DNA of 64,000 bases from Methanospirillum hungatei JF-1. Its GTDB lineage: Archaea; Halobacteriota; Methanomicrobia; Methanomicrobiales; Methanospirillaceae. The position numbers and the translations under genes are program-made. The stretch lies in NCBI RefSeq assembly GCF_000013445.1, contig NC_007796.1:2950936-3014935 (forward strand). Direction: 5' to 3'. Positions within the stretch are counted from its first letter, which is position 1, and the number at the start of each line of letters is the position of its first letter. Shown here piece by piece: positions 1 to 64,000 of the stretch. Under the pieces are notes generated by a model, which worked only from the letters and a program-made list of their open reading frames with translations, made no database searches and was not told where the DNA came from.

Positions 1-1
1 A

Positions 2-971
2 GACACCCATCTTTTCGAAAAACGTATGCTCTCATGGCGGTTCATTTTCATCGTGGACATACCGGTCGGCCTTCTTGCAATCATCCTCGGTTTTCTCTGT
101 ATCCCCCTGCTCAAACCAACAAGTCCGTCAGCAAAACTGGATATTCCAGGTATTCTGCTCCTATTCATAACCCTTGCATCCCTGATATTCGGATTGAATA
201 CCATCACCGGTCCAAATGCTTCCCATGGCATCATAGCACTGGTGCTGGCAGTCATCTTCTGTTTCCTCTTCCTTGTCAGGCAGAAGAGATCTGCTGAACC
301 GCTCATGGATCTCTCACTCTTTAAAAACCGGGCGTACTCATTTCAGAATGCCGATATTCTCATCCTTCAGTTAGGACTTGCCGGAGTGAATTCCTCATGC
401 CCTTTTATCTGGAGATTGTGAAGGCACTCCCAACTGGAACCTCCGGAGCTCTTCTTCTGGCCCTGCCGATTGGGAACATACTCACGGGTCAGATTTCAGG
501 AAAGATATCTGATGTTATCGGTACGAAAAAGCCAATTATCATTGGGTTTATCGTCTGTGTATTCGCTCTCTTCCTCCTATCCACGCTGTCGGTTGAGAGT
601 CATGCCTATCAGGTGGCCATGTACCTCTTCATCCTGGGTGCGGGAGCGGGAGTTGCCTATGGACCACTCAATAGTGCAATTATGGGAGAATCACCGGAGA
701 AGGATCGGGGGATTACCTCAGGCCTTCTGAAGATGATGACAAATTTTGGATCCTCCCTTGGTGTAGCCCTGACATTGCTTGTTGCCGGGTTAGTCATGGG
801 ACCAAAGATGGCCATGGTAGCAGCCCATACGATAAAACCTGCAGAGATAATGCCGGCATTTCAGTCAGCATTCTTCTTCTGTATGGTTCTGCAGATATGG
901 GACTGGTTCTTATCATCCTGGTGAAAGAGAGACAGGCTCCAATGTCAGGTCCATATGAACCGGGGGTATAA
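2..971 (+). pseudogene. DHA2-type MFS drug exporter, 5'-truncated by the window and broken by two frameshifts
   Basis: The fragments match the C-terminal half of an EmrB/QacA-like 14-helix major facilitator exporter: an SWRFIFIVDIPVGLLA segment (the usual WRWIFxxNxPxG loop), then several hydrophobic helices. The frame from base 2 runs to 421. At about 390-396 one base is missing: adding a T to the AATTCC run joins GVN to FLMPFYLEI in the frame open to 924. A second break near 893-897 moves the true C-terminus (MGLVLIILVKERQAPMSG) into a third frame that stops at 969-971. Each frame continues the family alignment, so this is one gene with two indels, or two sequencing errors. The 5' end lies outside the window. 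Confidence 0.85.
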
Positions 972-1008
972 GCATACCTATATCATCATCAGCTAATAGG
1001 TACATACC

Positions 1009-1572
1009 ATGAGCAGAATACCAGAATACCCGTTTGATCCTGCAGTGTCAGAAGTGATCGGAGAAATACTGATGGTTGCGTTGGTGGTTGCACTGGCATC
1101 CATCGTCTCAGCCTTTATGATGGGCCTTATCGGATCGGTCCCTGATACCGCATTTACTGCATTTAAAGCCGATCCTATCTACAATAATACCACAAAGATA
1201 ATTGATGCGGTCAGTGTACTGTGCATGGCAGGTGAGGGAATCAGTGGACGATCCGGGGAGAGTGCCGGTCCGGGAGCAGGAAATGAACTCAAAGACATGA
1301 GTATTCATATCTCCCCTCCGGATGGATCCAGTCATACCGTCTCCTTGTGTGAGGCTATAGGATCAGCTCCGTTCAGAGTAGGACCGGGGACCCAGATATT
1401 TATCGTAAAAAGAGGGGGAACATACTTTTTTGTGAATAATCCAGGCCAGACCGGGTGTGGTGACGGTGGCGGGGGCAACCAAGAGCTGAAACCACACGGA
1501 CTGTGGACGATAACTATCGCTGATACCCTGAAATCCAATACGGTTGTGTATAAAGGAGAGGTATGGTTATAA
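1009..1572 (+). CDS. archaeal type IV pilin-like protein
   Basis: A 187-residue protein with a short charged leader, then DPAVSEVIGEILMVALVVAL and a continuous hydrophobic helix to about residue 47. This is the class III signal / pilin N-terminal domain (PF07790 type) cut by an archaeal prepilin peptidase before assembly into a surface filament. The remainder is a Gly/Ser-rich extracellular domain without a recognised fold. A TATA-like TATAAGCATACC lies about 40 bases before the ATG. It abuts, tail to tail, the chagasin-domain gene on the opposite strand. The filament type is unknown. Confidence 0.8.
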   Translation: MSRIPEYPFDPAVSEVIGEILMVALVVALASIVSAFMMGLIGSVPDTAFTAFKADPIYNNTTKIIDAVSVLCMAGEGISGRSGESAGPGAGNELKDMSIHISPPDGSSHTVSLCEAIGSAPFRVGPGTQIFIVKRGGTYFFVNNPGQTGCGDGGGGNQELKPHGLWTITIADTLKSNTVVYKGEVWL

Positions 1573-2811
1573 TTATCCCATTATCCTCTTACCATTCCAC
1601 TGTCCAGACCAACTCTCCTCTGATTCATGCTTCCATTTTCCGGTAAATGAGGTACAATCATCACTCATGGTAAATTCCAAATCACCAGACTCATCAATTA
1701 TTCCATCTGATTCTTCAGACCATTTACCAATTAATCGATTGTCTTCAACTATTCCAGATATTTTACCATTATCATGCTCATAATTTCCCTCAACTACATT
1801 TCCTTTCTGGGTAAGAGTCATCCTCTGAAAACTCGTATCCCAGATTCCATTCCACTCACATTCGGTATCCATAGGGATAATGGCATTTTGTTCAGAGTAG
1901 GTAATCTGGTCCTGTGAGGAAGGCTCAATTTGCGGATGTAAAGTCGAAATCGGTTGTGGAAAAACGGTCTCTTGTATTCCGGTCTGACTATTTTTATCGG
2001 AGATCACCTCATATTCTTTTGCATAGGTTTTCTCATTACCGGTTTTAGGCTCCCATGATCTGCGATATACAGCATGGAAGGTCTGACTCCCTTCTCTCAC
2101 TGCTCTGATAGTCCAGATATGCATACCACCTCTTCCAACCATTCCTTCCTTCGATTCCGACCGATAAGAATCACTGACAATTTCAAGTCCTTTCGTTACG
2201 GTTACCTCCCACTGGAATCCTGTCGTGGGATTTTCGGAGAGAGAAATTTCATCCATTTCTCCAAGGTAAATCCTGACAGGGCCTTCAGTCTCAGTCCCGG
2301 TCTGGGTAACCGAAGCAGAAGGCTTCTCTACCTCTGAACCAGTATCTGATTTACTGATAACTTCGGGTTCTATGACTGATTTATTGCCAGTATTTGCATC
2401 TGATTCATCTCCAATCAAAATATGTGAATTGGGCAGGACCGTGAAAAAGAATTGCCCGGGTGTCTTTATGATTGCTTCTCCATAATCCCCCGTGAACACA
2501 TAGTCTCCTAAATAGATGACTGAATTTAATGTTGGAGGATTCTCCTCGCTACTATCAGATGGATGATGCAACCTGACAGGACCAATTATATAATAAAATC
2601 TTGCTCCGGAATCTATACGTTTTCCAGATTTTTGTGAAGGAGAAGGAATCTCTGCAGAATAAGATGAATCTGAACCAGTATTAGAGAGAATATTTGCATG
2701 AATATAATCTACCGATTCGTCCATGATACCAATATGAGGATTATTGTCTCCCATTACTGGAATCGTAAAAAATAATATCACCAGTATACATAAGAAATGA
2801 ATTTGGCTCAT
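1573..2811 (-). CDS. secreted protein with chagasin (I42) cysteine-protease inhibitor domain
   Basis: 412 residues with a signal peptide at about 1-21. Residues about 70-135 (GDYVFTGDYGEAIIKTPGQF) resemble the FecR-type domain. Residues about 180-272 carry the three chagasin/I42 loops: NPTTGFQW (194-201), GRGGMHIW (226-233) and the YRRSWEP segment (249-255), which in characterised members plug the active site of papain-like proteases. Residues about 318-410 form a Trp/Gly-rich repeat domain (NGIWDTSFQRMTLTQKGN, GKWSEE, GKWKHE, SGQWNG), probably beta-sheet. Ser/Thr-rich linkers join the parts. It probably acts at the cell surface against extracellular proteases. The domain mix and the target are unverified. 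Confidence 0.75.
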   Translation of the reverse strand: MSQIHFLCILVILFFTIPVMGDNNPHIGIMDESVDYIHANILSNTGSDSSYSAEIPSPSQKSGKRIDSGARFYYIIGPVRLHHPSDSSEENPPTLNSVIYLGDYVFTGDYGEAIIKTPGQFFFTVLPNSHILIGDESDANTGNKSVIEPEVISKSDTGSEVEKPSASVTQTGTETEGPVRIYLGEMDEISLSENPTTGFQWEVTVTKGLEIVSDSYRSESKEGMVGRGGMHIWTIRAVREGSQTFHAVYRRSWEPKTGNEKTYAKEYEVISDKNSQTGIQETVFPQPISTLHPQIEPSSQDQITYSEQNAIIPMDTECEWNGIWDTSFQRMTLTQKGNVVEGNYEHDNGKISGIVEDNRLIGKWSEESDGIIDESGDLEFTMSDDCTSFTGKWKHESEESWSGQWNGKRIMG

Positions 2812-3038
2812 TTGCCTTTACCCCATATACCTGCCCATAGGTTTTACCTCTTCAAATACCTTTTGGTAAGAGAATATTTCGGACTCAAGTACAAATAACC
2901 TGCATATAAGCCATAGTATGAGAATTGTGGATAACCGGGTAAATGATAGAATAGAATGATGAACCTTATTATTCATACAAAGATTCATTGTTGTGAAAAA
3001 TACAATTCATTGGATTAAACCATAATGGAATTTCGAAC

Positions 3039-3650
3039 ATGGAAATATCTGAAGAAGTAATAGACGGGATTCGAGAATTAATCACAATAGGGGTCGGTCA
3101 TTCAGCCGGAATGATAAACGAACTGACCAAAGCTCATGTTACCCTGACCGTCCCTGAAGTCAGGATATTTGATATAAACCACCAGACGGCCCTATCTGCC
3201 CTGGATGTCACCGATCCTGATGAATCATCCCAGGTAATTCTCTCATTCTCCGGAGAATATACCGGTTCATTAAGCCTCATCATCCCCTATAAAAGTGCAA
3301 TACATCTCGTTATTCTCCTGACTGGGGAAGAGGGCTCTCCTGATGAGATGGATGCACTCAGGGTTGAAACTCTCATTGAAGTCGGGAATGTTGTTATCAG
3401 TTCGGTTATGAGCTCATTCTCTATCCTTCTCTCATCTCCTCTCACCTTTCTCTACCCGGTGTACCGGATTGGAAAATGGGTGGAAAATTCTCTTATTATC
3501 AATTCTCACCCCAAACTGGGAATCCTGGCCCGAACGAAATTTCAGATCCAGGATCGTGAGATCGAGGGCTTTTTATTCTTTTCAATTACATCAGAATCAT
3601 TTGACTCTATGCAGCAAACCATTCTGGAGATCATGGAGAAGGGGCTATGA
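3039..3650 (+). CDS. CheC-like phosphatase, first motif altered
   Basis: 203 residues with the two-repeat CheC fold. CheC/CheX/FliY phosphatases dephosphorylate CheY-P using paired E-x2-N motifs. The second motif is intact (EVGN, E114/N117). The first is ELIT (E13, T16 in place of Asn) followed by the usual IGVGHSAGMINELT helix, so one active site is probably weak or lost. The stop codon overlaps the next gene, a PAS kinase, by 4 bases (ATGA), implying translational coupling. A second CheC with both motifs lies 1.5 kb downstream with a CheY between. No cheA, cheW or receptor gene is present. Confidence 0.85.
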   Translation: MEISEEVIDGIRELITIGVGHSAGMINELTKAHVTLTVPEVRIFDINHQTALSALDVTDPDESSQVILSFSGEYTGSLSLIIPYKSAIHLVILLTGEEGSPDEMDALRVETLIEVGNVVISSVMSSFSILLSSPLTFLYPVYRIGKWVENSLIINSHPKLGILARTKFQIQDREIEGFLFFSITSESFDSMQQTILEIMEKGL

Positions 3651-4765
3651 CATCTGATTATGCATCCATCATCTCTCAAAGCCTCAATACCCTCCCGGTT
3701 GGTATCTGCATCATCCGGGAGGATCACACCATCACCTTCTGGAACCGGACTATAGAAACGTGGACCGGTATCAGCCAAATCCAGGCTGAAGGGAGGGTTC
3801 TTGAGGATGTTGTTCCGGTGTTCAGAGAGCATCATGAAAAGTCACGGCTGAAAGTTGTATTTAAAGGAGGCGGACCGGTCATCCTCTCATCACGGTTCCA
3901 TCCGCGGATTTTTCCACTCAGGGATAACTCCCAGAATGAGGGAAAATATCAGCGAATAATAATATCTCCCTTTATTCTTCAGGATGAAGGAACACAGGCG
4001 ATCATCACGGTTGAAGATGTAACGGCCATTACCGAACAGGTCTTCATGTACCGGCAGATAAAAGACCAGTTGGCCTTTGAACTTGAAGAGAAGAAAATAA
4101 CACAACGTGCTCTTGAGATGGCCCTCTCGAAACTGAATAACCTCGCTTCAATCACCCGGCATGACCTGTTAAATTCTCTGACGGTCTTTGAAGGATACTT
4201 AGGGATCATTCTGAATCAGGAACCTGGAGGAAAAATTCAGACGTACCTTGAAAAGATGAGAGAATCGACGTTATCCATGAAACGGCATATCACCTTTGCC
4301 CGTGATTACCAGGAGATGGGTAATGCTGTTCCGGCCTGGTACCACGTTGAATCTTTGGTGAAAAATTCAGGAATAGGACCGAACTTCCGGGATATTATAA
4401 TAGAAACCAATACCGGAAACCTGGAAATTTTAGCAGACCCGCTCATTGTAAAAGCGGTGTACAATCTGCTGGAAAATGCGGTCCGTCATGGAGAACATAC
4501 CACCCACATTACGGTGTCACATGTGAAGGGCCCTGATAGTGTCACCATCATTCTTGAGGATAATGGCGTTGGGGTTCCATCAGATAAAAAGGGACGAATT
4601 TTTAACAAAGGTTTTGGATCAAATACCGGTCTTGGGCTCTTTCTTACAAGAGAGATTCTGGGTATCACCGGGATGCAGATAATCGAGACCGGAACACCGG
4701 GGAAAGGAGCCAGGTTTGAGATCCGGGTTCCTGCCGGTCATTTCAGATATCCGGGAGAGGAATGA
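3647..4765 (+). CDS. soluble PAS-domain sensor histidine kinase
   Basis: 372 residues without membrane segments. A PAS domain covers about 8-130. The H-box SITRHDLLNSLT places the phosphoacceptor at His172. The ATPase domain has an N-box (YNLLENAVRHGE), G1 (EDNGVGVP) and G2 (TGLGLFLTRE), ending in a typical beta-strand. The ITRHD-x-LNS form of the H-box recurs in the kinases at 15451 and, as LNW, at 39425. It overlaps the CheC gene by 4 bases and is followed after 60 bases by a CheY-like gene, so kinase, receiver and two phosphatases appear to form one module. The cytoplasmic ligand is unknown. Confidence 0.9.
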   Translation: MTSDYASIISQSLNTLPVGICIIREDHTITFWNRTIETWTGISQIQAEGRVLEDVVPVFREHHEKSRLKVVFKGGGPVILSSRFHPRIFPLRDNSQNEGKYQRIIISPFILQDEGTQAIITVEDVTAITEQVFMYRQIKDQLAFELEEKKITQRALEMALSKLNNLASITRHDLLNSLTVFEGYLGIILNQEPGGKIQTYLEKMRESTLSMKRHITFARDYQEMGNAVPAWYHVESLVKNSGIGPNFRDIIIETNTGNLEILADPLIVKAVYNLLENAVRHGEHTTHITVSHVKGPDSVTIILEDNGVGVPSDKKGRIFNKGFGSNTGLGLFLTREILGITGMQIIETGTPGKGARFEIRVPAGHFRYPGEE

Positions 4766-4825
4766 GATCTGATATTGCTGACATTTCCACAATCTATTTC
4801 TCAAATCCCGTCATTATGATTATCA

Positions 4826-5191
4826 ATGAGCAGTATCTTAATCGTTGATGATTCAGTATTTCAACGCAGGGTCGTCGGAGCCCCCTTACGTGCCGGGGGA
4901 TTTACGGTCCATGAAGCAGTAGACGGAAATGACGGCCTTCTCAAGATAAAAGAGTTACACCCTGATCTTATCCTCCTTGATATCCTGATGCCTGAAAAAG
5001 ATGGGCTGCAGGTCTTAAAAGAACTTCATGATACCGGGAATACCATACCGGTCGTGATGCTCACCTCTGATGTGCAGGACTCGACCCGGGAGGAATGTCT
5101 CTCTCTTGGAGCTCAGGCATTCCTGAATAAACCTGTGAAAGCCGAAGAACTCATCCCGGTGATTACTTCCCTGATCACGAAAGAATCATGA
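4826..5191 (+). CDS. stand-alone CheY-like response regulator
   Basis: A 121-residue single receiver domain. The acidic pocket is D8/D9, the phosphoacceptor is D52 (ILLDILMPEKDG), the switch Thr is T80 and the conserved Lys is K102 (FLNKPVK). There is no output domain, so it acts by protein contact, as CheY does. It lies between the PAS kinase (3647) and a CheC with two intact motifs (5188), with a 4-base ATGA overlap with the latter. The expected cycle is phosphorylation by the kinase and hydrolysis by CheC. Whether the target is the archaellum motor or something else cannot be read from the sequence. Confidence 0.92.
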   Translation: MSSILIVDDSVFQRRVVGAPLRAGGFTVHEAVDGNDGLLKIKELHPDLILLDILMPEKDGLQVLKELHDTGNTIPVVMLTSDVQDSTREECLSLGAQAFLNKPVKAEELIPVITSLITKES

Positions 5192-5787
5192 ACCATATCA
5201 CACAGCCGGTTCTCGACGGGATGGTGGAACTGGTCAATATCGGAGTTGGACGATCTGCAGGGAGCCTGAATACTCTGACCGGCCATCATGTCAGTTTGCG
5301 GGTTCCGGAGATAAAAATCATTAGGGTTACTGAATTGAAGAAGGAACTTCCCTGTCCTGACCTTCCATTTACCGTCATTAGCCAGGATTATAGTGGTGCT
5401 TTTGATGGCACTGCAATGCTCATGTTTCCGCAGGAGAGTGCTGAAGGCATCTTCCGTCTCATGATCGGTGAAGAGAAAAAAAACCAGACGAATGATGAAC
5501 TCTGGCAGATGACTTTGACTGAAATTGCGAATATCATTGTAAATGCCGTCATGGGATCAATAACCAATATTCTGGGGAAAAAGATAAAGTTCCATATCCC
5601 TGAATACCATGAGGATTCACTGGAGCACATCCTCACCGATTCCCGGTTTCTCGGCGAAGAGACGGTTGCAGTCGTGCATACGATCTTTGAAGTCAGGGAA
5701 ATAGAGATATCCGGAAAGATTGTTATTCTCCTGACTACCCGATCGATCGAGACGATTGCAGAATTTATTACTGAAAAGATGGCATAA
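5188..5787 (+). CDS. CheC-like CheY-P phosphatase
   Basis: A 199-residue CheC-family protein. Both catalytic motifs are intact: ELVN (E14/N17) in the first helix and EIAN (E112/N115) in the second. It overlaps the CheY gene by 4 bases, a strong sign that this receiver is its substrate. It is a paralogue of the CheC at 3039, which has lost the first Asn, so the two may differ in activity or in partner. CheC is normally paired with CheD, and no cheD is present in the window. Confidence 0.88.
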   Translation: MNHITQPVLDGMVELVNIGVGRSAGSLNTLTGHHVSLRVPEIKIIRVTELKKELPCPDLPFTVISQDYSGAFDGTAMLMFPQESAEGIFRLMIGEEKKNQTNDELWQMTLTEIANIIVNAVMGSITNILGKKIKFHIPEYHEDSLEHILTDSRFLGEETVAVVHTIFEVREIEISGKIVILLTTRSIETIAEFITEKMA

Positions 5788-6009
5788 CTCTTTTTTTATC
5801 GTCCGGGTAAAGTATTCACATTCTTCAAGGTATGAATGCACTTTACCGGCAGGTAATGGTACCTGCCTGAAATTCTTCCATGATAATACTCATATCTGTA
5901 TCTTTCCGGAAGAGAACCAGAATTCAGAGTACTGGATGACAGGTAATTCATGGTAACGATATTTGCAGGAAAAAAACTGAATCATGCATCTGAAGAGAAG
6001 GAACCGGTT

Positions 6010-7023
6010 TTAGTCAATCGGTTTCCCATGACCATAATGCTTTAAGAGAAATGCCCGAACTGCATCTGACTGAACCCATCCGTGATCCAGCTGGGTAACA
6101 AGGGCATCAATACGTTTCACCTGCTCAATTATTTCTATATTCTCTTTCGTATCTTCCAGTGAGGCAAGGGACATAATGATTGCAAGAGGATTTCTAATCC
6201 GGTCATTGAGGATCTGAAACTGTTCCATATTATGCTCAATCTGAACCAGACCTTTCTTTTCAATCTCCTTTTCAATCCTGACCAGGGCAGAGACATCATG
6301 AAACTGACCAATAACCTGAATAACCCCATCCGCGGTTATAATAGGGACGATAGAACAATCAAACCAGAAATCCTCTCCATCGTAGGTGAAATGATGGGTT
6401 GCATGAAGAGAACTGCCATATTCAAAGACCGTCTGGATCTGCACCGCGATCTTTTCGTAAAGATCGGATGGGAGAATCTCTTTCAGAGAAGGATATGGCG
6501 AATTTTCTGATGGGAGATGGAAGAAAGCCAGGGCACGGGAATTGAGAAATGCAATGGATGTATCCCGGTTCAGGATGAAGAGCAGATCTTCAGAGAGTTC
6601 AGCAATGGTCCGATACCGTTTTTCGCCCTCAATCAGGGCCTTATCCATGGCATGTTTATAGAGAGCCATCCGGATCGTGGTATGTAATGCCCGTTCATCG
6701 AGTGGTTTTATGAGATACCCGAACGGCTCTGAATGAACCGCTTTCTGAACCGTTGCTTCATCAGAATGGGCCGTAAGGTAGATGGCCGGTATATTATAAT
6801 CTCTGCGGATGGTATCAGCAGCCTCTATTCCGGTCATCTCTCCCCGAAGTGTGATATCCATGATCATAATATCAGGGCGGAGTTCTCCAGCCTTTCTGAC
6901 TGCCTCTTCTCCGGTATCAAGAATATCAAGGACCTCATATCCCAGGTCTTCAAGGCGTGCCCGTATCTCAAGGCCGGTTACAAACTCATCTTCAACGACA
7001 AGTATACGGGTGGCTGAATTCAT
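6010..7023 (-). CDS. receiver-PAS protein with a His-less DHp-like C-terminus
   Basis: 337 residues. The receiver is at 1-125 with phosphoacceptor D56 (IMIMDITLRGEMTG) and K at LIKPLDE. A PAS domain covers about 130-255. The last 80 residues form a helical hairpin whose first helix reads NDRIRNPLAIIMS. It lines up with the kinase H-box H-E-x-R-N-P-L but has Asp where the phosphoacceptor His should be, and no ATPase domain follows. The protein at 13408 has the same layout. It is probably a response regulator that works through PAS and helical-bundle contacts, for example by docking on a kinase. That role is inference. Confidence 0.85.
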   Translation of the reverse strand: MNSATRILVVEDEFVTGLEIRARLEDLGYEVLDILDTGEEAVRKAGELRPDIMIMDITLRGEMTGIEAADTIRRDYNIPAIYLTAHSDEATVQKAVHSEPFGYLIKPLDERALHTTIRMALYKHAMDKALIEGEKRYRTIAELSEDLLFILNRDTSIAFLNSRALAFFHLPSENSPYPSLKEILPSDLYEKIAVQIQTVFEYGSSLHATHHFTYDGEDFWFDCSIVPIITADGVIQVIGQFHDVSALVRIEKEIEKKGLVQIEHNMEQFQILNDRIRNPLAIIMSLASLEDTKENIEIIEQVKRIDALVTQLDHGWVQSDAVRAFLLKHYGHGKPID

Positions 7024-7255
7024 TCTTGTCTGCCTCTGTCAGTGTGACAATGCCGGGATAGGAACTTTGTATATGATCACGGTTACCTGATATCAGCTGA
7101 AGCTCTGGGTATCCTGAAGTCTACGTATTATCATACGAGGAGATAGAGATTGTGATCATCATATTCTCATATATTTTACGCAAAGCCGGGCATCTATGCC
7201 GGGCATGACAGGAGAGGATGAGAGGAGAGGATGAACGAATAATCAGGCAGGAAGA

Positions 7256-7942
7256 TCAGGCAGGAAATTCGATGATATAGCCAAACCCCTGGTACGTCTC
7301 ATATCTGACCGTTCCATTAAGTTGTCCGGCAAGACCCCTGATTAACTGCATCCCCAGTGTATCGGGTTTCTCTATGGCCCCTTTGTCAGGAATCCCAGGT
7401 CCGCTGTCCTGATAGATGAGCCGGTACCGGGAGTTTTCCAAAGAGAAATCTATGCGAATTTCTCCAGACAGCCCCTTTGGAAAGGCGTGCTTAATTGAGT
7501 TGGTAATCAGCTCATTGATGATAAGGCTGAGTGGAACGGCTTTCTCAATCGAGAGGAATACATCTTCTGACCTGACCTTAAGAAGAATAGTCCCCGGGGA
7601 TATCTGGTATGATTCAAAGATATGGTGAGCGATCTTCTCCAGGTAATCCTTGTAATCAATCCTCTTAAAATCTTCTGACTGGTAGAGTTTCTCATGGACA
7701 AGAGCAATTGACCTGATCCGGTTCTGCGACTCCAGAAGAATATCCCTGACTTCCGGTTGCTGTGTGGAACGTGCCTGCATGAAGAGGAGACTTGAGACAA
7801 CCTGCATATTATTCTTAACCCTATGATGAATCTCCTTTAAGAGGATCTCTTTCTCCCGAAGCGATGTTGCTATCTGTTCTTCCATCTCCTTCTGTTTGGT
7901 CACATCACGAAAACCTGATCGGGGATCCTGCCAGGGTTGCAT
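7256..7942 (-). CDS. HisKA_2-type kinase core, separated 3' half of a sensor kinase
   Basis: 228 residues. Residues from about 15 give the coiled link (DVTKQKEMEEQIATSLREKE), then the HisKA_2 H-box EIHHRVKNNMQVVSSLL and an ATPase domain with ELITNSIKHAF and DSGPGIPD. This is the catalytic half of the gene at 7905-10718. A 70-bp insertion containing a 36-bp repeat shifted the frame and left this half to start from an ATG inside the inserted filler. It keeps all catalytic motifs, so it could act as an unregulated soluble kinase if expressed. It overlaps the upstream half by 38 bases, so coupling is possible. Confidence 0.75.
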   Translation of the reverse strand: MQPWQDPRSGFRDVTKQKEMEEQIATSLREKEILLKEIHHRVKNNMQVVSSLLFMQARSTQQPEVRDILLESQNRIRSIALVHEKLYQSEDFKRIDYKDYLEKIAHHIFESYQISPGTILLKVRSEDVFLSIEKAVPLSLIINELITNSIKHAFPKGLSGEIRIDFSLENSRYRLIYQDSGPGIPDKGAIEKPDTLGMQLIRGLAGQLNGTVRYETYQGFGYIIEFPA

Positions 7943-7984
7943 ATGCCCCTTCCATCTCCTTCTGTTTGGTCACATCACGAAAAC
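7879..7984. repeat. 36-bp direct repeat (7879-7914 and 7949-7984) with 34-bp filler
   Basis: The 36 bases from CTTCCATCTCC to CGAAAAC occur twice, 70 bp apart, and encode the same FRDVTKQKEME segment. The 34 bases between (7915-7948, containing GGATCCTGCC) have no counterpart in the protein family. The net insert of 70 bp is not a multiple of three. It ends the sensor half and opens the kinase half in another frame. This looks like an imprecise duplication with filler DNA. Confidence 0.85.
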
Positions 7985-10718
7985 TAAAGACCCTGCCGAC
8001 AATGGTGTACTCAATCCTCTGGGGCCTGGATGTCCGCTCAAGAATCCGGTTATCAGCCAATTCAATGACATCAAAGGAGTCAAGTTCTGGATTTTGATAG
8101 ATCTCAGCAATTCTGGAACAGAAATGATCCGGATTCTGAACCCTGGATGCCTGCTCCTTCAGGATTACCCGCTCATCCCGTAATCGCAGCACGGAATCAG
8201 GAATCTGCCACATTTCTTCAAATATTTTATTATACACTGAGATATTCCGGTTATTATCCACAACTAAAATACCATCGGGGGTGGATTCGATGGTGGCTGA
8301 TAAAACCGAGAGAGTCTCAAAGAGTTTCTTCTCTGCAGAGAGTCGTTCTTCTACCTCTGCCTGGAGTTCTTCATTGATAAACTGTAACTGATTTGTCCGC
8401 TCAATGACCCGCTCTTCAAGCTCCTGGTTCAGGGATTGTATCCTCTCCTCATTCGCTTTTGATTTTGAGATATCAAGGACAAATGCGACTGCTTCTTCCC
8501 TCGCCTCACCAATGAGCACATATCCGGTAAGCACCCAAATCCGGGAACCGTCCCTTCTGATATACTGTTTTTCATATGGAGTGCAAACACCGGTCTCGTG
8601 TGCCTCGGTTATCGCTTCAGCATCACGGGCACGGTATTCCGGGGGAGTGATATCGGTCCATTTCACCCCATCCCTCAAAAACTCCTCCCGTGTATACCCA
8701 ATAATCCGGAGAAACTCATCATTTGCCTCAAATATACTGCCATGAATATCAGAAAAAACTGAACCAAGGATCCGGGAGTTAAATAATGCAGACAATTTTT
8801 CCTGGTTCTGCCTGAGGTCTTCCATGAGCAGGTATTTTTCAGTGATATCCTGAATGACCCCAAACACTTTGACGGGTTTTCCTTCTTCATCATAATGGAG
8901 CTCTCCGATAGAGGACAGGTACCGGTCTTCGGACCCATCAGCAGGATGGATACGATAGGTGGTATCAAAAGGAATATTCCGTTCAATTAAATCATGAATT
9001 GCAGTAGAGATCCGTTCCCGGTCAGGAATACAATCCAGAATTTCCGTTATGTCATGCAAACCATCCGCAACAGGGGAAAGTCCATAGATACGACATGCCT
9101 CCTTTGTTGCCCAGACCTTCCCGGTTTTGATATAATACTCCCAGATACCGACACGACCCGCTCGTTGTGCTTCAGTGAGACGATGATTCAGTTCAGTCAG
9201 TTCTCTCTCACTCTGCCTGACCATCTCCATCTGATCACGAAGTTCTTCCTGTTGTGAGGCCAGCTCTTCATATGAAGCGCTCAGCTCCTCATTCATCGCA
9301 TAGAGTTCAGTATTTTTCTCAAGAAGCTCTGTCTCATGCGCTTTTCGTTCACTTAAGTCCCTGATTATCGCCTGGATATACCGTGTCCCCTGAATATCAA
9401 TAATCCTGATACTATCCTCAACCGGAAAGGGAGTGCCGTCCTTTTTCTGATGTTCGGTTGTAAGTATGAGACTGTTCGTTTGGGACAGGCGAATTAAATC
9501 TTCCGGAATATCCTTTTTTGCTGCTTCTGACCGGAGATCAAACCACTTTTTCCCTTTCAATTCATCAGGAGAATAGCCGTACATGGATACTGCAGCATCA
9601 TTTACTTCAAGGATATACCAGTCTTTATCAAGGATCAGGATTGGATCATTGGCCTGTTGCATCAGCAGGCGAATCCGTTCGGCAAGGAACAATTCATGCT
9701 CCTGCTGCTGTAACTGGTGACTGATGAACTCATTCTCCCTTGTTTTCCAGAATATCAGTACACCAAGACCGGCGATACATAGGAGGAGTACAATACCCCC
9801 CATCACAAACCGGCTGAACTCGGTGAAGTGAGCATATATCTCATCCTGGTCAATTTTCGCTACAATGAACCAGGGAGTATCAGATATATTGGTGATCGAA
9901 GCAACAACCGGGACACCACGATAGTCATCTCCTCTCACGATCCCCTTATATCCCTTTGCCGCCATAACCGCAGGTACATTCTCCTTACTGGCCGGAATAG
10001 AGAGAGAAAGACTTGCGTTCGGCACATGACGAAGGTCATTTAAAAACAGAACTTCATCTCCGACCAGACGGACGATAAGGGATTCTGCACTTCTGGTTGG
10101 GGTGGGCCAGGTCTGGATCAGCGGGAAGAGATATCTTCCTGGATCGATCTGAAAGACCAGGACTCCTAAGGATCTTTCACCCGGACGGAGACGGACCGGG
10201 ACCCAGAACTCCATCTGAACGATGCCTGATTCAGGGTCTTTGAAGATGTCAGTGAAGAGTGGAGTATCAGAATCAAGTGCTCTTTTCAGGGTTGTGTCTG
10301 AGCTATAACCGGATACTGATGCAGTGTCAGGGACAGATATCACCATCTCACCGGTCCGGTTCAGCAGTATGATGCCCCGGTAATCATAACTGGCTACCAG
10401 ACTGTCCAACCAGGCAATGAGATCTTCCCTGGAAACATCATATTTTTGGGAGACTTCCAGATTATACAGATACTGAGAGGGGATCTGATTCACCATGGCA
10501 ACTTCAGCATCAGAGTACCGCTCATGATACCAGTCCGTAATAGTTTTTGCCTTTAATTGTGCGACGGTTTCTAGTTCAGTGGTTATCTGTTTTTCTGTCT
10601 CCTGATGCTGACTTTCAATGGCCAGATATCCAATCAGAATAATGAGACCGAAAACGAGTGATAATCCAAGGATCAAATACAGGAAATGCTGTTTATTTTC
10701 AGAAGGAGAAGATATCAT
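7905..10718 (-). CDS. membrane Cache / four-PAS sensor, 5' half of a split histidine kinase
   Basis: 937 residues. TM1 is at about 13-33, followed by an extracellular double-Cache-like region (about 40-290) and TM2 (about 300-325). Then come a PAS domain (about 340-460), a coiled coil rich in Glu (about 460-515), two further PAS domains (about 515-640 and 640-770), a second coiled coil, and a fourth PAS ending in FSFRDVTKQKEMEG. The frame then runs into 14 unrelated residues and stops, where a HisKA_2 core should follow. That core lies just downstream in another frame. The intact gene would span 7256-10718. As it stands this half senses but cannot phosphorylate. Confidence 0.85.
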   Translation of the reverse strand: MISSPSENKQHFLYLILGLSLVFGLIILIGYLAIESQHQETEKQITTELETVAQLKAKTITDWYHERYSDAEVAMVNQIPSQYLYNLEVSQKYDVSREDLIAWLDSLVASYDYRGIILLNRTGEMVISVPDTASVSGYSSDTTLKRALDSDTPLFTDIFKDPESGIVQMEFWVPVRLRPGERSLGVLVFQIDPGRYLFPLIQTWPTPTRSAESLIVRLVGDEVLFLNDLRHVPNASLSLSIPASKENVPAVMAAKGYKGIVRGDDYRGVPVVASITNISDTPWFIVAKIDQDEIYAHFTEFSRFVMGGIVLLLCIAGLGVLIFWKTRENEFISHQLQQQEHELFLAERIRLLMQQANDPILILDKDWYILEVNDAAVSMYGYSPDELKGKKWFDLRSEAAKKDIPEDLIRLSQTNSLILTTEHQKKDGTPFPVEDSIRIIDIQGTRYIQAIIRDLSERKAHETELLEKNTELYAMNEELSASYEELASQQEELRDQMEMVRQSERELTELNHRLTEAQRAGRVGIWEYYIKTGKVWATKEACRIYGLSPVADGLHDITEILDCIPDRERISTAIHDLIERNIPFDTTYRIHPADGSEDRYLSSIGELHYDEEGKPVKVFGVIQDITEKYLLMEDLRQNQEKLSALFNSRILGSVFSDIHGSIFEANDEFLRIIGYTREEFLRDGVKWTDITPPEYRARDAEAITEAHETGVCTPYEKQYIRRDGSRIWVLTGYVLIGEAREEAVAFVLDISKSKANEERIQSLNQELEERVIERTNQLQFINEELQAEVEERLSAEKKLFETLSVLSATIESTPDGILVVDNNRNISVYNKIFEEMWQIPDSVLRLRDERVILKEQASRVQNPDHFCSRIAEIYQNPELDSFDVIELADNRILERTSRPQRIEYTIVGRVFSFRDVTKQKEMEGAYATLAGSPIRFS

Positions 10719-11056
10719 AAAGCCCCCCGTCCCCGGAGTTCATTCTGAAACAGGTGAGATAACCGCGGCAGGAATGAATACCATGGCAGTATACCATCAA
10801 TATTCCAAAAAACCCCTCTTCATTCCATGTTCTGTTCATGACCCATCAGCATGCAATATGTATGCAATAAGTATCCAATTGCCCTCTGAGTATTTGAGTA
10901 CTTTCCCTACCGGTTCACAGAAGATATACCGATCTGATACCGGAGAAAGAGAGATAAAAAAGGATAGAATGATTAGAAAATTGTGAAAATTGTGAGAAAA
11001 ATGGGAGGTACTCGTTCATAGACATACCTCATATACAAGAAATGTCGATCATTGTA

Positions 11057-11068
11057 CTATATATATAA
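11057..11068 (+). promoter_or_regulatory. TATA box of the Cache-HAMP kinase gene
   Basis: CTATATATATAA lies 21 bases before the ATG at 11089. With the usual archaeal 22-27 base spacing, transcription would start at or within a few bases of the ATG, so the mRNA is probably leaderless. The rest of the 370-base gap upstream (10719-11056) shows no gene. Confidence 0.6.
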
Positions 11069-11088
11069 GAAAGATAAATAATCCGTTT

Positions 11089-13029
11089 ATGAAACTCCGG
11101 ACACGGGTTCTTTTGTTATATTTATGCATAATTACCCTTGTACTCGTCTGTCTGGGAGTTATCATGCCCTCATCAATTCATGAAAAAAACCTGCAGACAA
11201 TTCATGCCGATACAGAGAACCAATTACAACATATTGACTTTGCACTCTCCAATTTTATTCAGGAGGTTGAGCAGGATATTTCCGAACTGCTGCTGCATGA
11301 TATCATAACAGACCCGGATGATACCGGGTTTACAAATTTTCTGAATGCATCAGAAGATACCTTCGTCTATTCTATCGGCCCTCGGGAGGCCAAAATTATC
11401 AATGATCTGAATGCATTCAGGCTCACCCACCCGTCGGTTAATTCGGTATACATGGGTCGGGAGACTGGCACTTTTGTCAGATCCCACCCCCGGCCCAGGC
11501 CGACCCGGTACGACCCCAGAGACCGGCCCTGGTACATCCTTGGAAAAGAGAACCCGGATAAAATCATGATGACCGAGCCCTATATGTCGGTCACATCGCC
11601 GGATATCAACATCGGCATAGTCAAGGCTCTGACCTATCCGAACGGGACTGTGTATGGTGTCCTTGGAGCGGACATCACCCTTACCAACCTGACCAGGTAT
11701 ATCTCTTCCTTTGATATCGGGAGATCCGGAGAGATAATGCTGGTAAACGAGAGTGGAATCATCCTTGCATCACGAAATGAAAGCGCACTATTTACCAATA
11801 TCCGTGAAAGTCTTGGGGAAGCCCAGACAGAGTATCTGCTCAGCACGAGCAGAGGAATTCTCACCCTCCCATCTGCATACCTCATCTTTTATACCTCACC
11901 CATGCTGGGCTGGAAATTACTGATCACCATCCCGTACCATGAGATTGAAAAAGAGATAATGGCCTCAATGATGTACATGCTCCTCTTTGTCTTCCTTGCC
12001 CTTATCCTTCTCAGCATCACCACCCTTATCATCCTTGACAAGACCATAATCCGCCCTCTTTCCTACCTGACCGATATTACGAAGAATATCACCGAGACCG
12101 GGAACCTGAACCAGAAGATAGAACTTCATACCAAAGGTGAAGTCCAGGAACTTGCAAAATCCTTTGAACGGATGATAGGCAAAATAAAGGAGGAAGAAGA
12201 GCAGAAAAACAAGGCATTCAACGAGTTATCATCATACCGGGACCATCTGGAAGATCTTGTCAGAGAAAGGACACAGCAGCTTGAGGCTGCAAATACGGAT
12301 CTCATCACCGAACGAAACCGGGCAGAAGAGGCAGATCAGTTAAAGTCCGCATTTCTCGCGACCATGTCCCATGAGCTCAGAACTCCGCTCAATTCAATCA
12401 TCGGGTTTACAGGCATCATCCTTCAGGGTCTGGCCGGGCCATTAAACAAGGAACAGGAGAAGCAGCTGGGGATGGTCCAGGACAGTGCCAGACATCTGCT
12501 TGCACTTATCAATGATGTCCTTGACATCTCAAAGATTGAGGCAGGAGAACTTAATATCTCACGGGAACCGGTGAATATTCAAAAATCAATAGAATCGGTC
12601 TGCACAACCCTGAGAAAGAGTGCCGAGGACAAAGGGCTTTCCCTCCATGTTGACATATCTCCGGATACAGGGTTTATTATCGGAGATCAACGAAGAATCG
12701 AGCAGATTCTCATCAACCTTATCAATAATGCAATAAAATTCACCGAACGAGGATATGTCTGCGTTAAAAGTTCGCTCAGGGAGAAGAACGTATGCATCTC
12801 CGTATCAGATACCGGTATCGGAATCAGTGAAGAGGAGATGAAAAAACTATTCAGGCCGTTCCAGCAGATCGATACCGGAACTACCCGGAAACATGAAGGA
12901 ACCGGCCTTGGATTATCCATATGCAAAAAACTCGTGGAATTACATGGGGGAACCATAATGGTTACCAGCGAACCAGGAAAGGGAAGTGAATTTACGGTTA
13001 TATTACCAGCTGGAGAAGAATTATCATGA
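11089..13029 (+). CDS. transmembrane Cache-HAMP sensor histidine kinase
   Basis: 646 residues. TM1 is at 7-27, a double Cache domain at about 35-285 (YDPRDRPWY is the typical dCache_1 ligand-pocket motif), TM2 at 293-316, HAMP at about 317-370 and a coiled coil at 370-415. HisKA follows with His428 (ATMSHELRTPLNSII), then HATPase_c with an N-box (LINLINNAIKF), G1 (DTGIGIS) and G2 (GTGLGLSICKKL). The H-box is of the bacterial ArcB/BarA type, unlike the ITRHD kinases elsewhere in the window. It overlaps the next gene, a single receiver, by 4 bases, so the two are probably partners. The ligand may be a small molecule such as an amino acid. Confidence 0.92.
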   Translation: MKLRTRVLLLYLCIITLVLVCLGVIMPSSIHEKNLQTIHADTENQLQHIDFALSNFIQEVEQDISELLLHDIITDPDDTGFTNFLNASEDTFVYSIGPREAKIINDLNAFRLTHPSVNSVYMGRETGTFVRSHPRPRPTRYDPRDRPWYILGKENPDKIMMTEPYMSVTSPDINIGIVKALTYPNGTVYGVLGADITLTNLTRYISSFDIGRSGEIMLVNESGIILASRNESALFTNIRESLGEAQTEYLLSTSRGILTLPSAYLIFYTSPMLGWKLLITIPYHEIEKEIMASMMYMLLFVFLALILLSITTLIILDKTIIRPLSYLTDITKNITETGNLNQKIELHTKGEVQELAKSFERMIGKIKEEEEQKNKAFNELSSYRDHLEDLVRERTQQLEAANTDLITERNRAEEADQLKSAFLATMSHELRTPLNSIIGFTGIILQGLAGPLNKEQEKQLGMVQDSARHLLALINDVLDISKIEAGELNISREPVNIQKSIESVCTTLRKSAEDKGLSLHVDISPDTGFIIGDQRRIEQILINLINNAIKFTERGYVCVKSSLREKNVCISVSDTGIGISEEEMKKLFRPFQQIDTGTTRKHEGTGLGLSICKKLVELHGGTIMVTSEPGKGSEFTVILPAGEELS

Positions 13030-13400
13030 CTCACAAGGTTCTTGTTATCGAAGATAATGCACAAAATATGTACCTGATCCATTTTTTACTTGAATCACAG
13101 GGATATACTGTGATTGAAGCAGAAAACGGATTAATCGGCATTCAGAAGGCAAAAGAAGAGAGACCTGATATTATCCTCCTTGATATTCAGCTCCCTGAAA
13201 TGGACGGATATGAGATCGCACGAATCCTCCGGAGCACTCCTGGTATTGATACCATCCCGATTATTGCTGTCACCTCCTATGCCATGGCCGGAGACAAGGA
13301 ACGGATACTTGCAGCAGGGGCGACGGATTATATTGAAAAACCGATTAATCCGGCCACCTTTGTTGATCAGATAAAAGTACACTTCAAAACCCGGGAATGA
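13026..13400 (+). CDS. single-domain response regulator (DivK/PleD-receiver type)
   Basis: 124 residues, one receiver domain. Acidic residues are E9/D10, the phosphoacceptor is D53 (ILLDIQLPEMDG), the switch Thr is in AVTSYAM, and the Lys is in YIEKPINP. No output domain is present. The start overlaps the stop of the Cache-HAMP kinase by 4 bases, so it is the likely phosphoacceptor of that kinase. A second receiver-containing gene starts 7 bases downstream, which suggests a three-gene phosphorelay-like operon. Confidence 0.9.
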   Translation: MTHKVLVIEDNAQNMYLIHFLLESQGYTVIEAENGLIGIQKAKEERPDIILLDIQLPEMDGYEIARILRSTPGIDTIPIIAVTSYAMAGDKERILAAGATDYIEKPINPATFVDQIKVHFKTRE

Positions 13401-13407
13401 GATCGTA

Positions 13408-14565
13408 ATGAATGTTCTGATAGTCGATGATCAATACATTAACCGATACCTACTTGAAAAGCTCCTGACCGGATATGGCTATTCTGTCCTCTCTACAGAG
13501 GACGGCATGCAGGCTCTTGAAACATTACGGACCGAACACGTAGACCTTATCATCTCTGATATCCTGCTCCCGAAGATGGATGGATTCCAACTCTGCCGTG
13601 AGGTGAAAAAGGATCCCGAATTGGCCAAAATCCCATTCATCTTTTACACCGCTGCATATACCGAACAAAAGGATCGGGAATTTGCCGAAAGCCTTGGGGC
13701 GGACAGTTTTATCATAAAACCTACCGATCCAGCCGAGTTTATCGCCATTATCCGCGACCTTATTCACGAAATTCCAGAAGAACATATTGAATCAAAGACC
13801 ATAATCCTTGGAGAGAATGAATACCTCACAGAACACAACAAACGCCTGATTCACCAGTTGGAGAAGAAACTCTCAGAACTTGAGGATGTGAATAAAGCAC
13901 TCAGAATATCTGAAAAGAGATATAAAAACCTCTTTGAATATGCCAACGATGCCATAATCCTGCATGAGATAACCCCGAATGGTGAGTTTGGCAGGATACT
14001 GGAGGCAAACAATGTGGCCTCCTCATTGCTTGGATATACCCATGAAGAACTGCTCAGCAAACATATGGCAGAGATAGATACAGCGAAACAGTTTGCTCAT
14101 TACCAGGAGTTCATGTCCACATTACTTGAGAAGAAACACCTCACCTTTGAGGGGGAGCATATCGCAAAAGACGGGCATGTCATCCCGGTTGAACTGAGCG
14201 CTCACTTATTTGAGGAGAACGGTACCAGACTCTGCCTTATTATCTGTCGCGATATCACCTTCCGAAAACAGGCGATGGAAGAACTGAAACGGGCAGTATC
14301 CCAGATTGATGATAATCTTCACCAGATTGCAATATTGGGGGATCAGATTAGAAATCCTCTCACGGTTATCATGTCATGCTGTGATGAATGTACCATGAAA
14401 GAGCATGACAAGGTTATCCAGGCAATAAAGAAGATAGATGCCTGTATCCAGAAACTGGACCTGGGATCCCTCAAATCTGAAAAGGTCCGGAATGTCCTCC
14501 TTGGACTGAACGGGTACAAGACTTATGAAATAAACCCTGACAGACAACATCCGGTTCAGGGATAA
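13408..14565 (+). CDS. receiver-PAS protein with a His-less DHp-like C-terminus
   Basis: 385 residues: a receiver (1-125; D51 in IISDILLPKMDG, K in IIKPTDP), a coiled linker (about 140-170), a PAS domain (about 170-290), and a C-terminal hairpin whose first helix reads LGDQIRNPLTVIMS. As in the protein at 6010, the position of the kinase His is Asp and no ATPase domain follows. The C-terminal halves of the two proteins align over about 75 residues, so this is a defined domain and not a truncation. It sits downstream of a kinase/receiver pair with 7-base spacing and is probably part of that pathway. Confidence 0.87.
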   Translation: MNVLIVDDQYINRYLLEKLLTGYGYSVLSTEDGMQALETLRTEHVDLIISDILLPKMDGFQLCREVKKDPELAKIPFIFYTAAYTEQKDREFAESLGADSFIIKPTDPAEFIAIIRDLIHEIPEEHIESKTIILGENEYLTEHNKRLIHQLEKKLSELEDVNKALRISEKRYKNLFEYANDAIILHEITPNGEFGRILEANNVASSLLGYTHEELLSKHMAEIDTAKQFAHYQEFMSTLLEKKHLTFEGEHIAKDGHVIPVELSAHLFEENGTRLCLIICRDITFRKQAMEELKRAVSQIDDNLHQIAILGDQIRNPLTVIMSCCDECTMKEHDKVIQAIKKIDACIQKLDLGSLKSEKVRNVLLGLNGYKTYEINPDRQHPVQG

Positions 14566-14613
14566 AACTCAAAGCCGGTATAACCGGATGTCAGAGATTC
14601 ATAAAACAAACCT

Positions 14614-15252
14614 ATGATGAAAATTGCCCATATCCGTGAACCTGGTCAGAACAAACCCCTCATGTTCCACCCCGGATGCTGGGCAGTGATGATAGTGGGT
14701 ATCGGTGTTCTTGGGTTGTCTGGCTGGGCACTCTCCTCACGATCTCTTGTCACGATCATTCCGGATAGTGTGACAATAGCACCGATTTCAGCTCTTCTCT
14801 TTATTCTGCTCGGAATAAGTCTCTATCTTGCGGAATATGGAGTGCATGATCTCCGGTTTATGATTGTTCAGGATGTTCTCCTCATCCCTCCGGCCCTCAT
14901 CGGGATATGGGTATTTCTTATGAGTTTCTTCGGGAAATCCAGTATTATCCACTGGTACATCCATTCACCAGATCAGATCTATCTGATCGCACCAGAGAGT
15001 TCCATGTCACCGGTCAGTGCTCTCTTATTTCTCCTGAGTGCACTGGGTCTGTACATAAACCGGTATCAGTTCAGATATGCACCCGTCCTTGCGATAATCC
15101 TATCATCTGCCGGGGCGTTCCTCATTATCGGATATCTGCTTGGAAATCCATTAATATACGGCATGAATATAAAACCAACCTCATTTATCAGTGCATTAGG
15201 ATTCCTCTTTTGCGGAATCGGACAATTATTGTGTACACATCATGGAGAATAA
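14614..15252 (+). CDS. six-helix membrane protein resembling a free-standing sensor module
   Basis: 212 residues with about six hydrophobic segments (near 24-44, 52-70, 81-103, 125-146, 153-173 and 187-205). Three segments carry related sequence: IAPISALLFILLGISL, MSPVSALLFLLSALGL and KPTSFISALGFLFCGIG. That P-x-SA-x2-F-x-L pattern is typical of N-terminal membrane modules of some PAS kinases and GGDEF proteins. Here it stands alone, 48 bases after the receiver-PAS gene and 200 bases before a soluble PAS kinase. It may serve one of those proteins in trans. No enzyme motif is seen. Confidence 0.6.
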   Translation: MMKIAHIREPGQNKPLMFHPGCWAVMIVGIGVLGLSGWALSSRSLVTIIPDSVTIAPISALLFILLGISLYLAEYGVHDLRFMIVQDVLLIPPALIGIWVFLMSFFGKSSIIHWYIHSPDQIYLIAPESSMSPVSALLFLLSALGLYINRYQFRYAPVLAIILSSAGAFLIIGYLLGNPLIYGMNIKPTSFISALGFLFCGIGQLLCTHHGE

Positions 15253-15450
15253 CGTCAGAGACCTGCTCTTCATCCATCATCCATCGGATAATCCGATATT
15301 AACAGTAGTGATATCGTGCCATACGACAGAGAGCAGCCCTGTTTTGACTCCATTATCAAATAAAAAGGTATTGGTATGGGAAGCGGACTGAAAAACCTAT
15401 ATACATGGAATTCAATTAAGAAGGAATAGACTCCTGCACCTTCGTCCCTC

Positions 15451-17634
15451 ATGACACACAGAGTTCCTATTCATATTCTCCTGCACGGATATCCGGACGA
15501 TATTTCCAGACTCATACTGGAAGGAATTCAGTCAGATCAGATCCTGATTGATGTGATTGTACGACCAGACCGATCCTCATGGGAGAAGTTCCCGGATGCT
15601 GCCTGCATCCTCGTAGGTAATGAACCTGATGAGACGGATCTCTCTTCCACAATACAGGAGATTAGGACATACTGGCAAACTGCAGCCGTACTCTCTTGTT
15701 CCACTGAGCCATACCGGCATGATCTTCTCCCCCTAGTTGATGGATGGTTCAGGATAGACACTATATCTTCATCATGGAGAGAGAACCTTACCGCTCTAAT
15801 CATGACATCAGTTCAGAACAGGAGACAGATACATCATCATCAGATCCAGGATCAGATATACCAGAAGATCTTTTCCGAAAACACCATCCCGATGAGCCTT
15901 ACCGATCCCGATACCGGTGAATTTATCGAAGTCAACCAGGCTTTTGTGCAGGCACTCGGGTACCAGCGTGAAGAGGTCATTGGGAAGACCTCCCTTGACC
16001 TGAATATCTTCAAAGATCCAGAAGACCGCAGGAAGATTGTAAGCGGGCTTCATGAACAGGCATCTCCCAGGGAAAAAGAGATCGTGATCAGGAGAAAGGA
16101 TGGGAGTTATATCACCGGTTATTTCTCAGTCTGCTCCCTGAACCGGAGTGGAAAACCAGTTCTTCTCACCACCATGCATGATATCACCTATCTGAAAGAG
16201 GTGGAGGCATCCCTCTCAGCACGAAACCAGTGCATTCAGGAGATCTTATCCAGTGTCAGTGAAGGGATTGTGGTTTATGATACCAAGCTCCGATACCGGG
16301 TCTGGAACCGGTTCATGGAACATCTAACCGGTATTCCGGAAGAGGAAGTGCTGGGAAAACCAGCCCTGAATTTTCTTCCCCTGCTGAAAGGAGATGATCT
16401 CCATGGCCTTCTTGAAAAAGCTCTGAAGGGATGTGAATCTCTCTCACAGGATGTATGGTACCAGATTCCCACAACCGGTAAGAGTGGATGGGTTTCGATC
16501 ATTTACACGCCGTTCCGCGATTCCAGCGGGGAGATTATCGGCGTTATCGCTTCGGTCAGGGATATCAGCGAACGGAAAACGGCAGAGGATGAGATTCGTT
16601 CACATAAAGGCCTCCTCCGCTCAATTATTGACACGGTCCCGGTATCCATCATCTGCTTTGATGAAGAAGGACGGATTCTTCTTGCAAATACCAGTTTCAG
16701 TTCATCCTTCGGTCTGAAACCCGAAGCAATAGAGGGGCATAGCTATGAGGATTTCTGTCAGGATACCAGGTTTGAGCGTCATATGCCCCTGATAACCCGT
16801 GCATTACGTGGCCGTGAAGTCCCATTCAATGAAGAGATTGAGCTTCCTGATGAGAGTCCGAAAAAACGGTTTTTAAGAGGGAGATATTCTCCACTCAAAG
16901 GAACCAACGGAAGTATCAATGGCGTTGTTGCTGTTATCATTGACATCACCGACCTCAAATCCGCACAAGCATCAGTTGAATTGGTGAATGCGAAACTACA
17001 TCTCCTCTCATCGATTACCAGGCATGATATCCTGAATAGTCTGACCGGAGTTCTTGGGTACCTGACCTATGCAGAGGAAGAGGAGAATGCGCAGCAACGT
17101 GCCCAGTATATCAAAAAAGCACATCAGGTTGCCCTGCTCATTCAGGAACAGATCGAATTTACCAGGGATTACCAGGATCTTGGGGTGAAGGAACCATTGT
17201 GGCAGAATGCGGGCCGTGTTTTCTTAACCGCTATATCAGGCCTGAAAATGGGTGATATCCAGGTGGATATTCAGCTGAACGATCTTTTTGTGTATGCTGA
17301 CCCCCTCCTCGAGCGGGTGATCTTCAATATTGTGGATAATGCACTCAGATATGGTGGAACGATCACCAGAATAACGTCGTACTGGTTCCAGACCGGTGCA
17401 GATGTCACCTGGGTTATCAGGGACGACGGCGTTGGAATTTCAGCGACTATGAAAGAGAGAATATTCAGGAAAGGGGTCGGAAAGAACACCGGTCTTGGGT
17501 TATTCCTGACTCGTGAGATTCTGGATATTACCGGGCTCGCGATAACTGAGACCGGTACGGAGGGTGAGGGAGCGGTGTTTGAGATCAGAATTCCTGACGG
17601 TGCATGGAAGCAGAAGGAACCAGAAATCGGCTAA
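15451..17634 (+). CDS. soluble histidine kinase with three PAS domains
   Basis: 727 residues without membrane helices. The first 120 residues resemble a degenerate receiver-like fold (PDAACILVGNEP strand) without a clear phosphoacceptor. PAS domains cover about 135-255, 258-378 and 383-505. The H-box SITRHDILNSLT gives His525. The ATPase domain has NIVDNALRYGG, RDDGVGIS and TGLGLFLTRE. The kinase core closely matches that at 3647. A TATA-like CCTATATACA lies about 55 bases before the ATG. No receiver gene follows directly; the Rpn-nuclease array starts 88 bases downstream. Confidence 0.9.
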   Translation: MTHRVPIHILLHGYPDDISRLILEGIQSDQILIDVIVRPDRSSWEKFPDAACILVGNEPDETDLSSTIQEIRTYWQTAAVLSCSTEPYRHDLLPLVDGWFRIDTISSSWRENLTALIMTSVQNRRQIHHHQIQDQIYQKIFSENTIPMSLTDPDTGEFIEVNQAFVQALGYQREEVIGKTSLDLNIFKDPEDRRKIVSGLHEQASPREKEIVIRRKDGSYITGYFSVCSLNRSGKPVLLTTMHDITYLKEVEASLSARNQCIQEILSSVSEGIVVYDTKLRYRVWNRFMEHLTGIPEEEVLGKPALNFLPLLKGDDLHGLLEKALKGCESLSQDVWYQIPTTGKSGWVSIIYTPFRDSSGEIIGVIASVRDISERKTAEDEIRSHKGLLRSIIDTVPVSIICFDEEGRILLANTSFSSSFGLKPEAIEGHSYEDFCQDTRFERHMPLITRALRGREVPFNEEIELPDESPKKRFLRGRYSPLKGTNGSINGVVAVIIDITDLKSAQASVELVNAKLHLLSSITRHDILNSLTGVLGYLTYAEEEENAQQRAQYIKKAHQVALLIQEQIEFTRDYQDLGVKEPLWQNAGRVFLTAISGLKMGDIQVDIQLNDLFVYADPLLERVIFNIVDNALRYGGTITRITSYWFQTGADVTWVIRDDGVGISATMKERIFRKGVGKNTGLGLFLTREILDITGLAITETGTEGEGAVFEIRIPDGAWKQKEPEIG

Positions 17635-17721
17635 TTTTTCTTTGTATCAGAGATTGTTATTTCATGAATTATTTATCTTTGAACTTCAAAGAATAGAGGA
17701 CTTATTGCGGAAGATGAAATA

Positions 17722-18603
17722 TTGAAGTCCATACGAGTACCCCGGAGAATAAAAAACGGGGATGAACCCTATATCCTGTCTCCAAAAAATGATTTTTTGT
17801 TCAGGCTGCTCTTTGGTGATGACGGGAATGAAGAACTTCTCGCATCGCTTCTTAGTTCCATCCTGCATGAGGAGATTGAACATGTCGTGATAAAAAATCC
17901 ATATATCCTTAAATTATTTTCAGAGGATAAAGAGGCCATTCTTGACATTAAAGCGGCTATTAATTCAAAAAAACTGGTTGATATTGAGATTCAACTCTGG
18001 AACTCACCTTGTCTGATGAGCAGGATCCTCTTCTATTGGGCACGGTTGTATGCATCGCAGATAAAACAGGGAAATGATTATACTGTTCTTCAAAAAACGA
18101 CGTCCATTCTTATATTAGATGATCTTAACCATTCATCCGAAGATTATCATGCATGTTCACATTTGCATGATTGGAAACAGCACATAACACTGACTGATAT
18201 GATAGAGGTACATGTCCTGGAGCTGCCAAAACTACATAACCTGAAACAGCTAGATAAAAGTAATACTCTCCTGCAATGGATGTTATTTTTTAATGCACAA
18301 ACAAGGGAGGAATTAATCATGGTATCTGAAGCAAACCCGGTAATTAAGAAAGCAACTGATCTCCTCATTACGATGAGCAGGGATGAGGAGACAAGACAGA
18401 TGTACGAGGCGAGAGAAGAATATCTCCTGGGAAGACAAATTGAAATTCAGGGTGCGAAAGGAGAGGGAAGAGAAGAAGGAAGGGAAACTGAAAGAAAAGA
18501 TATTGCGATGAGATTAATTGAAGAAGGAATGAATGACGAATTTATTAAAAAAATTACAGGGCTTGATATTGCAGTGATTCGTTCATTGCATAATAATAGA
18601 TAA
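17722..18603 (+). CDS. Rpn/PDDEXK_2 family nuclease (putative transposase), copy A
   Basis: 293 residues of the PD-(D/E)XK Rpn family (recombination-promoting nuclease; PF12784 type). Family marks are KNDFLFRLLFGD at the N-terminus, ILDIKA for the catalytic Asp, VDIEIQL for the E-x-Q that replaces D/E-x-K, and FYWARLYASQIKQG. The C-terminus has the Gly/Glu/Arg-rich GREEGRE stretch and the ending GMNDEFIKKITGLDIAVIRSL. The best start is TTG at 17722, because the nearest in-frame ATG hits a stop. It is nearly identical to copy B at 18899. Family members cut DNA and promote recA-independent recombination in bacteria; activity here is untested. Confidence 0.8.
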   Translation: MKSIRVPRRIKNGDEPYILSPKNDFLFRLLFGDDGNEELLASLLSSILHEEIEHVVIKNPYILKLFSEDKEAILDIKAAINSKKLVDIEIQLWNSPCLMSRILFYWARLYASQIKQGNDYTVLQKTTSILILDDLNHSSEDYHACSHLHDWKQHITLTDMIEVHVLELPKLHNLKQLDKSNTLLQWMLFFNAQTREELIMVSEANPVIKKATDLLITMSRDEETRQMYEAREEYLLGRQIEIQGAKGEGREEGRETERKDIAMRLIEEGMNDEFIKKITGLDIAVIRSLHNNR

Positions 18604-20116
18604 TAACCGGTTTCCCTCCTAAATTCTTTCCTTAACTTGCGAAAGGGACGCCAATTTTCATAATTTATTTATAATTTTACCCGGTACAGACAATTTTTCT
18701 GAGAACTTCTAGCATATGATCGCCATACATATTGACACTGATCATCTCATTCCTCCAATGTGTTTCCCTCTTTTGAACAAAACCCATTATTCAGGGTAAG
18801 TGCCGGATTTTCGGTTGAAAACATTATTTTCATTCAGTGATTTTTATTTCACCTCATTCATATATCTTGACCGCGTAGATATGGGAGCATTATTCTGGAT
18901 GATGATACTGAATTCCATACGAGTACCCCGGAGAATAAAAAACGGGGATGAACCCTATATCCTGTCTCCAAAAAATGATTTTTTGTTCAGGCTGCTCTTT
19001 GGTGATGACGGGAATGAAGAACTTCTCGCATCGCTTCTTAGTTCCATCCTGCATGAGGAGATTGAACATGTCGTGATAAAAAATCCATATATCCTTAAAT
19101 TATTTTCAGAGGATAAAGAGACCATTCTTGACATTAAAGCGGCTATTAATTCAAAAAAACTGGTTGATATTGAGATTCAACTCTGGAACTCACCTTGTCT
19201 GATGAGCAGGATCCTATTCTATTGGGCACGGTTGTATGCATCGCAGATAAAACAGGGAAATGATTATACTGTTCTTCAAAAAACGACGTCCATTCTTATA
19301 TTAGATGATCTTAACCATTCATCCGAAGATTATCATGCATGTTCACATTTACATGATTGGAAACAGCACATAACACTGACTGATATGATAGAGGTACATG
19401 TCCTGGAGCTGCCAAAACTACATAACCTGAAACAGCTAGATAAAAGTAATACTCTCCTGCAATGGATGTTATTTTTTAATGCACAAACAAGGGAGGAATT
19501 AATCATGGTATCTGAAGCAAACCCGGTAATTAAGAAAGCAACTGATCTCCTCATTACGATGAGCAGGGATGAGGAGACAAGACAGATGTACGAGGCGAGA
19601 GAAGAATATCTCCTGGGAAGACAAATTGAAATTCAGGGTGCGAAAGGAGAGGGAAGAGAAGAAGGAAGAATAGAAGGAAGAATAGAAGGAAGGGAAACTG
19701 AAAGAAAAGATATTGCGATGAGATTAATTGAAGAAGGAATGAATGACGAATTTATTAAAAAAATTACAGGGCTTGATATTGCAGTGATTCGTTCATTGCA
19801 TAATAATAGATAATAACCGGTTTCCCTCCTAAATTCTTTCCTTAACTTGCGAAAGGGACGCCAATTTTCATAATTTATTTATAATTTTACCCGGTACAGA
19901 CAATTTTTCTGAGAACTTCTAGCATATGATCGCCATACATATTGACACTGATCATCTCATTCCTCCAATGTGTTTCCCTCTTTTGAATAAAACCCATTAT
20001 TCAGGGTAAGTGCCGGATTTTCGGTTGAAAACATTATTTTCATTCAGTGATTTTTATTTCACCTCATTCATATATCTTGACCGCGTAGATATGGGAGCAT
20101 TATTCTGGATGATGAT
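17731..20116. repeat. tandem duplication of a nuclease gene plus its downstream spacer, period about 1.19-1.21 kb
   Basis: The gene body from 17731 and the spacer 18604-18898 recur almost unchanged from 18917 and at 19814-20110. The offset is 1186 bp before the low-complexity tract and 1210 bp after it; the 24-bp difference is two extra GGAAGAATAGAA units in copy B. Only a few substitutions separate the copies, for example at 17936/19122 and 18075/19217, so the event is recent. The spacers themselves (about 300 bp each) hold no gene beyond promoter-like sequence for the next copy. The third gene shares the spacer but is diverged in its body. Confidence 0.9.
18899..19813 (+). CDS. Rpn/PDDEXK_2 family nuclease, copy B
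   Basis: Nearly identical to copy A apart from a handful of substitutions and eight extra residues (RIEGRIEG-type) in the C-terminal Glu/Gly/Arg tract. The catalytic ILDIKA and VDIEIQL motifs are intact. The start is taken as ATG 18899 (MMILNSIR), because the longer GTG frame from 18800 would encode spacer DNA shared with copy C, where it is not open. The in-frame growth of the 12-bp repeat suggests slippage in a disordered linker. Two near-identical copies make the locus prone to further recombination. Confidence 0.8.
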   Translation: MMILNSIRVPRRIKNGDEPYILSPKNDFLFRLLFGDDGNEELLASLLSSILHEEIEHVVIKNPYILKLFSEDKETILDIKAAINSKKLVDIEIQLWNSPCLMSRILFYWARLYASQIKQGNDYTVLQKTTSILILDDLNHSSEDYHACSHLHDWKQHITLTDMIEVHVLELPKLHNLKQLDKSNTLLQWMLFFNAQTREELIMVSEANPVIKKATDLLITMSRDEETRQMYEAREEYLLGRQIEIQGAKGEGREEGRIEGRIEGRETERKDIAMRLIEEGMNDEFIKKITGLDIAVIRSLHNNR

Positions 20117-20119
20117 ACA

Positions 20120-20995
20120 TTGACCCCCAAACGAGTACCCCGGAGAATTAAAAACGGGGATGAACCCTATATCCTGTCTCCGAAGAATGATTATGTATTC
20201 AGGTATCTGCTCGGCGAAGAGGGAAACGAGGAACTCCTGACTTCACTAATCAGTGCGATTCTGGGACGGAGGATTACGCATGCAACCATCAAAAACCCAT
20301 ATATCCTGAAATTGTATTATGATACTAAAGAATGCATTCTGGATATCAAAGCGGAGATTGATGAGAACATTCTGGTTGATATTGAGATGCAACTCTGCAA
20401 CTCACCTGAATTAATCAATCGAATCCTTCTGTACTGGTCACGGTTGTATGCTTCACAGATGAAGGCAGGCGATGGATACCATGTACTCAAAAAGACGATT
20501 TCTATTCTCATCCTTGACGATGATCCATATCACACTGACGATTTTCATGTGTGTTCACGGATAATTAATTGTGTACAGAAATTTGAACTCACTGATCTTC
20601 TAGAGATACATATCCTGGAACTGCCAAAGGTACATAAGAGAAGAGAACAAGATACAAATGATAAACTGATACCATGGATGAACTTTCTGTATGCACAAAC
20701 AAGGGAGGAATTAGATATGGCTTCTGAAGCAAACCCGGTTATTCGCAAAGCAACGGATATGCTCACTGCTATGAGCAGGGATGAAGAGGAGAGACTTAGA
20801 TACGAAGCCCGAGAGGAGTTTTTGTTTGATCAGCAATATGGGCTTCAAGCGGCAGAGAGAAAAGGAATTCTCATCAATAAACAGGAAACAGCCAGGAGAC
20901 TAATCAAAAAAGGGATGGATGACCAGTTTATCAGAGAGATTACTGGTCTGAAATTGGAAGAAATCTCTTCTATTCGCAACGAAAAAGAGGTTTAA
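20120..20995 (+). CDS. Rpn/PDDEXK_2 family nuclease, diverged copy C
   Basis: 291 residues, same family as copies A and B. It shares RVPRRIKNGDEPYILSPKND at the N-terminus but diverges after it (YVFRYLLGEEGNEELL). The motifs are ILDIKAEIDE and VDIEMQL, then LYWSRLYASQMKAG, and it ends GMDDQFIREITGLKLEEI. The start is TTG 20120, since the upstream ATG run meets a stop within three codons. The 5' spacer is the same as that before copy B, so the promoter was duplicated, while the body is an older paralogue. Pieces like its C-terminus follow downstream. Confidence 0.78.
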   Translation: MTPKRVPRRIKNGDEPYILSPKNDYVFRYLLGEEGNEELLTSLISAILGRRITHATIKNPYILKLYYDTKECILDIKAEIDENILVDIEMQLCNSPELINRILLYWSRLYASQMKAGDGYHVLKKTISILILDDDPYHTDDFHVCSRIINCVQKFELTDLLEIHILELPKVHKRREQDTNDKLIPWMNFLYAQTREELDMASEANPVIRKATDMLTAMSRDEEERLRYEAREEFLFDQQYGLQAAERKGILINKQETARRLIKKGMDDQFIREITGLKLEEISSIRNEKEV

Positions 20996-21038
20996 CCCTT
21001 TTCCAAAAAATATCACAGAATTTCTCCCTTTTTTTGGT

Positions 21039-21698
21039 TTGAATTTAATGACACACAATATCACATCTAAAGCGAACCCGGTTATTCACAAAGCAACGGA
21101 TATGCTCATGGCGATGAGCAGGGATGAGGAGGAGAGACTCATATACGAAGCACGAGAGGAGTTTTTGCTTGATCAGCAATATGGGCTTCAGGCGGCGGAG
21201 AGAAAGGGGATTATTGAAACTAAACAGGAAACAGCCAGGAAATTAATCACAAAAGGAATGGATGACCAATTTATCAAAGATATCACAGGGCTGGAATTTA
21301 AAGAGATCTCTTCACTCCGCGATGAGAAAAGGTTTAACTCTCTTCCGAAAAATAACAACGAATTCCTCCCATTATATGGTGTGAATATCATGACACACAA
21401 TATCACATCTAAAGCAAACCCGGTTATTCAAAAAGCAACGGATATGCTCATAGCGATGAGCTGGGATGAAGAGGAAAGACTCAGATACGAAGCAAGGGAG
21501 GAGTTTTTGCTGGATCAAAAACATTCACTTCAGGCGGCGGAGAGGACCGGAATTGAAATTGGAGAGAAAAAGGGGATCGAGATTGAACGAATAGCTATTG
21601 CTCATAACCTCATAAACCTCGGTATGGATGATGAATTTATTTCAAAAGCGACCGGTCTCCCTCCTAAAGAGATCCGAAAGTTACGCAATCAGGAATAA
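21039..21698 (+). CDS. fused double C-terminal fragment of Rpn-type nucleases
   Basis: 219 residues made of two tandem copies of the family C-terminus. Each begins MTHNITSKANPVI, continues KATDML-AMS-DEEERL-YEAREEFLLDQ, and ends in a G-M-D-D-x-F-I ... T-G-L segment. The nuclease core with the catalytic Asp and E-x-Q is absent from both. It is open throughout but probably a by-product of repeated recombination in this array. If translated it could not cut DNA; at most it might act as a binding or oligomerisation partner of the full-length copies. Confidence 0.55.
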   Translation: MNLMTHNITSKANPVIHKATDMLMAMSRDEEERLIYEAREEFLLDQQYGLQAAERKGIIETKQETARKLITKGMDDQFIKDITGLEFKEISSLRDEKRFNSLPKNNNEFLPLYGVNIMTHNITSKANPVIQKATDMLIAMSWDEEERLRYEAREEFLLDQKHSLQAAERTGIEIGEKKGIEIERIAIAHNLINLGMDDEFISKATGLPPKEIRKLRNQE

Positions 21699-21835
21699 CC
21701 AATTCCCCGGAAAATATTTTTCGCCCACCCTTTTTTCAGTCTCTTCCCTCTTCAAGAATCCATAGAAACCCCAACTTCTCAGCCCATCTCATTACCTGCT
21801 TGTCAATTCCTACATCTGTCTGATATTGAGATCCC

Positions 21836-21905
21836 AGTACCTCTCCTGAACTCCTCAACCGGATTCTTCTGTACTGGTCACGGCTGTATGTTTCACAGAT
21901 GAAAA
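21836..21905 (+). pseudogene. Rpn-nuclease core fragment
   Basis: The DNA here matches the LNRILLYWSRLYASQMK part of copy C (20405-20470): TTCTTCTGTACTGGTCACGG and TTTCACAGATGAAAACAGGC are nearly the same. Flanking sequence is unrelated and no frame is open. This is a short relic at the 3' edge of the nuclease array. Confidence 0.6.
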
Positions 21906-22239
21906 CAGGCGATGAAAGATGTAATCCCAGTCTTTGTACTGCTTTCAGCACCTCAAACCACAGAGATGTATCGTTTTCTCGCTCATCGTGGGTGGGAAAA
22001 CAGGTGTATGCATGAACTGAATAACCCGAATAAATCAATATGCTTTTTTTCAATTGAAGACATGGTCAGCTCCGGAGTTGCAGGAATCCAGATTAAATCA
22101 CGAGAGGGACCTCATTGTCGTGGTACCGGTAACCCCAAAAACGGCACCATCAGAGCTTTGGTTGATACTATCACTACCGGGTATCCACTGTATCGTCCTC
22201 AATTCTTTCAATAATTTCTGATTTGGGATTGCTCATTCC

Positions 22240-22643
22240 TGATATTATTCGCTCCGGATGGATTTTATTACCATTTCTGTTCCGAACCGGGGGATACCTT
22301 TCTGTATGGTCCCAATGTGGATGAAAAAGATTATTTTGCGAAATATTCACCACCAGGGAATACGTTCCTGGCTCTGAATATCGGTTTTCTCATGTAGTGG
22401 GGAACTGCTCCATTCAGTCAGGAATTACTGGGAATTTCCGGTATCGTGAAAGATAACGCTTGGAATGATTGGGGTTACCGGGTTTCATATCGGGGTCTGG
22501 TCGAGTTGTCTGATTGCAGCGGGGAATGTGAGATGGTGCGATATGGGAGATCCATACTCAAATGGGTGATTCGACAGTTAAATTTCAATAATATGGGTTT
22601 TATTTCTCAAAATAACCGGGTTTGTGTCATGAGGATCTTATGA
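22240..22643 (+). pseudogene. relic of a secreted-domain gene with an in-frame TAG
   Basis: One frame reads well from about 22240 to 22643 except for a TAG at about 22395: APDGFYYHFCSEPGDTFLYG, then YSPPGNTFLALNIGFLM, stop, WGTAPFSQELLGISGIVKD, then WGYRVSYRGLVELSDCSGEC. The PGNTFLALNIGFLM part has the pattern of DUF4352-like beta-sandwich domains found on archaeal surface proteins. No upstream start or signal peptide is visible. The family guess is weak. The rest of the gap 21906-23016 shows no gene; it includes AT-rich sequence and a TATA-like GATATATGTAG near 22989. Confidence 0.4.
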
Positions 22644-23016
22644 CTTGAATTTAACCTCATTTGGGCGATATTTTTAGTAAATATTCATGTATATTGTTTT
22701 AATAACAGGCCGCTATTGATCATTTTGATAAGACCATGGCGGGTATAGGGTACAGGTGAGATCCGGGAATAGCGTGGTTCTATGGTAAAGGGATTGAATA
22801 TCCATTTTTGAGATCCATGCCAAGGATGAGAGGAGGAGCAACTATGGTAATTTTCAGATATCTTTAGGTATTTAAAGGGCAACACGGTTTTTTGTTAAAA
22901 AGAATAATATTTCGAATCTTTTGGAATTACCATTCATCTTCTGGAGGGGGAAGGTAATAAGAATAAATAGTTTCATGAACTTTGAGAGATATATGTAGAA
23001 CTATTTGGGGTGGGGC

Positions 23017-24795
23017 GTGAAACAAGAGCAGGCGCTATCAGAGGTTATCGGGTTTTTGATGATCGTCTCTCTGCTAGGGATACTCTTCTCTATGTACCTT
23101 TTGTATGTAGTACCAATACAGGGAAGAGATGCAGAGATTTCTCATATGAAATATATCACTCAGGAATTTATCGGATTAAAAGCGGATATCGACGGGTTAA
23201 TTATTAATGATAAGATAAACCTTCCAATTGCCAGATCATTTGAATTAGGAACGTTATCTTCAGTAGGTTCTGGTGCTTTAAGTATCATGCCAATGAGTTC
23301 GTATATCGAAGCCTCTGGGACATTGATGGTAAATGAGCAGAATGATTTCCTTGAAGTTGTTGTGAATGGATATGTAGGTGATATATCGTTTGTATCACCT
23401 TTACCGACAGATGTTAGTAATTATACGAAATATAATGCCCAGAGGTACTATAATTATTATCCCGATTTAATCAATTTTTCTTGTAAGAAACCAGATCACT
23501 GTCCTCCTGAACCTATAAATTTTACAACAAAGGATGAAAGATTTTATAACATTACATCAAAAAAACGAACAACCTATGAGGACGTTTTCATCACTATTAA
23601 TATGAGCAATATAACTTTCACCCCTACAACTACACCGACAATCACTCCAACACCAGAATACATCAATGCCACAGCACTGATCAGATATCCAAATAAAAAG
23701 GAAATCTATGACATCGTATTAGAGATAATGGATAATAGAACTGATCATTATCGTGAATGGATTAGTGAAAGAACTCTTGTGGAAAATATTACATTGAATG
23801 AGACTTATGGCACAAATTTTACAATTAATATATTAAATGATATAATATCGAATAATACATCACAATTTTACGATTTTTATTACTCAAATGTCCAGTCAAC
23901 AACAATGGATCCATCAAAAAATTTATCAAATTATAAAAATGCCACAATCACTAACAAAAATAATTATTATCCCCCTAGAATTGGCTCCCTCCAATATGAA
24001 TCTGCGAACAGGTATTGGGTAAATCAAAATTTACTCTATGAAATGGGAGGTTTATTTTTAAATCAACCATCCGATCAGGGTTCATCAGTAATGTTGGTTC
24101 CATCAATTGCAATAACACCAATAAAAAACCCCCCCAGTGAGGAGTATTACTTAAAAGTAAGTATTAACAACATTCGGATAACAGATACAGAAGATATTAG
24201 CGGTTCAGTCAGTGCTCAGATCTTTACTAAAGTTGATCAAATTCATCACAATATATTTAATGGAACGATTGAACTAACAGGTTTTGGAACTAAACCAACC
24301 GATGGATCAATACAATATTATAAATTAAAAGAAGCAAATGAACCTAACGCCCATGCAATATGGCTTCAATTCATCCCAGATGATCCACGAGTAACAAGTC
24401 CAAATTCTGCTCCAACAGGAACATTAACACCAGATGATGAAAACCGAATGATAACTTCAACAGAATTATGGAAAAGAGGGTTTGATCAAATTAAAACTAT
24501 TACTAATAAAACGATATCTGACAATCCGGATATTGGAGGATTTAGTGGATATATCTACACTTTTCGAATAGAAGATAAAGCAAAGCAGAATTATTCCGCA
24601 AATTTAATTATTGGTGAAAAAGCCGGTCAAGAGCTACCCAAAGGTGGAAAATGCACACAAACAACATATGATAGCGATACATGTCTAGAGGCAGTTCGGA
24701 ATTATATAAATAACGCCCATTTGACTGAAAAACCATTTATTCTGGATTACACAGAATCTGAAGTCTCCCTTGTCATGCAGAGTGGGGCACTCTAA
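23017..24795 (+). CDS. large pilin-like surface protein
   Basis: About 592 residues from GTG 23017, which follows a GGGGTGGGG ribosome-binding site; the longer frame from 23005 has no such site. The N-terminus KQEQALSEVIGFLMIVSLLG plus a helix to about residue 35 is a class III/pilin signal. The rest is a large extracellular domain rich in Asn, Thr and N-glycosylation sequons, with a TPTTTPTITPTPE linker near residue 210. It is much longer than a normal pilin. It overlaps the next pilin gene by one base (TAATG). AT content is clearly higher than in the flanking signalling genes. Confidence 0.75.
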   Translation: MKQEQALSEVIGFLMIVSLLGILFSMYLLYVVPIQGRDAEISHMKYITQEFIGLKADIDGLIINDKINLPIARSFELGTLSSVGSGALSIMPMSSYIEASGTLMVNEQNDFLEVVVNGYVGDISFVSPLPTDVSNYTKYNAQRYYNYYPDLINFSCKKPDHCPPEPINFTTKDERFYNITSKKRTTYEDVFITINMSNITFTPTTTPTITPTPEYINATALIRYPNKKEIYDIVLEIMDNRTDHYREWISERTLVENITLNETYGTNFTINILNDIISNNTSQFYDFYYSNVQSTTMDPSKNLSNYKNATITNKNNYYPPRIGSLQYESANRYWVNQNLLYEMGGLFLNQPSDQGSSVMLVPSIAITPIKNPPSEEYYLKVSINNIRITDTEDISGSVSAQIFTKVDQIHHNIFNGTIELTGFGTKPTDGSIQYYKLKEANEPNAHAIWLQFIPDDPRVTSPNSAPTGTLTPDDENRMITSTELWKRGFDQIKTITNKTISDNPDIGGFSGYIYTFRIEDKAKQNYSANLIIGEKAGQELPKGGKCTQTTYDSDTCLEAVRNYINNAHLTEKPFILDYTESEVSLVMQSGAL

Positions 24796-25448
24796 TGGTA
24801 TATGACCATGCTATTTCAGAAATCATCGGGGCCATTGCACTCATGGGCATCATTGTCGCAGCCTTTGGTATTTTCTCTGCTATTTATCTGCCCATGATCA
24901 AACCGATTCAGATCCCACAAGTAAAATTAAGTGTTGCATGCAGTGAAAATATAAATAATTTTGATCCGGAGTTTCCATGTACACAGGGCTCTTTTAGTTG
25001 TCATCCAATTCATGATCCGTTTGATAAAGAAAAATGTGAAGAGGATTGCAAACTCCGGAATTATTTCAAAAATAAGCAATATCAATCAGGCGATTCTTCA
25101 AGTGAAGTATTAAGATGTATGGAACATTGCCTTGCTCCAATGTGTTCAAATCTTGCAGAATGTGGAGTAATCTACATCTGCCATAACGGAGGTGATTCTC
25201 TTGATATTGATAGCATGAAAATTTTGGTAAATGGATTAAATGTTGAGAGTACCAAATGGGAAAAAAAAGAAATATCAAGTAATGAATTTAAACCATATAA
25301 TTCTTACGATAAAAATTTTAGTATTGGTACAGTGTTAAGGATTCAAAATCCCCCATCACCAGTAGATCGAGTGATGGTAGTATACAATTTACCCTCAGAA
25401 AACGAAATAACATTGGTCCTGAACCAATTTGGGACTGATGTGAATTAA
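24795..25448 (+). CDS. pilin-like protein with Cys-rich domain
   Basis: 217 residues. The N-terminus is MVYDHAISEIIGAIALMGII with a helix to about residue 33. The ectodomain has about ten Cys, mostly between residues 50 and 125 (FPCTQGSFSC, CEEDCK, CMEHCLAPMC), suggesting disulfide bonds. The segment YICHNGGDSLDIDSMKILVNG matches the conserved core of the smaller pilins at 25696 and 26559 (HxGG-x-S/V-x3-D/Q-x-M/V-K). It starts in the stop of the preceding gene, so it is translationally coupled. No assembly ATPase or prepilin peptidase gene is nearby. Confidence 0.8.
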   Translation: MVYDHAISEIIGAIALMGIIVAAFGIFSAIYLPMIKPIQIPQVKLSVACSENINNFDPEFPCTQGSFSCHPIHDPFDKEKCEEDCKLRNYFKNKQYQSGDSSSEVLRCMEHCLAPMCSNLAECGVIYICHNGGDSLDIDSMKILVNGLNVESTKWEKKEISSNEFKPYNSYDKNFSIGTVLRIQNPPSPVDRVMVVYNLPSENEITLVLNQFGTDVN

Positions 25449-25642
25449 CTTCCATAAAATAACTAAAATATAAACTTAAAATTTGGTTTAATTTGATATT
25501 TTTACAATTAGCGTATGCGTAATTAATGAAATTACTTTTAACTCAAGCTAAATATTCTCAAAATATGCGAGATACTGAATTTTTCGGACAATTTTACACA
25601 TATATTTGATTGCCTATAAACGATTTTTTGATATCTTAGGAA

Positions 25643-25695
25643 ACATATATATTCTTATATGACAACCACTCTGTCTGTCATATGGGGGTATGACA
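25643..25695 (+). promoter_or_regulatory. TATA box, inverted repeat and RBS before a pilin operon
   Basis: ACATATATAT at 25643-25652 is a TATA box. ATATGACA (25657-25664) and TGTCATAT (25676-25683) form a perfect 8-bp inverted repeat around the predicted transcription start, and TATGACA recurs at 25689-25695. The GGGGG at 25684-25688 is the ribosome-binding site for ATG 25696. An operator for a dimeric regulator is likely. The gap 25449-25642 shows no gene. Confidence 0.55.
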
Positions 25696-26556
25696 ATGAG
25701 GCACGAAATCGCAGTATCAGAAGTTATTGGAGCGGTTCTTCTGATAGGCGTCGTTATGTTAAGCATGGCAATTATCGGGGTGATTATGCTCTCAACACCG
25801 CCACCTGAAAAAACGCCAAAGGCATCACTTACATCATACTGTGTGAAGTGTGATTTGGATGGAAATTATGAAATAATTCTCTATCATGGTGGGGGAGAAT
25901 CATTTTCGCAGAATCAGGTGAAATTTATCCTTTATTTAGAAGATGGAAGTTCAAAAGAAATTTTTCCATGGTGGGTATATGAAGGGACACCTGAAGATTG
26001 TATGTTTTCGGACATTGGTGATAGCAGTTTATCATCAAGAGATTTTTGGAATTCGATTCCGGAATGGAAAAGTGGGCAAACATTAAGGTTTAGGGAGAAG
26101 GTTTTATCTAAACCAATTGGAATGGAGATTCGGCACTACCCATTCAGATCAGCCATGGTCAAAGTAGATTTTAAGGACCAGATCAAAAACGCCCCCTGTG
26201 TCGAAAATAACGAGTCTGCGTCATGTAAAGATCCCACTGGAGAATTAATTCCGGTTCTTATTAATCCAAGAAAAAAGGGTGATCCTGGCTGTAATCCTGC
26301 CGGGTGTGATGATGGCTCATGTTATGCATGTTTTACGTATTCCATGCATGATGATTCAACAAAACCGTATTATTTTGAGGTTCAAGCCGAAAGACCATTA
26401 AAACCATGGAACTACTTTATTGGCAATAATAGTGCAGTTACACATACAAATTTTAGCAACAACGGAAGTATGAAAGATGTTATTAATGTAACTTTTTTCA
26501 ATAAAGTTCAATGGTGGCTTGGAAGAACAAAAAGTGAGATTGCAAGATGTGACTAA
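25696..26556 (+). CDS. pilin-like protein with C-terminal module shared with the DUF4114 protein
   Basis: 286 residues from ATG 25696, chosen because GGGGG lies 8 bases upstream; ATG 25690 would overlap it. The N-terminus MRHEIAVSEVIGAVLLIGVV leads a pilin helix. The middle has the family signature (YCVKCDLDG, YHGGGESFSQNQVKF). The last 85 residues (CYACFTYS, PWNYF, FFNKVQWWLG, ARCD) match the end of the DUF4114 protein at 27019 (CVAQFTYN, PWNEF, FWNNIKWKLG, VKCE). Two secreted proteins of one operon thus share a terminal domain, which suggests they meet in one surface structure. Confidence 0.8.
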   Translation: MRHEIAVSEVIGAVLLIGVVMLSMAIIGVIMLSTPPPEKTPKASLTSYCVKCDLDGNYEIILYHGGGESFSQNQVKFILYLEDGSSKEIFPWWVYEGTPEDCMFSDIGDSSLSSRDFWNSIPEWKSGQTLRFREKVLSKPIGMEIRHYPFRSAMVKVDFKDQIKNAPCVENNESASCKDPTGELIPVLINPRKKGDPGCNPAGCDDGSCYACFTYSMHDDSTKPYYFEVQAERPLKPWNYFIGNNSAVTHTNFSNNGSMKDVINVTFFNKVQWWLGRTKSEIARCD

Positions 26557-26558
26557 AA

Positions 26559-27002
26559 ATGATGAAGGATAATGGATTATCAGAAATTATTGGAGCATTG
26601 ATACTGGTTGCATTGGTCATCACAGGAATCGGGATAATTGGAGTTGTATTATTATCAACCCCTCCTCCAGTATCAAAAGAAAAAGTGGTTCTTAGCTCTT
26701 CCTGTATGCAATGTGACACAAATTCCTTCATCATCGTAACCCGTCATGAAGGAGGTGACGTTATCGATCCTCAAAAAATGAAGTTTTATTTATCAACAGA
26801 ATATTTTAATCGGACATTTAAGGAAAGATTTGAAATCGCACCTACCTGGTTTTACCCAGCAGAGATTTATTCTTCAATGGATAAGGTAAAAATTTGCTCC
26901 CCGGGTGATGATTATAATCTTACCTACAAATATAATGAAAATGTAAAAAGCATGAAAAACGGAGATGTGATTGTATCCTGGTATGTTATGAAAAAGAATT
27001 GA
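26559..27002 (+). CDS. small pilin-like protein
   Basis: 147 residues. The N-terminus MMKDNGLSEIIGALILVALV leads a helix ending LLSTPPP. The ectodomain has the group's signature CMQCDTNSFIIVTRHEGGDVIDPQKMKFYLS, then a short beta-rich tail. It starts two bases after the preceding pilin and ends eight bases before the next open frame, so the genes form one operon. It is a compact pilin and may be the main subunit, with the longer pilins as minor or tip subunits; that assignment is inference. Confidence 0.8.
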   Translation: MMKDNGLSEIIGALILVALVITGIGIIGVVLLSTPPPVSKEKVVLSSSCMQCDTNSFIIVTRHEGGDVIDPQKMKFYLSTEYFNRTFKERFEIAPTWFYPAEIYSSMDKVKICSPGDDYNLTYKYNENVKSMKNGDVIVSWYVMKKN

Positions 27003-27018
27003 TAATTAGGTGATTTGT

Positions 27019-28176
27019 ATGAACAAAAATGTGATTTTAAGTGTTATCATTATAATTGCGGCAGTATTTATGTGCTTTACTATCGCATATGCAGAAGTAA
27101 ATGTAACAAACAAAGGAGAGGGAAAACCTAAAGCGTTAGATATTTACATTGGTGAATTCCCCTATAGTTCCTCAATTGGAGGAAACATCACTTCTGCCTC
27201 TAAAGAAGAGGTACCTAACGAATTTAAAGTAATAAAGGACGACCAAAAATTTGATGAACCAAGCTGGTTTAACGACACTGCTCCAGAGGTTCCAATTACT
27301 CCAACACCGACAGCAACTGAGGTCATTCCTGTAGACTTGGGTGGCGTAGGAGCATCTGTTTGTGTTATGGATGACACGACCCCAGTAATTGTTGATTTTG
27401 CATACTCATCGGCTGGATATAAAAATGTATTCAAACTATCAGATCCGAAGGTAATTGATTTAGGCTGGTCACAAGGGGAAATGCCAAATGGTCGAACTGG
27501 GACACCATTTGGAACTAATTGGAGTCTTGGCACATTCCCTATTGGGACAGAATTAATCTTTTCTGATACAGCAAATGGGAAAACATATTTCACAGGTCCT
27601 GCATCAAGAAATCCTGATAAGTTAGCTCATGCAGCGATTACCTTTAAAAACAGTGGCACACATCATCGATACCTTGTGAGTTTTGAAGATTTCTGGAATG
27701 GGGGAGATAAAGACTATAATGATTTAGAGTTTTACCTCAGTGGTAATTTATCTACAGGATGTACACAAGGTGGAGATACAGGAAGTGGAGCACTTATTCC
27801 CATATATACCGGCACCGTATGTAAGTGTAATTCAAAATATAAAGATGGAAATAAGTATACATGCGTCGCACAATTTACCTATAATAGTTCTGCAAATAAT
27901 ATTGTAATTCCAGTTCATGAATCCAGTCTTCCATGGAACGAATTCACTGGCTCAGGAATGGTTGAGCAATACCGGTGTCAGCCGACAACATTCTATATAG
28001 ATGCTCATAATGCTCCATTTTGGACAAATAGATTCTGGAATAATATTAAGTGGAAATTAGGGCATGATCAAAGTGTATTGGTGAAATGTGAAGAGTCGAC
28101 ACCATCCTGTGAATCACTTGGATACAATAGTGATGTTGTGTGTGTTGATTGTAAAAGCAATAATAATAAAAGATAA
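27019..28176 (+). CDS. secreted DUF4114-domain protein, possible pilus-associated adhesin
   Basis: About 385 residues from ATG 27019 (the GTG at 27010 is less likely). A signal peptide of about 25 residues ends near IAYAEV. A Pro/Thr linker (PITPTPTATE) sits near residue 95. Residues about 115-245 contain the DUF4114 hallmark FEDFWNGGDKDYNDLEFYLSG, an acidic, probably Ca-binding site found in secreted adhesin-like proteins. The C-terminal 95 residues (CKCNSKYK, PWNEF, WNNIKWKLG, VKCE) match the end of the pilin at 25696. It is the last gene of the pilin operon. An adhesive role is inference. Confidence 0.75.
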   Translation: MNKNVILSVIIIIAAVFMCFTIAYAEVNVTNKGEGKPKALDIYIGEFPYSSSIGGNITSASKEEVPNEFKVIKDDQKFDEPSWFNDTAPEVPITPTPTATEVIPVDLGGVGASVCVMDDTTPVIVDFAYSSAGYKNVFKLSDPKVIDLGWSQGEMPNGRTGTPFGTNWSLGTFPIGTELIFSDTANGKTYFTGPASRNPDKLAHAAITFKNSGTHHRYLVSFEDFWNGGDKDYNDLEFYLSGNLSTGCTQGGDTGSGALIPIYTGTVCKCNSKYKDGNKYTCVAQFTYNSSANNIVIPVHESSLPWNEFTGSGMVEQYRCQPTTFYIDAHNAPFWTNRFWNNIKWKLGHDQSVLVKCEESTPSCESLGYNSDVVCVDCKSNNNKR

Positions 28177-28696
28177 TTTTCACATCTATCTCCTCTTTTT
28201 TTGAATTGTTTAATCAGAGTCAGTTCTATAAATTTCATGATGAAAACATTAAAAAAAGGTAATTATTATATTTCAACTCTGAAATAATGAAGTATACAAA
28301 AATCATATAATTAGATCTTTTTTCTGCAAGTTTGACTCAACCAATTTTTAATTAATTGACTCAAAAAACGTTTTTGTTAATTATGTAAAATTATTCACTC
28401 ATATTCTGGAAATCTACAATTTTTTGCTATAAAGAAATATTGATTACACTAATGACATAACTCCAGAATCTGTATTCATGATAAGATCCAGATACAAAAC
28501 AGTATATCATAGCAATCATAAAAGATCTAATAGATGTGAAATACATCTGAATATAGTAACAGCACCTAAATCCCCATTTCAACGACATCTCTTGAATACA
28601 ATAGTATAATCAAATTCACAAATAAAAACCAAACAACCTTTCCAGAATTTTCCAGATAAAAAACTCAAACACCATCCCCCTCCAAAAGAACATCTC
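28177..28696. other. 520-bp AT-rich gap without a gene
   Basis: No frame with coding character is seen on either strand. A T-rich run just after the DUF4114 stop (CTCCTCTTTTTTTG, about 28190-28203) could end the pilin operon transcript. The rest has AT-rich runs and no clear repeat. Confidence 0.5.
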
Positions 28697-29266
28697 ATGA
28701 CTTCCATTCAAACCCCTGTAGAAAAACCCACAGATAATAAAAAACCAGCAAATCTCCTTCCAATTACCGAAAAATCAGATAGGATTAGCTTAACCCCGGC
28801 CATCATGACCTCTCTTGATCCTGGTGTGCATGTGTGCAGATCCACATCCATTGTTTATACCGGAACAAATGACACGAGCCATCGGCATCATACCCGCAGC
28901 CACGACAACCACATTGACCAGATCTCACCTCTATCCCACACCCTTTGGGGTCATTCACCCGGCAAACTCAATGAGAATAGTATGACCTCCACCATTCACA
29001 CACACCAGACAAGATCTCACATCCAATCCAAAAACTATCCCACCAGAAAAGGAAATCCCATGACCACCATTCAGATACCCAATAAAACCCCGGATATTAA
29101 AAGACCAGCAGGTCTCCTTCCAAGGACCAGGAAATCTGATCGGAGGAGCAGAAGCCCACATGTGTATATCACTGTCGGATACTGCTATGCATCTATGCAC
29201 ACCTATGCACGAGCTATGCACACGAACATGCATAACAAAGAAGGTCATGGTTCAGATGGTTTCTAA
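28697..29266 (+). CDS. hypothetical protein with an internal N-terminal repeat; may be a relic
   Basis: 189 residues, not recognised. Residues 1-29 (MTSIQTPVEKPTDN, PANLLP, KSDRI) and about 120-148 (MTTIQIPNKTPDIKRPAGLLP, KSDRR) are clearly related, and a shorter third copy starts near residue 95 (MTSTIHTHQ). Each copy begins with an ATG after AATAGT or AATCCC. The rest is rich in His, Thr and Ser. Similarity is kept at protein level, which suggests past coding function, but the middle part and the 3' end look random and overlap the CTATGCA repeat array. It could be several short peptides or a degraded gene. Confidence 0.3.
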   Translation: MTSIQTPVEKPTDNKKPANLLPITEKSDRISLTPAIMTSLDPGVHVCRSTSIVYTGTNDTSHRHHTRSHDNHIDQISPLSHTLWGHSPGKLNENSMTSTIHTHQTRSHIQSKNYPTRKGNPMTTIQIPNKTPDIKRPAGLLPRTRKSDRRSRSPHVYITVGYCYASMHTYARAMHTNMHNKEGHGSDGF

Positions 29267-29498
29267 AAATATGAATACATGTAAGATTTCAATTCTGCTA
29301 TGCACACTTCGGAAGGTGCATGTACACCTCACCGGAACCATAACTGAGCCCTCTTGTACGATCATAAAAAGTGTGCATACAATACTACTAAGTCATTTAA
29401 TTTTAGCTATTTTTGAATTTATAAAGAATATTAAGGTTCTTTGCTATGCACACAGGTGTGCATAACCGGTGCATAGCTGTGCATAGTATGCATACACC
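29183..29498. repeat. dense array of CTATGCA / TGCATAG repeats
   Basis: CTATGCA occurs on the + strand at 29185, 29193, 29203, 29214, 29298 and 29444. TGCATA, mostly followed by G, occurs in the opposite sense at 29374, 29459, 29470, 29480 and within TATGCATA at 29487. At 29443-29466 GCTATGCACAC and GTGTGCATAAC form an 11-bp inverted repeat (10 of 11 paired) with a 2-bp centre, followed at once by two more copies. Similar words occur near 28825. No gene explains it. It looks like a multi-site protein-binding region: operator cluster, partition site or replication iterons. Confidence 0.7.
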
Positions 29499-29591
29499 CC
29501 TGTATATACTGGGAAAGATACAGAAACCATGCAGTGTGGAAATTGTGGTCCCTGCATAGATCTTTGTGAAGTACGGTTAAATAGAGACTAT

Positions 29592-29846
29592 TTAAGCCAT
29601 GGACGGGATTTGCACCAGATTATATGGAGAAACTCTTCGGAACGTTGTGGTATTCACAATAAAAGCAGCGAGAGAATTATTCCAGGCATAACGAAAATTG
29701 AGATCTGACCTGCCGGGGCCATATACCGCTGTGAAGAATCTGGGCATTGTTTCCAAACCCAGTCCTGAAGATGGAAAATACCCGCTGGTTTCATTAGAAT
29801 ACACAATTTTTATTCGATTCAGTATTTGATCCTTCTCCTGACTCAT
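29592..29846 (-). CDS. hypothetical small protein, doubtful
   Basis: 84 codons starting MSQEKDQILNRIKIVYSN. No domain, signal or neighbour supports it. The opposite strand also reads fairly well (NVVVFTIKAARELF, then after a stop YTAVKNLGIVSKPSPEDGKY), which would suit a broken gene instead. It is listed because it is one of the longest frames in a 1-kb gap (29267-30288) that otherwise shows nothing certain; a 52-codon frame at 29987-30145 has no support either. Confidence 0.2.
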   Translation of the reverse strand: MSQEKDQILNRIKIVYSNETSGYFPSSGLGLETMPRFFTAVYGPGRSDLNFRYAWNNSLAAFIVNTTTFRRVSPYNLVQIPSMA

Positions 29847-30288
29847 GGAGAATTAAAAAAATGCCGGTTCACAGCCATCACCATGTAAACCAGTATATCA
29901 GGTCATACACGTGAGGAGATTTAGTTACATTCCCCGGATAAACCCGTTCCTGCGGTTCGACGATCAAACACGACATTGAATAGGACATGATTCATTACTT
30001 CCAACACAGCATTATGGGCGGTAAATTTCGGTTATTCAGCGAACACAGAATTTTTAAGTTAAGATATTCCGAAGTTCAAAGTAAACCAACCAGACTGCCC
30101 TTTTGGGATATTATGAATACAGGGATATCAAAATATTTTTTATGACAAAACACAATAGAAACATATCAGAAATAAATTGACCATCAATTAGAAAAATTGC
30201 GATGGCTTGATTAAGAGATGATTATTGTGCAATATGTATGGACTATTCCTGAAAATTTTGATAAAAATTGAAAATATACAGAAACCGC

Positions 30289-30597
30289 ATGAAAAAAGAT
30301 GAAAAAATCCGATCCTTGAAGGAAATTCTGAGTCACCGGAATGAAATTATTTCAATTGCAAAATCACACGGAGCAGATAATATCCGGATTTTTGGATCAT
30401 TTGTAAGAGGGGAACAAACAGAGGATAGCGATCTCGATATTCTTGCAGATATTGATGCGAGCAGAAACCTCCTCGACCAGGTGGCACTCATCAGGGAACT
30501 GGAAGACTTCCTTCAAATAAAAATTGACATTGTTGAACCGGAGTGTCTTCACTGGTATATTAAAGATAAGATTCTTCATGAGGCAATATCCCTATGA
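30289..30597 (+). CDS. MNT-type nucleotidyltransferase (antitoxin of a HEPN/MNT pair)
   Basis: 102 residues from ATG 30289. The minimal nucleotidyltransferase signature is complete: IFGSFVRGEQTEDSDLDIL, with GS, the R/G turn and the D-x-D pair that binds metal. MNT proteins of this type neutralise a HEPN RNase, in characterised pairs by AMPylation. The stop overlaps the ATG of a HEPN gene (30594) by 4 bases. That HEPN gene is frameshifted and also cut short, so the pair is probably no longer functional. AT-rich DNA lies upstream. Confidence 0.85.
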   Translation: MKKDEKIRSLKEILSHRNEIISIAKSHGADNIRIFGSFVRGEQTEDSDLDILADIDASRNLLDQVALIRELEDFLQIKIDIVEPECLHWYIKDKILHEAISL

Positions 30598-30885
30598 AGG
30601 ATGATAGATATTATCTCATCCTGATTGATGAATATATTAAAAAAAATTCGTGAATACACAAAGGACGGATATGAATATTTTTTATCCGATGACAAGACTC
30701 AGGATGCAGTGATCAGAAAACTACAAATCCTCGCTGAAACAACCCAGAGGCTTTCAGATCACATCAAAAATAGGAATCACAACATCCCATGGCAGGATAT
30801 TGCTTGTTTAAGAAATATTCTTGTTCATCAGTATACCGAAGTAAATGTAACCAGAAACAGGAAAAGTTGGCAACAACTCTTTTAA
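30594..30885 (+). pseudogene. HEPN (DUF86) toxin gene, frameshifted and truncated
   Basis: Translation from ATG 30594 (MKDDRYYLILIDEYIKK) stops after 19 codons because a run of eight A at about 30649-30656 has one base too many. With seven A the frame joins to KIREYTKDGYEYFLSDD and continues through the HEPN motif R-N-I-L-V-H (R-x4-H, the RNase site). After EVNVTR at 30855 the family sequence is lost. The missing end (IWLIIEQDLPDLYHF) is found at 34653. So the gene has a 1-base indel and an insertion of about 3.8 kb. Confidence 0.75.
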
Positions 30886-31227
30886 AAAGGGTCGGGCTTG
30901 ACCCGATCTAACTCTTTGAAAAACTATCTATGAGTGATAAGATATTTGAAAGACGAAACCTATACTTCCATAGTTTTTATAAAGAAATATATAAATTTGG
31001 GAGTTTTCTGAGATTCAATGTCGGAATGCCAATATACCAGCCCTTTATTTGATATTGCCATATTGATGAAAATGATTATGAGATCACAAGCTTACTATTA
31101 TACAACTTTACAGGGTAATACAACTGTATAAGGACACCCCCCATACGTTTGCGAGAAGGTTGTCATAATACATAATCTGGAATAGAGAATCGAAACATGA
31201 AATTGATAGAAATCGGAGATAGAAATA

Positions 31228-31461
31228 ATGACAGCACATACACAGAAACAGGCTCAGGTAGCTAGTAAGCGGGTAGCTCTCACACCGGATACATGGGTGG
31301 CACTTTCAAATATTAAAGAACCAGGGAAGACCCTTGGTGATACTGTCGCTGATCTTATTGCTGAACACCAAAGGCGGACTCTCGAAATGGATCTTGATGA
31401 GATTAGTAAAAATGGCACCTTCACTTCATGGGAAGAGGCAAAAAGAGAACTCAAGCTGTAG
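31228..31461 (+). CDS. antitoxin-like protein paired with a RelE toxin
   Basis: 77 residues with a basic N-terminus, then RVALTPDTWVALSNIKEPG and GDTVADLIAEHQRR, a ribbon-helix-helix-like start, and an acidic tail ending EEAKRELKL, the type of tail that wraps the toxin. A RelE-like gene starts 12 bases after its stop. The two should be co-transcribed and autoregulated. An AGATAGAAATA stretch precedes the ATG; no strong RBS is visible. The antitoxin subfamily is not certain. Confidence 0.75.
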   Translation: MTAHTQKQAQVASKRVALTPDTWVALSNIKEPGKTLGDTVADLIAEHQRRTLEMDLDEISKNGTFTSWEEAKRELKL

Positions 31462-31473
31462 ACGAGGTTCTTT

Positions 31474-31740
31474 GTGCAGATCAGAATAGAAGATCGAGCA
31501 AAAGAGTTTATCCGTGGGCTTCCTGAAAAGGATCGACGTATCATTGGTGAACATATCGAAGAGCTCATCCACCATCCACATGCCCGGTGGAATATCAAGA
31601 GGTTAAAAACGAAAAAACCTCACTGGCGTATGCATATATCATGGAAATATACGTTGTTCTATTCAATTGATGCCGATATGATTTTGATAGAGAAAATCAT
31701 GACAATTGAACAGGCTCACAAGAAATACGGGAAGATTTAA
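31474..31740 (+). CDS. relE: RelE/ParE-superfamily toxin
   Basis: 88 residues from GTG 31474. The order IEDRAKEFIRGLPEKDRRII, HIEELIHHP, WNIKRLKTKKPHWRMHISWKYTLFYSID is the RelE/YoeB layout: a helical hairpin and then the beta-sheet with the Arg used for mRNA cleavage on the ribosome. The end is IMTIEQAHKKYGKI. It pairs with the antitoxin 12 bases upstream and ends convergently, four bases overlapping the broken toxin on the other strand. No defects are seen. Confidence 0.8.
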   Translation: MQIRIEDRAKEFIRGLPEKDRRIIGEHIEELIHHPHARWNIKRLKTKKPHWRMHISWKYTLFYSIDADMILIEKIMTIEQAHKKYGKI

Positions 31741-32110
31741 CCTATTTCTGTGCATAGGCATACCCATAAATCTTCATGCTCCCCCTGATCATAATCTTCA
31801 AGGGTGTCAAGTAGGACAATCATCTGGAAGCTTACATTCTTATTAAAATTTAAAATTGTTAGTGAAGGGTTACGATGTACTGAGCCTTTCCAATTATCTA
31901 AAAAAGAAAATAAGATCCGGTACTGATATGATATAGAAAATGACCAAAACCCTTCCAGTGATCCATGAAGAGGATGGGTTTTAAATGAGACGTGAAATGG
32001 GTCTGCTTTAAAAATTTTAAGTTTTTGCATATTCCTATCAAATCAGGATGTTTTCGTGACCATTTCTGATATGACTTAATAAATCGTTCATTCCAGACTA
32101 TTCGAGTCAT
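31737..32110 (-). pseudogene. RelE-like toxin, frameshifted
   Basis: The N-terminal part (MTRIVWNERFIKSYQKWSRK, HPDLI) lies in the frame of 32110-32038. The rest (MQKLKIFKADPFHVSFKTHP, LHGSLEGFWSFSISYQYRIL) continues in another frame from 32030. A one-base loss near GATAGGAATATGC (about 32028-32040) explains the break. The layout is that of HigB/YafQ-type toxins. The C-terminus (LLDTLEDYDQG onward) also looks longer than usual. The upstream antitoxin gene overlaps by 23 bases and is intact. Confidence 0.7.
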
Positions 32111-32321
32111 CTAAATCTTTCCATAAATCTTTTATTGAGCCTTCTTTACATGAGCCCGAATAATATTCATTAAGAGCTTCATGGGCTTCTCGTGCTAATT
32201 TCTCTCTTTTCTGCTCAATAAGACGTTTATGAAGGATCTCTTCGATGTATTCCTGTTCATCTGTTGATAAAGAATGAATAACTTCCAGAATTTGCGATAT
32301 TTTCGGAGTCGCGACCGACAT
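32088..32321 (-). CDS. antitoxin-like protein of a broken RelE pair
   Basis: 77 residues: ISQILEVIHSLSTDEQEYIEE, then ILHKRLIEQKREKLAREAHEA and an acidic tail (KDLWKDLDDSN). This is the helical addiction-antitoxin type often placed before RelE/HigB-like toxins. It overlaps the start of the frameshifted toxin at 32110 by 23 bases, the normal arrangement. With the toxin dead, it may still repress its promoter or cross-neutralise a related toxin. Confidence 0.7.
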   Translation of the reverse strand: MSVATPKISQILEVIHSLSTDEQEYIEEILHKRLIEQKREKLAREAHEALNEYYSGSCKEGSIKDLWKDLDDSNSLE

Positions 32322-32434
32322 AATAATAATATATCGCTATCACTCTATTAGTTTTTTGCCACACAAACCAAAAGCAACTACGTGTTCCACTCAAATTATT
32401 CCTTTACCCAACATGAGATACTTGAAAAATCAAT

Positions 32435-32712
32435 GGCGATCTAATACTCTGCCACTCTGTTCATATGCTGTACAAAGTATCAAGAATATAATCCCCTTGG
32501 AAAGCATCAGGTCAGCATACACCATGAGCCCTGACACTACCGGAGAGGACGAAACCAGAATCAGGAAACCGGTAATATTCAGCTCACGAAACACCACTCC
32601 AATAAGAATGCACCGTGGAGATTCAGCCCCCATCTCATCATGCAACCTTGGAAAGGAGTTAATATCCTCTTTCAATGTATCACAGGTAAAAGCTTTCTCC
32701 GATCCATAACCC
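32435..32712 (-). pseudogene. histidine-kinase relic cut by the IS element
   Basis: The minus strand reads CDTLKEDINSFPRLHDEMGA, then ESPRCILIGVVF and VSGLMVYADLMLSKG. These line up with GDTIGEIISFTGVYEDMGTE, APKWISVESVF and VSGLMVYADLMFSRV of the intact 7TM kinase at 39425. The 5' part is missing at the IS left end, and downstream of the N-box region the match decays. No kinase sequence was seen on the other side of the IS, so the fragment was probably already partial. Confidence 0.65.
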
Positions 32713-32714
32713 AC

Positions 32715-34423
32715 ATTCGCCAGATCTTTTTTCAACAATAGAATTTTTCGTACTCCGGCCCAAGCAATCGCAATATCTTCAATAGTTCTCGATCCAAATT
32801 CTGGATAGATGAATGGAGTGCATCATTGACAGAAATAATACATGACTTAATCTCTCTGAATTTAAAAAAAATCCATTTGAGCGTTGGACGAGAGGTAGGT
32901 TTCTTCTTCTGATTCAACACCGTTTCATCTTCTTCTTTCAGCCTTTTTCGCAGCAGCATTTCAGTATATGAGTAAACCATGAGGCAGAGAACCATAACCA
33001 TACATAAAGCCTCGATCCTTTTTTCACTTTTCAGATAAACTTCAGCAACCCGGAATGATTTGTCCTTTAAAAACCGGAAACCTTTTTCGACAAGCATCTG
33101 TCCTTTATAGTGATTCAGAACCGTTTCAGAATCCAAACTCAAAACATTCGTTGCAAGAATAAATCTGCCCAGATACTGTTTTTCACTTTCAACGAAATCC
33201 TGAGCAAGTTCAACCCTTGCATCGATCGAATATTGTGGGATTAACGTTTCTCCTGCTTTTGGGCGCCCCTTCTTACCATTTTCCCGTTTATAACTGACCT
33301 TGATCCTTGAATCCACCAATTTTACTAAAGGTGTTTCATTAAGATAGCGTAAGAGAGCGTTATTGGCATCTGTTTCACATGCATAGCATACTTTAGAAAT
33401 CTGTTTTAACCCTTTTAATGCGGCTTTGAACCTCACAGGGAGGTTTTTCTCAAACGTCTTCAATTCTCGAGCTTTCATCTCTTCAGATGAGACAACAATC
33501 CATTTTTGAGGAACACCACCATAATGTGAGTCAACGCTACTGCAAGAATACCGTGGATCTGAGGTAGGAGTGAAGAGAAGATCAGATTTGAGTAACTCTG
33601 TCATCTCATTTATTGTGGCTGGGACATTTGATATCCACCTTGTTTCCGGACCGAGGGTTTTGATGTTTTTATCAGTATACAGGGCACTGTCACCCATGAA
33701 GATTACATCAGGATCAAATGTGAATGAATCTTGCAATGATAGGATTGTTTGCACAAGAACTTCCTTATCTGATTCGTTGCCATCGTGTGCACGAGCAAAA
33801 ATCGGTATCCCGTGTTGGTTAACCACCATACTTAAGGCAAATCTGTTTAAATCCCAGCGTTTGTCTTTTGGATGTCCCTTTGTAATTTTGATACATCCAT
33901 CTCCGGATTCATTTCCATATTCACCATGAACACTGAAATTGGTTGTATCAACATGACAAAGCTGTACTCCATCTTTGTAAACAGTAAACATCTGGGTGAC
34001 AAGATCAGTAAAGAGCTTGCTGGGGCCATATGCATATATCTTATCCAAAAGGCGACCAATGACTGATTCATTTAGATTTTTTGCAGAAATATCCGGACCT
34101 ATGAGACGTTCCAAATCAAGATGCTTGCAGTATTCGGGAAAAAGATAGAGTCGTCTCTCTGTGAATCCAAGTCCGTTGAGAATGAGGGCTAATAAAATTT
34201 GAGAACTTGATATTTGATGTTGACCAATTTTAGGGATTGCCCGGTCAATTATAGGAGCTAAACCAAGCTTATGGAACGTGCCTGCAACTATTCCAAGATG
34301 ATCAATGGTTTTTATGGAGTCTATTTCTAATGAAACATCCTCATCTTTCATTAATTATAGTAATGGAGATCTTCTTAGTTATATAGTTTACTATTATATA
34401 AAATTTTAATAGATCTGACGAAT
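32715..34423. mobile_element. IS1634-family-like insertion sequence
   Basis: It contains one transposase gene on the minus strand. Candidate ends are ATTCGCCAGATCT at 32715-32727 and its imperfect inverse AGATCTGACGAAT at 34411-34423, agreeing in 12 of 13 positions. The element would be about 1.7 kb, as usual for the family. A target duplication was not identified with confidence. It lies next to a kinase relic, inside the larger 3.8-kb inserted segment. Confidence 0.6.
32732..34351 (-). CDS. IS1634-family DDE transposase
   Basis: 539 residues. The N-terminus (IDHLGIVAGTFHKLGLAPII) is the DUF4277 domain of IS1634 transposases. The DDE residues fit D135 (LCHVDTTNFSVHG), D221 (VIFMGDSALYTDKN) and E422 in the Y-(2)-R-(3)-E-(6)-K-like region (YKGQMLVEKGFRFLKDKS). 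The frame is complete, so the element may still be active. AT-rich DNA upstream (34352-34400) could hold its promoter. Confidence 0.9.
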   Translation of the reverse strand: MKDEDVSLEIDSIKTIDHLGIVAGTFHKLGLAPIIDRAIPKIGQHQISSSQILLALILNGLGFTERRLYLFPEYCKHLDLERLIGPDISAKNLNESVIGRLLDKIYAYGPSKLFTDLVTQMFTVYKDGVQLCHVDTTNFSVHGEYGNESGDGCIKITKGHPKDKRWDLNRFALSMVVNQHGIPIFARAHDGNESDKEVLVQTILSLQDSFTFDPDVIFMGDSALYTDKNIKTLGPETRWISNVPATINEMTELLKSDLLFTPTSDPRYSCSSVDSHYGGVPQKWIVVSSEEMKARELKTFEKNLPVRFKAALKGLKQISKVCYACETDANNALLRYLNETPLVKLVDSRIKVSYKRENGKKGRPKAGETLIPQYSIDARVELAQDFVESEKQYLGRFILATNVLSLDSETVLNHYKGQMLVEKGFRFLKDKSFRVAEVYLKSEKRIEALCMVMVLCLMVYSYTEMLLRKRLKEEDETVLNQKKKPTSRPTLKWIFFKFREIKSCIISVNDALHSSIQNLDRELLKILRLLGPEYEKFYC

Positions 34424-34643
34424 ATAGGCATAATCAGGCCAGATTATGCCCTCTGGAGAATCCTAATTAGATAACAACCAGTATATAGCGTAAAAAATTT
34501 GTAGTGCATTAATAATGACAGCGAAAAACAATACTCGTACAGATCCGAATGCTGGAACAAATGCTACGAACCATAGATTCTCTTCTGGACCAGAGGGTGT
34601 ACCAGCCGGCAGATGTAATAATGTTTGGAGTGAGGAGACAAGG

Positions 34644-34738
34644 TAACCAGAATATGGTTGATTATTGAGCAGGACCTTCCAGATTTATATCATTTTGTGA
34701 AAGAACAACTGAATGATACTCTGACACAATCCCATAAA
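34644..34738 (+). pseudogene. 3' end of the split HEPN gene
   Basis: The frame reads TRIWLIIEQDLPDLYHFVKE, then QLNDTLTQSHK and a stop at 34736-34738. This is the C-terminal helix of DUF86 HEPN proteins (R-x-W-x-I-I-x2-D-L-P-x-L). It is in register with the truncated HEPN at 30594 through the shared GTAACCAGAA. No start codon or N-terminal domain lies upstream. The rest of 34424-34836 shows only a 44-codon frame at 34514 (MTAKNNTRTDPNAG) without support. Confidence 0.65.
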
Positions 34739-34836
34739 TAAGGGTTACCAAAAACAATCAAACCCTGTATTATGAGGCATCCGGTGTGTAATGTTATGTG
34801 TTTATTCCAGAACGATTTGCTTCCTATTTACAAAAA

Positions 34837-35301
34837 TTATCTGAAATTTTCATTGAAAGGAAAAAGTTTCAAATAACATATCCTGGAATAATCTTTATCT
34901 CTGGATGCAAATAAAGTAATTTTTTGTTCGATACTTGTAGCTGCAATAACAGCGTCAGCGGGAAATAGCCCATAATCAACCATAAGTTGCATAATATGAT
35001 CCGTATCTGCAGAATCCCGGTGAATAGTCATATTTCCAAAAAGAAGAGAAACCTTCTCATAAAAATCATCTGCAAAAGAATGCCCATTTTTTATAATGTA
35101 TTCTTTTAAATCAATATATGAACGGATTTTTAACCTTTCGACGGCAATAAGTCTCATCCCAATAAATAGGGTCTCCTGATAGACCATCGAGCACGTATGA
35201 AATGATCCATGGAAGTTTTCAAAGAAACCTCTTACCTCCATAGTTGCAGGAGATTCAATAAGAAAAGGAATAATTACAGATGTATCTATAAAGATGTCCA
35301 C
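34837..35301 (-). CDS. vapC: VapC-like PIN-domain toxin
   Basis: 154 residues of the PIN RNase fold: IFIDTSVIIPFL with the first catalytic Asp (D6), a Glu in the second helix (YQETLF), and PADAVIAATSIEQ with the later Asp, ending FASRDKDYSRI. VapC toxins cut tRNA or rRNA using Mg. It overlaps the antitoxin gene (35286-35477) by 16 bases, as is usual. It is slightly longer than typical VapC proteins because of a middle helix. No frame damage is seen. Confidence 0.85.
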   Translation of the reverse strand: MDIFIDTSVIIPFLIESPATMEVRGFFENFHGSFHTCSMVYQETLFIGMRLIAVERLKIRSYIDLKEYIIKNGHSFADDFYEKVSLLFGNMTIHRDSADTDHIMQLMVDYGLFPADAVIAATSIEQKITLFASRDKDYSRICYLKLFPFNENFR

Positions 35302-35477
35302 GACTCTCTCCGCAATGACTGGATAATATCATCAGTAACCGGAGTCTGTAGTACAATAGGATCTAAAGAAATATGACGCTCTATATGAAGAGTTAATCGT
35401 TCACCTTTTTTCAGATCAATTTTTTCCAGAGGACGGAATACTTCTCCATCATAAATGCAATCAATCGTCACAGTCAT
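35286..35477 (-). CDS. AF2212/DUF104-family antitoxin
   Basis: 63 residues: DCIYDGEVFRPLEKIDLKKG then ERLTLHIE, the small beta-sheet domain of archaeal AF2212/DUF104 antitoxins, and a C-terminal arm that should bind the toxin. It lies immediately before and overlaps vapC. A related antitoxin without a proper start codon lies at 39080. The family often precedes PIN toxins in archaea, and the context here agrees. Confidence 0.8.
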   Translation of the reverse strand: MTVTIDCIYDGEVFRPLEKIDLKKGERLTLHIERHISLDPIVLQTPVTDDIIQSLRRESWTSL

Positions 35478-35542
35478 TATTTCTTACCTATAACGTAAAT
35501 CAGTATATGTAATTGCTATACTAATAACTTTTTTTGAATTTT

Positions 35543-35875
35543 TCATGAATATGCAATATTTGCCAGAATCGAATCACGCATTTCTGGCTTTAGGGCAGAT
35601 ACTGTAGTAACATCAACAGAAACCCCAAATATGGACTCCAGTTTTATTTTTAATCCAGATAAATCCCATATATCAGCTCCGGGTTCAAACTCTGCAAGGA
35701 TGTCGATATCACTGTGCTCATGAGCTGACCCAGATGCATAAGAGCCAAATAAACCCAGACGTTTTACTTTATATACGGTCCGGAATTCAGGAGAGAGTTC
35801 ACGAATCGTTTTGAGAATGAGATCCTTGTTAAGAGGAGGTTGATCAACCAAGATGTTCACCTGTACCTTATTCAT
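35543..35875 (-). CDS. solitary MNT-type nucleotidyltransferase
   Basis: 110 residues. The signature is LGLFGSYASGSAHEHSDIDI with the D-x-D pair, then a later acidic strand (VSVDVTTV). No HEPN gene accompanies it on either side. The upstream DNA carries a kinase relic and hicA. It may be the surviving half of a HEPN/MNT pair or act with a HEPN partner elsewhere. The N-terminal extension (NILVDQPPLNKDLILKTIRE) is a helix common in such proteins. Confidence 0.8.
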   Translation of the reverse strand: MNKVQVNILVDQPPLNKDLILKTIRELSPEFRTVYKVKRLGLFGSYASGSAHEHSDIDILAEFEPGADIWDLSGLKIKLESIFGVSVDVTTVSALKPEMRDSILANIAYS

Positions 35876-35935
35876 ACAATACTCTCTATGAATTGAAAAG
35901 TTTTTACTGCCATTTGAAAACCTAAGGCCTATAAT

Positions 35936-35972
35936 CCCCTTTCCGGAACCACCATCTCAAACCTAAAACCAT
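35936..35972 (-). pseudogene. 3'-terminal histidine-kinase scrap
   Basis: The reverse strand here reads GFRFEMVVPE, the last beta-strand of the ATPase domain, as in VRFEMVIPEGG of the kinase at 39425. The DNA ACCATCTCAAACCT is identical to that at 39461-39474. Nothing else of the gene remains. It is the second of three such tails in the toxin-antitoxin region. Confidence 0.5.
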
Positions 35973-35982
35973 TCAACAATTG

Positions 35983-36207
35983 TTATTCAAATTCACTTCT
36001 TGGGAGATCGGACTGACGAATTATGGATAGCAATGTACCCACCCTTATCTCATCATGATTTGGAACCGGAACAGTGATTGTTGAATCAACAAGTCTTTTT
36101 TGCATAACAATATGGCTTCCCCGCCGATGGACCTCACAAAAGCCATGTGTAGAAAGGATTATACAAACTTCTTTTCCGGAGAGAATACGGAGTTTACCCA
36201 ATTGCAA
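35983..36207 (-). CDS. hicA: HicA mRNA interferase toxin
   Basis: 74 residues of the double-stranded-RNA-binding HicA fold. GSHIVMQKR carries the catalytic His; TVPVPNHDEIRVGTLLSIIRQ is the conserved C-terminal part. HicA cuts mRNA independently of the ribosome. It overlaps hicB by 14 bases, with the antitoxin gene first; the reverse order is also common. The frame is intact. It shares no obvious promoter with the nucleotidyltransferase gene downstream. Confidence 0.88.
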   Translation of the reverse strand: MQLGKLRILSGKEVCIILSTHGFCEVHRRGSHIVMQKRLVDSTITVPVPNHDEIRVGTLLSIIRQSDLPRSEFE

Positions 36208-36415
36208 CCTCCAGACTAGTCACATATACTTCCTGGTGTAATCGGGTCTGAATTTCAAATTGGGATGCAGTTTCAAAAAACAATTCAATTGCCTCTCGGA
36301 GATTATTACGGGCATCCTCAACTGAATCCCCCTGACTTGCGATATCCAATTCAGGACATAATGATACATATCCATCTCCTTCACGTTCAATAATTGCTGT
36401 AAGTTGTTTTATCAT
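36194..36415 (-). CDS. hicB: HicB antitoxin
   Basis: 73 residues: IIEREGDGYVSLCPELDIAS, then QGDSVEDARNNLREAIELFF, the partial RNase-H-like HicB fold that covers the HicA active site. It has only the short tail without a clear separate DNA-binding domain. It precedes and overlaps hicA. The 150 bases to the TPR gene (36416-36567) hold two divergent promoters; no clear operator was recognised. Confidence 0.85.
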   Translation of the reverse strand: MIKQLTAIIEREGDGYVSLCPELDIASQGDSVEDARNNLREAIELFFETASQFEIQTRLHQEVYVTSLEVAIG

Positions 36416-36567
36416 ACTATTATCTCCTGAATAAATTGGGCAGTTATTCTATCTCCTATAGAAATTTTATGCAATATATGAACTTCTATCGTCAGATGAC
36501 AACTCAATTTTCATGAATTTCAGGTGACACATTCTTTGAGACATATGGGTTTTAGAACAATATTAAC

Positions 36568-38190
36568 ATGGCACCAACACATACATACCGTATGGTTTCT
36601 TTCTTTGGTGATAGAGACAATTTGTATGCTGTTGGTGACGGGTTCGACCTCATCGGCGGCAAACTTTCAGACATTACAATAGCGGATATCTATGAAGAGA
36701 TCACGAACCTGGAAAAGGAGCACCCGGATGATTATCGTATCCTGCTGACACGTGAATTATTACTCACCCTCCTGGGAGACCATGAAGAGGCAATACACCT
36801 CCTGAAGGAAATAGATGACCTGAAAAAAAGCCCGTTCTCTCAATTCAGGATAGCCAGGCATCTTGGAGCACTCGGAAAACATGAGGAGATGAACAATCTC
36901 CTCGCTAGGCTCATCACAAAACAGGATACTCCAGGCGATCAGTTGATTGCGTTCCTCGCTGCGGGAACACTTGATAAGAAAAGCGAAGCAGTATACCTGT
37001 GGAATAAAATAATTCAAACCGAAGACCTTGTTGATCTCATCATTGATGACGATGTCCTGGAATACCCGGATGATTTTTCATGCCTCCTTTCTTTGCCCAT
37101 TGGCTTCTCTGTAATCGGACTTGAGATCCTTCAAAAATATAATATCCGGGAGAATTATGAGGTAGAGATCTATGCATTTGTGTATTTCATCAAAATAATA
37201 CTGGACTCCATAACCGATCATATCTATCAGACACTGACCGATGAAGGACCATATGAAGCGTTGCCAGGGTTTATTGTAGCCGAAGCAATTGCTGATGAAG
37301 GATATTCCCTTGCATCAAAATTTTTCTCCTTCACTCCGATTCATAATACTGCAATAGATTTACACATACATACCAATCTCAATGAAATAAAAAAATACAC
37401 GTCAGAATATTCCATCGGAAAGAAACTCATAGAATCACTCCATACCGATGCCATACATGACCCGCAATTTCTCTCTCATTTACGGGAAGAGACCGGAGGA
37501 AATGAGTGTCAGATATTTGAAATGCTGCTCCATCTCAGGAATACAGGACTTTCAGATCTCATAATGCCCCTGATTGAGGAGATGGAAAAAAGTTATCCAA
37601 ATATTCGGATGGAAACCCGTGAACAGTCCCGGATGATGAATGCATTATGGGATTATACCATGGAAGGGAGATACTCAAGAAATAATCCGGAAGATAATCT
37701 TCAGGATACACTCAAACAATTGTGGGAAAAAGGAGATAATACAGAAACGTTTGAGTTCCTGTCCGGGCATATACGAGCAGGCAGACTTCTCTCTGAATCC
37801 TCCTGGGCATTTTTTCTGGCAGGAAAACTCGGAAGAATTGATGAGCTGACAGATTTACTTCCCATGTATAAAGAGAAGAAGATGAACGAAATTGTATATC
37901 TCCTGGAAGGATATCAGCATCTCATGCACAAGGACCTCAAACCGGGTCTGAACCTGATTGAGAGATCAGTTCAGGCAGGGCTGTATGAACCAATTGCCAT
38001 GGTACTTCTTGCACGATTCCTGAACAAAGCAGGATATCCAAAACGGACGATCGGAATCTGTGAAAAACTGCTGAAAAAATCATTTCTGAAAGCTACTGAA
38101 GTGTATCCTATCCTGGTTGAAGCATATCGGATGCAGGGGAAAGAAAAGGAAGCAGCAGCAGTTGAAGAGAGATATAAAGACTGCTTGTGA
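36568..38190 (+). CDS. large TPR-like repeat protein
   Basis: 540 residues of alpha-helical repeats. Clear TPR-like units include DYRILLTRELLLTLLGDHEE with AIHLLKEI (about 54-84), then KSPFSQFRIARHLGALGKHE, and at the C-terminus LEGYQHLMHKDLKPGLNLIE through YPILVEAYRMQGKEKEAAAV. No catalytic domain, signal or membrane helix is visible. It is probably a cytoplasmic scaffold for protein contacts. It is a well-formed gene inside a region rich in toxin-antitoxin genes and relics and does not clearly belong with them. Confidence 0.7.
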   Translation: MAPTHTYRMVSFFGDRDNLYAVGDGFDLIGGKLSDITIADIYEEITNLEKEHPDDYRILLTRELLLTLLGDHEEAIHLLKEIDDLKKSPFSQFRIARHLGALGKHEEMNNLLARLITKQDTPGDQLIAFLAAGTLDKKSEAVYLWNKIIQTEDLVDLIIDDDVLEYPDDFSCLLSLPIGFSVIGLEILQKYNIRENYEVEIYAFVYFIKIILDSITDHIYQTLTDEGPYEALPGFIVAEAIADEGYSLASKFFSFTPIHNTAIDLHIHTNLNEIKKYTSEYSIGKKLIESLHTDAIHDPQFLSHLREETGGNECQIFEMLLHLRNTGLSDLIMPLIEEMEKSYPNIRMETREQSRMMNALWDYTMEGRYSRNNPEDNLQDTLKQLWEKGDNTETFEFLSGHIRAGRLLSESSWAFFLAGKLGRIDELTDLLPMYKEKKMNEIVYLLEGYQHLMHKDLKPGLNLIERSVQAGLYEPIAMVLLARFLNKAGYPKRTIGICEKLLKKSFLKATEVYPILVEAYRMQGKEKEAAAVEERYKDCL

Positions 38191-38348
38191 GTTAGTATTT
38201 CTAATAAATCACCTTAAACCCATTTTTGCTCAAGATACCATTTGTTGTCCAGGGCTGTACTTATCGTTTTTAATCCTGGAAGAAACTAAATTGGATAACC
38301 AGATATGATCTATCAACAAAAAGAAAATTTATCTCATTCTGACACGAT

Positions 38349-38678
38349 ATGATAATCATGCTCGCTGAAGGGAGAATCGCATCTTCGGCCAAAAAAATAC
38401 TAAATGTGGAGGAACCCTCACGAATTATTCTCTTTGGCTCATATGCCAGAGGTGATGCAACCGAAGATTCAGATATTGATATTCTTGTTCTTGTGAATAA
38501 TCCTGAGAACAGAGGGAGAAAAATGGTTGAGTATCGGAATGCAATAGGAAGGGTCGCTCCAGGTATCGGGGTAGATATTCTTGTATACAGCGAAGAAGAG
38601 GCATTAAATCCAGTACCAGGAACTGTGTTATACTGGGCATTACGTGAAGGAAAAGTGTTGTATGAATCAAAAAATTGA
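38349..38678 (+). CDS. solitary MNT-type nucleotidyltransferase
   Basis: 109 residues (ATG 38349 or 38358). IILFGSYARGDATEDSDIDI is the full minimal nucleotidyltransferase motif; VDILVYSEEEA supplies the third acidic strand. No HEPN partner lies next to it: downstream is a kinase relic. The group differs from the MNTs at 30289 and 35543 in having a longer region between the D-x-D and the third Asp. It may partner a HEPN protein elsewhere or be an orphan. Confidence 0.8.
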   Translation: MIIMLAEGRIASSAKKILNVEEPSRIILFGSYARGDATEDSDIDILVLVNNPENRGRKMVEYRNAIGRVAPGIGVDILVYSEEEALNPVPGTVLYWALREGKVLYESKN

Positions 38679-38687
38679 GAGTCAACG

Positions 38688-38880
38688 GTTTTCTGAAACC
38701 CTTCCAATATACTTTGCTTCCCTGTCCGAATCCCAGAAATATCGAATATTTCCATAATCAAAAGCTACAAAAGACCCGAATTCTTTTTGTGCCCATTTTC
38801 CTCATATACCCGACAATACTCATTATCAGCCGGATATCCGAACCTCCATCATCATGTTCCCATGTCCGAGTCGAATAACC
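38688..38880 (-). pseudogene. histidine-kinase 3' relic with internal deletion
   Basis: Compared with 39440-39680, blocks such as CCGAATCCC, AATATC, GACCCGAATTCTT, CCATTTTCCTCATATACC and CAGCCGGATATCCG remain, in the same order. The part encoding GIPDDEKEIVFSQGHG is deleted and the frames are broken. It represents the end of an ATPase domain like that of the 7TM kinase at 39425. The following 38881-39079 shows no gene. Confidence 0.55.
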
Positions 38881-39079
38881 ACAGCGAACAACGATCAATA
38901 CTTATCGGAATGTAATTGGCAAAAACCTGACGCTTACTATTAATTCGGGTAAAAAAGATAGCATTCATCTCTGAATCAATAATTGGATGAATTATACTCA
39001 AGAAGTAATTGGAAAAACCTTCCTACTTAAAAAAGTGTCTGCAAATATCAAATAATTTTTTAAAACTATACAACCCTGA

Positions 39080-39325
39080 TTACTCCTTATTTAGCTGTCC
39101 TTTTTTAGAAGTTCCATGGATATAATGATCATGCTCTGATGACCAATCAGGAGGGCCCTCTATGATCCCGGTATACTTATCTAATACTGCCCAGAGATCT
39201 TCTGATTTTTCAGGTTCGTTGATAATTATTGAAAGAATAACATCAGTACCATCCTTGAGATCAATCTTGTCAATAGGTTCGAAAACAGAAGCGGTAAAAT
39301 GTGCACGGATCGTCTTTATTATAAT
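39080..39325 (-). CDS. DUF104/AF2212-like antitoxin lacking a standard start codon
   Basis: The frame after a TAG at 39326-39328 reads ATT ATA ATA AAG, then TIRAHFTASVFEPIDKIDLK, DGTDVILSI and a longer tail to the stop at 39080. VFEPIDKIDLKDG matches VFRPLEKIDLKKG of the antitoxin at 35286. There is no ATG, GTG or TTG in position, so it either starts at ATT/ATA or lost its start. No PIN toxin gene follows. It is probably an orphan relic. Confidence 0.5.
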   Translation of the reverse strand: MIIKTIRAHFTASVFEPIDKIDLKDGTDVILSIIINEPEKSEDLWAVLDKYTGIIEGPPDWSSEHDHYIHGTSKKGQLNKE

Positions 39326-39424
39326 CTAATATTATCCATTAATTCATTAATCCGTTTATAATTTCTCATGAAACCGTCAATTTAACCCAAGAATTTTTAA
39401 TTGTCACCAGAGAAGTATATGAAG

Positions 39425-41185
39425 TTATGACAATCGATATCCCCCCTCCGGAATTACCATCTCAAACCTGACACCCTTCCCATATACCCCGCATTCCCTG
39501 ATCCGAATCCCGGTAATATCCAGAACCTCCCGGATCAAAAATAACCCAAGACCTGAATTCTTCCCATGTCCCTGGCTGAATACGATCTCCTTCTCATCAT
39601 CAGGAATTCCCTGCCCATTATCTTCATATACCAGACAATACTCCAGACCGGCAGGATATCCGGACACCCGGACGTTTGTCACCCCATCCCCATGTCGGAA
39701 GGAATTATCAAGAAGATTGTAAAACACCCGGGAGAACATCAGGTCAGCATACACCATGAGCCCTGAAACCTCAAGAGAAAATAAAATCGGTGCAAGAAGA
39801 CGGGCAATATCAGGCTCTTCAAACACCGATTCGACCGATATCCACTTTGGTGCTTCGGTCCCCATATCCTCATACACCCCGGTAAAGGAGATGATCTCCC
39901 CGATTGTATCTCCGGCATGCACTATTTTATCAAGCGATTCAGTATCCGGCTCATCTCCTGACTCCTGAAGAATCCGGGCATAGCCATTCACGACCGTCAC
40001 CCAGTTCAGGACATCATGCCTAGTGATACTCGTGAGAAGATTCAGTTTCTTATTTGCCAGACGAAGACTCGTTTCCGCAAGCCGGCGTTCAGAAACCTCA
40101 TGGGCAAGATCAAGGTTCATCTTTTCCAGTTCTTCATTCCTGGCAGAAAGTTCCTGCTTTGATCGTTCCCGGTCGGTAACATCGATACAGAGAAGGAGCC
40201 GTCCACACCCTTTTTCAGGCATTCTCTTCCGGTTCACCGGGGAAACCCGAAACTCAATCCACCGGTCACCAATATGGGACAGCCGGTTTCTCCCATCTGA
40301 ACAAGACGACCATTCATCTCCACAATCAGGAAAGAGGGGTGAGAGATATGAGACATGCTTTCCCACAACACCGGAAGTCACCGGGAGGAGGAGCATAGCA
40401 GCAGGATTCAATTCCACTATCCGGTCCTGTTCATCGATCACAATCACCCCTTCCTGCATATCCATGATGATCTGCTCATGAGCAATCGGAATCAGATCAA
40501 AGAGCAGGTGCCGGGTAATTGCATAGATGAGGACCAGGCCGGTCAGGGTAAATGATATGGGAGTAAAATCAATTCCAAAGAATATTGGTGAGGCAAACGC
40601 ATAGAGCAGACTTGAGATGACAGGAAAGAGCGAACTGACAAATACCAGCCACATCTGAACGGCATATACCGGGGCTGACCGTATCACAGCATGAAGCAGC
40701 ACACCGGCAGCGGCAAAATACAGCAGGAGACTATAGATGATCTCCACCCAGTACCAGGCCCCATGAACATAAAAGAGAGAGAACCCGGCCAGAATAGTAT
40801 CGACAAGGTAAATCTTAGGCCAGACGAGACCATGAATTGGGAAGGTTGCAGAAAGAATGAAACTGATTACCGGAATGATCAATAGAAGATATACGGCCTT
40901 CTTTGGAATCCGGTCTCCATTCCGGGTGAACTGAAGGACAAAATAAAGAAAGAGGACCGGCACTACCAGGTCGATCACCGATACTACCGACCAGAATAAT
41001 TTATACCCAATCGAGGTTGAGATCGCTTCAAAGAAAGAGGTGCATGACCAGCAGAAGACACCGATCATAAGATACAAAAATGCCCGCATGACCTTGTCAG
41101 ATGGGCGATGAGATGCATAACCAGCCAGGGCAACTGATATCAGAGAGGATAGGAGAAGAAGGCCGGCATAGAGTGAAAACTGCAT
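39425..41185 (-). CDS. 7TM-PAS sensor histidine kinase
   Basis: 586 residues. The first 225 form seven membrane helices of the HisK_7TM type. A PAS domain covers about 238-345 (GVIVIDEQDRIVELNPAAMLLL), then a coiled coil (about 345-380). The H-box SITRHDVLNWVT puts the acceptor at His390; the N-box is YNLLDNSFRHGDG, G1 EDNGQGIPDD and G2 SGLGLFLIRE. It appears to be the intact relative of the three kinase relics at 32435, 35936 and 38688. No receiver gene adjoins it. The membrane part should sense a ligand or the membrane state. Confidence 0.9.
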   Translation of the reverse strand: MQFSLYAGLLLLSSLISVALAGYASHRPSDKVMRAFLYLMIGVFCWSCTSFFEAISTSIGYKLFWSVVSVIDLVVPVLFLYFVLQFTRNGDRIPKKAVYLLLIIPVISFILSATFPIHGLVWPKIYLVDTILAGFSLFYVHGAWYWVEIIYSLLLYFAAAGVLLHAVIRSAPVYAVQMWLVFVSSLFPVISSLLYAFASPIFFGIDFTPISFTLTGLVLIYAITRHLLFDLIPIAHEQIIMDMQEGVIVIDEQDRIVELNPAAMLLLPVTSGVVGKHVSYLSPLFPDCGDEWSSCSDGRNRLSHIGDRWIEFRVSPVNRKRMPEKGCGRLLLCIDVTDRERSKQELSARNEELEKMNLDLAHEVSERRLAETSLRLANKKLNLLTSITRHDVLNWVTVVNGYARILQESGDEPDTESLDKIVHAGDTIGEIISFTGVYEDMGTEAPKWISVESVFEEPDIARLLAPILFSLEVSGLMVYADLMFSRVFYNLLDNSFRHGDGVTNVRVSGYPAGLEYCLVYEDNGQGIPDDEKEIVFSQGHGKNSGLGLFLIREVLDITGIRIRECGVYGKGVRFEMVIPEGGYRLS

Positions 41186-41340
41186 ATATTATCCGAGTTA
41201 TTTCAGGTACGGTATGAGATAGCTCACATATTTTCCCTGATAAAATATTAAGTGCTTCTGGGACCTGATTTTTTACCCGCATGACTGGATGAATGTCCGG
41301 GTAAATCCCGAATAATTCAGAAAATTTCAGATAAATTCTG

Positions 41341-41529
41341 GTGAATGATTACATTACGGCTGCATTATCCACAGCAAAATTCGAAGGTATTGAAGAGAAA
41401 GAACCATATTATGGTGAAATACCTTCATTACCCGGTTTCTGGTCAACAGGTGATTCACTTAAAGAGTGTAAAAAAGTCCTTCTTTCTGTCGTGAAAGAAT
41501 GGATTGCCCTTTGGATACGATTTGGATAA
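41341..41529 (+). CDS. HicB-like protein, orphan and probably C-terminally frameshifted
   Basis: 62 residues from GTG 41341: EEKEPYYGEIPSLPGFWSTG, then DSLKECKKVLLSVVKEWIAL, a HicB/DUF1902-like fold. The end reads WIRFG and stops. Shifting the frame by one gives DKLPSTHG and a stop, which resembles the usual ending of this family, so a one-base indel near 41526 is likely. No hicA gene is next to it. It lies between the 7TM kinase and a HEPN/MNT pair. Confidence 0.6.
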   Translation: MNDYITAALSTAKFEGIEEKEPYYGEIPSLPGFWSTGDSLKECKKVLLSVVKEWIALWIRFG

Positions 41530-41625
41530 ATTACCTTCCACACATGGATAATTATATCTGACCTTCTCCCCTGTTTTATCGATTTAGAGAAAAAACAATA
41601 CGATCAAACGGTAATATATATTGAG

Positions 41626-41907
41626 ATGAGATTATCCGAAGGTGAGGTATCGCTCATTAAAAAAACGATATATTCGTTTGATCCCTCCGCCCGGGTTATC
41701 CTTTTTGGTTCAAGGACAGATGATTCTCAGAAAGGAGGGGATATAGACCTCTTCATCATTTCAAACAAAATTTCAGGAATTGAAAAACGTAATATCCGAA
41801 TCGCACTTGAAGATAATCTGGGCGAACAAAAGATCGATATCCTTATTGAACCAGAACCAAAAACTCCCTTCGCACGAATTGCCATGAGAGAGGGAATTGA
41901 ACTATGA
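41626..41907 (+). CDS. MNT-type nucleotidyltransferase antitoxin
   Basis: 93 residues: VILFGSRTDDSQKGGDIDLF is the nucleotidyltransferase signature with D-x-D; QKIDILIEPEP gives the third Asp. This is the MJ0435-like type. Its stop overlaps the start of the HEPN gene by 4 bases. In characterised pairs the MNT modifies the HEPN toxin with AMP. Both partners are intact here, unlike the pair at 30289. Confidence 0.87.
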   Translation: MRLSEGEVSLIKKTIYSFDPSARVILFGSRTDDSQKGGDIDLFIISNKISGIEKRNIRIALEDNLGEQKIDILIEPEPKTPFARIAMREGIEL

Positions 41908-42356
41908 ACCAGACTGATGCTCTTGATCTTCTTATTCAGACAGATACGTACCTGCAGGAGAGCAAAGAATGGCTCTTGCATTCATATCAGATATGCTCAG
42001 GAATTGGGAAAAAATCAGCATACTCCATTGAAGAGATGGACGCATTCGAAGCGTTGAGTAGCAGATTTGCCCGTTCGAGTGATATTCTCATCCAGCAGAT
42101 GTTTCGAACGATTGGGGTGGTGGAACTTGAGCCAGGCGGGAGTGTTCTGGACCGGATTAACCGGGCAGAAAAGATGGGTTATATTGAATCTGCACATGAT
42201 GTACGGACAATCAGGGAGATCAGAAATACCATCGTGCATGAATACCAGCATAGCGAGATTATTCAATTATTTCATGATCTGCTGGATACAACTCCGATAC
42301 TTCTTGAATCTATTGAATCGACACATGCCTATATCGCACGATATCAGGAGAAGTAA
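41904..42356 (+). CDS. HEPN-domain RNase toxin
   Basis: 150 residues, all-helical. The HEPN catalytic motif is R-N-T-I-V-H in EIRNTIVHEYQH (R-x4-H). The family is the longer nucleotidyltransferase-substrate-binding type rather than DUF86. It overlaps the MNT gene by 4 bases. It should cut RNA when not modified. It is the only fully intact HEPN/MNT pair of the window. Confidence 0.82.
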   Translation: MNQTDALDLLIQTDTYLQESKEWLLHSYQICSGIGKKSAYSIEEMDAFEALSSRFARSSDILIQQMFRTIGVVELEPGGSVLDRINRAEKMGYIESAHDVRTIREIRNTIVHEYQHSEIIQLFHDLLDTTPILLESIESTHAYIARYQEK

Positions 42357-42390
42357 TTCAGCCCCTATACTGAATTCAATAATCGAATCA

Positions 42391-42789
42391 TTACCCGGAT
42401 TCGTGATCCATAGACGCCTCTCTTGCCATATGGACGATTCGCTTTACGGATGAATACCCGATTTTTGTCCCGGACTCTGTAATCTGCTGATGAACGCCAA
42501 TCTCTGAAAAATCCCCTTTGAAAACGATAAACTGGTTATGACGTGCGGTTGGGTTTTTCCCTATCCAGGTATGACCAAAGAGTTCCTCAAATCTCTTTTC
42601 TTGTGCACGATCATAGTAATAGTGAAGCATTGAACAGAAAAGGGATTTTCCAAACCGACGTGGCCTGAGAAAAACCGGGTTGTGAATCTCCTCAAGTTTC
42701 GCGATAAACCGGGTCTTGTCTACAAAATACGCATTATCCCTGACCAGTTCTGCATAGTTCATGATTCCATACGGGATAGGGCGTTTCAC
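42391..42789 (-). pseudogene. AAA-ATPase-like (AAA_9/DUF1703) gene, N-terminal fragment
   Basis: From GTG 42789, which follows a GGGGGAGTCAG ribosome-binding site, the frame reads KRPIPYGIMNYAELVRDNAY, FVDKTRFIAKLEE and FLRPRRFGKSLFCSMLHYYY, then FGHTWIGKNPTARHNQ and FKGDFSEI. This is the well-known N-terminus of AAA-ATPase-like proteins (PF09820), with RRFGKS as the P-loop. Full members have about 500 residues; here unrelated sequence follows FSEIG and the frame ends at about 133 residues. It is probably a broken gene. It starts divergently from the 5'-nucleotidase. Confidence 0.7.
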
Positions 42790-42906
42790 CTGACTCCCCC
42801 GATTTCTGAATTCGATATCGATCTTCTGGTAATATATGTCAATGAACCATAAAACCCTGTGGTACATAACCTATACATTCATATCCTCTCCTGCAGAGGA
42901 TCTCTC

Positions 42907-44652
42907 ATGCAACGGTATCCAATCATGCCCGTTCCCCCACATCACACCCTTCGGATTGCAGGCATTCTCGCCATCCTGTATCTCATTAGCTTTTTTTTCA
43001 TCCCGACCGCCGCTGATGACCAGGCATTCGGGCCTGTAAAATTTCACATCCTTGCAGTAAACGACTTTCACGGACAACTCGGCCCTGGACAGAAGATGAA
43101 TGGATCTCCGGCAGGGAGTATCCCGGTTCTTGCTGGATATCTCTCTGATGCAATCGATACCTACGGAACAAATACCACCATAATTGCCCTTCCTGGTGAC
43201 ATGACCGGAGCATCGCCGGCAGAATCAAATCTGCTTCTCGATGAACCGGCAATACTCTTTATGAACCGGTTTGTAACCGGCGACTGGAAGAAACCAGACA
43301 CAACAGAGACAACGGGAGTCAGAGTCATTGGAACCCTTGGCAACCATGAATTTGATCGCAACCTCTCCGAATTACAGCGGCTCATAAACGGAGGCAATGA
43401 TGGGACGAACATTACGCACCTTGTAGATCCCTATCCCGGAGCACTCTGGCCGGTCATTGCTGCAAATATCTTCTGGAATGGAACAGACAACCTCTTCCTT
43501 GAGCCATATGTAATAGAGGACATAGAGGGCGTCCCGGTCGCCTTCATCGGGGCTGTCACGGAGCTAACCGGTGAGATATCTGAACCTGGAAATGTCGAAC
43601 AAGTCGCCTTCACCGATGAAGCAGATGCCATCAATGCCCAGGTGAAGGTGCTTCAGGAACAGGGTATTCATGCATTTGTCGTTCTCCTTCATGAAGGAGG
43701 AAGCCAGACACCCTATGATGGTCCGACACAGGAGACCGGGGATCTCTCAGGCAGGGTTACGTCGATTGTGATGAGACTGGATGAGGATGTCGACGTGGTC
43801 TTATCAGCCCATTCTCATCAATTCACCAACCAGTACGTGCCAAATGCCGGCGGGAAACCGACCCTTGTTACGCAGGCATATTCATATAGCTCGGCCTATG
43901 CTGATGTAACCCTTGAGTTGGACCCAGAAATGAAGGATATTGTGAACAAGACGGCAACCATTGTCACCGCATATGCTGACCAGGGGGCAGGATTTACGCC
44001 GGATGAAAACTCCCAGGAATTGCTCGATGCAGTAAACAGCACCATTGCACCTCTTATTAGTGAAGTTATTGCGACAACAGACATCCCCCTTACCAGGAAT
44101 CCGGATGAGAATGGAGAATCACTGCTCTACGATATCGCAACCGATGCATTCCGATGGGATATGAAGACAAACATTAGCATCCTGAATATCGGATATCTTC
44201 GTGCAGACATCGATGCTGGTGAGATAACAACCGGCGATGCCTACTCAGTCATGCCATTCCATGACCAGATCTACTCAGTACAAATGACCGGGCAGCAGAT
44301 CAAAGACCTGCTCAATCAACAGTGGACCCGTACGGTAAAGCCTGACCATCTTCTGCAGATATCCGGGTTTTCCTATTTCTATGATGAATCCAGGGATCCA
44401 TCAGACCGGGTAGTCAATATCACCATTGACGGAGAGGAGATGGATATGAACGCATATTACACGGTTGCGACAATAGACTTCCTTGCCCATGGAGGAGACG
44501 GATATACCATTATGAAAGAAGGGACACTTGTTGGATATGGAGCACTTGATGTCGACGAATTTATTGCCTATCTCACGTATATTCCGTCACCAATTCATGA
44601 ACAGACCGGTGGAAGAATCAACCGGGTAGATAGCGGTATTGAGCAGGAATGA
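42907..44652 (+). CDS. secreted 5'-nucleotidase / metallophosphatase (UshA type)
   Basis: About 581 residues from ATG 42907. A hydrophobic signal/anchor ends near FIPTAADD. The metallophosphatase domain has HILAVNDFHGQLGP (metal Asp/His), TLGNHEFDRN (Asn-His-Glu), VLLHEGG and SAHSHQF (metal His). The C-terminal 5'-nucleotidase domain starts near residue 395 (LLYDIATDAFRWD, YSVMPFHDQIYSVQMTGQQI) and binds the nucleotide base. It should hydrolyse extracellular nucleotides or related phosphate esters. It has its own promoter region and no functional neighbour. Confidence 0.88.
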   Translation: MQRYPIMPVPPHHTLRIAGILAILYLISFFFIPTAADDQAFGPVKFHILAVNDFHGQLGPGQKMNGSPAGSIPVLAGYLSDAIDTYGTNTTIIALPGDMTGASPAESNLLLDEPAILFMNRFVTGDWKKPDTTETTGVRVIGTLGNHEFDRNLSELQRLINGGNDGTNITHLVDPYPGALWPVIAANIFWNGTDNLFLEPYVIEDIEGVPVAFIGAVTELTGEISEPGNVEQVAFTDEADAINAQVKVLQEQGIHAFVVLLHEGGSQTPYDGPTQETGDLSGRVTSIVMRLDEDVDVVLSAHSHQFTNQYVPNAGGKPTLVTQAYSYSSAYADVTLELDPEMKDIVNKTATIVTAYADQGAGFTPDENSQELLDAVNSTIAPLISEVIATTDIPLTRNPDENGESLLYDIATDAFRWDMKTNISILNIGYLRADIDAGEITTGDAYSVMPFHDQIYSVQMTGQQIKDLLNQQWTRTVKPDHLLQISGFSYFYDESRDPSDRVVNITIDGEEMDMNAYYTVATIDFLAHGGDGYTIMKEGTLVGYGALDVDEFIAYLTYIPSPIHEQTGGRINRVDSGIEQE

Positions 44653-44688
44653 GATAGAAATATCTTCACTCATCTCTACCAAAAATTT

Positions 44689-47600
44689 TTATCCGAAAAA
44701 TTCCTCGATGAATTCAGCTAATTTTTTTGAGAGATGTCCCTTTGTCTTTCCCTTCTTTCCTTTCTTTCCTTTTGATGGAGCAATTTTCGCTGGTTTTTCA
44801 AAAAATCCGGGAAACAACATGACGGATATGGTTTTTCTCACATATTGACGCCGTACCCTCTTTACACGAACCAGCCGTGGGAAGAAGTTCCCTTTCATCT
44901 GTTCCAGTGAGGATACCCATCGCATCTCATCAATGAGCGAGATATCAAACCTCTTCAGGATAAGTGCCTCAAGTGAAAATAACGGAGGAATGATGACAAG
45001 AGCGGTAGTCATCCAGGGAATACATATCGGAAGTGAGCGTGTATAACACACCGGCAGCAATACCATATCACCATTCCGGGCTGCAAGAATTGGTATGAAT
45101 CTGGCAGATATCCGGAGCGGGAAGGTCATGCAGAATGGAAGAGGAATAACCGGGATCACTATCCGGTCCCGCTGTACCCGTCTTCGTTTCAGATGCCTGA
45201 CCGTATGTACTGGTGCTGACAGCAGAAACACAACTCTTGTCGGTAATATACAGCACCGGGGACGAGGGGCCAGGAGAAGACGTGCAGACTGATCCGGATA
45301 ACAGAATGGACAAAGTCCGGGATACGTACAGAACCAGTGATCAGGATCAGCCGGGCAGGAAACGAGGGAGAGGAATGCATGTTCAGACCGTTCAAACCAG
45401 CAGGAGAGGATATCTTCAAGTGATCCAGAACAATCCTGCGATCCTGAAAAGATACTCCTCATCGGAAACGGAATCCGGTCAGGAGAAGGAACAGAGAACC
45501 GATATCGGGCTCTTCTATTAAAGACCTGAGCGGGATCACATCCGTCCATCATCATGTTACAGAGAAGGGTTCTGATCTCGGAAAGCAGGGACCTTCTATC
45601 TTCTTCATCGGTCCTCACCTGCTCCTGCGATACTGCAAGAACCCGAACTGAACTGTCCGGACCGACAAAGACAGAACGGGGGGACAGGCTGAATGGAGAG
45701 AGTCCCACCCGACTCATGGAGAGAAGAGCGGAGAGAAGATTTGTGCATGCTGCAACCCGGTACCTGAATGAAAACTTTTCTCCTCTCCACGATGTGCGGG
45801 TTTCAGGATCTGCTGCCTCGTGCCAATGAACGTACCGGCTGAAATCAATATCAGGAATAAGATAATGTATCCGTTTTTCAGGCCCCTGGTTCTGGTAGAC
45901 CATTTTTTCCGGGACTATCACCGATGGCGGTACCTGACTAACCGGGCATGATAACAGAGGAGTGAGGCGGTTCATGCTGATAAGGAGCTGAAACCCGTCA
46001 CGGTCGGTTTTTCGAATCTCCCCATGAGAAATGCGAACAATTCTGTCTCCGACATCAAGCGAACATCCCTCATCGTCGATATAGTCCGGTACAATCGGTT
46101 TTGTTGGTACCAATACTGATTCAGGCGTTGTTTTTATTTCCGAACCCGTCACCCGTATCAGAACTTTCGGGTCTGCAGCAAGTCTGCCATCATATGAAAA
46201 TCCCAGAACCTGTGCCCATCGTGAGGGTTCGGGACGGGCCTGCGGGTGCTGGTGACCGGTCACAAATGCCTCATGAAACAGGGCACGGACCGATGACGGA
46301 ATCCGGTCGTAGGGCGGGGCATAGTCAGGAGGATACAATCCTGGTATCTTTCCTTCATACGCAAATAGGCCACGAATAATCTTATCCGGAGTGGTGGGTG
46401 CATCCTCGATGAGCGGTCCCCGTCCCTGGTACGGGTGGGCTCCCTGCATCAGGAACCTGAAGATAAGGACGGCAAGGGCAAACCGGTCAGCAAAGAGCCG
46501 GTCAATATCCTGCTTCTCAAACGATCCGTCTATCAGTTCGGGAGGCAGGTATTCTCCTGTCCCGACCCGGCAGAACCATGTCCGTGAGGATGACGGGTCT
46601 GTTATCTGAAAAGAATCGGTATCGATGAGACATATCTCTCCGCTCGTGCTGATAAAAACATTATTCTCACGAAGATCGCCAACACAGTGTCCGGATGCAT
46701 GGACCGCATGGACAAGACTGGCAAGTCGTGCTGCTGCCTTCATTGAGAAGGAAAAATCCTGGTCAGGTTTATCATACCAGGCATGCACCGGCATAAATCT
46801 GCTATCAAGGCGGGTCATCAGGTATCCAAGAAACCGTGAGGGAGCCTGTGAGAGGATGATACCCGACGGCCAGCAGATCCCCGTACCGGCAGGAATCCGG
46901 ATCGGACTCTTCTGCATGATCCGGATCTTCTCTTCCATCTCAGGACTGCTTCGGTGCGGATGAAATATCTTCACACACCGTGTTTCATCACCTTCCACAT
47001 ACCATATCTCCCCTTCGCCGCCGGATTTTCCGGATGATAGTATCTGCAGCTGACCACCATGCTGATCAAGGACAGTCATTCGTGATCTGGTCTTTATTCT
47101 GGGAAGACGGATCCGTGCTTTCTCCTGTGCCAGATATGAACGTGAGATCTCGATATTCAGCGTGAATGGCCCGACATTGGTGATGATCACCAGCTGAACT
47201 GATGCTGGAACATGTCCCGGTAGCAGGCGTGTATCCACTCTGATCGTAACCATGGTGCTGTCGGTGACGGAGAATATTGACGGAATTGCGGTTATCCAGG
47301 GATATTTTGAAGGAATAGTTCCCCGAAGGGTTCCTGCTCCGGTGTTCTTCACGATAAGACGCTCTTCGATGATACCCCGGACAGTCCAGGATATGCGAAG
47401 TGAAGATGGCATAAACCGGGGAACCGGTCCTTTCTCCTGTGAACGGTGAATGGATACCTCAACCGTCTCCTCCCCGCCATTCGTCTTTACATGAATCCTT
47501 CCGATCGGATGTCGGGCTTTCGGGGCTTTCGAAGTGATAACTCTGACCGGGATGACCTGCACCGTCCGTGTCCAGATGCCCCGGGCAGGTATCTCAATCC

Positions 47601-48054
47601 AGTCACAGAGCGGAACTGCGGTTCCTGATAAAAAACCGGAGCCGGCATTTCTGACCGTCAATGAAAAAGAGATTGGTTCATCTTTCGTAATACCGCAAAA
47701 CTGGAAGACCTTCTCATCCATCCGAAGCGCTGATACTGGTGTTGGGGCTTTTCTGATCTCAATCTTTACCCGCCCGATTCCACCGGTTGAGAGAATATGA
47801 ACCGATGACTCCCCACTTGCCGGGGCTCTTTCAGGCCGTATCTCAAGAATTACCCGCTGGATAAAGGTGGTATTCAGATTTGTGTCAAGAACAGTAACCC
47901 AGTCTGCATCTGAACGGATATTTCCATACAGGCGTCCCTTTCCCTCGTTCATGATGACCAGTTCTTCGCGAACCGGACCTGATGAGAGAGGAGAGACCTC
48001 TATTACGGTACGGTCAATCCGGATTTTTGGTTCTGATCCGGACGACCCGGTCAT
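44689..48054 (-). CDS. Ser/Thr protein kinase with N-terminal Ig-like repeats (kinase of a vWA/PP2C triad)
   Basis: 1121 residues. Three beta-sandwich repeats cover about 10-100, 112-205 and 215-308, each with an N-(E/A/T)-G-(K/S/A)-G turn and a W-(V/I) strand. The kinase domain covers about 325-610: a Gly loop (SSGKSGGEGEIWYV), Lys362 (CVKIFHP), the catalytic-loop GDLRENN (Asp460) and IDTDSFQ (Asp478) in place of DFG. These variants are typical of kinases linked to TerY-like vWA proteins. The C-terminal third has LCPFCYP, hydrophobic stretches and a Lys/Gly-rich tail. It starts within the stop of the PP2C gene (TGATG). Confidence 0.8.
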   Translation of the reverse strand: MTGSSGSEPKIRIDRTVIEVSPLSSGPVREELVIMNEGKGRLYGNIRSDADWVTVLDTNLNTTFIQRVILEIRPERAPASGESSVHILSTGGIGRVKIEIRKAPTPVSALRMDEKVFQFCGITKDEPISFSLTVRNAGSGFLSGTAVPLCDWIEIPARGIWTRTVQVIPVRVITSKAPKARHPIGRIHVKTNGGEETVEVSIHRSQEKGPVPRFMPSSLRISWTVRGIIEERLIVKNTGAGTLRGTIPSKYPWITAIPSIFSVTDSTMVTIRVDTRLLPGHVPASVQLVIITNVGPFTLNIEISRSYLAQEKARIRLPRIKTRSRMTVLDQHGGQLQILSSGKSGGEGEIWYVEGDETRCVKIFHPHRSSPEMEEKIRIMQKSPIRIPAGTGICWPSGIILSQAPSRFLGYLMTRLDSRFMPVHAWYDKPDQDFSFSMKAAARLASLVHAVHASGHCVGDLRENNVFISTSGEICLIDTDSFQITDPSSSRTWFCRVGTGEYLPPELIDGSFEKQDIDRLFADRFALAVLIFRFLMQGAHPYQGRGPLIEDAPTTPDKIIRGLFAYEGKIPGLYPPDYAPPYDRIPSSVRALFHEAFVTGHQHPQARPEPSRWAQVLGFSYDGRLAADPKVLIRVTGSEIKTTPESVLVPTKPIVPDYIDDEGCSLDVGDRIVRISHGEIRKTDRDGFQLLISMNRLTPLLSCPVSQVPPSVIVPEKMVYQNQGPEKRIHYLIPDIDFSRYVHWHEAADPETRTSWRGEKFSFRYRVAACTNLLSALLSMSRVGLSPFSLSPRSVFVGPDSSVRVLAVSQEQVRTDEEDRRSLLSEIRTLLCNMMMDGCDPAQVFNRRARYRFSVPSPDRIPFPMRSIFSGSQDCSGSLEDILSCWFERSEHAFLSLVSCPADPDHWFCTYPGLCPFCYPDQSARLLLAPRPRCCILPTRVVFLLSAPVHTVRHLKRRRVQRDRIVIPVIPLPFCMTFPLRISARFIPILAARNGDMVLLPVCYTRSLPICIPWMTTALVIIPPLFSLEALILKRFDISLIDEMRWVSSLEQMKGNFFPRLVRVKRVRRQYVRKTISVMLFPGFFEKPAKIAPSKGKKGKKGKTKGHLSKKLAEFIEEFFG

Positions 48055-48830
48055 CAGAAGGGCTCACCAGACAGGGAGAATCCAACGGCCAACGTCATGT
48101 CGTCTGATGAGAGTGCCCGCATGCGGGAAGAAGAGAGGAGATCGGCAACCTCGGTATTCAGGTCCCGGCCTTCATGTATGTACTGGCCAAGGGATCTGAC
48201 AAGAGGCACAACAAAAGGACTATATGGGATATAGGCGCCATCCTCCCTTCGGATAAGGGCTCCCTGGCATCCGTCGGTTGCACAGATGATCGCATCGGCT
48301 GCTCGATGTGAGATGCGACATTGTGACTCCCAGTTCTGTGCGGTCAGGACAGCAGTCTCATTGGCATACTCGGCAGTTCCGGGAACCGAGAGCAGGGATG
48401 GTTCGCCTTCTGAAAGGGTGACACAGGCTCCGTCCCCGATATGACCACAGAAGGCGCCATCCGGGGTGAGAAAAGCCAAAAGCAGCGTCGTTGCGAAGGA
48501 TGAGATGTCCAGTCCTTCAGAAAGGGCATGATCATCAATATCCTCCCTCCCGGCACTCATGGCTGACCTGATAAGAGCAGCAATGTCCGGCTCACCGGCC
48601 TTATATCCATCTGCGGCATTTTTGACACTGGAAGATACGGCAATATCGGCACCTTTTCCTCCATGTTCTGCGGATGAGAGACCATCAGCAACCGCGATGA
48701 TGAGAGCACCGGGGAGGATGACACCGGCCCAGGCATCTTCACATGGTATCTGATCCCGAATATGCCTGGTTCCTGCGACCGAAGCACCACAGGCAAAATA
48801 CGATCCGGGTCTGGCATGTCCGGCAGACAT
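48054..48830 (-). CDS. PP2C-family protein phosphatase
   Basis: 258 residues of the PP2C_2 type. The metal motifs are present: PCEDAWAG (Asp), VADGLSSAEHGGKGADIA (D-G-x5-GG), GHIGDGA, ATDGCQ and SSDDMTLAVG at the end. It should remove phosphate from the kinase, the vWA protein or their targets. It overlaps the kinase gene by one base and lies five bases after the vWA gene, so the three are one operon, as in the TerY-P triads described in bacteria. Confidence 0.87.
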   Translation of the reverse strand: MSAGHARPGSYFACGASVAGTRHIRDQIPCEDAWAGVILPGALIIAVADGLSSAEHGGKGADIAVSSSVKNAADGYKAGEPDIAALIRSAMSAGREDIDDHALSEGLDISSFATTLLLAFLTPDGAFCGHIGDGACVTLSEGEPSLLSVPGTAEYANETAVLTAQNWESQCRISHRAADAIICATDGCQGALIRREDGAYIPYSPFVVPLVRSLGQYIHEGRDLNTEVADLLSSSRMRALSSDDMTLAVGFSLSGEPF

Positions 48831-48835
48831 TGATA

Positions 48836-49537
48836 TCAGAGCTGAATTACTCCCCAGCCTTCAGGACCAACCGGGTTCTCTAGTGATATCTGTTCACCAA
48901 TCCGGGAGTCTGATATCTGGGAGAGACTCTTTGAAAGCCAGAGGAACATCTCGGCCCATTTCGCTTCCTTGAGCATGAGCGGGGTCCTGCCCGGAGGAGA
49001 TATCTCACGGAGCACCGTCATATTGGCCTGGTCAACACCAAGCGCCCAGAAGAGGAATTTGTGATCCCTCTCTCCCCCATGCACCGCCTCAATAACCTTC
49101 TCCCAGATTTCGTCACCTTTGCGCATATCTGTCGGCTGACCGTCGGTGATTAAAAATATCCAGGGGCGGTAGTAATCGGTTCCGATGGTCCGGTACTCGG
49201 CCTTTCGCTCTTCAACAAGCCGGACAGCCTCAAGAATAGCCTGACCCATGGGAGTATACCCGCCGGCAGAGAGTTCCGGAGGGTCAAATGCCGATATGCC
49301 GGTGAAGGGCCTGACCAGTTCAACCCCTTTCCCAAAGGTTATCACGGCAAGATCTATCCGTTTTACCGCAAGATCGTCCTCTTTCAATTCATCGGTGAGG
49401 ATGCGAAGGCCCTCGTTCAGCTCTGCTATCTTATTGCCTGACATGGATGCCGATGTGTCAAGGACCAGGACCGTGGCACAGTGGGGATGTTGCGGATAGG
49501 GGATATCAACGATGTCTTCAAGTTTTTCTAAGCCCAT
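48836..49537 (-). CDS. TerY-like von Willebrand factor A protein
   Basis: 233 residues. The metal-ion-dependent adhesion site is complete: VLDTSASMSG (D-x-S-x-S), GGYTPMGQAI (Thr) and ITDGQPTD (Asp). RPWIFLITDGQPTD and FWALGVDQANM are typical of the TerY branch. It has no signal peptide, so it acts in the cytoplasm. It is the first gene of the vWA-PP2C-kinase operon and is divergent from the HycI-type gene. In the triad the vWA protein is thought to be the regulated partner of the kinase and phosphatase. No ter genes are nearby. Confidence 0.87.
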   Translation of the reverse strand: MGLEKLEDIVDIPYPQHPHCATVLVLDTSASMSGNKIAELNEGLRILTDELKEDDLAVKRIDLAVITFGKGVELVRPFTGISAFDPPELSAGGYTPMGQAILEAVRLVEERKAEYRTIGTDYYRPWIFLITDGQPTDMRKGDEIWEKVIEAVHGGERDHKFLFWALGVDQANMTVLREISPPGRTPLMLKEAKWAEMFLWLSKSLSQISDSRIGEQISLENPVGPEGWGVIQL

Positions 49538-49620
49538 TGATTGAAAATTGGCCGGTAACTTATAAAATAATTATCAAACAATACCGGTTATTTGAAGTCA
49601 GGAGGGAGCGGTACATAGCT

Positions 49621-50082
49621 GTGGATCTGCTCCTTGGTATTGGAAATGACCTCCTCGGGGATGACGGTGTTGGCCCTTATATCGCAAAAGCACTTCTGGA
49701 TTCGGACTGGACTGTCATCAATGCAGGCATTGTTCCGGAGAATTTTATCCGTCCGGTACGAGAACGCAGACCAGAACGAATTGTCATCGTTGATGCCGTT
49801 CATATGGGACTTTTGCCCGGTAGCATCCGGATCATTCCGCACGATTCTATCAGGGACTATGGGATTGGGACGCATCAACTCCCCCTTACCTTCTTCATTG
49901 AGCAGTGTGCCCCCCATTCACACGTCACCTTTATCGGAATAGAGCCCGGCTGCCTAGATCCTGACACCCCGCTGACACCCCCGGTTTCCCGTGCCGCCGC
50001 TGAACTTATCAGTCTGTTGAGAACTCACCGGTATGATCACCTGCCGGTCCTGGGTTTTCAGGGGAAGCAGGAACAAGATTGA
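49621..50082 (+). CDS. HycI-type hydrogenase maturation protease
   Basis: 153 residues from GTG 49621, which follows AGGAGGGAG; the longer frame to 49447 overlaps the divergent vWA gene and is unlikely. Motifs: LLGIGNDLLGDDGVGPYIA with the nickel-ligand acidic residue, IVDAVHMGLLPG with the second, and GTHQLPLTFFI with the His. These endopeptidases trim the C-terminus of the NiFe-hydrogenase large subunit once nickel is in place. No hydrogenase gene is in the window, so the substrate is elsewhere. It is followed after 37 bases by a small coiled-coil gene. Confidence 0.85.
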   Translation: MDLLLGIGNDLLGDDGVGPYIAKALLDSDWTVINAGIVPENFIRPVRERRPERIVIVDAVHMGLLPGSIRIIPHDSIRDYGIGTHQLPLTFFIEQCAPHSHVTFIGIEPGCLDPDTPLTPPVSRAAAELISLLRTHRYDHLPVLGFQGKQEQD

Positions 50083-50119
50083 TTTTAGCTGCAGGGTACA
50101 CGTATACAGAATAAGGGGA

Positions 50120-50545
50120 ATGATCATGCAATATGAGAATATCGATAGCGCTGAGATGGCCGAATTGGCCTTGTCACAGGCCGTTGATGAACATATTGAA
50201 AAGAGCAAAGAGGCAATAGACCGGATTTCAGAACTAGAGCAGCAGATCCTGCACTGGAATCAGGAAGATATCAGAAAACTCCGCAATGATATTCAGGAGC
50301 TTCGGGAACTCCTCAAGAAAAACTTCCAGGTTCAGATTGAAAACTTCATTCATATGCGATCCATCCCCGGCATGCGGGTACCTGAAGAAATTCGCCAGCT
50401 CTACAAGATAATCTCGGTGGATAAAAAGGGGTTTGCCCTCTATGGGACTGAAATGGATAAAATCGCACATATAACAAAGATCACCGAGCATTTCAAGAAA
50501 CGAAAGGAAGCGGCAGCACAGGCGAAGGCAAAAGAGAAGAAATAA
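50120..50545 (+). CDS. hypothetical coiled-coil protein
   Basis: About 141 residues (ATG 50120 or 50126, after AAGGGGAA). A long amphipathic helix covers about 10-85 (IDRISELEQQILHW, IRKLRNDIQELRELLKKNF), then a short globular part (MRSIPGMRVPEEIRQLYKII, DKKGFALYG) and a basic Ala/Lys tail. No family is recognised. It ends 8 bases before the convergent helicase gene. It may share a transcript with the HycI-type gene upstream. No function is proposed. Confidence 0.65.
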   Translation: MIMQYENIDSAEMAELALSQAVDEHIEKSKEAIDRISELEQQILHWNQEDIRKLRNDIQELRELLKKNFQVQIENFIHMRSIPGMRVPEEIRQLYKIISVDKKGFALYGTEMDKIAHITKITEHFKKRKEAAAQAKAKEKK

Positions 50546-50553
50546 TTCTCCTG

Positions 50554-52833
50554 TCAGGTCTGGCTGGCACTGTGCCGAAGAAGCGCAATACACCCTGTTT
50601 TATCAAGCGGCTGGTTATCATTCCCACATTTCGGTGAGTAAATACAGGCCGGACACCCGTCTTTACACCTGCATTCCCTGACCATCTTCTCCGCCGACTC
50701 ACAGAGCTCTTCATAAATATGATATGCACGTTCCGCAAGACCGATACCCCCTTCGTACCCATCATAGATGAAGATGACCGGTTTTCCCCTGACCTCTCCG
50801 GAGCTGGCCGATGACAGGCCCCCCAGATCCCACCGGTCACAGAGGACATGGTAGGGCATCATGGCAATAAGAGCATGTTCTGCCCCATGGAGAGAACCGC
50901 CGACATCACGATCTGCTGACAAGATCCGCATTCCTTCGAGAGAGAATTCAATCCAGACCGATATGGTCTCAAAGGTAATCGGTTCAAGGGAGAGCAGTTC
51001 GGTGGAGATGGTCCTCTCATCTATAAGCCGGCGATACCCGTGATAGAGTTCTGATACCTCTACTCTGCCCAGACAGAGTGTTCCGGACCTGATCTCCCGG
51101 CTCATCAGCTGCTCACGGATCTGAACACTGGTCTGGTGGTTTACTCTGGTATAATACCCCGGATCCTCCTGGGTCGCAAGGATCCGGTGACGGCCAAAAT
51201 CCCAGCTGCCTACCAGATACCGCTCTCCCTGGTGAATAAGGACCGCACCAGGATGGGCCTCGCGACATGCCTGCCTGATATCCAGCGTCTCAATAACCCG
51301 GTTTCTGACCTCCACCGTCCAGACTTCACTGATCTGGGACAATGACACCAGTTCACTTGCCCGCTTTCTCCCGGTGTAGACATACCCCCGCGGAGTCTCT
51401 GCAACAAGGCCATTCTCTCCCAGTGCATTAAGATGGTCAATAATCCCTTTTCCAAACCAGCGGATATCAGATACTGGTCTGACCGGAAGTTCAGAAGCGG
51501 CGCAGAGGAGCTGTCCGGAGAGGATATAGGGGTTTTTCGTGTCGATAATGGCATGTTCATGGGGGCGGGCAAAGAACTCCTCCGGATGCCGCATAAAAAA
51601 CTGGTCAAGCGGGTTTTGCATCGCAATAAGAATGGCAAGGGCATCAGATACCGACCGGCCGGCCCGTCCTGCCTGCTGCCAGACTGACATCATGGTCCCC
51701 GGATACCCGGTCATTACCACGGCATCAAGAGACCCAATATCAATCCCGAGTTCCAGCGCATTTGTTGATACAATCCCCCGCATCACCCCTGCTTTCAGAT
51801 TTCTTTCAAGTTCCTGCCGCTCTTTAGGGAGGTACCCGGCCCGGTATGCGGCAATGCTGTTCACCTTGTCAGGAGACTTTTTGTGAAGGTGGTTTTTCGC
51901 CCAGACTGATACCAGTTCAGTCATCCGGCGTGACCCGGTGAAACAGAGGGACTGCAGGCCGGCTTCAACCAGAAGAGAGAGGATCTCAGCGCTTTCCGAA
52001 TAAACCGACCTGGGCTGGACCATCTCCTGATATGGATTATACAGAATAAAAAACCGATCTCCGGTAGGTGCACCACTTCTGTCGATGATCGTCATCTCCC
52101 GTCCGGTCAGATTCCGGGCAAAATCAGCAGGGTTTGCAAGCGTTGCCGATGAGAGGAAAAACTGTGGTGATGAGCCATAATGATCACAGATCCGAAGCAG
52201 TCTTCTTATGAGAACAGACATACTGCTCCCAAACACCCCCCTATACTGGTGGGCTTCATCCAGGATTATGTATCTGAGCCGTGAAAAGAAGGAGGACCAC
52301 TGCCGGTGCCAAGGGAGAATCTGATGGAGTTCATAGGGATTTGTGAGGATAAGTCCTGCCTGTGATCTGATAAGAGGCCGGTCATGCTGGGGGGTATCTC
52401 CATCATAGATAGCCGGCTGAATAGGCATTCCGGTTGCCTTTTCCAGTTCCTGCATCGTCTTCTGCTGGTCACGGGTTAGGGCTTTTGCCGGATAGATGGC
52501 AAGGGCGGTTGCATCCCGAACCTCCTGGCGTATGGTGAGGAATGGCAGCAGAAAGGAGAGGGTTTTTCCTGATGCTGTCGGAGTACAGAGGATAACATCC
52601 TCACCGGCTGCAATTGCCTCTATTGCTTCAGCCTGGTGGGAGTACAGCGTTATTTTTTCCTTCTCCAGCCAGTCTTTTACACGGGCGGGGAGGACAACCG
52701 GAGCCGGAGACCGGGCAGCATCCTTCCCTGGGATTCTCTGGATATGTGCAATATATTCAGAGTACCGCCGGTTCTCCAGGAGAAATTCAAGAAAACCGGA
52801 GACGCTCATACCACTCTGAAACAAGACGCTCAA
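50554..52833 (-). CDS. mrfA: MrfA-like DEAH-box helicase with Zn-binding C-terminus
   Basis: 759 residues. Motif I is TPTASGKT (84-91) and motif II DEAH (192-195). The second RecA domain has STNALELGIDIGSLDAVV and GRAGRS. The C-terminal MrfA-type domain (DUF1998) carries a four-Cys cluster, CRCKDGCPACIYSPKCGN. In Bacillus, MrfA (YprA) is a 3'-5' helicase that works with the exonuclease MrfB (YprB) in mitomycin-lesion repair. Here the exonuclease gene precedes and overlaps it by 47 bases, so the pair is conserved as an operon. The archaeal role is inferred from that pairing. Confidence 0.88.
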   Translation of the reverse strand: MSVLFQSGMSVSGFLEFLLENRRYSEYIAHIQRIPGKDAARSPAPVVLPARVKDWLEKEKITLYSHQAEAIEAIAAGEDVILCTPTASGKTLSFLLPFLTIRQEVRDATALAIYPAKALTRDQQKTMQELEKATGMPIQPAIYDGDTPQHDRPLIRSQAGLILTNPYELHQILPWHRQWSSFFSRLRYIILDEAHQYRGVFGSSMSVLIRRLLRICDHYGSSPQFFLSSATLANPADFARNLTGREMTIIDRSGAPTGDRFFILYNPYQEMVQPRSVYSESAEILSLLVEAGLQSLCFTGSRRMTELVSVWAKNHLHKKSPDKVNSIAAYRAGYLPKERQELERNLKAGVMRGIVSTNALELGIDIGSLDAVVMTGYPGTMMSVWQQAGRAGRSVSDALAILIAMQNPLDQFFMRHPEEFFARPHEHAIIDTKNPYILSGQLLCAASELPVRPVSDIRWFGKGIIDHLNALGENGLVAETPRGYVYTGRKRASELVSLSQISEVWTVEVRNRVIETLDIRQACREAHPGAVLIHQGERYLVGSWDFGRHRILATQEDPGYYTRVNHQTSVQIREQLMSREIRSGTLCLGRVEVSELYHGYRRLIDERTISTELLSLEPITFETISVWIEFSLEGMRILSADRDVGGSLHGAEHALIAMMPYHVLCDRWDLGGLSSASSGEVRGKPVIFIYDGYEGGIGLAERAYHIYEELCESAEKMVRECRCKDGCPACIYSPKCGNDNQPLDKTGCIALLRHSASQT

Positions 52834-53872
52834 GAAGGAAGGCCAGACTTACCACATCCTGCCTGTTATGTTCAACAATCGGGACCAGGGGGCCTGGATT
52901 CTTCGTCTCCATGTACCTGCAGTACCATTCAGGTACAAGGGCACCAGGGAGATCCTCATCCCTGATGATATCCAGAATCCGTGCCTCAAGGGTACCCAGC
53001 CTGCAGTCCGGGACAGCATGTTTCCACAGGCGCCGTGAGGGGTGGAGGAGATCATAATGGGGCATTGCAGGAAGTGGAGGGAGCCCGTAATAAGCCAGCC
53101 GGTCCGCAATATACGGGATATCAAAACTCCTGCCATTAAAGCTGACAAGAACGGCATCTTCAGGGATCTCCTCCATGAATGCAGAGAGGGCCGGTGCTTC
53201 CTCACTGATATCACGAAGAAGATACTGCTTCACCTGCAGCTCCCCGCCCCTGAAGTACCCAAGACCTATCAGAATGACCGGCCTGCCAAAGATACCAAGA
53301 GTCTCGATATCAACAAACCGGAATGATTCAGGAGAGAAGAGACCGGATGTCAGAAGCGTGAGCGGGTGGGCTGCCCCTTTTCGTGCTGTACTGAGTCGGC
53401 AGATAGCAACCGGTTCCTGCTCCAGTACCTCAAGCACACTGAGAGCAGATGGACGGTACTTTCTCATCCGTGCCATATCCCGCAGCGTTTTACAACCCTT
53501 CGATCTCAGCCGTGCAGATACTGCAGGACCAACCCCCCGCACCAACGTCAGGTCATGATCAAACAGGGCATGAATATCCGATCTGCCATGCCGGATACAT
53601 GGTGCAGAAGACCGGGAACTGATAACATAATACTCCCCCTCCTGATTTCTCCGCTCTTCGCCGGAAAAACAGTCCTCAAGACAGACATCAGAATAGTCAC
53701 GACAGAGCCTGGATAACAGCTGCTGGTTCTCGAAAAACACAGACTCCCTGACCGGATACCGGTTCAGACCAAGCCTGAATATGTTATCATGAGGGACAAT
53801 GGTATACTCAGGTGATGCAGCTATCTTCTCCTGCCATCTCCTCCCGATACCTGCAAGATCAGCCCCTGCCAT
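52787..53872 (-). CDS. mrfB: MrfB-like DEDD exonuclease
   Basis: 361 residues. Residues about 100-160 hold a helix-hairpin-helix (LVRGVGPAVSARLRSKGCKT). The RNase-H-like exonuclease domain starts near 183 with FVDIETLGIFG (D188, E190), then SFNGRSFDIPYI (D251) and EHNRQDVVSL (D339), the DEDD set of YprB/MrfB (PF13482). It is the upstream partner of the MrfA-like helicase, overlapping by 47 bases. It is expected to act in excision of damaged DNA. The HhH and the N-terminal 90 residues probably bind DNA. Confidence 0.88.
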   Translation of the reverse strand: MAGADLAGIGRRWQEKIAASPEYTIVPHDNIFRLGLNRYPVRESVFFENQQLLSRLCRDYSDVCLEDCFSGEERRNQEGEYYVISSRSSAPCIRHGRSDIHALFDHDLTLVRGVGPAVSARLRSKGCKTLRDMARMRKYRPSALSVLEVLEQEPVAICRLSTARKGAAHPLTLLTSGLFSPESFRFVDIETLGIFGRPVILIGLGYFRGGELQVKQYLLRDISEEAPALSAFMEEIPEDAVLVSFNGRSFDIPYIADRLAYYGLPPLPAMPHYDLLHPSRRLWKHAVPDCRLGTLEARILDIIRDEDLPGALVPEWYCRYMETKNPGPLVPIVEHNRQDVVSLAFLLERLVSEWYERLRFS

Positions 53873-53938
53873 ACTCCAAGGTCATCGAATAAGCATATAA
53901 AGGATGAAGGCCGCAGGGTGAAAGTGAAGAGGACCGTG

Positions 53939-54568
53939 TCACCGCCTTGCCAGCTCTAAACAGGGTCTGCCTGCCATTATCCCAGTGACTGCACTGGTCC
54001 CGATCCGGTATACATCATCAAGAGCAGTCGGGTGCCCGGTAATGCCACCATATCCATCCATATTAGAAGCAAGGTACCCAGCACAATGGGTAAAACCCAG
54101 AATATTAAAGAGAGCCCTGATCATCGGATATGCTGTATCAAAGACATCTGCCTGATCCATCCCTGCAGTCGAGAGAAAATACCCACGGCGGAGCTTTTTC
54201 TCCTCTGGACTGATGATATGAGAACCAAGGACAAAATGCCTGACCCAGATATAATGGGCACGATCAATAAATGACTTGAGTTCAGCGGTAATGCCCATGG
54301 TATAGATAGGTGAACTGATGATGATACAGTCAGCGGCAAGCATCCGGTCATAGAGCTCCCGCACTGCATCGTCCATGATACAGGTGCCAGTCTGATGACA
54401 GGCATTGCATCCTTTGCATGATGAGTATTCCAGGGTGGAAAGAACCACCTTTTCGGTGATCCCCCCTGCATCTGAAGCTCCTGCCAGAAACCGGTCAAGG
54501 AGCTGTTCAGTATTTCCTCTTCGACGCGGACTTCCGGAGAGCCCGATGACTGTGACCGTCTTCTTCAA
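53939..54568 (-). CDS. iron-sulfur flavoprotein (Isf family)
   Basis: 209 residues. A flavodoxin-like FMN fold starts TVIGLSGSPRRRGNTEQLL. The compact cluster motif is C-K-G-C-N-A-C-x5-C, ligating a [4Fe-4S] cluster, and SSPIYTMGITAELKSFIDRA is the FMN-contact segment. Isf proteins of methanogens move electrons and can reduce O2 and H2O2. The gene overlaps a second Isf by 4 bases and lies before a peroxiredoxin set, pointing to oxidative-stress defence. Confidence 0.88.
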   Translation of the reverse strand: MKKTVTVIGLSGSPRRRGNTEQLLDRFLAGASDAGGITEKVVLSTLEYSSCKGCNACHQTGTCIMDDAVRELYDRMLAADCIIISSPIYTMGITAELKSFIDRAHYIWVRHFVLGSHIISPEEKKLRRGYFLSTAGMDQADVFDTAYPMIRALFNILGFTHCAGYLASNMDGYGGITGHPTALDDVYRIGTSAVTGIMAGRPCLELARR

Positions 54569-55179
54569 GTCAATCGCTCCTTCATTGTCTCTAGTACTGA
54601 CCGGGAGAGAGATAAGGCATCTCCTCTTGCAGTCGGGTGTGACATAACTGCTCCTTTTTCATCAACATGCCGTATCATCAGGTATGACAGATCACGGTTT
54701 TTGACTTCAATGACGTGAAAGAAACATTTGACAACCGGAATGGCCGCATCAAACACATAATCCCAGTCTTGACCTGCGGTTGAGATGAATATGCCCCATC
54801 GCTTCCCAATCCGTTCAGGAGGGACGACCGGGAGTTTGAGCACATATTTTCTGGATCTGAAAACCTGTGCCCGATCAACGAGTGCTTTAGCCTGGGCACA
54901 GATGCTCATGCAGTAGATGGGTGCGGACAGGATGATACAGTCTGCCTCAAGAATCTGGTCATGAAGAAGATCCATACCATCATGATTGACACAGGCGTTG
55001 AGTTTTTCACAGGCATTACACCCGCGACAGGGAGCAATATCTGCATCACTCAGGACGACCTTCGTAACACGAACATCCGGGTCCTGTCCCATCTCATCAA
55101 GAATCCAGTCAAGGAGTATCTCAGAATTGCCATGTCGCCGGGGACTTCCAGCAATGGCGAGCACTCGGATAGGTGTCAT
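54565..55179 (-). CDS. iron-sulfur flavoprotein (Isf family), second copy
   Basis: 204 residues with the same layout: AIAGSPRRHGNSEILLD, cluster motif C-R-G-C-N-A-C-x5-C, and SAPIYCMSICAQAKALVDRA. It overlaps the next isf gene by 4 bases and begins 9 bases after the peroxiredoxin stop, so it is in the same transcript. All four cluster Cys are kept. The two proteins are paralogues, clearly diverged. They may form a mixed dimer or tetramer, as Isf is oligomeric. Confidence 0.88.
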   Translation of the reverse strand: MTPIRVLAIAGSPRRHGNSEILLDWILDEMGQDPDVRVTKVVLSDADIAPCRGCNACEKLNACVNHDGMDLLHDQILEADCIILSAPIYCMSICAQAKALVDRAQVFRSRKYVLKLPVVPPERIGKRWGIFISTAGQDWDYVFDAAIPVVKCFFHVIEVKNRDLSYLMIRHVDEKGAVMSHPTARGDALSLSRSVLETMKERLT

Positions 55180-55188
55180 AAAAATTTT

Positions 55189-55848
55189 TTAGAGGTTTTT
55201 AAAGCAGAGATACCAGTCCTTACACTCATATCCCTGGGAAAGACGGACCTTTGCATCTTCCATGGTTGCGGGGGCCGGGACGACGACCTTCTCACCAGGC
55301 TGCCAGTTTGCCGGGGTAGCAACGCCAGCCTTATCTGTTGTCTGAAGTGCCTTGACCAGCCTGATGATCTCGGGAATATACCGGCCATTGCTGAGGGGAT
55401 AATAGATCATAGCCCGTAAAATACCCTTGTCGTCGATGAAGAATACCGCCCTGACTGCAGCAGTCGAGCTCTGACCAGGATGGATCATCCCGTATTTTGA
55501 GGCCACATTCATATCAAGGTCAGCAATAATCGGGAACGGAATCTCAACTCCCATCTTTTCCTTGACATTCATGACCCATGCCAGGTGGGAATGGACACTG
55601 TCGATGGAAAGACCGATCAGCTGAACATTGAGTGCTTTAAACTCAGCTTCAGCCTGTGAAAATGCAATAAATTCAGTAGTACAGACCGGTGTAAAGTCTG
55701 CCGGATGGGAAAAGAGCACTACCCATTTCCCCTTCAGGTCGGAGAGTTTTAATTTTCCATGGGTTGTTACCGCTTCAAAATCCGGTGCAGGCTCACCAAG
55801 GATGGGAAATCCCACCCCGTCACATTCGCACTCTTCTTCATAACACAT
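55189..55848 (-). CDS. peroxiredoxin (AhpC/Prx6-like)
   Basis: 219 residues; the start is taken at ATG 55848, since TTG 55854 overlaps the stop of the gene before. Motifs: [20 protein letters not shown] with the peroxidatic Cys, and SVHSHLAWV. The C-terminal arm has two more Cys ([10 protein letters not shown]), as in archaeal Prx6-type thioredoxin peroxidases. An unusual Cys/Glu-rich start ([10 protein letters not shown]) adds two Cys. It reduces H2O2 and organic peroxides. The Isf proteins or the small desulforedoxin next door could donate electrons; that is inference. Confidence 0.9.
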
Positions 55849-55854
55849 AAACAA

Positions 55855-56202
55855 TCACATTATCTCTTCTTCGATTACCTTTCCATTCACATAGGCAGGC
55901 ATTCCGGCCAGGAGATACGCGACCCGGAGTGCTTCTTCAACTTCATCCTTGGTTACTCCCAGATTTTTCGCACCTGCCATCTGGGCCTTGATTGCATGCT
56001 GATCCCTCATGGAAGCAGCAATTGCAATCGCGATGAGTTTTTTTGTCTTTCGGGACAATGCCCCGTCATCCCAGATATACTGATCCAGGCGGAGAATCAT
56101 CTCATGTATGTCAGGGTCGGTCTCAGCCAGTTTCTTAAAGATTTTGGGGACCTTTCCTATCTTCTTCTCAAGATCATCCATCCCTGAAGACATGTCCCTC
56201 AC
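55855..56202 (-). CDS. AhpD/CMD-like protein without the CxxC
   Basis: About 115 residues of the carboxymuconolactone-decarboxylase/AhpD fold: [13 protein letters not shown], then [20 protein letters not shown]. AhpD has C-x2-C before the conserved His (C-x2-C-x3-H); here those positions are not Cys, so it cannot act as a disulfide reductase. The start is GTG 56202, overlapping the desulforedoxin stop, or ATG 56193. It sits between desulforedoxin and peroxiredoxin. It may have a structural or other catalytic role. Confidence 0.8.
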
Positions 56203-56324
56203 CCCTGAAGAACCATCGGTTCGCCACAGCAGACGAGTTCTCCCCCTCCGACTTCAAGAACTTTGACTACATTTCCACAGATTTCACACTCATACACTTG
56301 TCCTTCTTCTGATACATTTACCAT
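56199..56324 (-). CDS. desulforedoxin-like small iron protein
   Basis: 41 residues, [20 protein letters not shown] then [14 protein letters not shown]. This is the desulforedoxin / desulfoferrodoxin N-terminal domain, with C-x2-C and a C-C pair binding one Fe. GGAGGAG lies 7 bases before the ATG at 56324. The stop overlaps the next gene. It lacks the superoxide-reductase domain. It is likely an electron carrier to or from the peroxide-reducing proteins of this operon. Confidence 0.85.
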
Positions 56325-56393
56325 TGAAATCTCCTCCGAAAGAATATGTTCATCAGGCGATACGTGGCATAAAGCCGGGCTAAAAAAAGAAAA

Positions 56394-56633
56394 TTACCGT
56401 TTTGGTGGATTGATTGCATCCTCAGGGGTCTTCACATCTGAACGGATGTGAGTCATGGGGAAGCAGTCATACATCTCACAGGCACAGGCAGGACATTTCC
56501 GTAAATCCTGTTCTGCCTCGGTAAATTCAAGTGCTTTACCACAATCAATACATACGTATTTTCCCGGGCCGACCTTTTCGCCAGCCTTGACCTTTTTTGC
56601 TTCGGTCACGGTTGTCACCATATCAGTAATCAT
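56394..56633 (-). CDS. rubredoxin-like zinc-ribbon protein
   Basis: 79 residues: GPGKYVCIDCGKALEF, then LRKCPACACEMYDCF. Two C-x2-C knuckles make a small zinc ribbon or rubredoxin-type iron site. The N-terminus (TEAKKVKAGEKV) is basic. It lies 70 bases before the desulforedoxin gene in the same direction and may belong to the same operon. Similar short proteins occur near rubrerythrin genes in methanogens. Which metal it binds cannot be told from sequence. Confidence 0.75.
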   Translation of the reverse strand: MITDMVTTVTEAKKVKAGEKVGPGKYVCIDCGKALEFTEAEQDLRKCPACACEMYDCFPMTHIRSDVKTPEDAINPPKR

Positions 56634-56777
56634 CCTTGATCTTTATAACTGATTCGAATCCGTACATGCCAAAATAGACTCGATTCAGGATATAATACCG
56701 GCAATTTTCACTGGATCATGAAATGAACCTGATAGGAAAGACAATGAATTAAAGAATGATGATGTGAACAGTATAGT

Positions 56778-57377
56778 ATGAAACCACAAATCCTTGCGCT
56801 TCTGGGAAGTCCTCTTCCGGAAGGAAATACGGCAAAACTTTTAAAACAGGCAATAGCCGGTGCTGAAAAGGCAGGATGCGAGGTGACCCTCATTGATGTA
56901 CCGTCCCTTGAGTTCTCATCATGCAGGGAGATGTATTACTGTAAGGAACAGTCCTCCTGCATCATGGAAGATGATATGATCCCTATATATCCATTACTCA
57001 AAAACATGGACAGCCTCATCATCGCCACACCGGTCATGACCATGGGAGTTCCCGGCCACCTGAAATCATTCATGGACCGGTGCCAGGTTTTTTATTGCGC
57101 AAAATATGAACGAAAGGCACCCCTGATCCCAGCAGAGAAGCGCAAAACCAGAAAGACCCTGCTGTTATCAATATCAGGCATGAACCTGCCCAATAACTTT
57201 GACGGAATAAAGATCTCCACTCAGGCATTTTGTGATATCCTTGACTGTAGACTTGCAGATGAGTTGCTCATAAAAGATATGGATAATAAGGTGGATCTGG
57301 ACCGGTTCCCGGACCTGCTGAAAGAGGCATATGATAAAGGATTTGCCCTTGGGTCAGCCCTGACCAAACATTCATGA
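56778..57377 (+). CDS. Isf-like flavoprotein with an altered cluster motif
   Basis: 199 residues: ILALLGSPLPEGNTAKLL, then S-C-R-E-M-Y-Y-C-x5-C, and TPVMTMGVPGHLKSFMDRCQ. Compared with C-x2-C-x2-C-x5-C of the two Isf proteins at 53939 and 54565, the second Cys is Met, so a normal [4Fe-4S] cluster is doubtful. The FMN fold is intact. It ends one base before the convergent radC. It may be an FMN oxidoreductase without a cluster, or use another ligand. Confidence 0.82.
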   Translation: MKPQILALLGSPLPEGNTAKLLKQAIAGAEKAGCEVTLIDVPSLEFSSCREMYYCKEQSSCIMEDDMIPIYPLLKNMDSLIIATPVMTMGVPGHLKSFMDRCQVFYCAKYERKAPLIPAEKRKTRKTLLLSISGMNLPNNFDGIKISTQAFCDILDCRLADELLIKDMDNKVDLDRFPDLLKEAYDKGFALGSALTKHS

Positions 57378-58055
57378 TCAGAGGTATCCAAGACTGCGAA
57401 GGGAGGTGACCTTCCCTTTGGTATAGATCAGGTGATCAAGAAGGCTGATGCCAAGAATCTTCCCGGCCTCTGAGAGTTGCCTGGTCACCGTGATATCTTC
57501 AGAACTTGGTTCAGGGTTTCCGGAGGGATGGTTGTGGATGCAGATGATCGCAGCCGCCCTGTCGGTTATCGCATCGGCAAAGACTTCCCGTGGATGGACA
57601 AGGCTGTGATTTAATAGTCCCATTGTAATGGTACGGGTGCAAATAACTTCTGAAGCGCCATTCAGGGTGGTAACGAGGAAATGTTCCTGTGATTTTCCGG
57701 AAAGGTCAGTCACCTCAGATATCTTCAGGATATGATCCGGCTCGGTTATCCGGATCCGTTCCTTTTCTGCAGGGGTCCCGTACCGGTTGGCAAGTTCGAA
57801 ACAGGCCATGAGCACCGCTGCTTTTGTCGGTCCAATGCCATTTATCCTAAGAAGTGTATCATAGGACGGAAGGTTGTCTTTCTTTAGAAGATCCGCAACC
57901 TGGCTGGAGATGGTGAGGATATCATTATTTTTCGTTCCTTTTCCCAGGATTGCTGCGATTAGTTCACTATCTTTCAGGGCAGATGCCCCTTTCTTTTCAA
58001 TCTTCTCCCTGGGGCGGTCAAGGGGATCAATATCAGTTATCCGCTTGGCAGGCAT
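57378..58055 (-). CDS. radC: RadC/UPF0758 family JAB-domain protein
   Basis: 225 residues. An HhH-like region covers about 30-95 (LRINGIGPTKAAVLMACFEL). The JAB/MPN metalloprotease-like motif is H-N-H-P-S-G-N-x4-S-x2-D near residue 172, with a Glu/Asp-rich strand before it. RadC proteins are widespread; a repair role was claimed early and is not well supported, and the biochemical activity is unknown. The gene is complete and stands alone, convergent with the flavoprotein gene. Confidence 0.88.
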   Translation of the reverse strand: MPAKRITDIDPLDRPREKIEKKGASALKDSELIAAILGKGTKNNDILTISSQVADLLKKDNLPSYDTLLRINGIGPTKAAVLMACFELANRYGTPAEKERIRITEPDHILKISEVTDLSGKSQEHFLVTTLNGASEVICTRTITMGLLNHSLVHPREVFADAITDRAAAIICIHNHPSGNPEPSSEDITVTRQLSEAGKILGISLLDHLIYTKGKVTSLRSLGYL

Positions 58056-58128
58056 ATCTGTGCCCTCATTTGTTATCCGGAGTGAATGATGAGATTACTG
58101 ATCCGATCCTCTCGAAACACTTATCCAC

Positions 58129-58650
58129 ATGGATCTCGATCTTATCAGTATGGCAACCAAAGATAACCTAATGGAAGGGTTTGCAGGGGAGTCCCAGGCA
58201 AACAGAAAATATGCGTCATTTTCAGATAAGGCAGCCGAAGAAGGGTTTACAAAAGTTGCAACACTCTTTAAGGCTGCATCACTTGCAGAAGAGATACATG
58301 CACGCCGCCACCTGCAGGTATATGGAATCCCTGGAACCCTGGAGAACCTGTCCGCAGCAATTGAAGGTGAGACTGAAGAATTTACCCATATGTACCCTGA
58401 GTTTATCAAGCAGTCCCAGGCAGAGGGAAATGAGGATGCCACAAGGTCATTCACCTTTGCCATGAAGGCAGAACAGGTCCATGCAGGACTTTATGAAAAG
58501 GCACGTGCAGCAGTAAAGGCAGGAAAGGATCTGGAAGTTTCCAAGATATTCCTCTGCCCCGTCTGTGGCAATGTTGTGCTGGAATCAGCTCCTGGTGCTT
58601 GTCCTATCTGTGGTGTTCCAGGGAAAAAGTTTCAGGAAGTAACCCTCTGA
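58129..58650 (+). CDS. rbr: rubrerythrin
   Basis: 173 residues (ATG 58129, or 58150 giving 166). The ferritin-like di-iron domain has EGFAGESQANRKYASFSDKA and SLAEEIHARRH, and later AEQVHAGLYEKA; the C-terminal rubredoxin domain has FLCPVCGNVV and GACPICGVPGKKF (two C-x2-C). It reduces H2O2 to water with electrons through the rubredoxin site. It lies near the peroxiredoxin and Isf genes but is transcribed from its own region at 58056-58128. Confidence 0.93.
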   Translation: MDLDLISMATKDNLMEGFAGESQANRKYASFSDKAAEEGFTKVATLFKAASLAEEIHARRHLQVYGIPGTLENLSAAIEGETEEFTHMYPEFIKQSQAEGNEDATRSFTFAMKAEQVHAGLYEKARAAVKAGKDLEVSKIFLCPVCGNVVLESAPGACPICGVPGKKFQEVTL

Positions 58651-58762
58651 TCCTGCAGCCCTGATTCGCAAAGCCAGCACAAAATCATAACATTTTTATA
58701 AGCCTGCTTATGCAAGGCATATTACTAAATAGGCGTCAATAACCACACTATACTCATTATCC

Positions 58763-60235
58763 ATGGACCGGTATTCACCAGAGCTCGAACGTGTCAAGCA
58801 CTTATTACGTCAATCTCCCCGTGGGATGACAGTCATTGAATTGTCACGTGCATTGAATATCAACCGAAACTCCATGGCGAAATATCTCGACGTTCTGGTC
58901 ATATCAGGGGACGTGGAATTTGACCGGATAGGGCCTGCGAAACATTTTTTCCTCTCGCAGAGGATGCCACTGTATGAGATGCTTAGTGTGACGTCTGACT
59001 GCATTCTCATCCTGGATGCATACAATGTTGTCACCTTCGCAAATACTGCATTCTTTGAAGCGGAAGGGTTGGGACCGGAGACCATCATCGGAAAGAAGAT
59101 CTTCACCCTGAATCTGAAGATGGTCAGTGATGATATATTAAACGGGCTTGAAAGTGCAGGACCTGGAATAACCCTGCAGAAAGAGCTGATCATCAATGCA
59201 GACTCAAATATCAGGATTTTTAATGTAAAGATGATCGGAACCGTCCTGCATGGCGGCATACACGGGATAACTCTTTTTTATGAAGATATTACAAAGAAAA
59301 GACTCTGTCAGGAGCGCCTGAAATCCAGTGAAAAACTCTACCGGGCCGTAGTTGAAGACCAGACAGAGTTTATTATCCGTTATCTCCCGGACAGGACCGT
59401 CATTTTTGCTAATCAGGCATACTGCCGTGCATTCGGTGTTGACAAGGATGATATCATCGGGAAGAAATTCACTCCGCCCATACCACCCAGGGATATGAAG
59501 CGGGTACGATCGCAGTTTGCTGATATCACCGTCAATAACCCGATTGTTACTACTGAAAACCCGGTCATTATGCCTGACATGACACTTGCATGGCATAAAT
59601 GGACAAATCGTGGGCTGTTTAATGACGAAGGGGAGCTGGTGGAATATCAGTCCGTCGGTCGTGATATCACCAGTCAGGTTCGGGGGGAAAAAGCGAAAAT
59701 GGAGCTTATCTTTGAGATAACGCTCCTCTCGGACTTCACAACCGGTCTTCTGGCGATAGAGAATTCCGACCAGCTCTATCAATACCTTGGTGATTACCTG
59801 AAAAAGACCGCGCCGCATTCATGCATTATTATTGTGTCATTTTCAAAGACACAAGGGGCCGTCAGGGTGATCTCACAGGGAACTCACTGGCGAAACAAAA
59901 AATGGTCAGATTATTTTGAGAATCTCATCGGAAAGTCATTTCCCTGTATAGTAGGAGTCCGGACGGTCCTCTCACCCGGATTACTCTCCCCGATGCCCCC
60001 GAACATCTTCGATTATCCGGGGATATCTGGAACACCATTCGCATGCCTTGGCAGGTACCTGAGCCAGTATGAGGTTCACTGTATGGGAATCGGACTAGAA
60101 GAGGAGTGCCAGGGATCAGTACTTTTTATTTCACGTGCAGGAAATCCACCAGGTCCCGAACGTCTTGTTGAGACACTTCTCAGGCAGACCGGGGCATTTT
60201 TGCTCAGAGTAAAGGAAAATTTGAAAGAGTCATAA
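58763..60235 (+). CDS. HTH-PAS-PAS sensor/regulator
   Basis: 490 residues. The N-terminal 70 form a winged HTH (PRGMTVIELSRALNINRNSM, AKYLDVLVISGDVEF). PAS1 covers about 72-180 and PAS2 about 190-305 (TEFIIRYLPDRTVIFANQAY, VGRDIT). The C-terminal 180 residues resemble a GAF-like domain. There is no kinase domain, so it probably binds DNA and responds to a signal directly. It faces the HEAT-repeat gene at 60340. The spacer upstream has TATGC-AAG-GCATA at 58709-58721, a candidate operator. A PAS relic of a second copy lies at 61203. Confidence 0.82.
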   Translation: MDRYSPELERVKHLLRQSPRGMTVIELSRALNINRNSMAKYLDVLVISGDVEFDRIGPAKHFFLSQRMPLYEMLSVTSDCILILDAYNVVTFANTAFFEAEGLGPETIIGKKIFTLNLKMVSDDILNGLESAGPGITLQKELIINADSNIRIFNVKMIGTVLHGGIHGITLFYEDITKKRLCQERLKSSEKLYRAVVEDQTEFIIRYLPDRTVIFANQAYCRAFGVDKDDIIGKKFTPPIPPRDMKRVRSQFADITVNNPIVTTENPVIMPDMTLAWHKWTNRGLFNDEGELVEYQSVGRDITSQVRGEKAKMELIFEITLLSDFTTGLLAIENSDQLYQYLGDYLKKTAPHSCIIIVSFSKTQGAVRVISQGTHWRNKKWSDYFENLIGKSFPCIVGVRTVLSPGLLSPMPPNIFDYPGISGTPFACLGRYLSQYEVHCMGIGLEEECQGSVLFISRAGNPPGPERLVETLLRQTGAFLLRVKENLKES

Positions 60236-60339
60236 AACACGGGAGTGTGTGGTTTTGGGAGAGAGTCTTCCCGTGTTCTGGTATCATAATATTCAGAATA
60301 TACGTAGGTTTTAAACTCATACATTCAGGTGGCCATGGT

Positions 60340-60705
60340 TCAGGAACGAATTTTTTCCAGGGCTTCTTCAGCTGCGATGCGGACAAAACAATTATCATAC
60401 TGGCATACCTGCTCAAGATGGCGTACTGCCTCTTTGGCCCGGATATTACCAAGGGCTTCAGCAACAATGAACCGCACCATCTGATCTTCATCCTTTAAGA
60501 GTGGAAGGAGATGCGGGACCACGTTTTCATCGCCAATTGTTCCGAGTGCTTCAGCCATGAACATCCTGACCCATTCATTATCATGGACCAGGGACTGAAT
60601 CATATACTGATATGCCGGTTTCCCCATGCTGGCAAGTTTCAAGGCGATTGTGCATCTTTCTTCGTTTGTACTGGACAAGAGTTTCATATAGTGGGTTTCA
60701 GGCAT
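60340..60705 (-). CDS. HEAT-repeat protein
   Basis: 121 residues from ATG 60705 (MPETHYMKLLSS), in register with the paralogue at 61739. Three to four HEAT/PBS-lyase-like repeats: VRMFMAEALGTIGDE, VRFIVAEALGNIRAK and VRIAAEEALEKI, with LLPLLKDEDQ between. Such proteins bind other proteins or cofactors. The gene ends 105 bases after the convergent HTH-PAS gene. A 35-bp element at 60802 upstream is shared with the paralogue. Confidence 0.82.
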   Translation of the reverse strand: MPETHYMKLLSSTNEERCTIALKLASMGKPAYQYMIQSLVHDNEWVRMFMAEALGTIGDENVVPHLLPLLKDEDQMVRFIVAEALGNIRAKEAVRHLEQVCQYDNCFVRIAAEEALEKIRS

Positions 60706-60801
60706 GCTTACACCTTGTAAGAGGTATCCATACGATCGATAGTGACCATCCGGACATAACACTCCTACACTGTTCCATTCTCATTCAGACCGGCATAAAC
60801 C

Positions 60802-60838
60802 TACGCCATGCGAATACGAAATGCGAATATGCATATTC
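60802..60838 (-). promoter_or_regulatory. conserved operator/promoter element upstream of HEAT gene 1
   Basis: TACGCCATGCG, ATACGAAATGC and then the 14-bp palindrome GAATATGCATATTC. It agrees with 62213-62248 in 31 of the first 35 positions and lies about 97 bases upstream of the start at 60705. In the gene's direction it is followed by TTTATG-like sequence that could be the TATA region. Confidence 0.6.
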
Positions 60839-61012
60839 TCTTCAGAAAGAAAATACCATGAGATGATTTTTATCCATAGGTAATCAAAAAAGTTCAACTT
60901 CTCCCATATCCAGGATTGGTACATCACAGATCACAACCTCCATCAGAATCAGTCATCAGGAAATATGTCACATCCAGGATGCGGTATGACAGACATGAAA
61001 ACCCGAGTATAC

Positions 61013-61023
61013 CATATATAAAT
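61013..61023 (+). promoter_or_regulatory. TATA box before the PAS relic
   Basis: CATATATAAAT is a strong archaeal TATA box. Transcription would start near 61045. The gap 60839-61202 holds only short frames (for example one from 61070) without domain support. The promoter may be what is left of the duplicated regulator's control region. Confidence 0.45.
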
Positions 61024-61202
61024 ACGTGTACTGGAGTCCTGCTTCACAGATCATTACATCTTGTGAGACATGATACTATCATATGTCCAGCTTGCCAGTG
61101 CCCGTATGTGCGGAAGAAAGAATATCCATTCATCCGTCATCCGGCCCCTTATTGAGTCAGAAATCGCCTCCTTCCGGTGTCCTGGGAGAACAAAATCCTG
61201 CG

Positions 61203-61490
61203 ATGAAGGAGAGAATTTCTGATGCTGTTCTCATTCTTGATGAATACCTTGGTATATCATACTACAATCAGGAATTCTCCTATCTGGAATCAGCTGATGA
61301 ACGAAATTACATCGGAAAAAATCTCATGCAATGTTTCTTCCGGATGATTCCCCCCTCCATGTACGAGTACATCGAGACGATTGTGCCGGGAATGGTAATC
61401 AGGAAGACCTATACCATCCATGCCGCTGATCAGGACTACTGCTTTCAGTACCACATACTGGGGACTTTGCATGGGAACGGACGGCCGTGA
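61203..61490 (+). pseudogene. PAS-domain relic of a second HTH-PAS regulator
   Basis: From ATG 61203 the frame reads ISDAVLILDEYLGISYYNQE, NYIGKNLMQCFFRMI and YHILGTLHGNGRP, then stops. It lines up with PAS1 of the protein at 58763 (SDCILILDAYNVVTFAN, TIIGKKIFTLNLKMV, MIGTVLHGGIHG). After the TGA the same frame goes on VIILIKPEPDN. The HTH and the rest of the protein are absent. It stands to the HEAT gene at 61739 as the intact regulator stands to the one at 60340, so the pair was duplicated and this half decayed. Confidence 0.6.
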
Positions 61491-61738
61491 GTAATCATCC
61501 TGATAAAACCAGAACCGGATAATTTGTGTACCTGACCGATAGAAAGGCGATAGATAGAACCAATAGAGCACACTGGATAGGAATGCAGAACATAGTTGAG
61601 ATGAGGAGGAGTTCAATACCTGCACGGACCTGACATACTGGCCCGTACGGGTATTCTGATTTATTCAGAAAATCCGGAATAAAAAAAAAGGGGAAAAGAG
61701 GGAAAATTATTCAGGATGACTCTGCATTTTGAGGGTTT

Positions 61739-62104
61739 TTATTTCAGGATCTTTTCAATTGCTTCTTCTGCACTGACACGGACAAAGCAATTATCCTCTC
61801 TGCACACTTCTTCAAGATAAGGAATAGCATCTTTTGAACCAAGATTTCCAAGGGACTCTGCTGCCATGAACCGAACCATCTGGTCCTCATCTTTCAGAAG
61901 TGGAAGCAGGTTTGGGAGTGCCTGGGCATCACCTATGTTTCCAAGTGCTTCGGCCATGAACATTCGGACCCATTCATTCTCATCTGCAAGTGACTGGACA
62001 ATATATTGATATGCTGGTTTTCCGATCTTTGCAAGATCAAGCGCTACGGAGCATTTTTCTGCTTTGTCGCAGGATACAAGACGTTTATAATGCGTTTCGG
62101 GCAT
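61739..62104 (-). CDS. HEAT-repeat protein, paralogue
   Basis: 121 residues from ATG 62104 (MPETHYKRLVSC), strongly similar to the protein at 60340 along its whole length: KIGKPAYQYIVQSLADENEW, VRMFMAEALGNIGDA, LLPLLKDEDQMVRFMAAESL and VRVSAEEAIEKIL. Conservation of the repeat faces suggests the same ligand. It keeps its own copy of the upstream element (62213-62248). The gap to the PAS relic (61491-61738) shows no gene. Confidence 0.82.
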   Translation of the reverse strand: MPETHYKRLVSCDKAEKCSVALDLAKIGKPAYQYIVQSLADENEWVRMFMAEALGNIGDAQALPNLLPLLKDEDQMVRFMAAESLGNLGSKDAIPYLEEVCREDNCFVRVSAEEAIEKILK

Positions 62105-62212
62105 AACTATCACCTATGGGAGAACCAGGACGAACAGCACACAGGAAAACTGTCCGCATGATTGTTCCCGACCTCCCTACTCACAACTCTTGTGAGAACC
62201 GGTTATTAAGCA

Positions 62213-62248
62213 TACGCCATGCGTATACGAAATGCAATTGTGCATATC
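62213..62248 (-). promoter_or_regulatory. conserved operator/promoter element upstream of HEAT gene 2
   Basis: TACGCCATGCG, ATACGAAATGC and TGTGCATAT, about 109 bases upstream of ATG 62104. It matches 60802-60838 closely; the differences fall at the centre of the first part and in the A/T-rich third part. Further upstream (62249-62490) no gene is seen. Confidence 0.6.
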
Positions 62249-62492
62249 AAAAATCAGAGAGTAATCAATACTACTGAACCAAAGGGATTTTATTAAGCTT
62301 GAATATCATACTGAGCGAGAGCTCATTGAGAGATTTCTCATGATTTTCTGATCTCGAGTATCATACGCAGTCTGTCAGTCAGCTCTGATCACTGCGCCAT
62401 GACGAATCCTCTCTGATCATGATCATCCAACTGGGAGATTTCAGGGGAATGTAATGCATGGAGTCATGCCTTTTCTGTATAAGAAATGCATA

Positions 62493-62502
62493 GAATATAT
62501 AG
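62493..62502 (+). promoter_or_regulatory. TATA box of SLOG gene 1
   Basis: GAATATATAG lies about 120 bases before the ATG at 62615. A start about 25 bases downstream gives a leader of roughly 90 nt that contains the hairpin at 62562-62600. Confidence 0.5.
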
Positions 62503-62561
62503 ATAACCCTAAAGGACTCCAATTAAACCTTTTTCAAATAATTTTACACCAAAGGAAGTAT

Positions 62562-62600
62562 GTTCACCCGTGGCATCATGGTGCTGGTGACACGGCGAAC
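62562..62600 (+). ncRNA. candidate structured 5' leader (hairpin) of SLOG gene 1
   Basis: The segment folds as GTTC-AC-CCGTG-G-CATC-[ATGGTGCT]-GGTG-A-CACGG-C-GAAC: an outer 4-bp stem, an AC/C internal loop, a 5-bp stem, and an inner 4-bp stem closing a loop with GGTGCT. It is followed at once by AAAGGAGAG and the ATG. The same architecture precedes the paralogous gene at 63322, with two base pairs exchanged in compensating fashion. It is not assigned to any known riboswitch family. Confidence 0.6.
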
Positions 62601-62614
62601 AAAGGAGAGAAGCC

Positions 62615-63028
62615 ATGAAAAGACTCATCGTTTCAGGACTTCGGACCTGTGACCGAAAGGACATCGTCGAAGCTGAAATCTCGAAATATATTATGGAGAT
62701 AGGAGGCGTCGATGAGATCGTGTCCGGTGGTTCAGAAGGTGTGGACCTCTTTGCCAAAGAATATGCACAGGAGAATGGAATTAAGTATGTTGAGTTCCTT
62801 CCAGACTGGCAGAGTCATATCAATGCAGCCAGTTTTATCCGGGATGCCCGAATGGTTGAGTATGGCACTCATCTGCTTGTCCTCTCAAACGGAATCAGCA
62901 AAGAATCTTTAAACCTTATCGAAGAGGCCAGAAGAAACCGCCTCACTATCAAAACAATCGGCGTCTTTAAAGGAATGCCCGGACATGAAAGCGGGTATGC
63001 CGGTGCATATCCGGGAACATTCTATTAA
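62615..63028 (+). CDS. SLOG-superfamily (DUF2493/YspA-like) protein 1
   Basis: 137 residues with a Rossmann-like SLOG fold: LIVSGLRTCDRKDIVE, then DEIVSGGSEGVDLFAKEYAQ (the G-G-x-x-G-x-D nucleotide-binding loop), VEFLPDWQSHINAASFIRD, and THLLVLSNG. The family binds nucleotides or nucleotide-derived signals; some relatives act in nucleotide-linked immunity. The start follows AAAGGAGAG by 7 bases. Its leader carries the conserved hairpin. It is a paralogue of the gene at 63372. Function is unknown. Confidence 0.75.
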   Translation: MKRLIVSGLRTCDRKDIVEAEISKYIMEIGGVDEIVSGGSEGVDLFAKEYAQENGIKYVEFLPDWQSHINAASFIRDARMVEYGTHLLVLSNGISKESLNLIEEARRNRLTIKTIGVFKGMPGHESGYAGAYPGTFY

Positions 63029-63251
63029 TGCCATACGGTATCTCCTCCGTCCCTCCAAATACATACCCGGATGCATGAGACCCTCCTCTCATGTCTTTTG
63101 TTTCTGTTGACTGACTGTCCCACCCTTTTTTTCGCATATCATGATTACTCCTGAGAGAGAATATCGGATTATGAATAATCTAAAGAAGAAAATGGAACCA
63201 AGAGATATTCGGGAAGAGAGAATTGCAGGATTTTATTTTACGTTTTAATTT

Positions 63252-63263
63252 AATATATAAAAG
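63252..63263 (+). promoter_or_regulatory. TATA box of SLOG gene 2
   Basis: AATATATAAAAG lies about 120 bases before ATG 63372, the same distance as in the paralogue. The expected leader is again close to 90 nt. The gap 63029-63251 shows no gene. Confidence 0.55.
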
Positions 63264-63321
63264 TATTTTTTATGGAGTTTAGATAAGATACCTATTTTTA
63301 ACCACAAATGCAAGGATGTTT

Positions 63322-63356
63322 GTTCACATGTGCATCGGTGCTGATGCCACATGAAC
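63322..63356 (+). ncRNA. candidate structured 5' leader (hairpin) of SLOG gene 2
   Basis: The segment folds as GTTC-AC-ATGTG-CATC-[GGTGCT]-GATG-C-CACAT-GAAC. The outer stem, the AC bulge, the inner CATC stem and the GGTGCT loop are as in 62562-62600. In the middle stem two C-G pairs became A-T and T-A, and the inner T-G wobble became T-A. CAGGAGAG, the ribosome-binding site, follows directly. Confidence 0.6.
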
Positions 63357-63371
63357 CAGGAGAGAATGATC

Positions 63372-63782
63372 ATGAAGAAACTCATTGTAACCGGCCTTCG
63401 GACCTGCGAAAGAAAAGACCTCGTATATGCAGAAATCAGCAAGTATATCTCTGAAATTGGCGGAGTTGACGAGATTGTATCAGGTGGATCCAAAGGTGTT
63501 GACACCTATACCAGACAGTATGCAGAAGAACACGGCATTAAGTTCAAGGAGTTCACCCCTGACTTCCAGAGCCATATCAATGCTGCAACCTTCATCCGTG
63601 ATTCAGAGATGGCAGAATATGGAACTCACCTGCTTGTCCTCTCAAACGGAATCAGCAAGGAATCAAAGAACCTCATCGCTGAAGCACGATCACACAATCT
63701 TCAGGTAAAAAGTGTCGGAGGATTTGAAGGACCTTCAGAGAGTGAGATGTACAGACCTGGTACCGTCCCGACCCTTTACTAA
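63372..63782 (+). CDS. SLOG-superfamily (DUF2493/YspA-like) protein 2
   Basis: 136 residues from ATG 63372, set by alignment with the first copy and by AGGAGAG 7 bases upstream. It is highly similar to gene 1: LIVTGLRTCERKDLVYAE, EIVSGGSKGVDTYTRQYAEE, FKEFTPDFQSHINAATFIRD and THLLVLSNGISKES. The C-terminal 25 residues diverge but both end in a Gly/Pro-rich tail (PGTVPTLY, PGTFY). Both copies keep the nucleotide loop. Two intact copies with the same leader suggest both are used, perhaps for different signals. Confidence 0.75.
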   Translation: MKKLIVTGLRTCERKDLVYAEISKYISEIGGVDEIVSGGSKGVDTYTRQYAEEHGIKFKEFTPDFQSHINAATFIRDSEMAEYGTHLLVLSNGISKESKNLIAEARSHNLQVKSVGGFEGPSESEMYRPGTVPTLY

Positions 63783-63906
63783 ACACCATCCCCAAATTCC
63801 TCGGGATCTCTATCACCATACATGGGAGATACCCTCCTTTATCCCATGTTTCATGAAATAAAACGCATGGAACGTTTTTATTCTTCAAAAGCTCATCATT
63901 TCTGAC

Positions 63907-64000
63907 ATGGATGCTTTTTTGCCTGAAGATATCTCCCCACAGACGACGGATGAAAAACCTCACCCGCTTCTGAAATATCTGAAGGGCTTTCAGGCAGGTT
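63907..64000 (+). CDS. start of an unidentified gene, cut by the window end
   Basis: ATG 63907 opens MDAFLPEDISPQTTDEKPHP then LLKYLKGFQAG up to the last base. Only 31 codons are visible and no family is recognised. T-rich sequence upstream (63875-63890) may contain the promoter. A longer frame on the other strand (63673-63963) overlaps the SLOG gene and has no support. Confidence 0.4.
   Translation, partial: MDAFLPEDISPQTTDEKPHPLLKYLKGFQAG

Follow-up and report, generated by a model that had tools for sequence, protein, structure and literature searches.

A conserved hairpin in the leaders of tandem SLOG-family genes of Methanospirillum, a candidate cis-regulatory RNA

Two tandem genes of the SLOG superfamily lie in a 64,000-nt stretch of the closed Methanospirillum hungatei JF-1 genome (positions 2950936-3014935 of 3,544,738 bp; hereafter the window), each with a TATA box, a leader hairpin and a Shine-Dalgarno sequence (Table 1). 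Both products belong to the YAcAr/YspA SLOG family, PF10686, scoring 61.6 and 52.8 bits against the curated cut-off of 28.2 for the Pfam profile. About 1 kb beyond the window end, at genome position 3015956, begins a third tandem copy that carries this leader too, and a fourth copy, 56% identical, is found at position 2060294. The SLOG protein was modelled with moderate confidence (pLDDT 71), and the model gave weak matches to PDB folds, none at E<=0.001, with DprA among the best. An NAD+-linked activity has been predicted for YAcAr proteins (PMC7824862).

Table 1. Features of the two SLOG genes and their leaders, in window coordinates. A-type leaders carry the hairpin of the window genes; B-type leaders carry a diverged one. 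R1 is the covariance model described in the text.
Feature	Position	Strand	Evidence or remark
TATA box, gene 1 (TATATAG)	62496..62502 (about)	+	sequence; TATA block aligned in all homologues
GGACTCC near-palindromic box, gene 1	62514..62520	+	kept in A- and B-type SLOG promoters
Leader hairpin 1	62562..62600	+	sequence, folding, covariation, covariance model
Hairpin 1, P1 arms	62562-62565 / 62597-62600
Hairpin 1, P2 arms	62568-62572 / 62591-62595
Hairpin 1, P3 arms	62574-62577 / 62586-62589
Hairpin 1, apical loop	62578-62585
Shine-Dalgarno GGAGAG, gene 1	62604..62609	+	3 nt past hairpin; kept in leader alignment
SLOG/YAcAr gene 1	62615..63028	+	137 aa; Pfam PF10686 E 6.2e-17; ATG 62615
TATA box, gene 2 (TATATAAAA)	63254..63262 (about)	+	sequence; homologue alignment
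GGAGTTT, variant of the GGACTCC box, gene 2	63274..63280	+	aligned with the box of other members
Leader hairpin 2	63322..63356	+	held-out match of model R1, 40.3 bits, E 7.5e-11; sequence, folding, covariation
Hairpin 2, P1 arms	63322-63325 / 63353-63356
Hairpin 2, P2 arms	63328-63332 / 63348-63352
Hairpin 2, P3 arms	63333-63336 / 63343-63346
Hairpin 2, apical loop	63337-63342
Shine-Dalgarno GGAGAG, gene 2	63359..63364	+	2 nt past hairpin; sequence
SLOG/YAcAr gene 2	63372..63782	+	136 aa; Pfam PF10686 E 3.5e-14; ATG 63372

The common fold that an earlier note on this DNA had described in both leaders can be read directly from the sequence. In each, an outer helix P1 (GTTC/GAAC) is followed by an AC bulge and a middle helix P2, which is CCGTG/CACGG in hairpin 1 and ATGTG/CACAT in hairpin 2; the inner helix P3 is CATC/GGTG and CATC/GATG, respectively, and these stem differences are likewise as the note gave them. 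Single letters stand between the helices of hairpin 1 (G before CATC, A after GGTG and C before GAAC), while hairpin 2 has a C between GATG and CACAT. The constant GGTGCT loop of the note is found in gene 2, as an apical loop of 6 nt, whereas the loop of gene 1 has 8 nt and reads ATGGTGCT. In both leaders the Shine-Dalgarno sequence lies outside the stem and is not sequestered by the hairpin. The folding energy of single sequences alone would not establish a selected structure: compared with shuffles, the 41-nt hairpins and leader 1 have z values between -1.0 and -1.3, and for leader 2 folded with its flanks z is +0.6, the minimum-free-energy fold replacing the outer GTTC/GAAC helix.

Upstream of both genes the TATA box stands about 115 bp away, in agreement with the 120 bp or so given before; the accompanying leader length of roughly 90 nt is a prediction from the position of this box rather than a measurement. 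The hairpin noted earlier proved to be one of two conserved elements, and the second, a GGACTCC-like box, was absent from that account. This box lies between the TATA box and the predicted start site, 11-14 nt after TATA, and is common to all SLOG leader promoters. Elsewhere in the genus it reads GGACGCC, GGCGTCC or GGCCTCC, with some copies weaker, and it is kept in B-type promoters whose hairpin has changed. We regard it as a candidate operator or initiator element. A genome-wide regulon marked by TATA-N-GGASTCC was considered and rejected, there being no enrichment (45 matches vs 74 for the reversed control). A stretch at 61017-61039, TATATAAATACGTGTACTGGAGTCC, shows the TATA-box spacing of the SLOG promoters, possibly by chance; it precedes a short open frame (starting at 61083 or 61204 and ending at 61490) that is similar to a portion of the PAS-domain protein encoded at 58763-60235.

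The genomic setting of the family is recurrent. In 5/5 genomes inspected, the leader-bearing SLOG genes directly precede genes for a response regulator and a large multi-PAS protein, which suggests a functional link to signal transduction. In L078 (8563-12803), past the window end, the response-regulator and multi-PAS protein genes lie downstream of the SLOG genes, an arrangement seen in A- and B-type genomes. Upstream of the SLOG genes there is a rubrerythrin gene in the three A-type genomes and a carbonic anhydrase gene in the two B-type genomes of these five; a distant SLOG paralogue of M. hungatei likewise adjoins a carbonic anhydrase gene. Two SLOG copies of genome G149 are set apart, beside an enolase-like gene identified by eye. 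Between the rubrerythrin and SLOG genes of the window, on the opposite (-) strand, sit two genes for HEAT-repeat proteins (60340-60762 and 61739-62113; 66% identical over 119 aa). The corresponding regions of the other inspected genomes have no counterparts, and these genes were therefore likely inserted in the M. hungatei lineage.

SLOG homologues with 56-91% protein identity are present in 9/11 other Methanospirillum genomes, and three genomes carry the genes as tandem duplicates. Close relatives were found in none of 148 other genomes of the order and in no viral contigs. In a phylum sample of 393 genomes (E<=1e-12), matches were confined to the window genome and a second Methanospirillum, and a scan of 84,980 GTDB r220 species genomes returned SLOG relatives only in Methanospirillum records. 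The earlier note expected further leaders upstream of SLOG genes, and there are 10 more of the A-type, making 12 (one degenerate) in five Methanospirillum genomes: three each in the window genome, G153 and G149, two in G151 and one in G158. Diverged, B-type leaders occur in four other genomes (L012-L015), where a 7-bp stem, ATCTGCG/CGCAGAT, occupies the same place; one of them reads ATCTGTG/CACAGAT, a double change from C-G to T-A, and four sequences are too few for covariation to be significant on their own.

Several members depart from these two forms. The leader of L011 stands between the two, and a stop codon interrupts the gene in frame. Among SLOG forms, only the distant paralogue (L004, L008, L022 and L023) lacks the hairpin; in L004, the copy inspected, the TATA box is only about 33 bp before the ATG, so that it has hardly any leader. 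In the third tandem copy of G153 (G153c; L017, upstream of 1501) the hairpin is degenerate and the gene intact, which makes this copy a natural comparison for loss of the element. The two outer P2 pairs are lost in the Mh3 and G158 leaders.

Here we show that the hairpin is better conserved than its surroundings. Between the two window genes it is 74% identical, compared with 39% at fourfold-degenerate sites and 41% in the spacer from box to hairpin. Mean pairwise identity among the 12 genes is 73% in the hairpin, 52% in the rest of the leader, 31% upstream of TATA and 45% at fourfold sites, of which the partial gene of G158 has too few to count. The letters kept best include the GGTGCT loop, the AC bulge and GTTC, and the outer P2 pairs are seen as C-G, A-T, T-A and T-G.

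Covariation was judged against a null in which paired columns evolved independently on the coding-sequence tree, at rates matched to the observed changes. With G153c left out, 65.5% of variant pair cells still paired, compared with 20% expected (0/4000 simulations were as high), and the extra pair types numbered 12, where 4.4 were expected (P 0.00025); with both G153c and G149b left out, the still-pairing measure gave P 0.0025. For the seven ungapped leaders, which involve no gap choices, the covariation score was reached by 4/500 shuffles. The stem alignment was set to the structure by hand, which favours structure, and the result under the tree-based null is therefore good rather than conclusive evidence.

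Seven leaders of equal length, window leader 2 not among them, went into a covariance model, R1. The model recovered the held-out leaders Mh2 (window leader 2; the score in Table 1), G151a (34.2 bits), G149a (31.2) and G149b (24.3), and gave only 12-14 bits to the degenerate G153c and the intermediate L011. Matches at E 1e-5 to 1e-20 were solely in front of SLOG genes, as were all matches better than E 0.05 per genome throughout the genus; the best match elsewhere in the M. hungatei genome had E 0.3. In 150 genomes of the rest of the order there were six weak matches (E 0.001-0.009 per genome), all inside long open frames, which look like chance, and no convincing leader was found outside Methanospirillum. 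Since the hairpin is conserved above fourfold sites and keeps its pairing above the tree-based null, a selected RNA structure is supported by comparison of the sequences; on both points, and with the held-out matches of R1 in addition, the earlier proposals of selected structure and of covariation above background hold up.

The element matches no Rfam family. Rfam 15 at gathering thresholds gave no match across the whole window, nor did the hairpins match when 1 kb was scanned with the limit relaxed to E 10, in keeping with the remark that no named riboswitch could be assigned. A literature search found nothing about leaders of DUF2493/YspA genes or about M. hungatei RNA elements. Three further candidates were tried and rejected. 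An L7Ae-type k-turn does not fit the 12 leaders, in which Watson-Crick or wobble P2 pairs follow the AC bulge with no G:A tandem and box C (UGAUGA) is not conserved. A switch in which the Shine-Dalgarno sequence would pair alternatively with TTGTTC or the GGACTCC box is broken in several leaders (the box is GGAGTTT in gene 2, and GAGAA is absent in G153a, G149c and G149a). For a short upstream reading frame (ATG GTG CTG ATG ... in L002), neither frame nor start is conserved.

Our preferred reading of the possibilities raised earlier is a protein-responsive element, which is plausible. The asymmetric, conserved loop core together with changing stem letters suggests recognition of the RNA by a protein, and, as in protein-binding autoregulatory leaders, a conserved leader structure is confined to one gene family. 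We propose that the hairpin is a cis-acting 5'-leader element, recognised by a protein and controlling translation of the Methanospirillum SLOG family, and hold the chances of this to be about evenly balanced. The hairpin would be transcribed within the leader, and a trans-acting protein would recognise the GGTGCT core and the bulged stem and so jointly set how much the SLOG mRNAs are translated (or how long they last). Such a protein could block the ribosome, because the Shine-Dalgarno sequence starts a few nucleotides after the stem; occlusion would need the bound factor, since the naked hairpin leaves that sequence free. The GGACTCC box may add a separate transcriptional control. Non-extreme folding energies, the lost pairs of Mh3 and G158, the degenerate G153c and the free Shine-Dalgarno sequence count against this proposal, as do the weak PDB fold comparison and the setting of the stem alignment by hand.

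As the factor, the SLOG protein itself would be the most economical candidate. Autogenous control, for which L7Ae is a precedent with a different motif, is preferred because it would account for a hairpin on SLOG genes only, tandem copies included, and it could keep tandem paralogues at a common level. The full proposal, in which the YAcAr protein binds the hairpin of its own mRNA and regulates translation, perhaps by way of a bound nucleotide, would make it the first RNA-binding autoregulator of the SLOG family, and we consider it doubtful at present.

Among the alternatives, a passive 5' hairpin that blocks mRNA decay from the 5' end or keeps the ribosome-binding site open, with no specific trans-acting factor, is possible but not probable. 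It agrees with a simple imperfect stem directly 5' of an unsequestered Shine-Dalgarno sequence, and with stem letters that vary freely while pairing is kept; it has no need of a conserved loop, however, yet the loop GGTGCT is strongly kept, together with the AC bulge and GTTC, and restriction to one family is odd for a general stabiliser. We think it unlikely that the element is instead a DNA operator, an inverted repeat bound by a transcription factor some 40 bp past the start site. The hairpin doubles as an inverted repeat, and the near-palindromic GGACTCC box lies near the predicted start site, but the arms change with compensation and do not conserve half-site letters, their spacing varies by 3 nt, the asymmetric centre is the most conserved part, and in B-type leaders the arms are wholly changed while a GG(A/C)CTCC box stays.

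A riboswitch for a metabolite or nucleotide, the other suggestion of the earlier note, now appears very unlikely, since both a binding pocket and an expression platform are lacking. Leader position, the conserved loop and the nucleotide-related nature of SLOG proteins (PMC7824862) speak for it. What is found in the leader, however, is one short imperfect hairpin of 39 nt with a loop of 6-8 nt and neither a multi-helix junction nor a conserved pseudoknot partner; no U-run or terminator follows it, no alternative partner for the Shine-Dalgarno sequence is conserved, and the element, absent from Rfam, occurs in one genus. That the hairpin is a functionless leftover of duplication is scarcely credible, tandem duplicates in three genomes notwithstanding, given its identity between the window genes relative to fourfold sites and flanking leader.

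Only a small number of cis-regulatory RNA structures are well characterised in archaea, and most of the known ones belong to ribosomal proteins or widespread riboswitches. The SLOG hairpin is a real candidate for another, apparently undescribed and confined to one genus. It sits on a family that adjoins response-regulator and multi-PAS sensor genes, and is compact enough for quick tests; if the SLOG protein does bind it, a nucleotide-signalling fold would be linked to mRNA control. A leader hairpin specific to a gene family is a well-known kind of element, found here with a distribution of one genus.

The preQ1-I riboswitch is likewise a compact single hairpin near the ribosome-binding site; the SLOG hairpin differs in having no loop pseudoknot partner, no Shine-Dalgarno sequestration and no Rfam match. 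Ribosomal-protein leaders of bacteria and archaea are, like the SLOG leaders, structured and specific to a gene family, and are recognised by their own gene product, whereas the SLOG product is not known as an RNA binder and no Rfam leader family matches its hairpin. The archaeal L7Ae autoregulatory leader carries a k-turn hairpin in its 5' UTR (PMC6298567). Both are short archaeal 5'-leader stem-loops at the ribosome-binding site of one gene family, under translational autocontrol that in the SLOG case is only proposed. The SLOG gene is not ribosomal, however, and its hairpin has no kink-turn (a 3-nt bulge, then tandem G:A pairs) and precedes the Shine-Dalgarno sequence rather than overlapping it.
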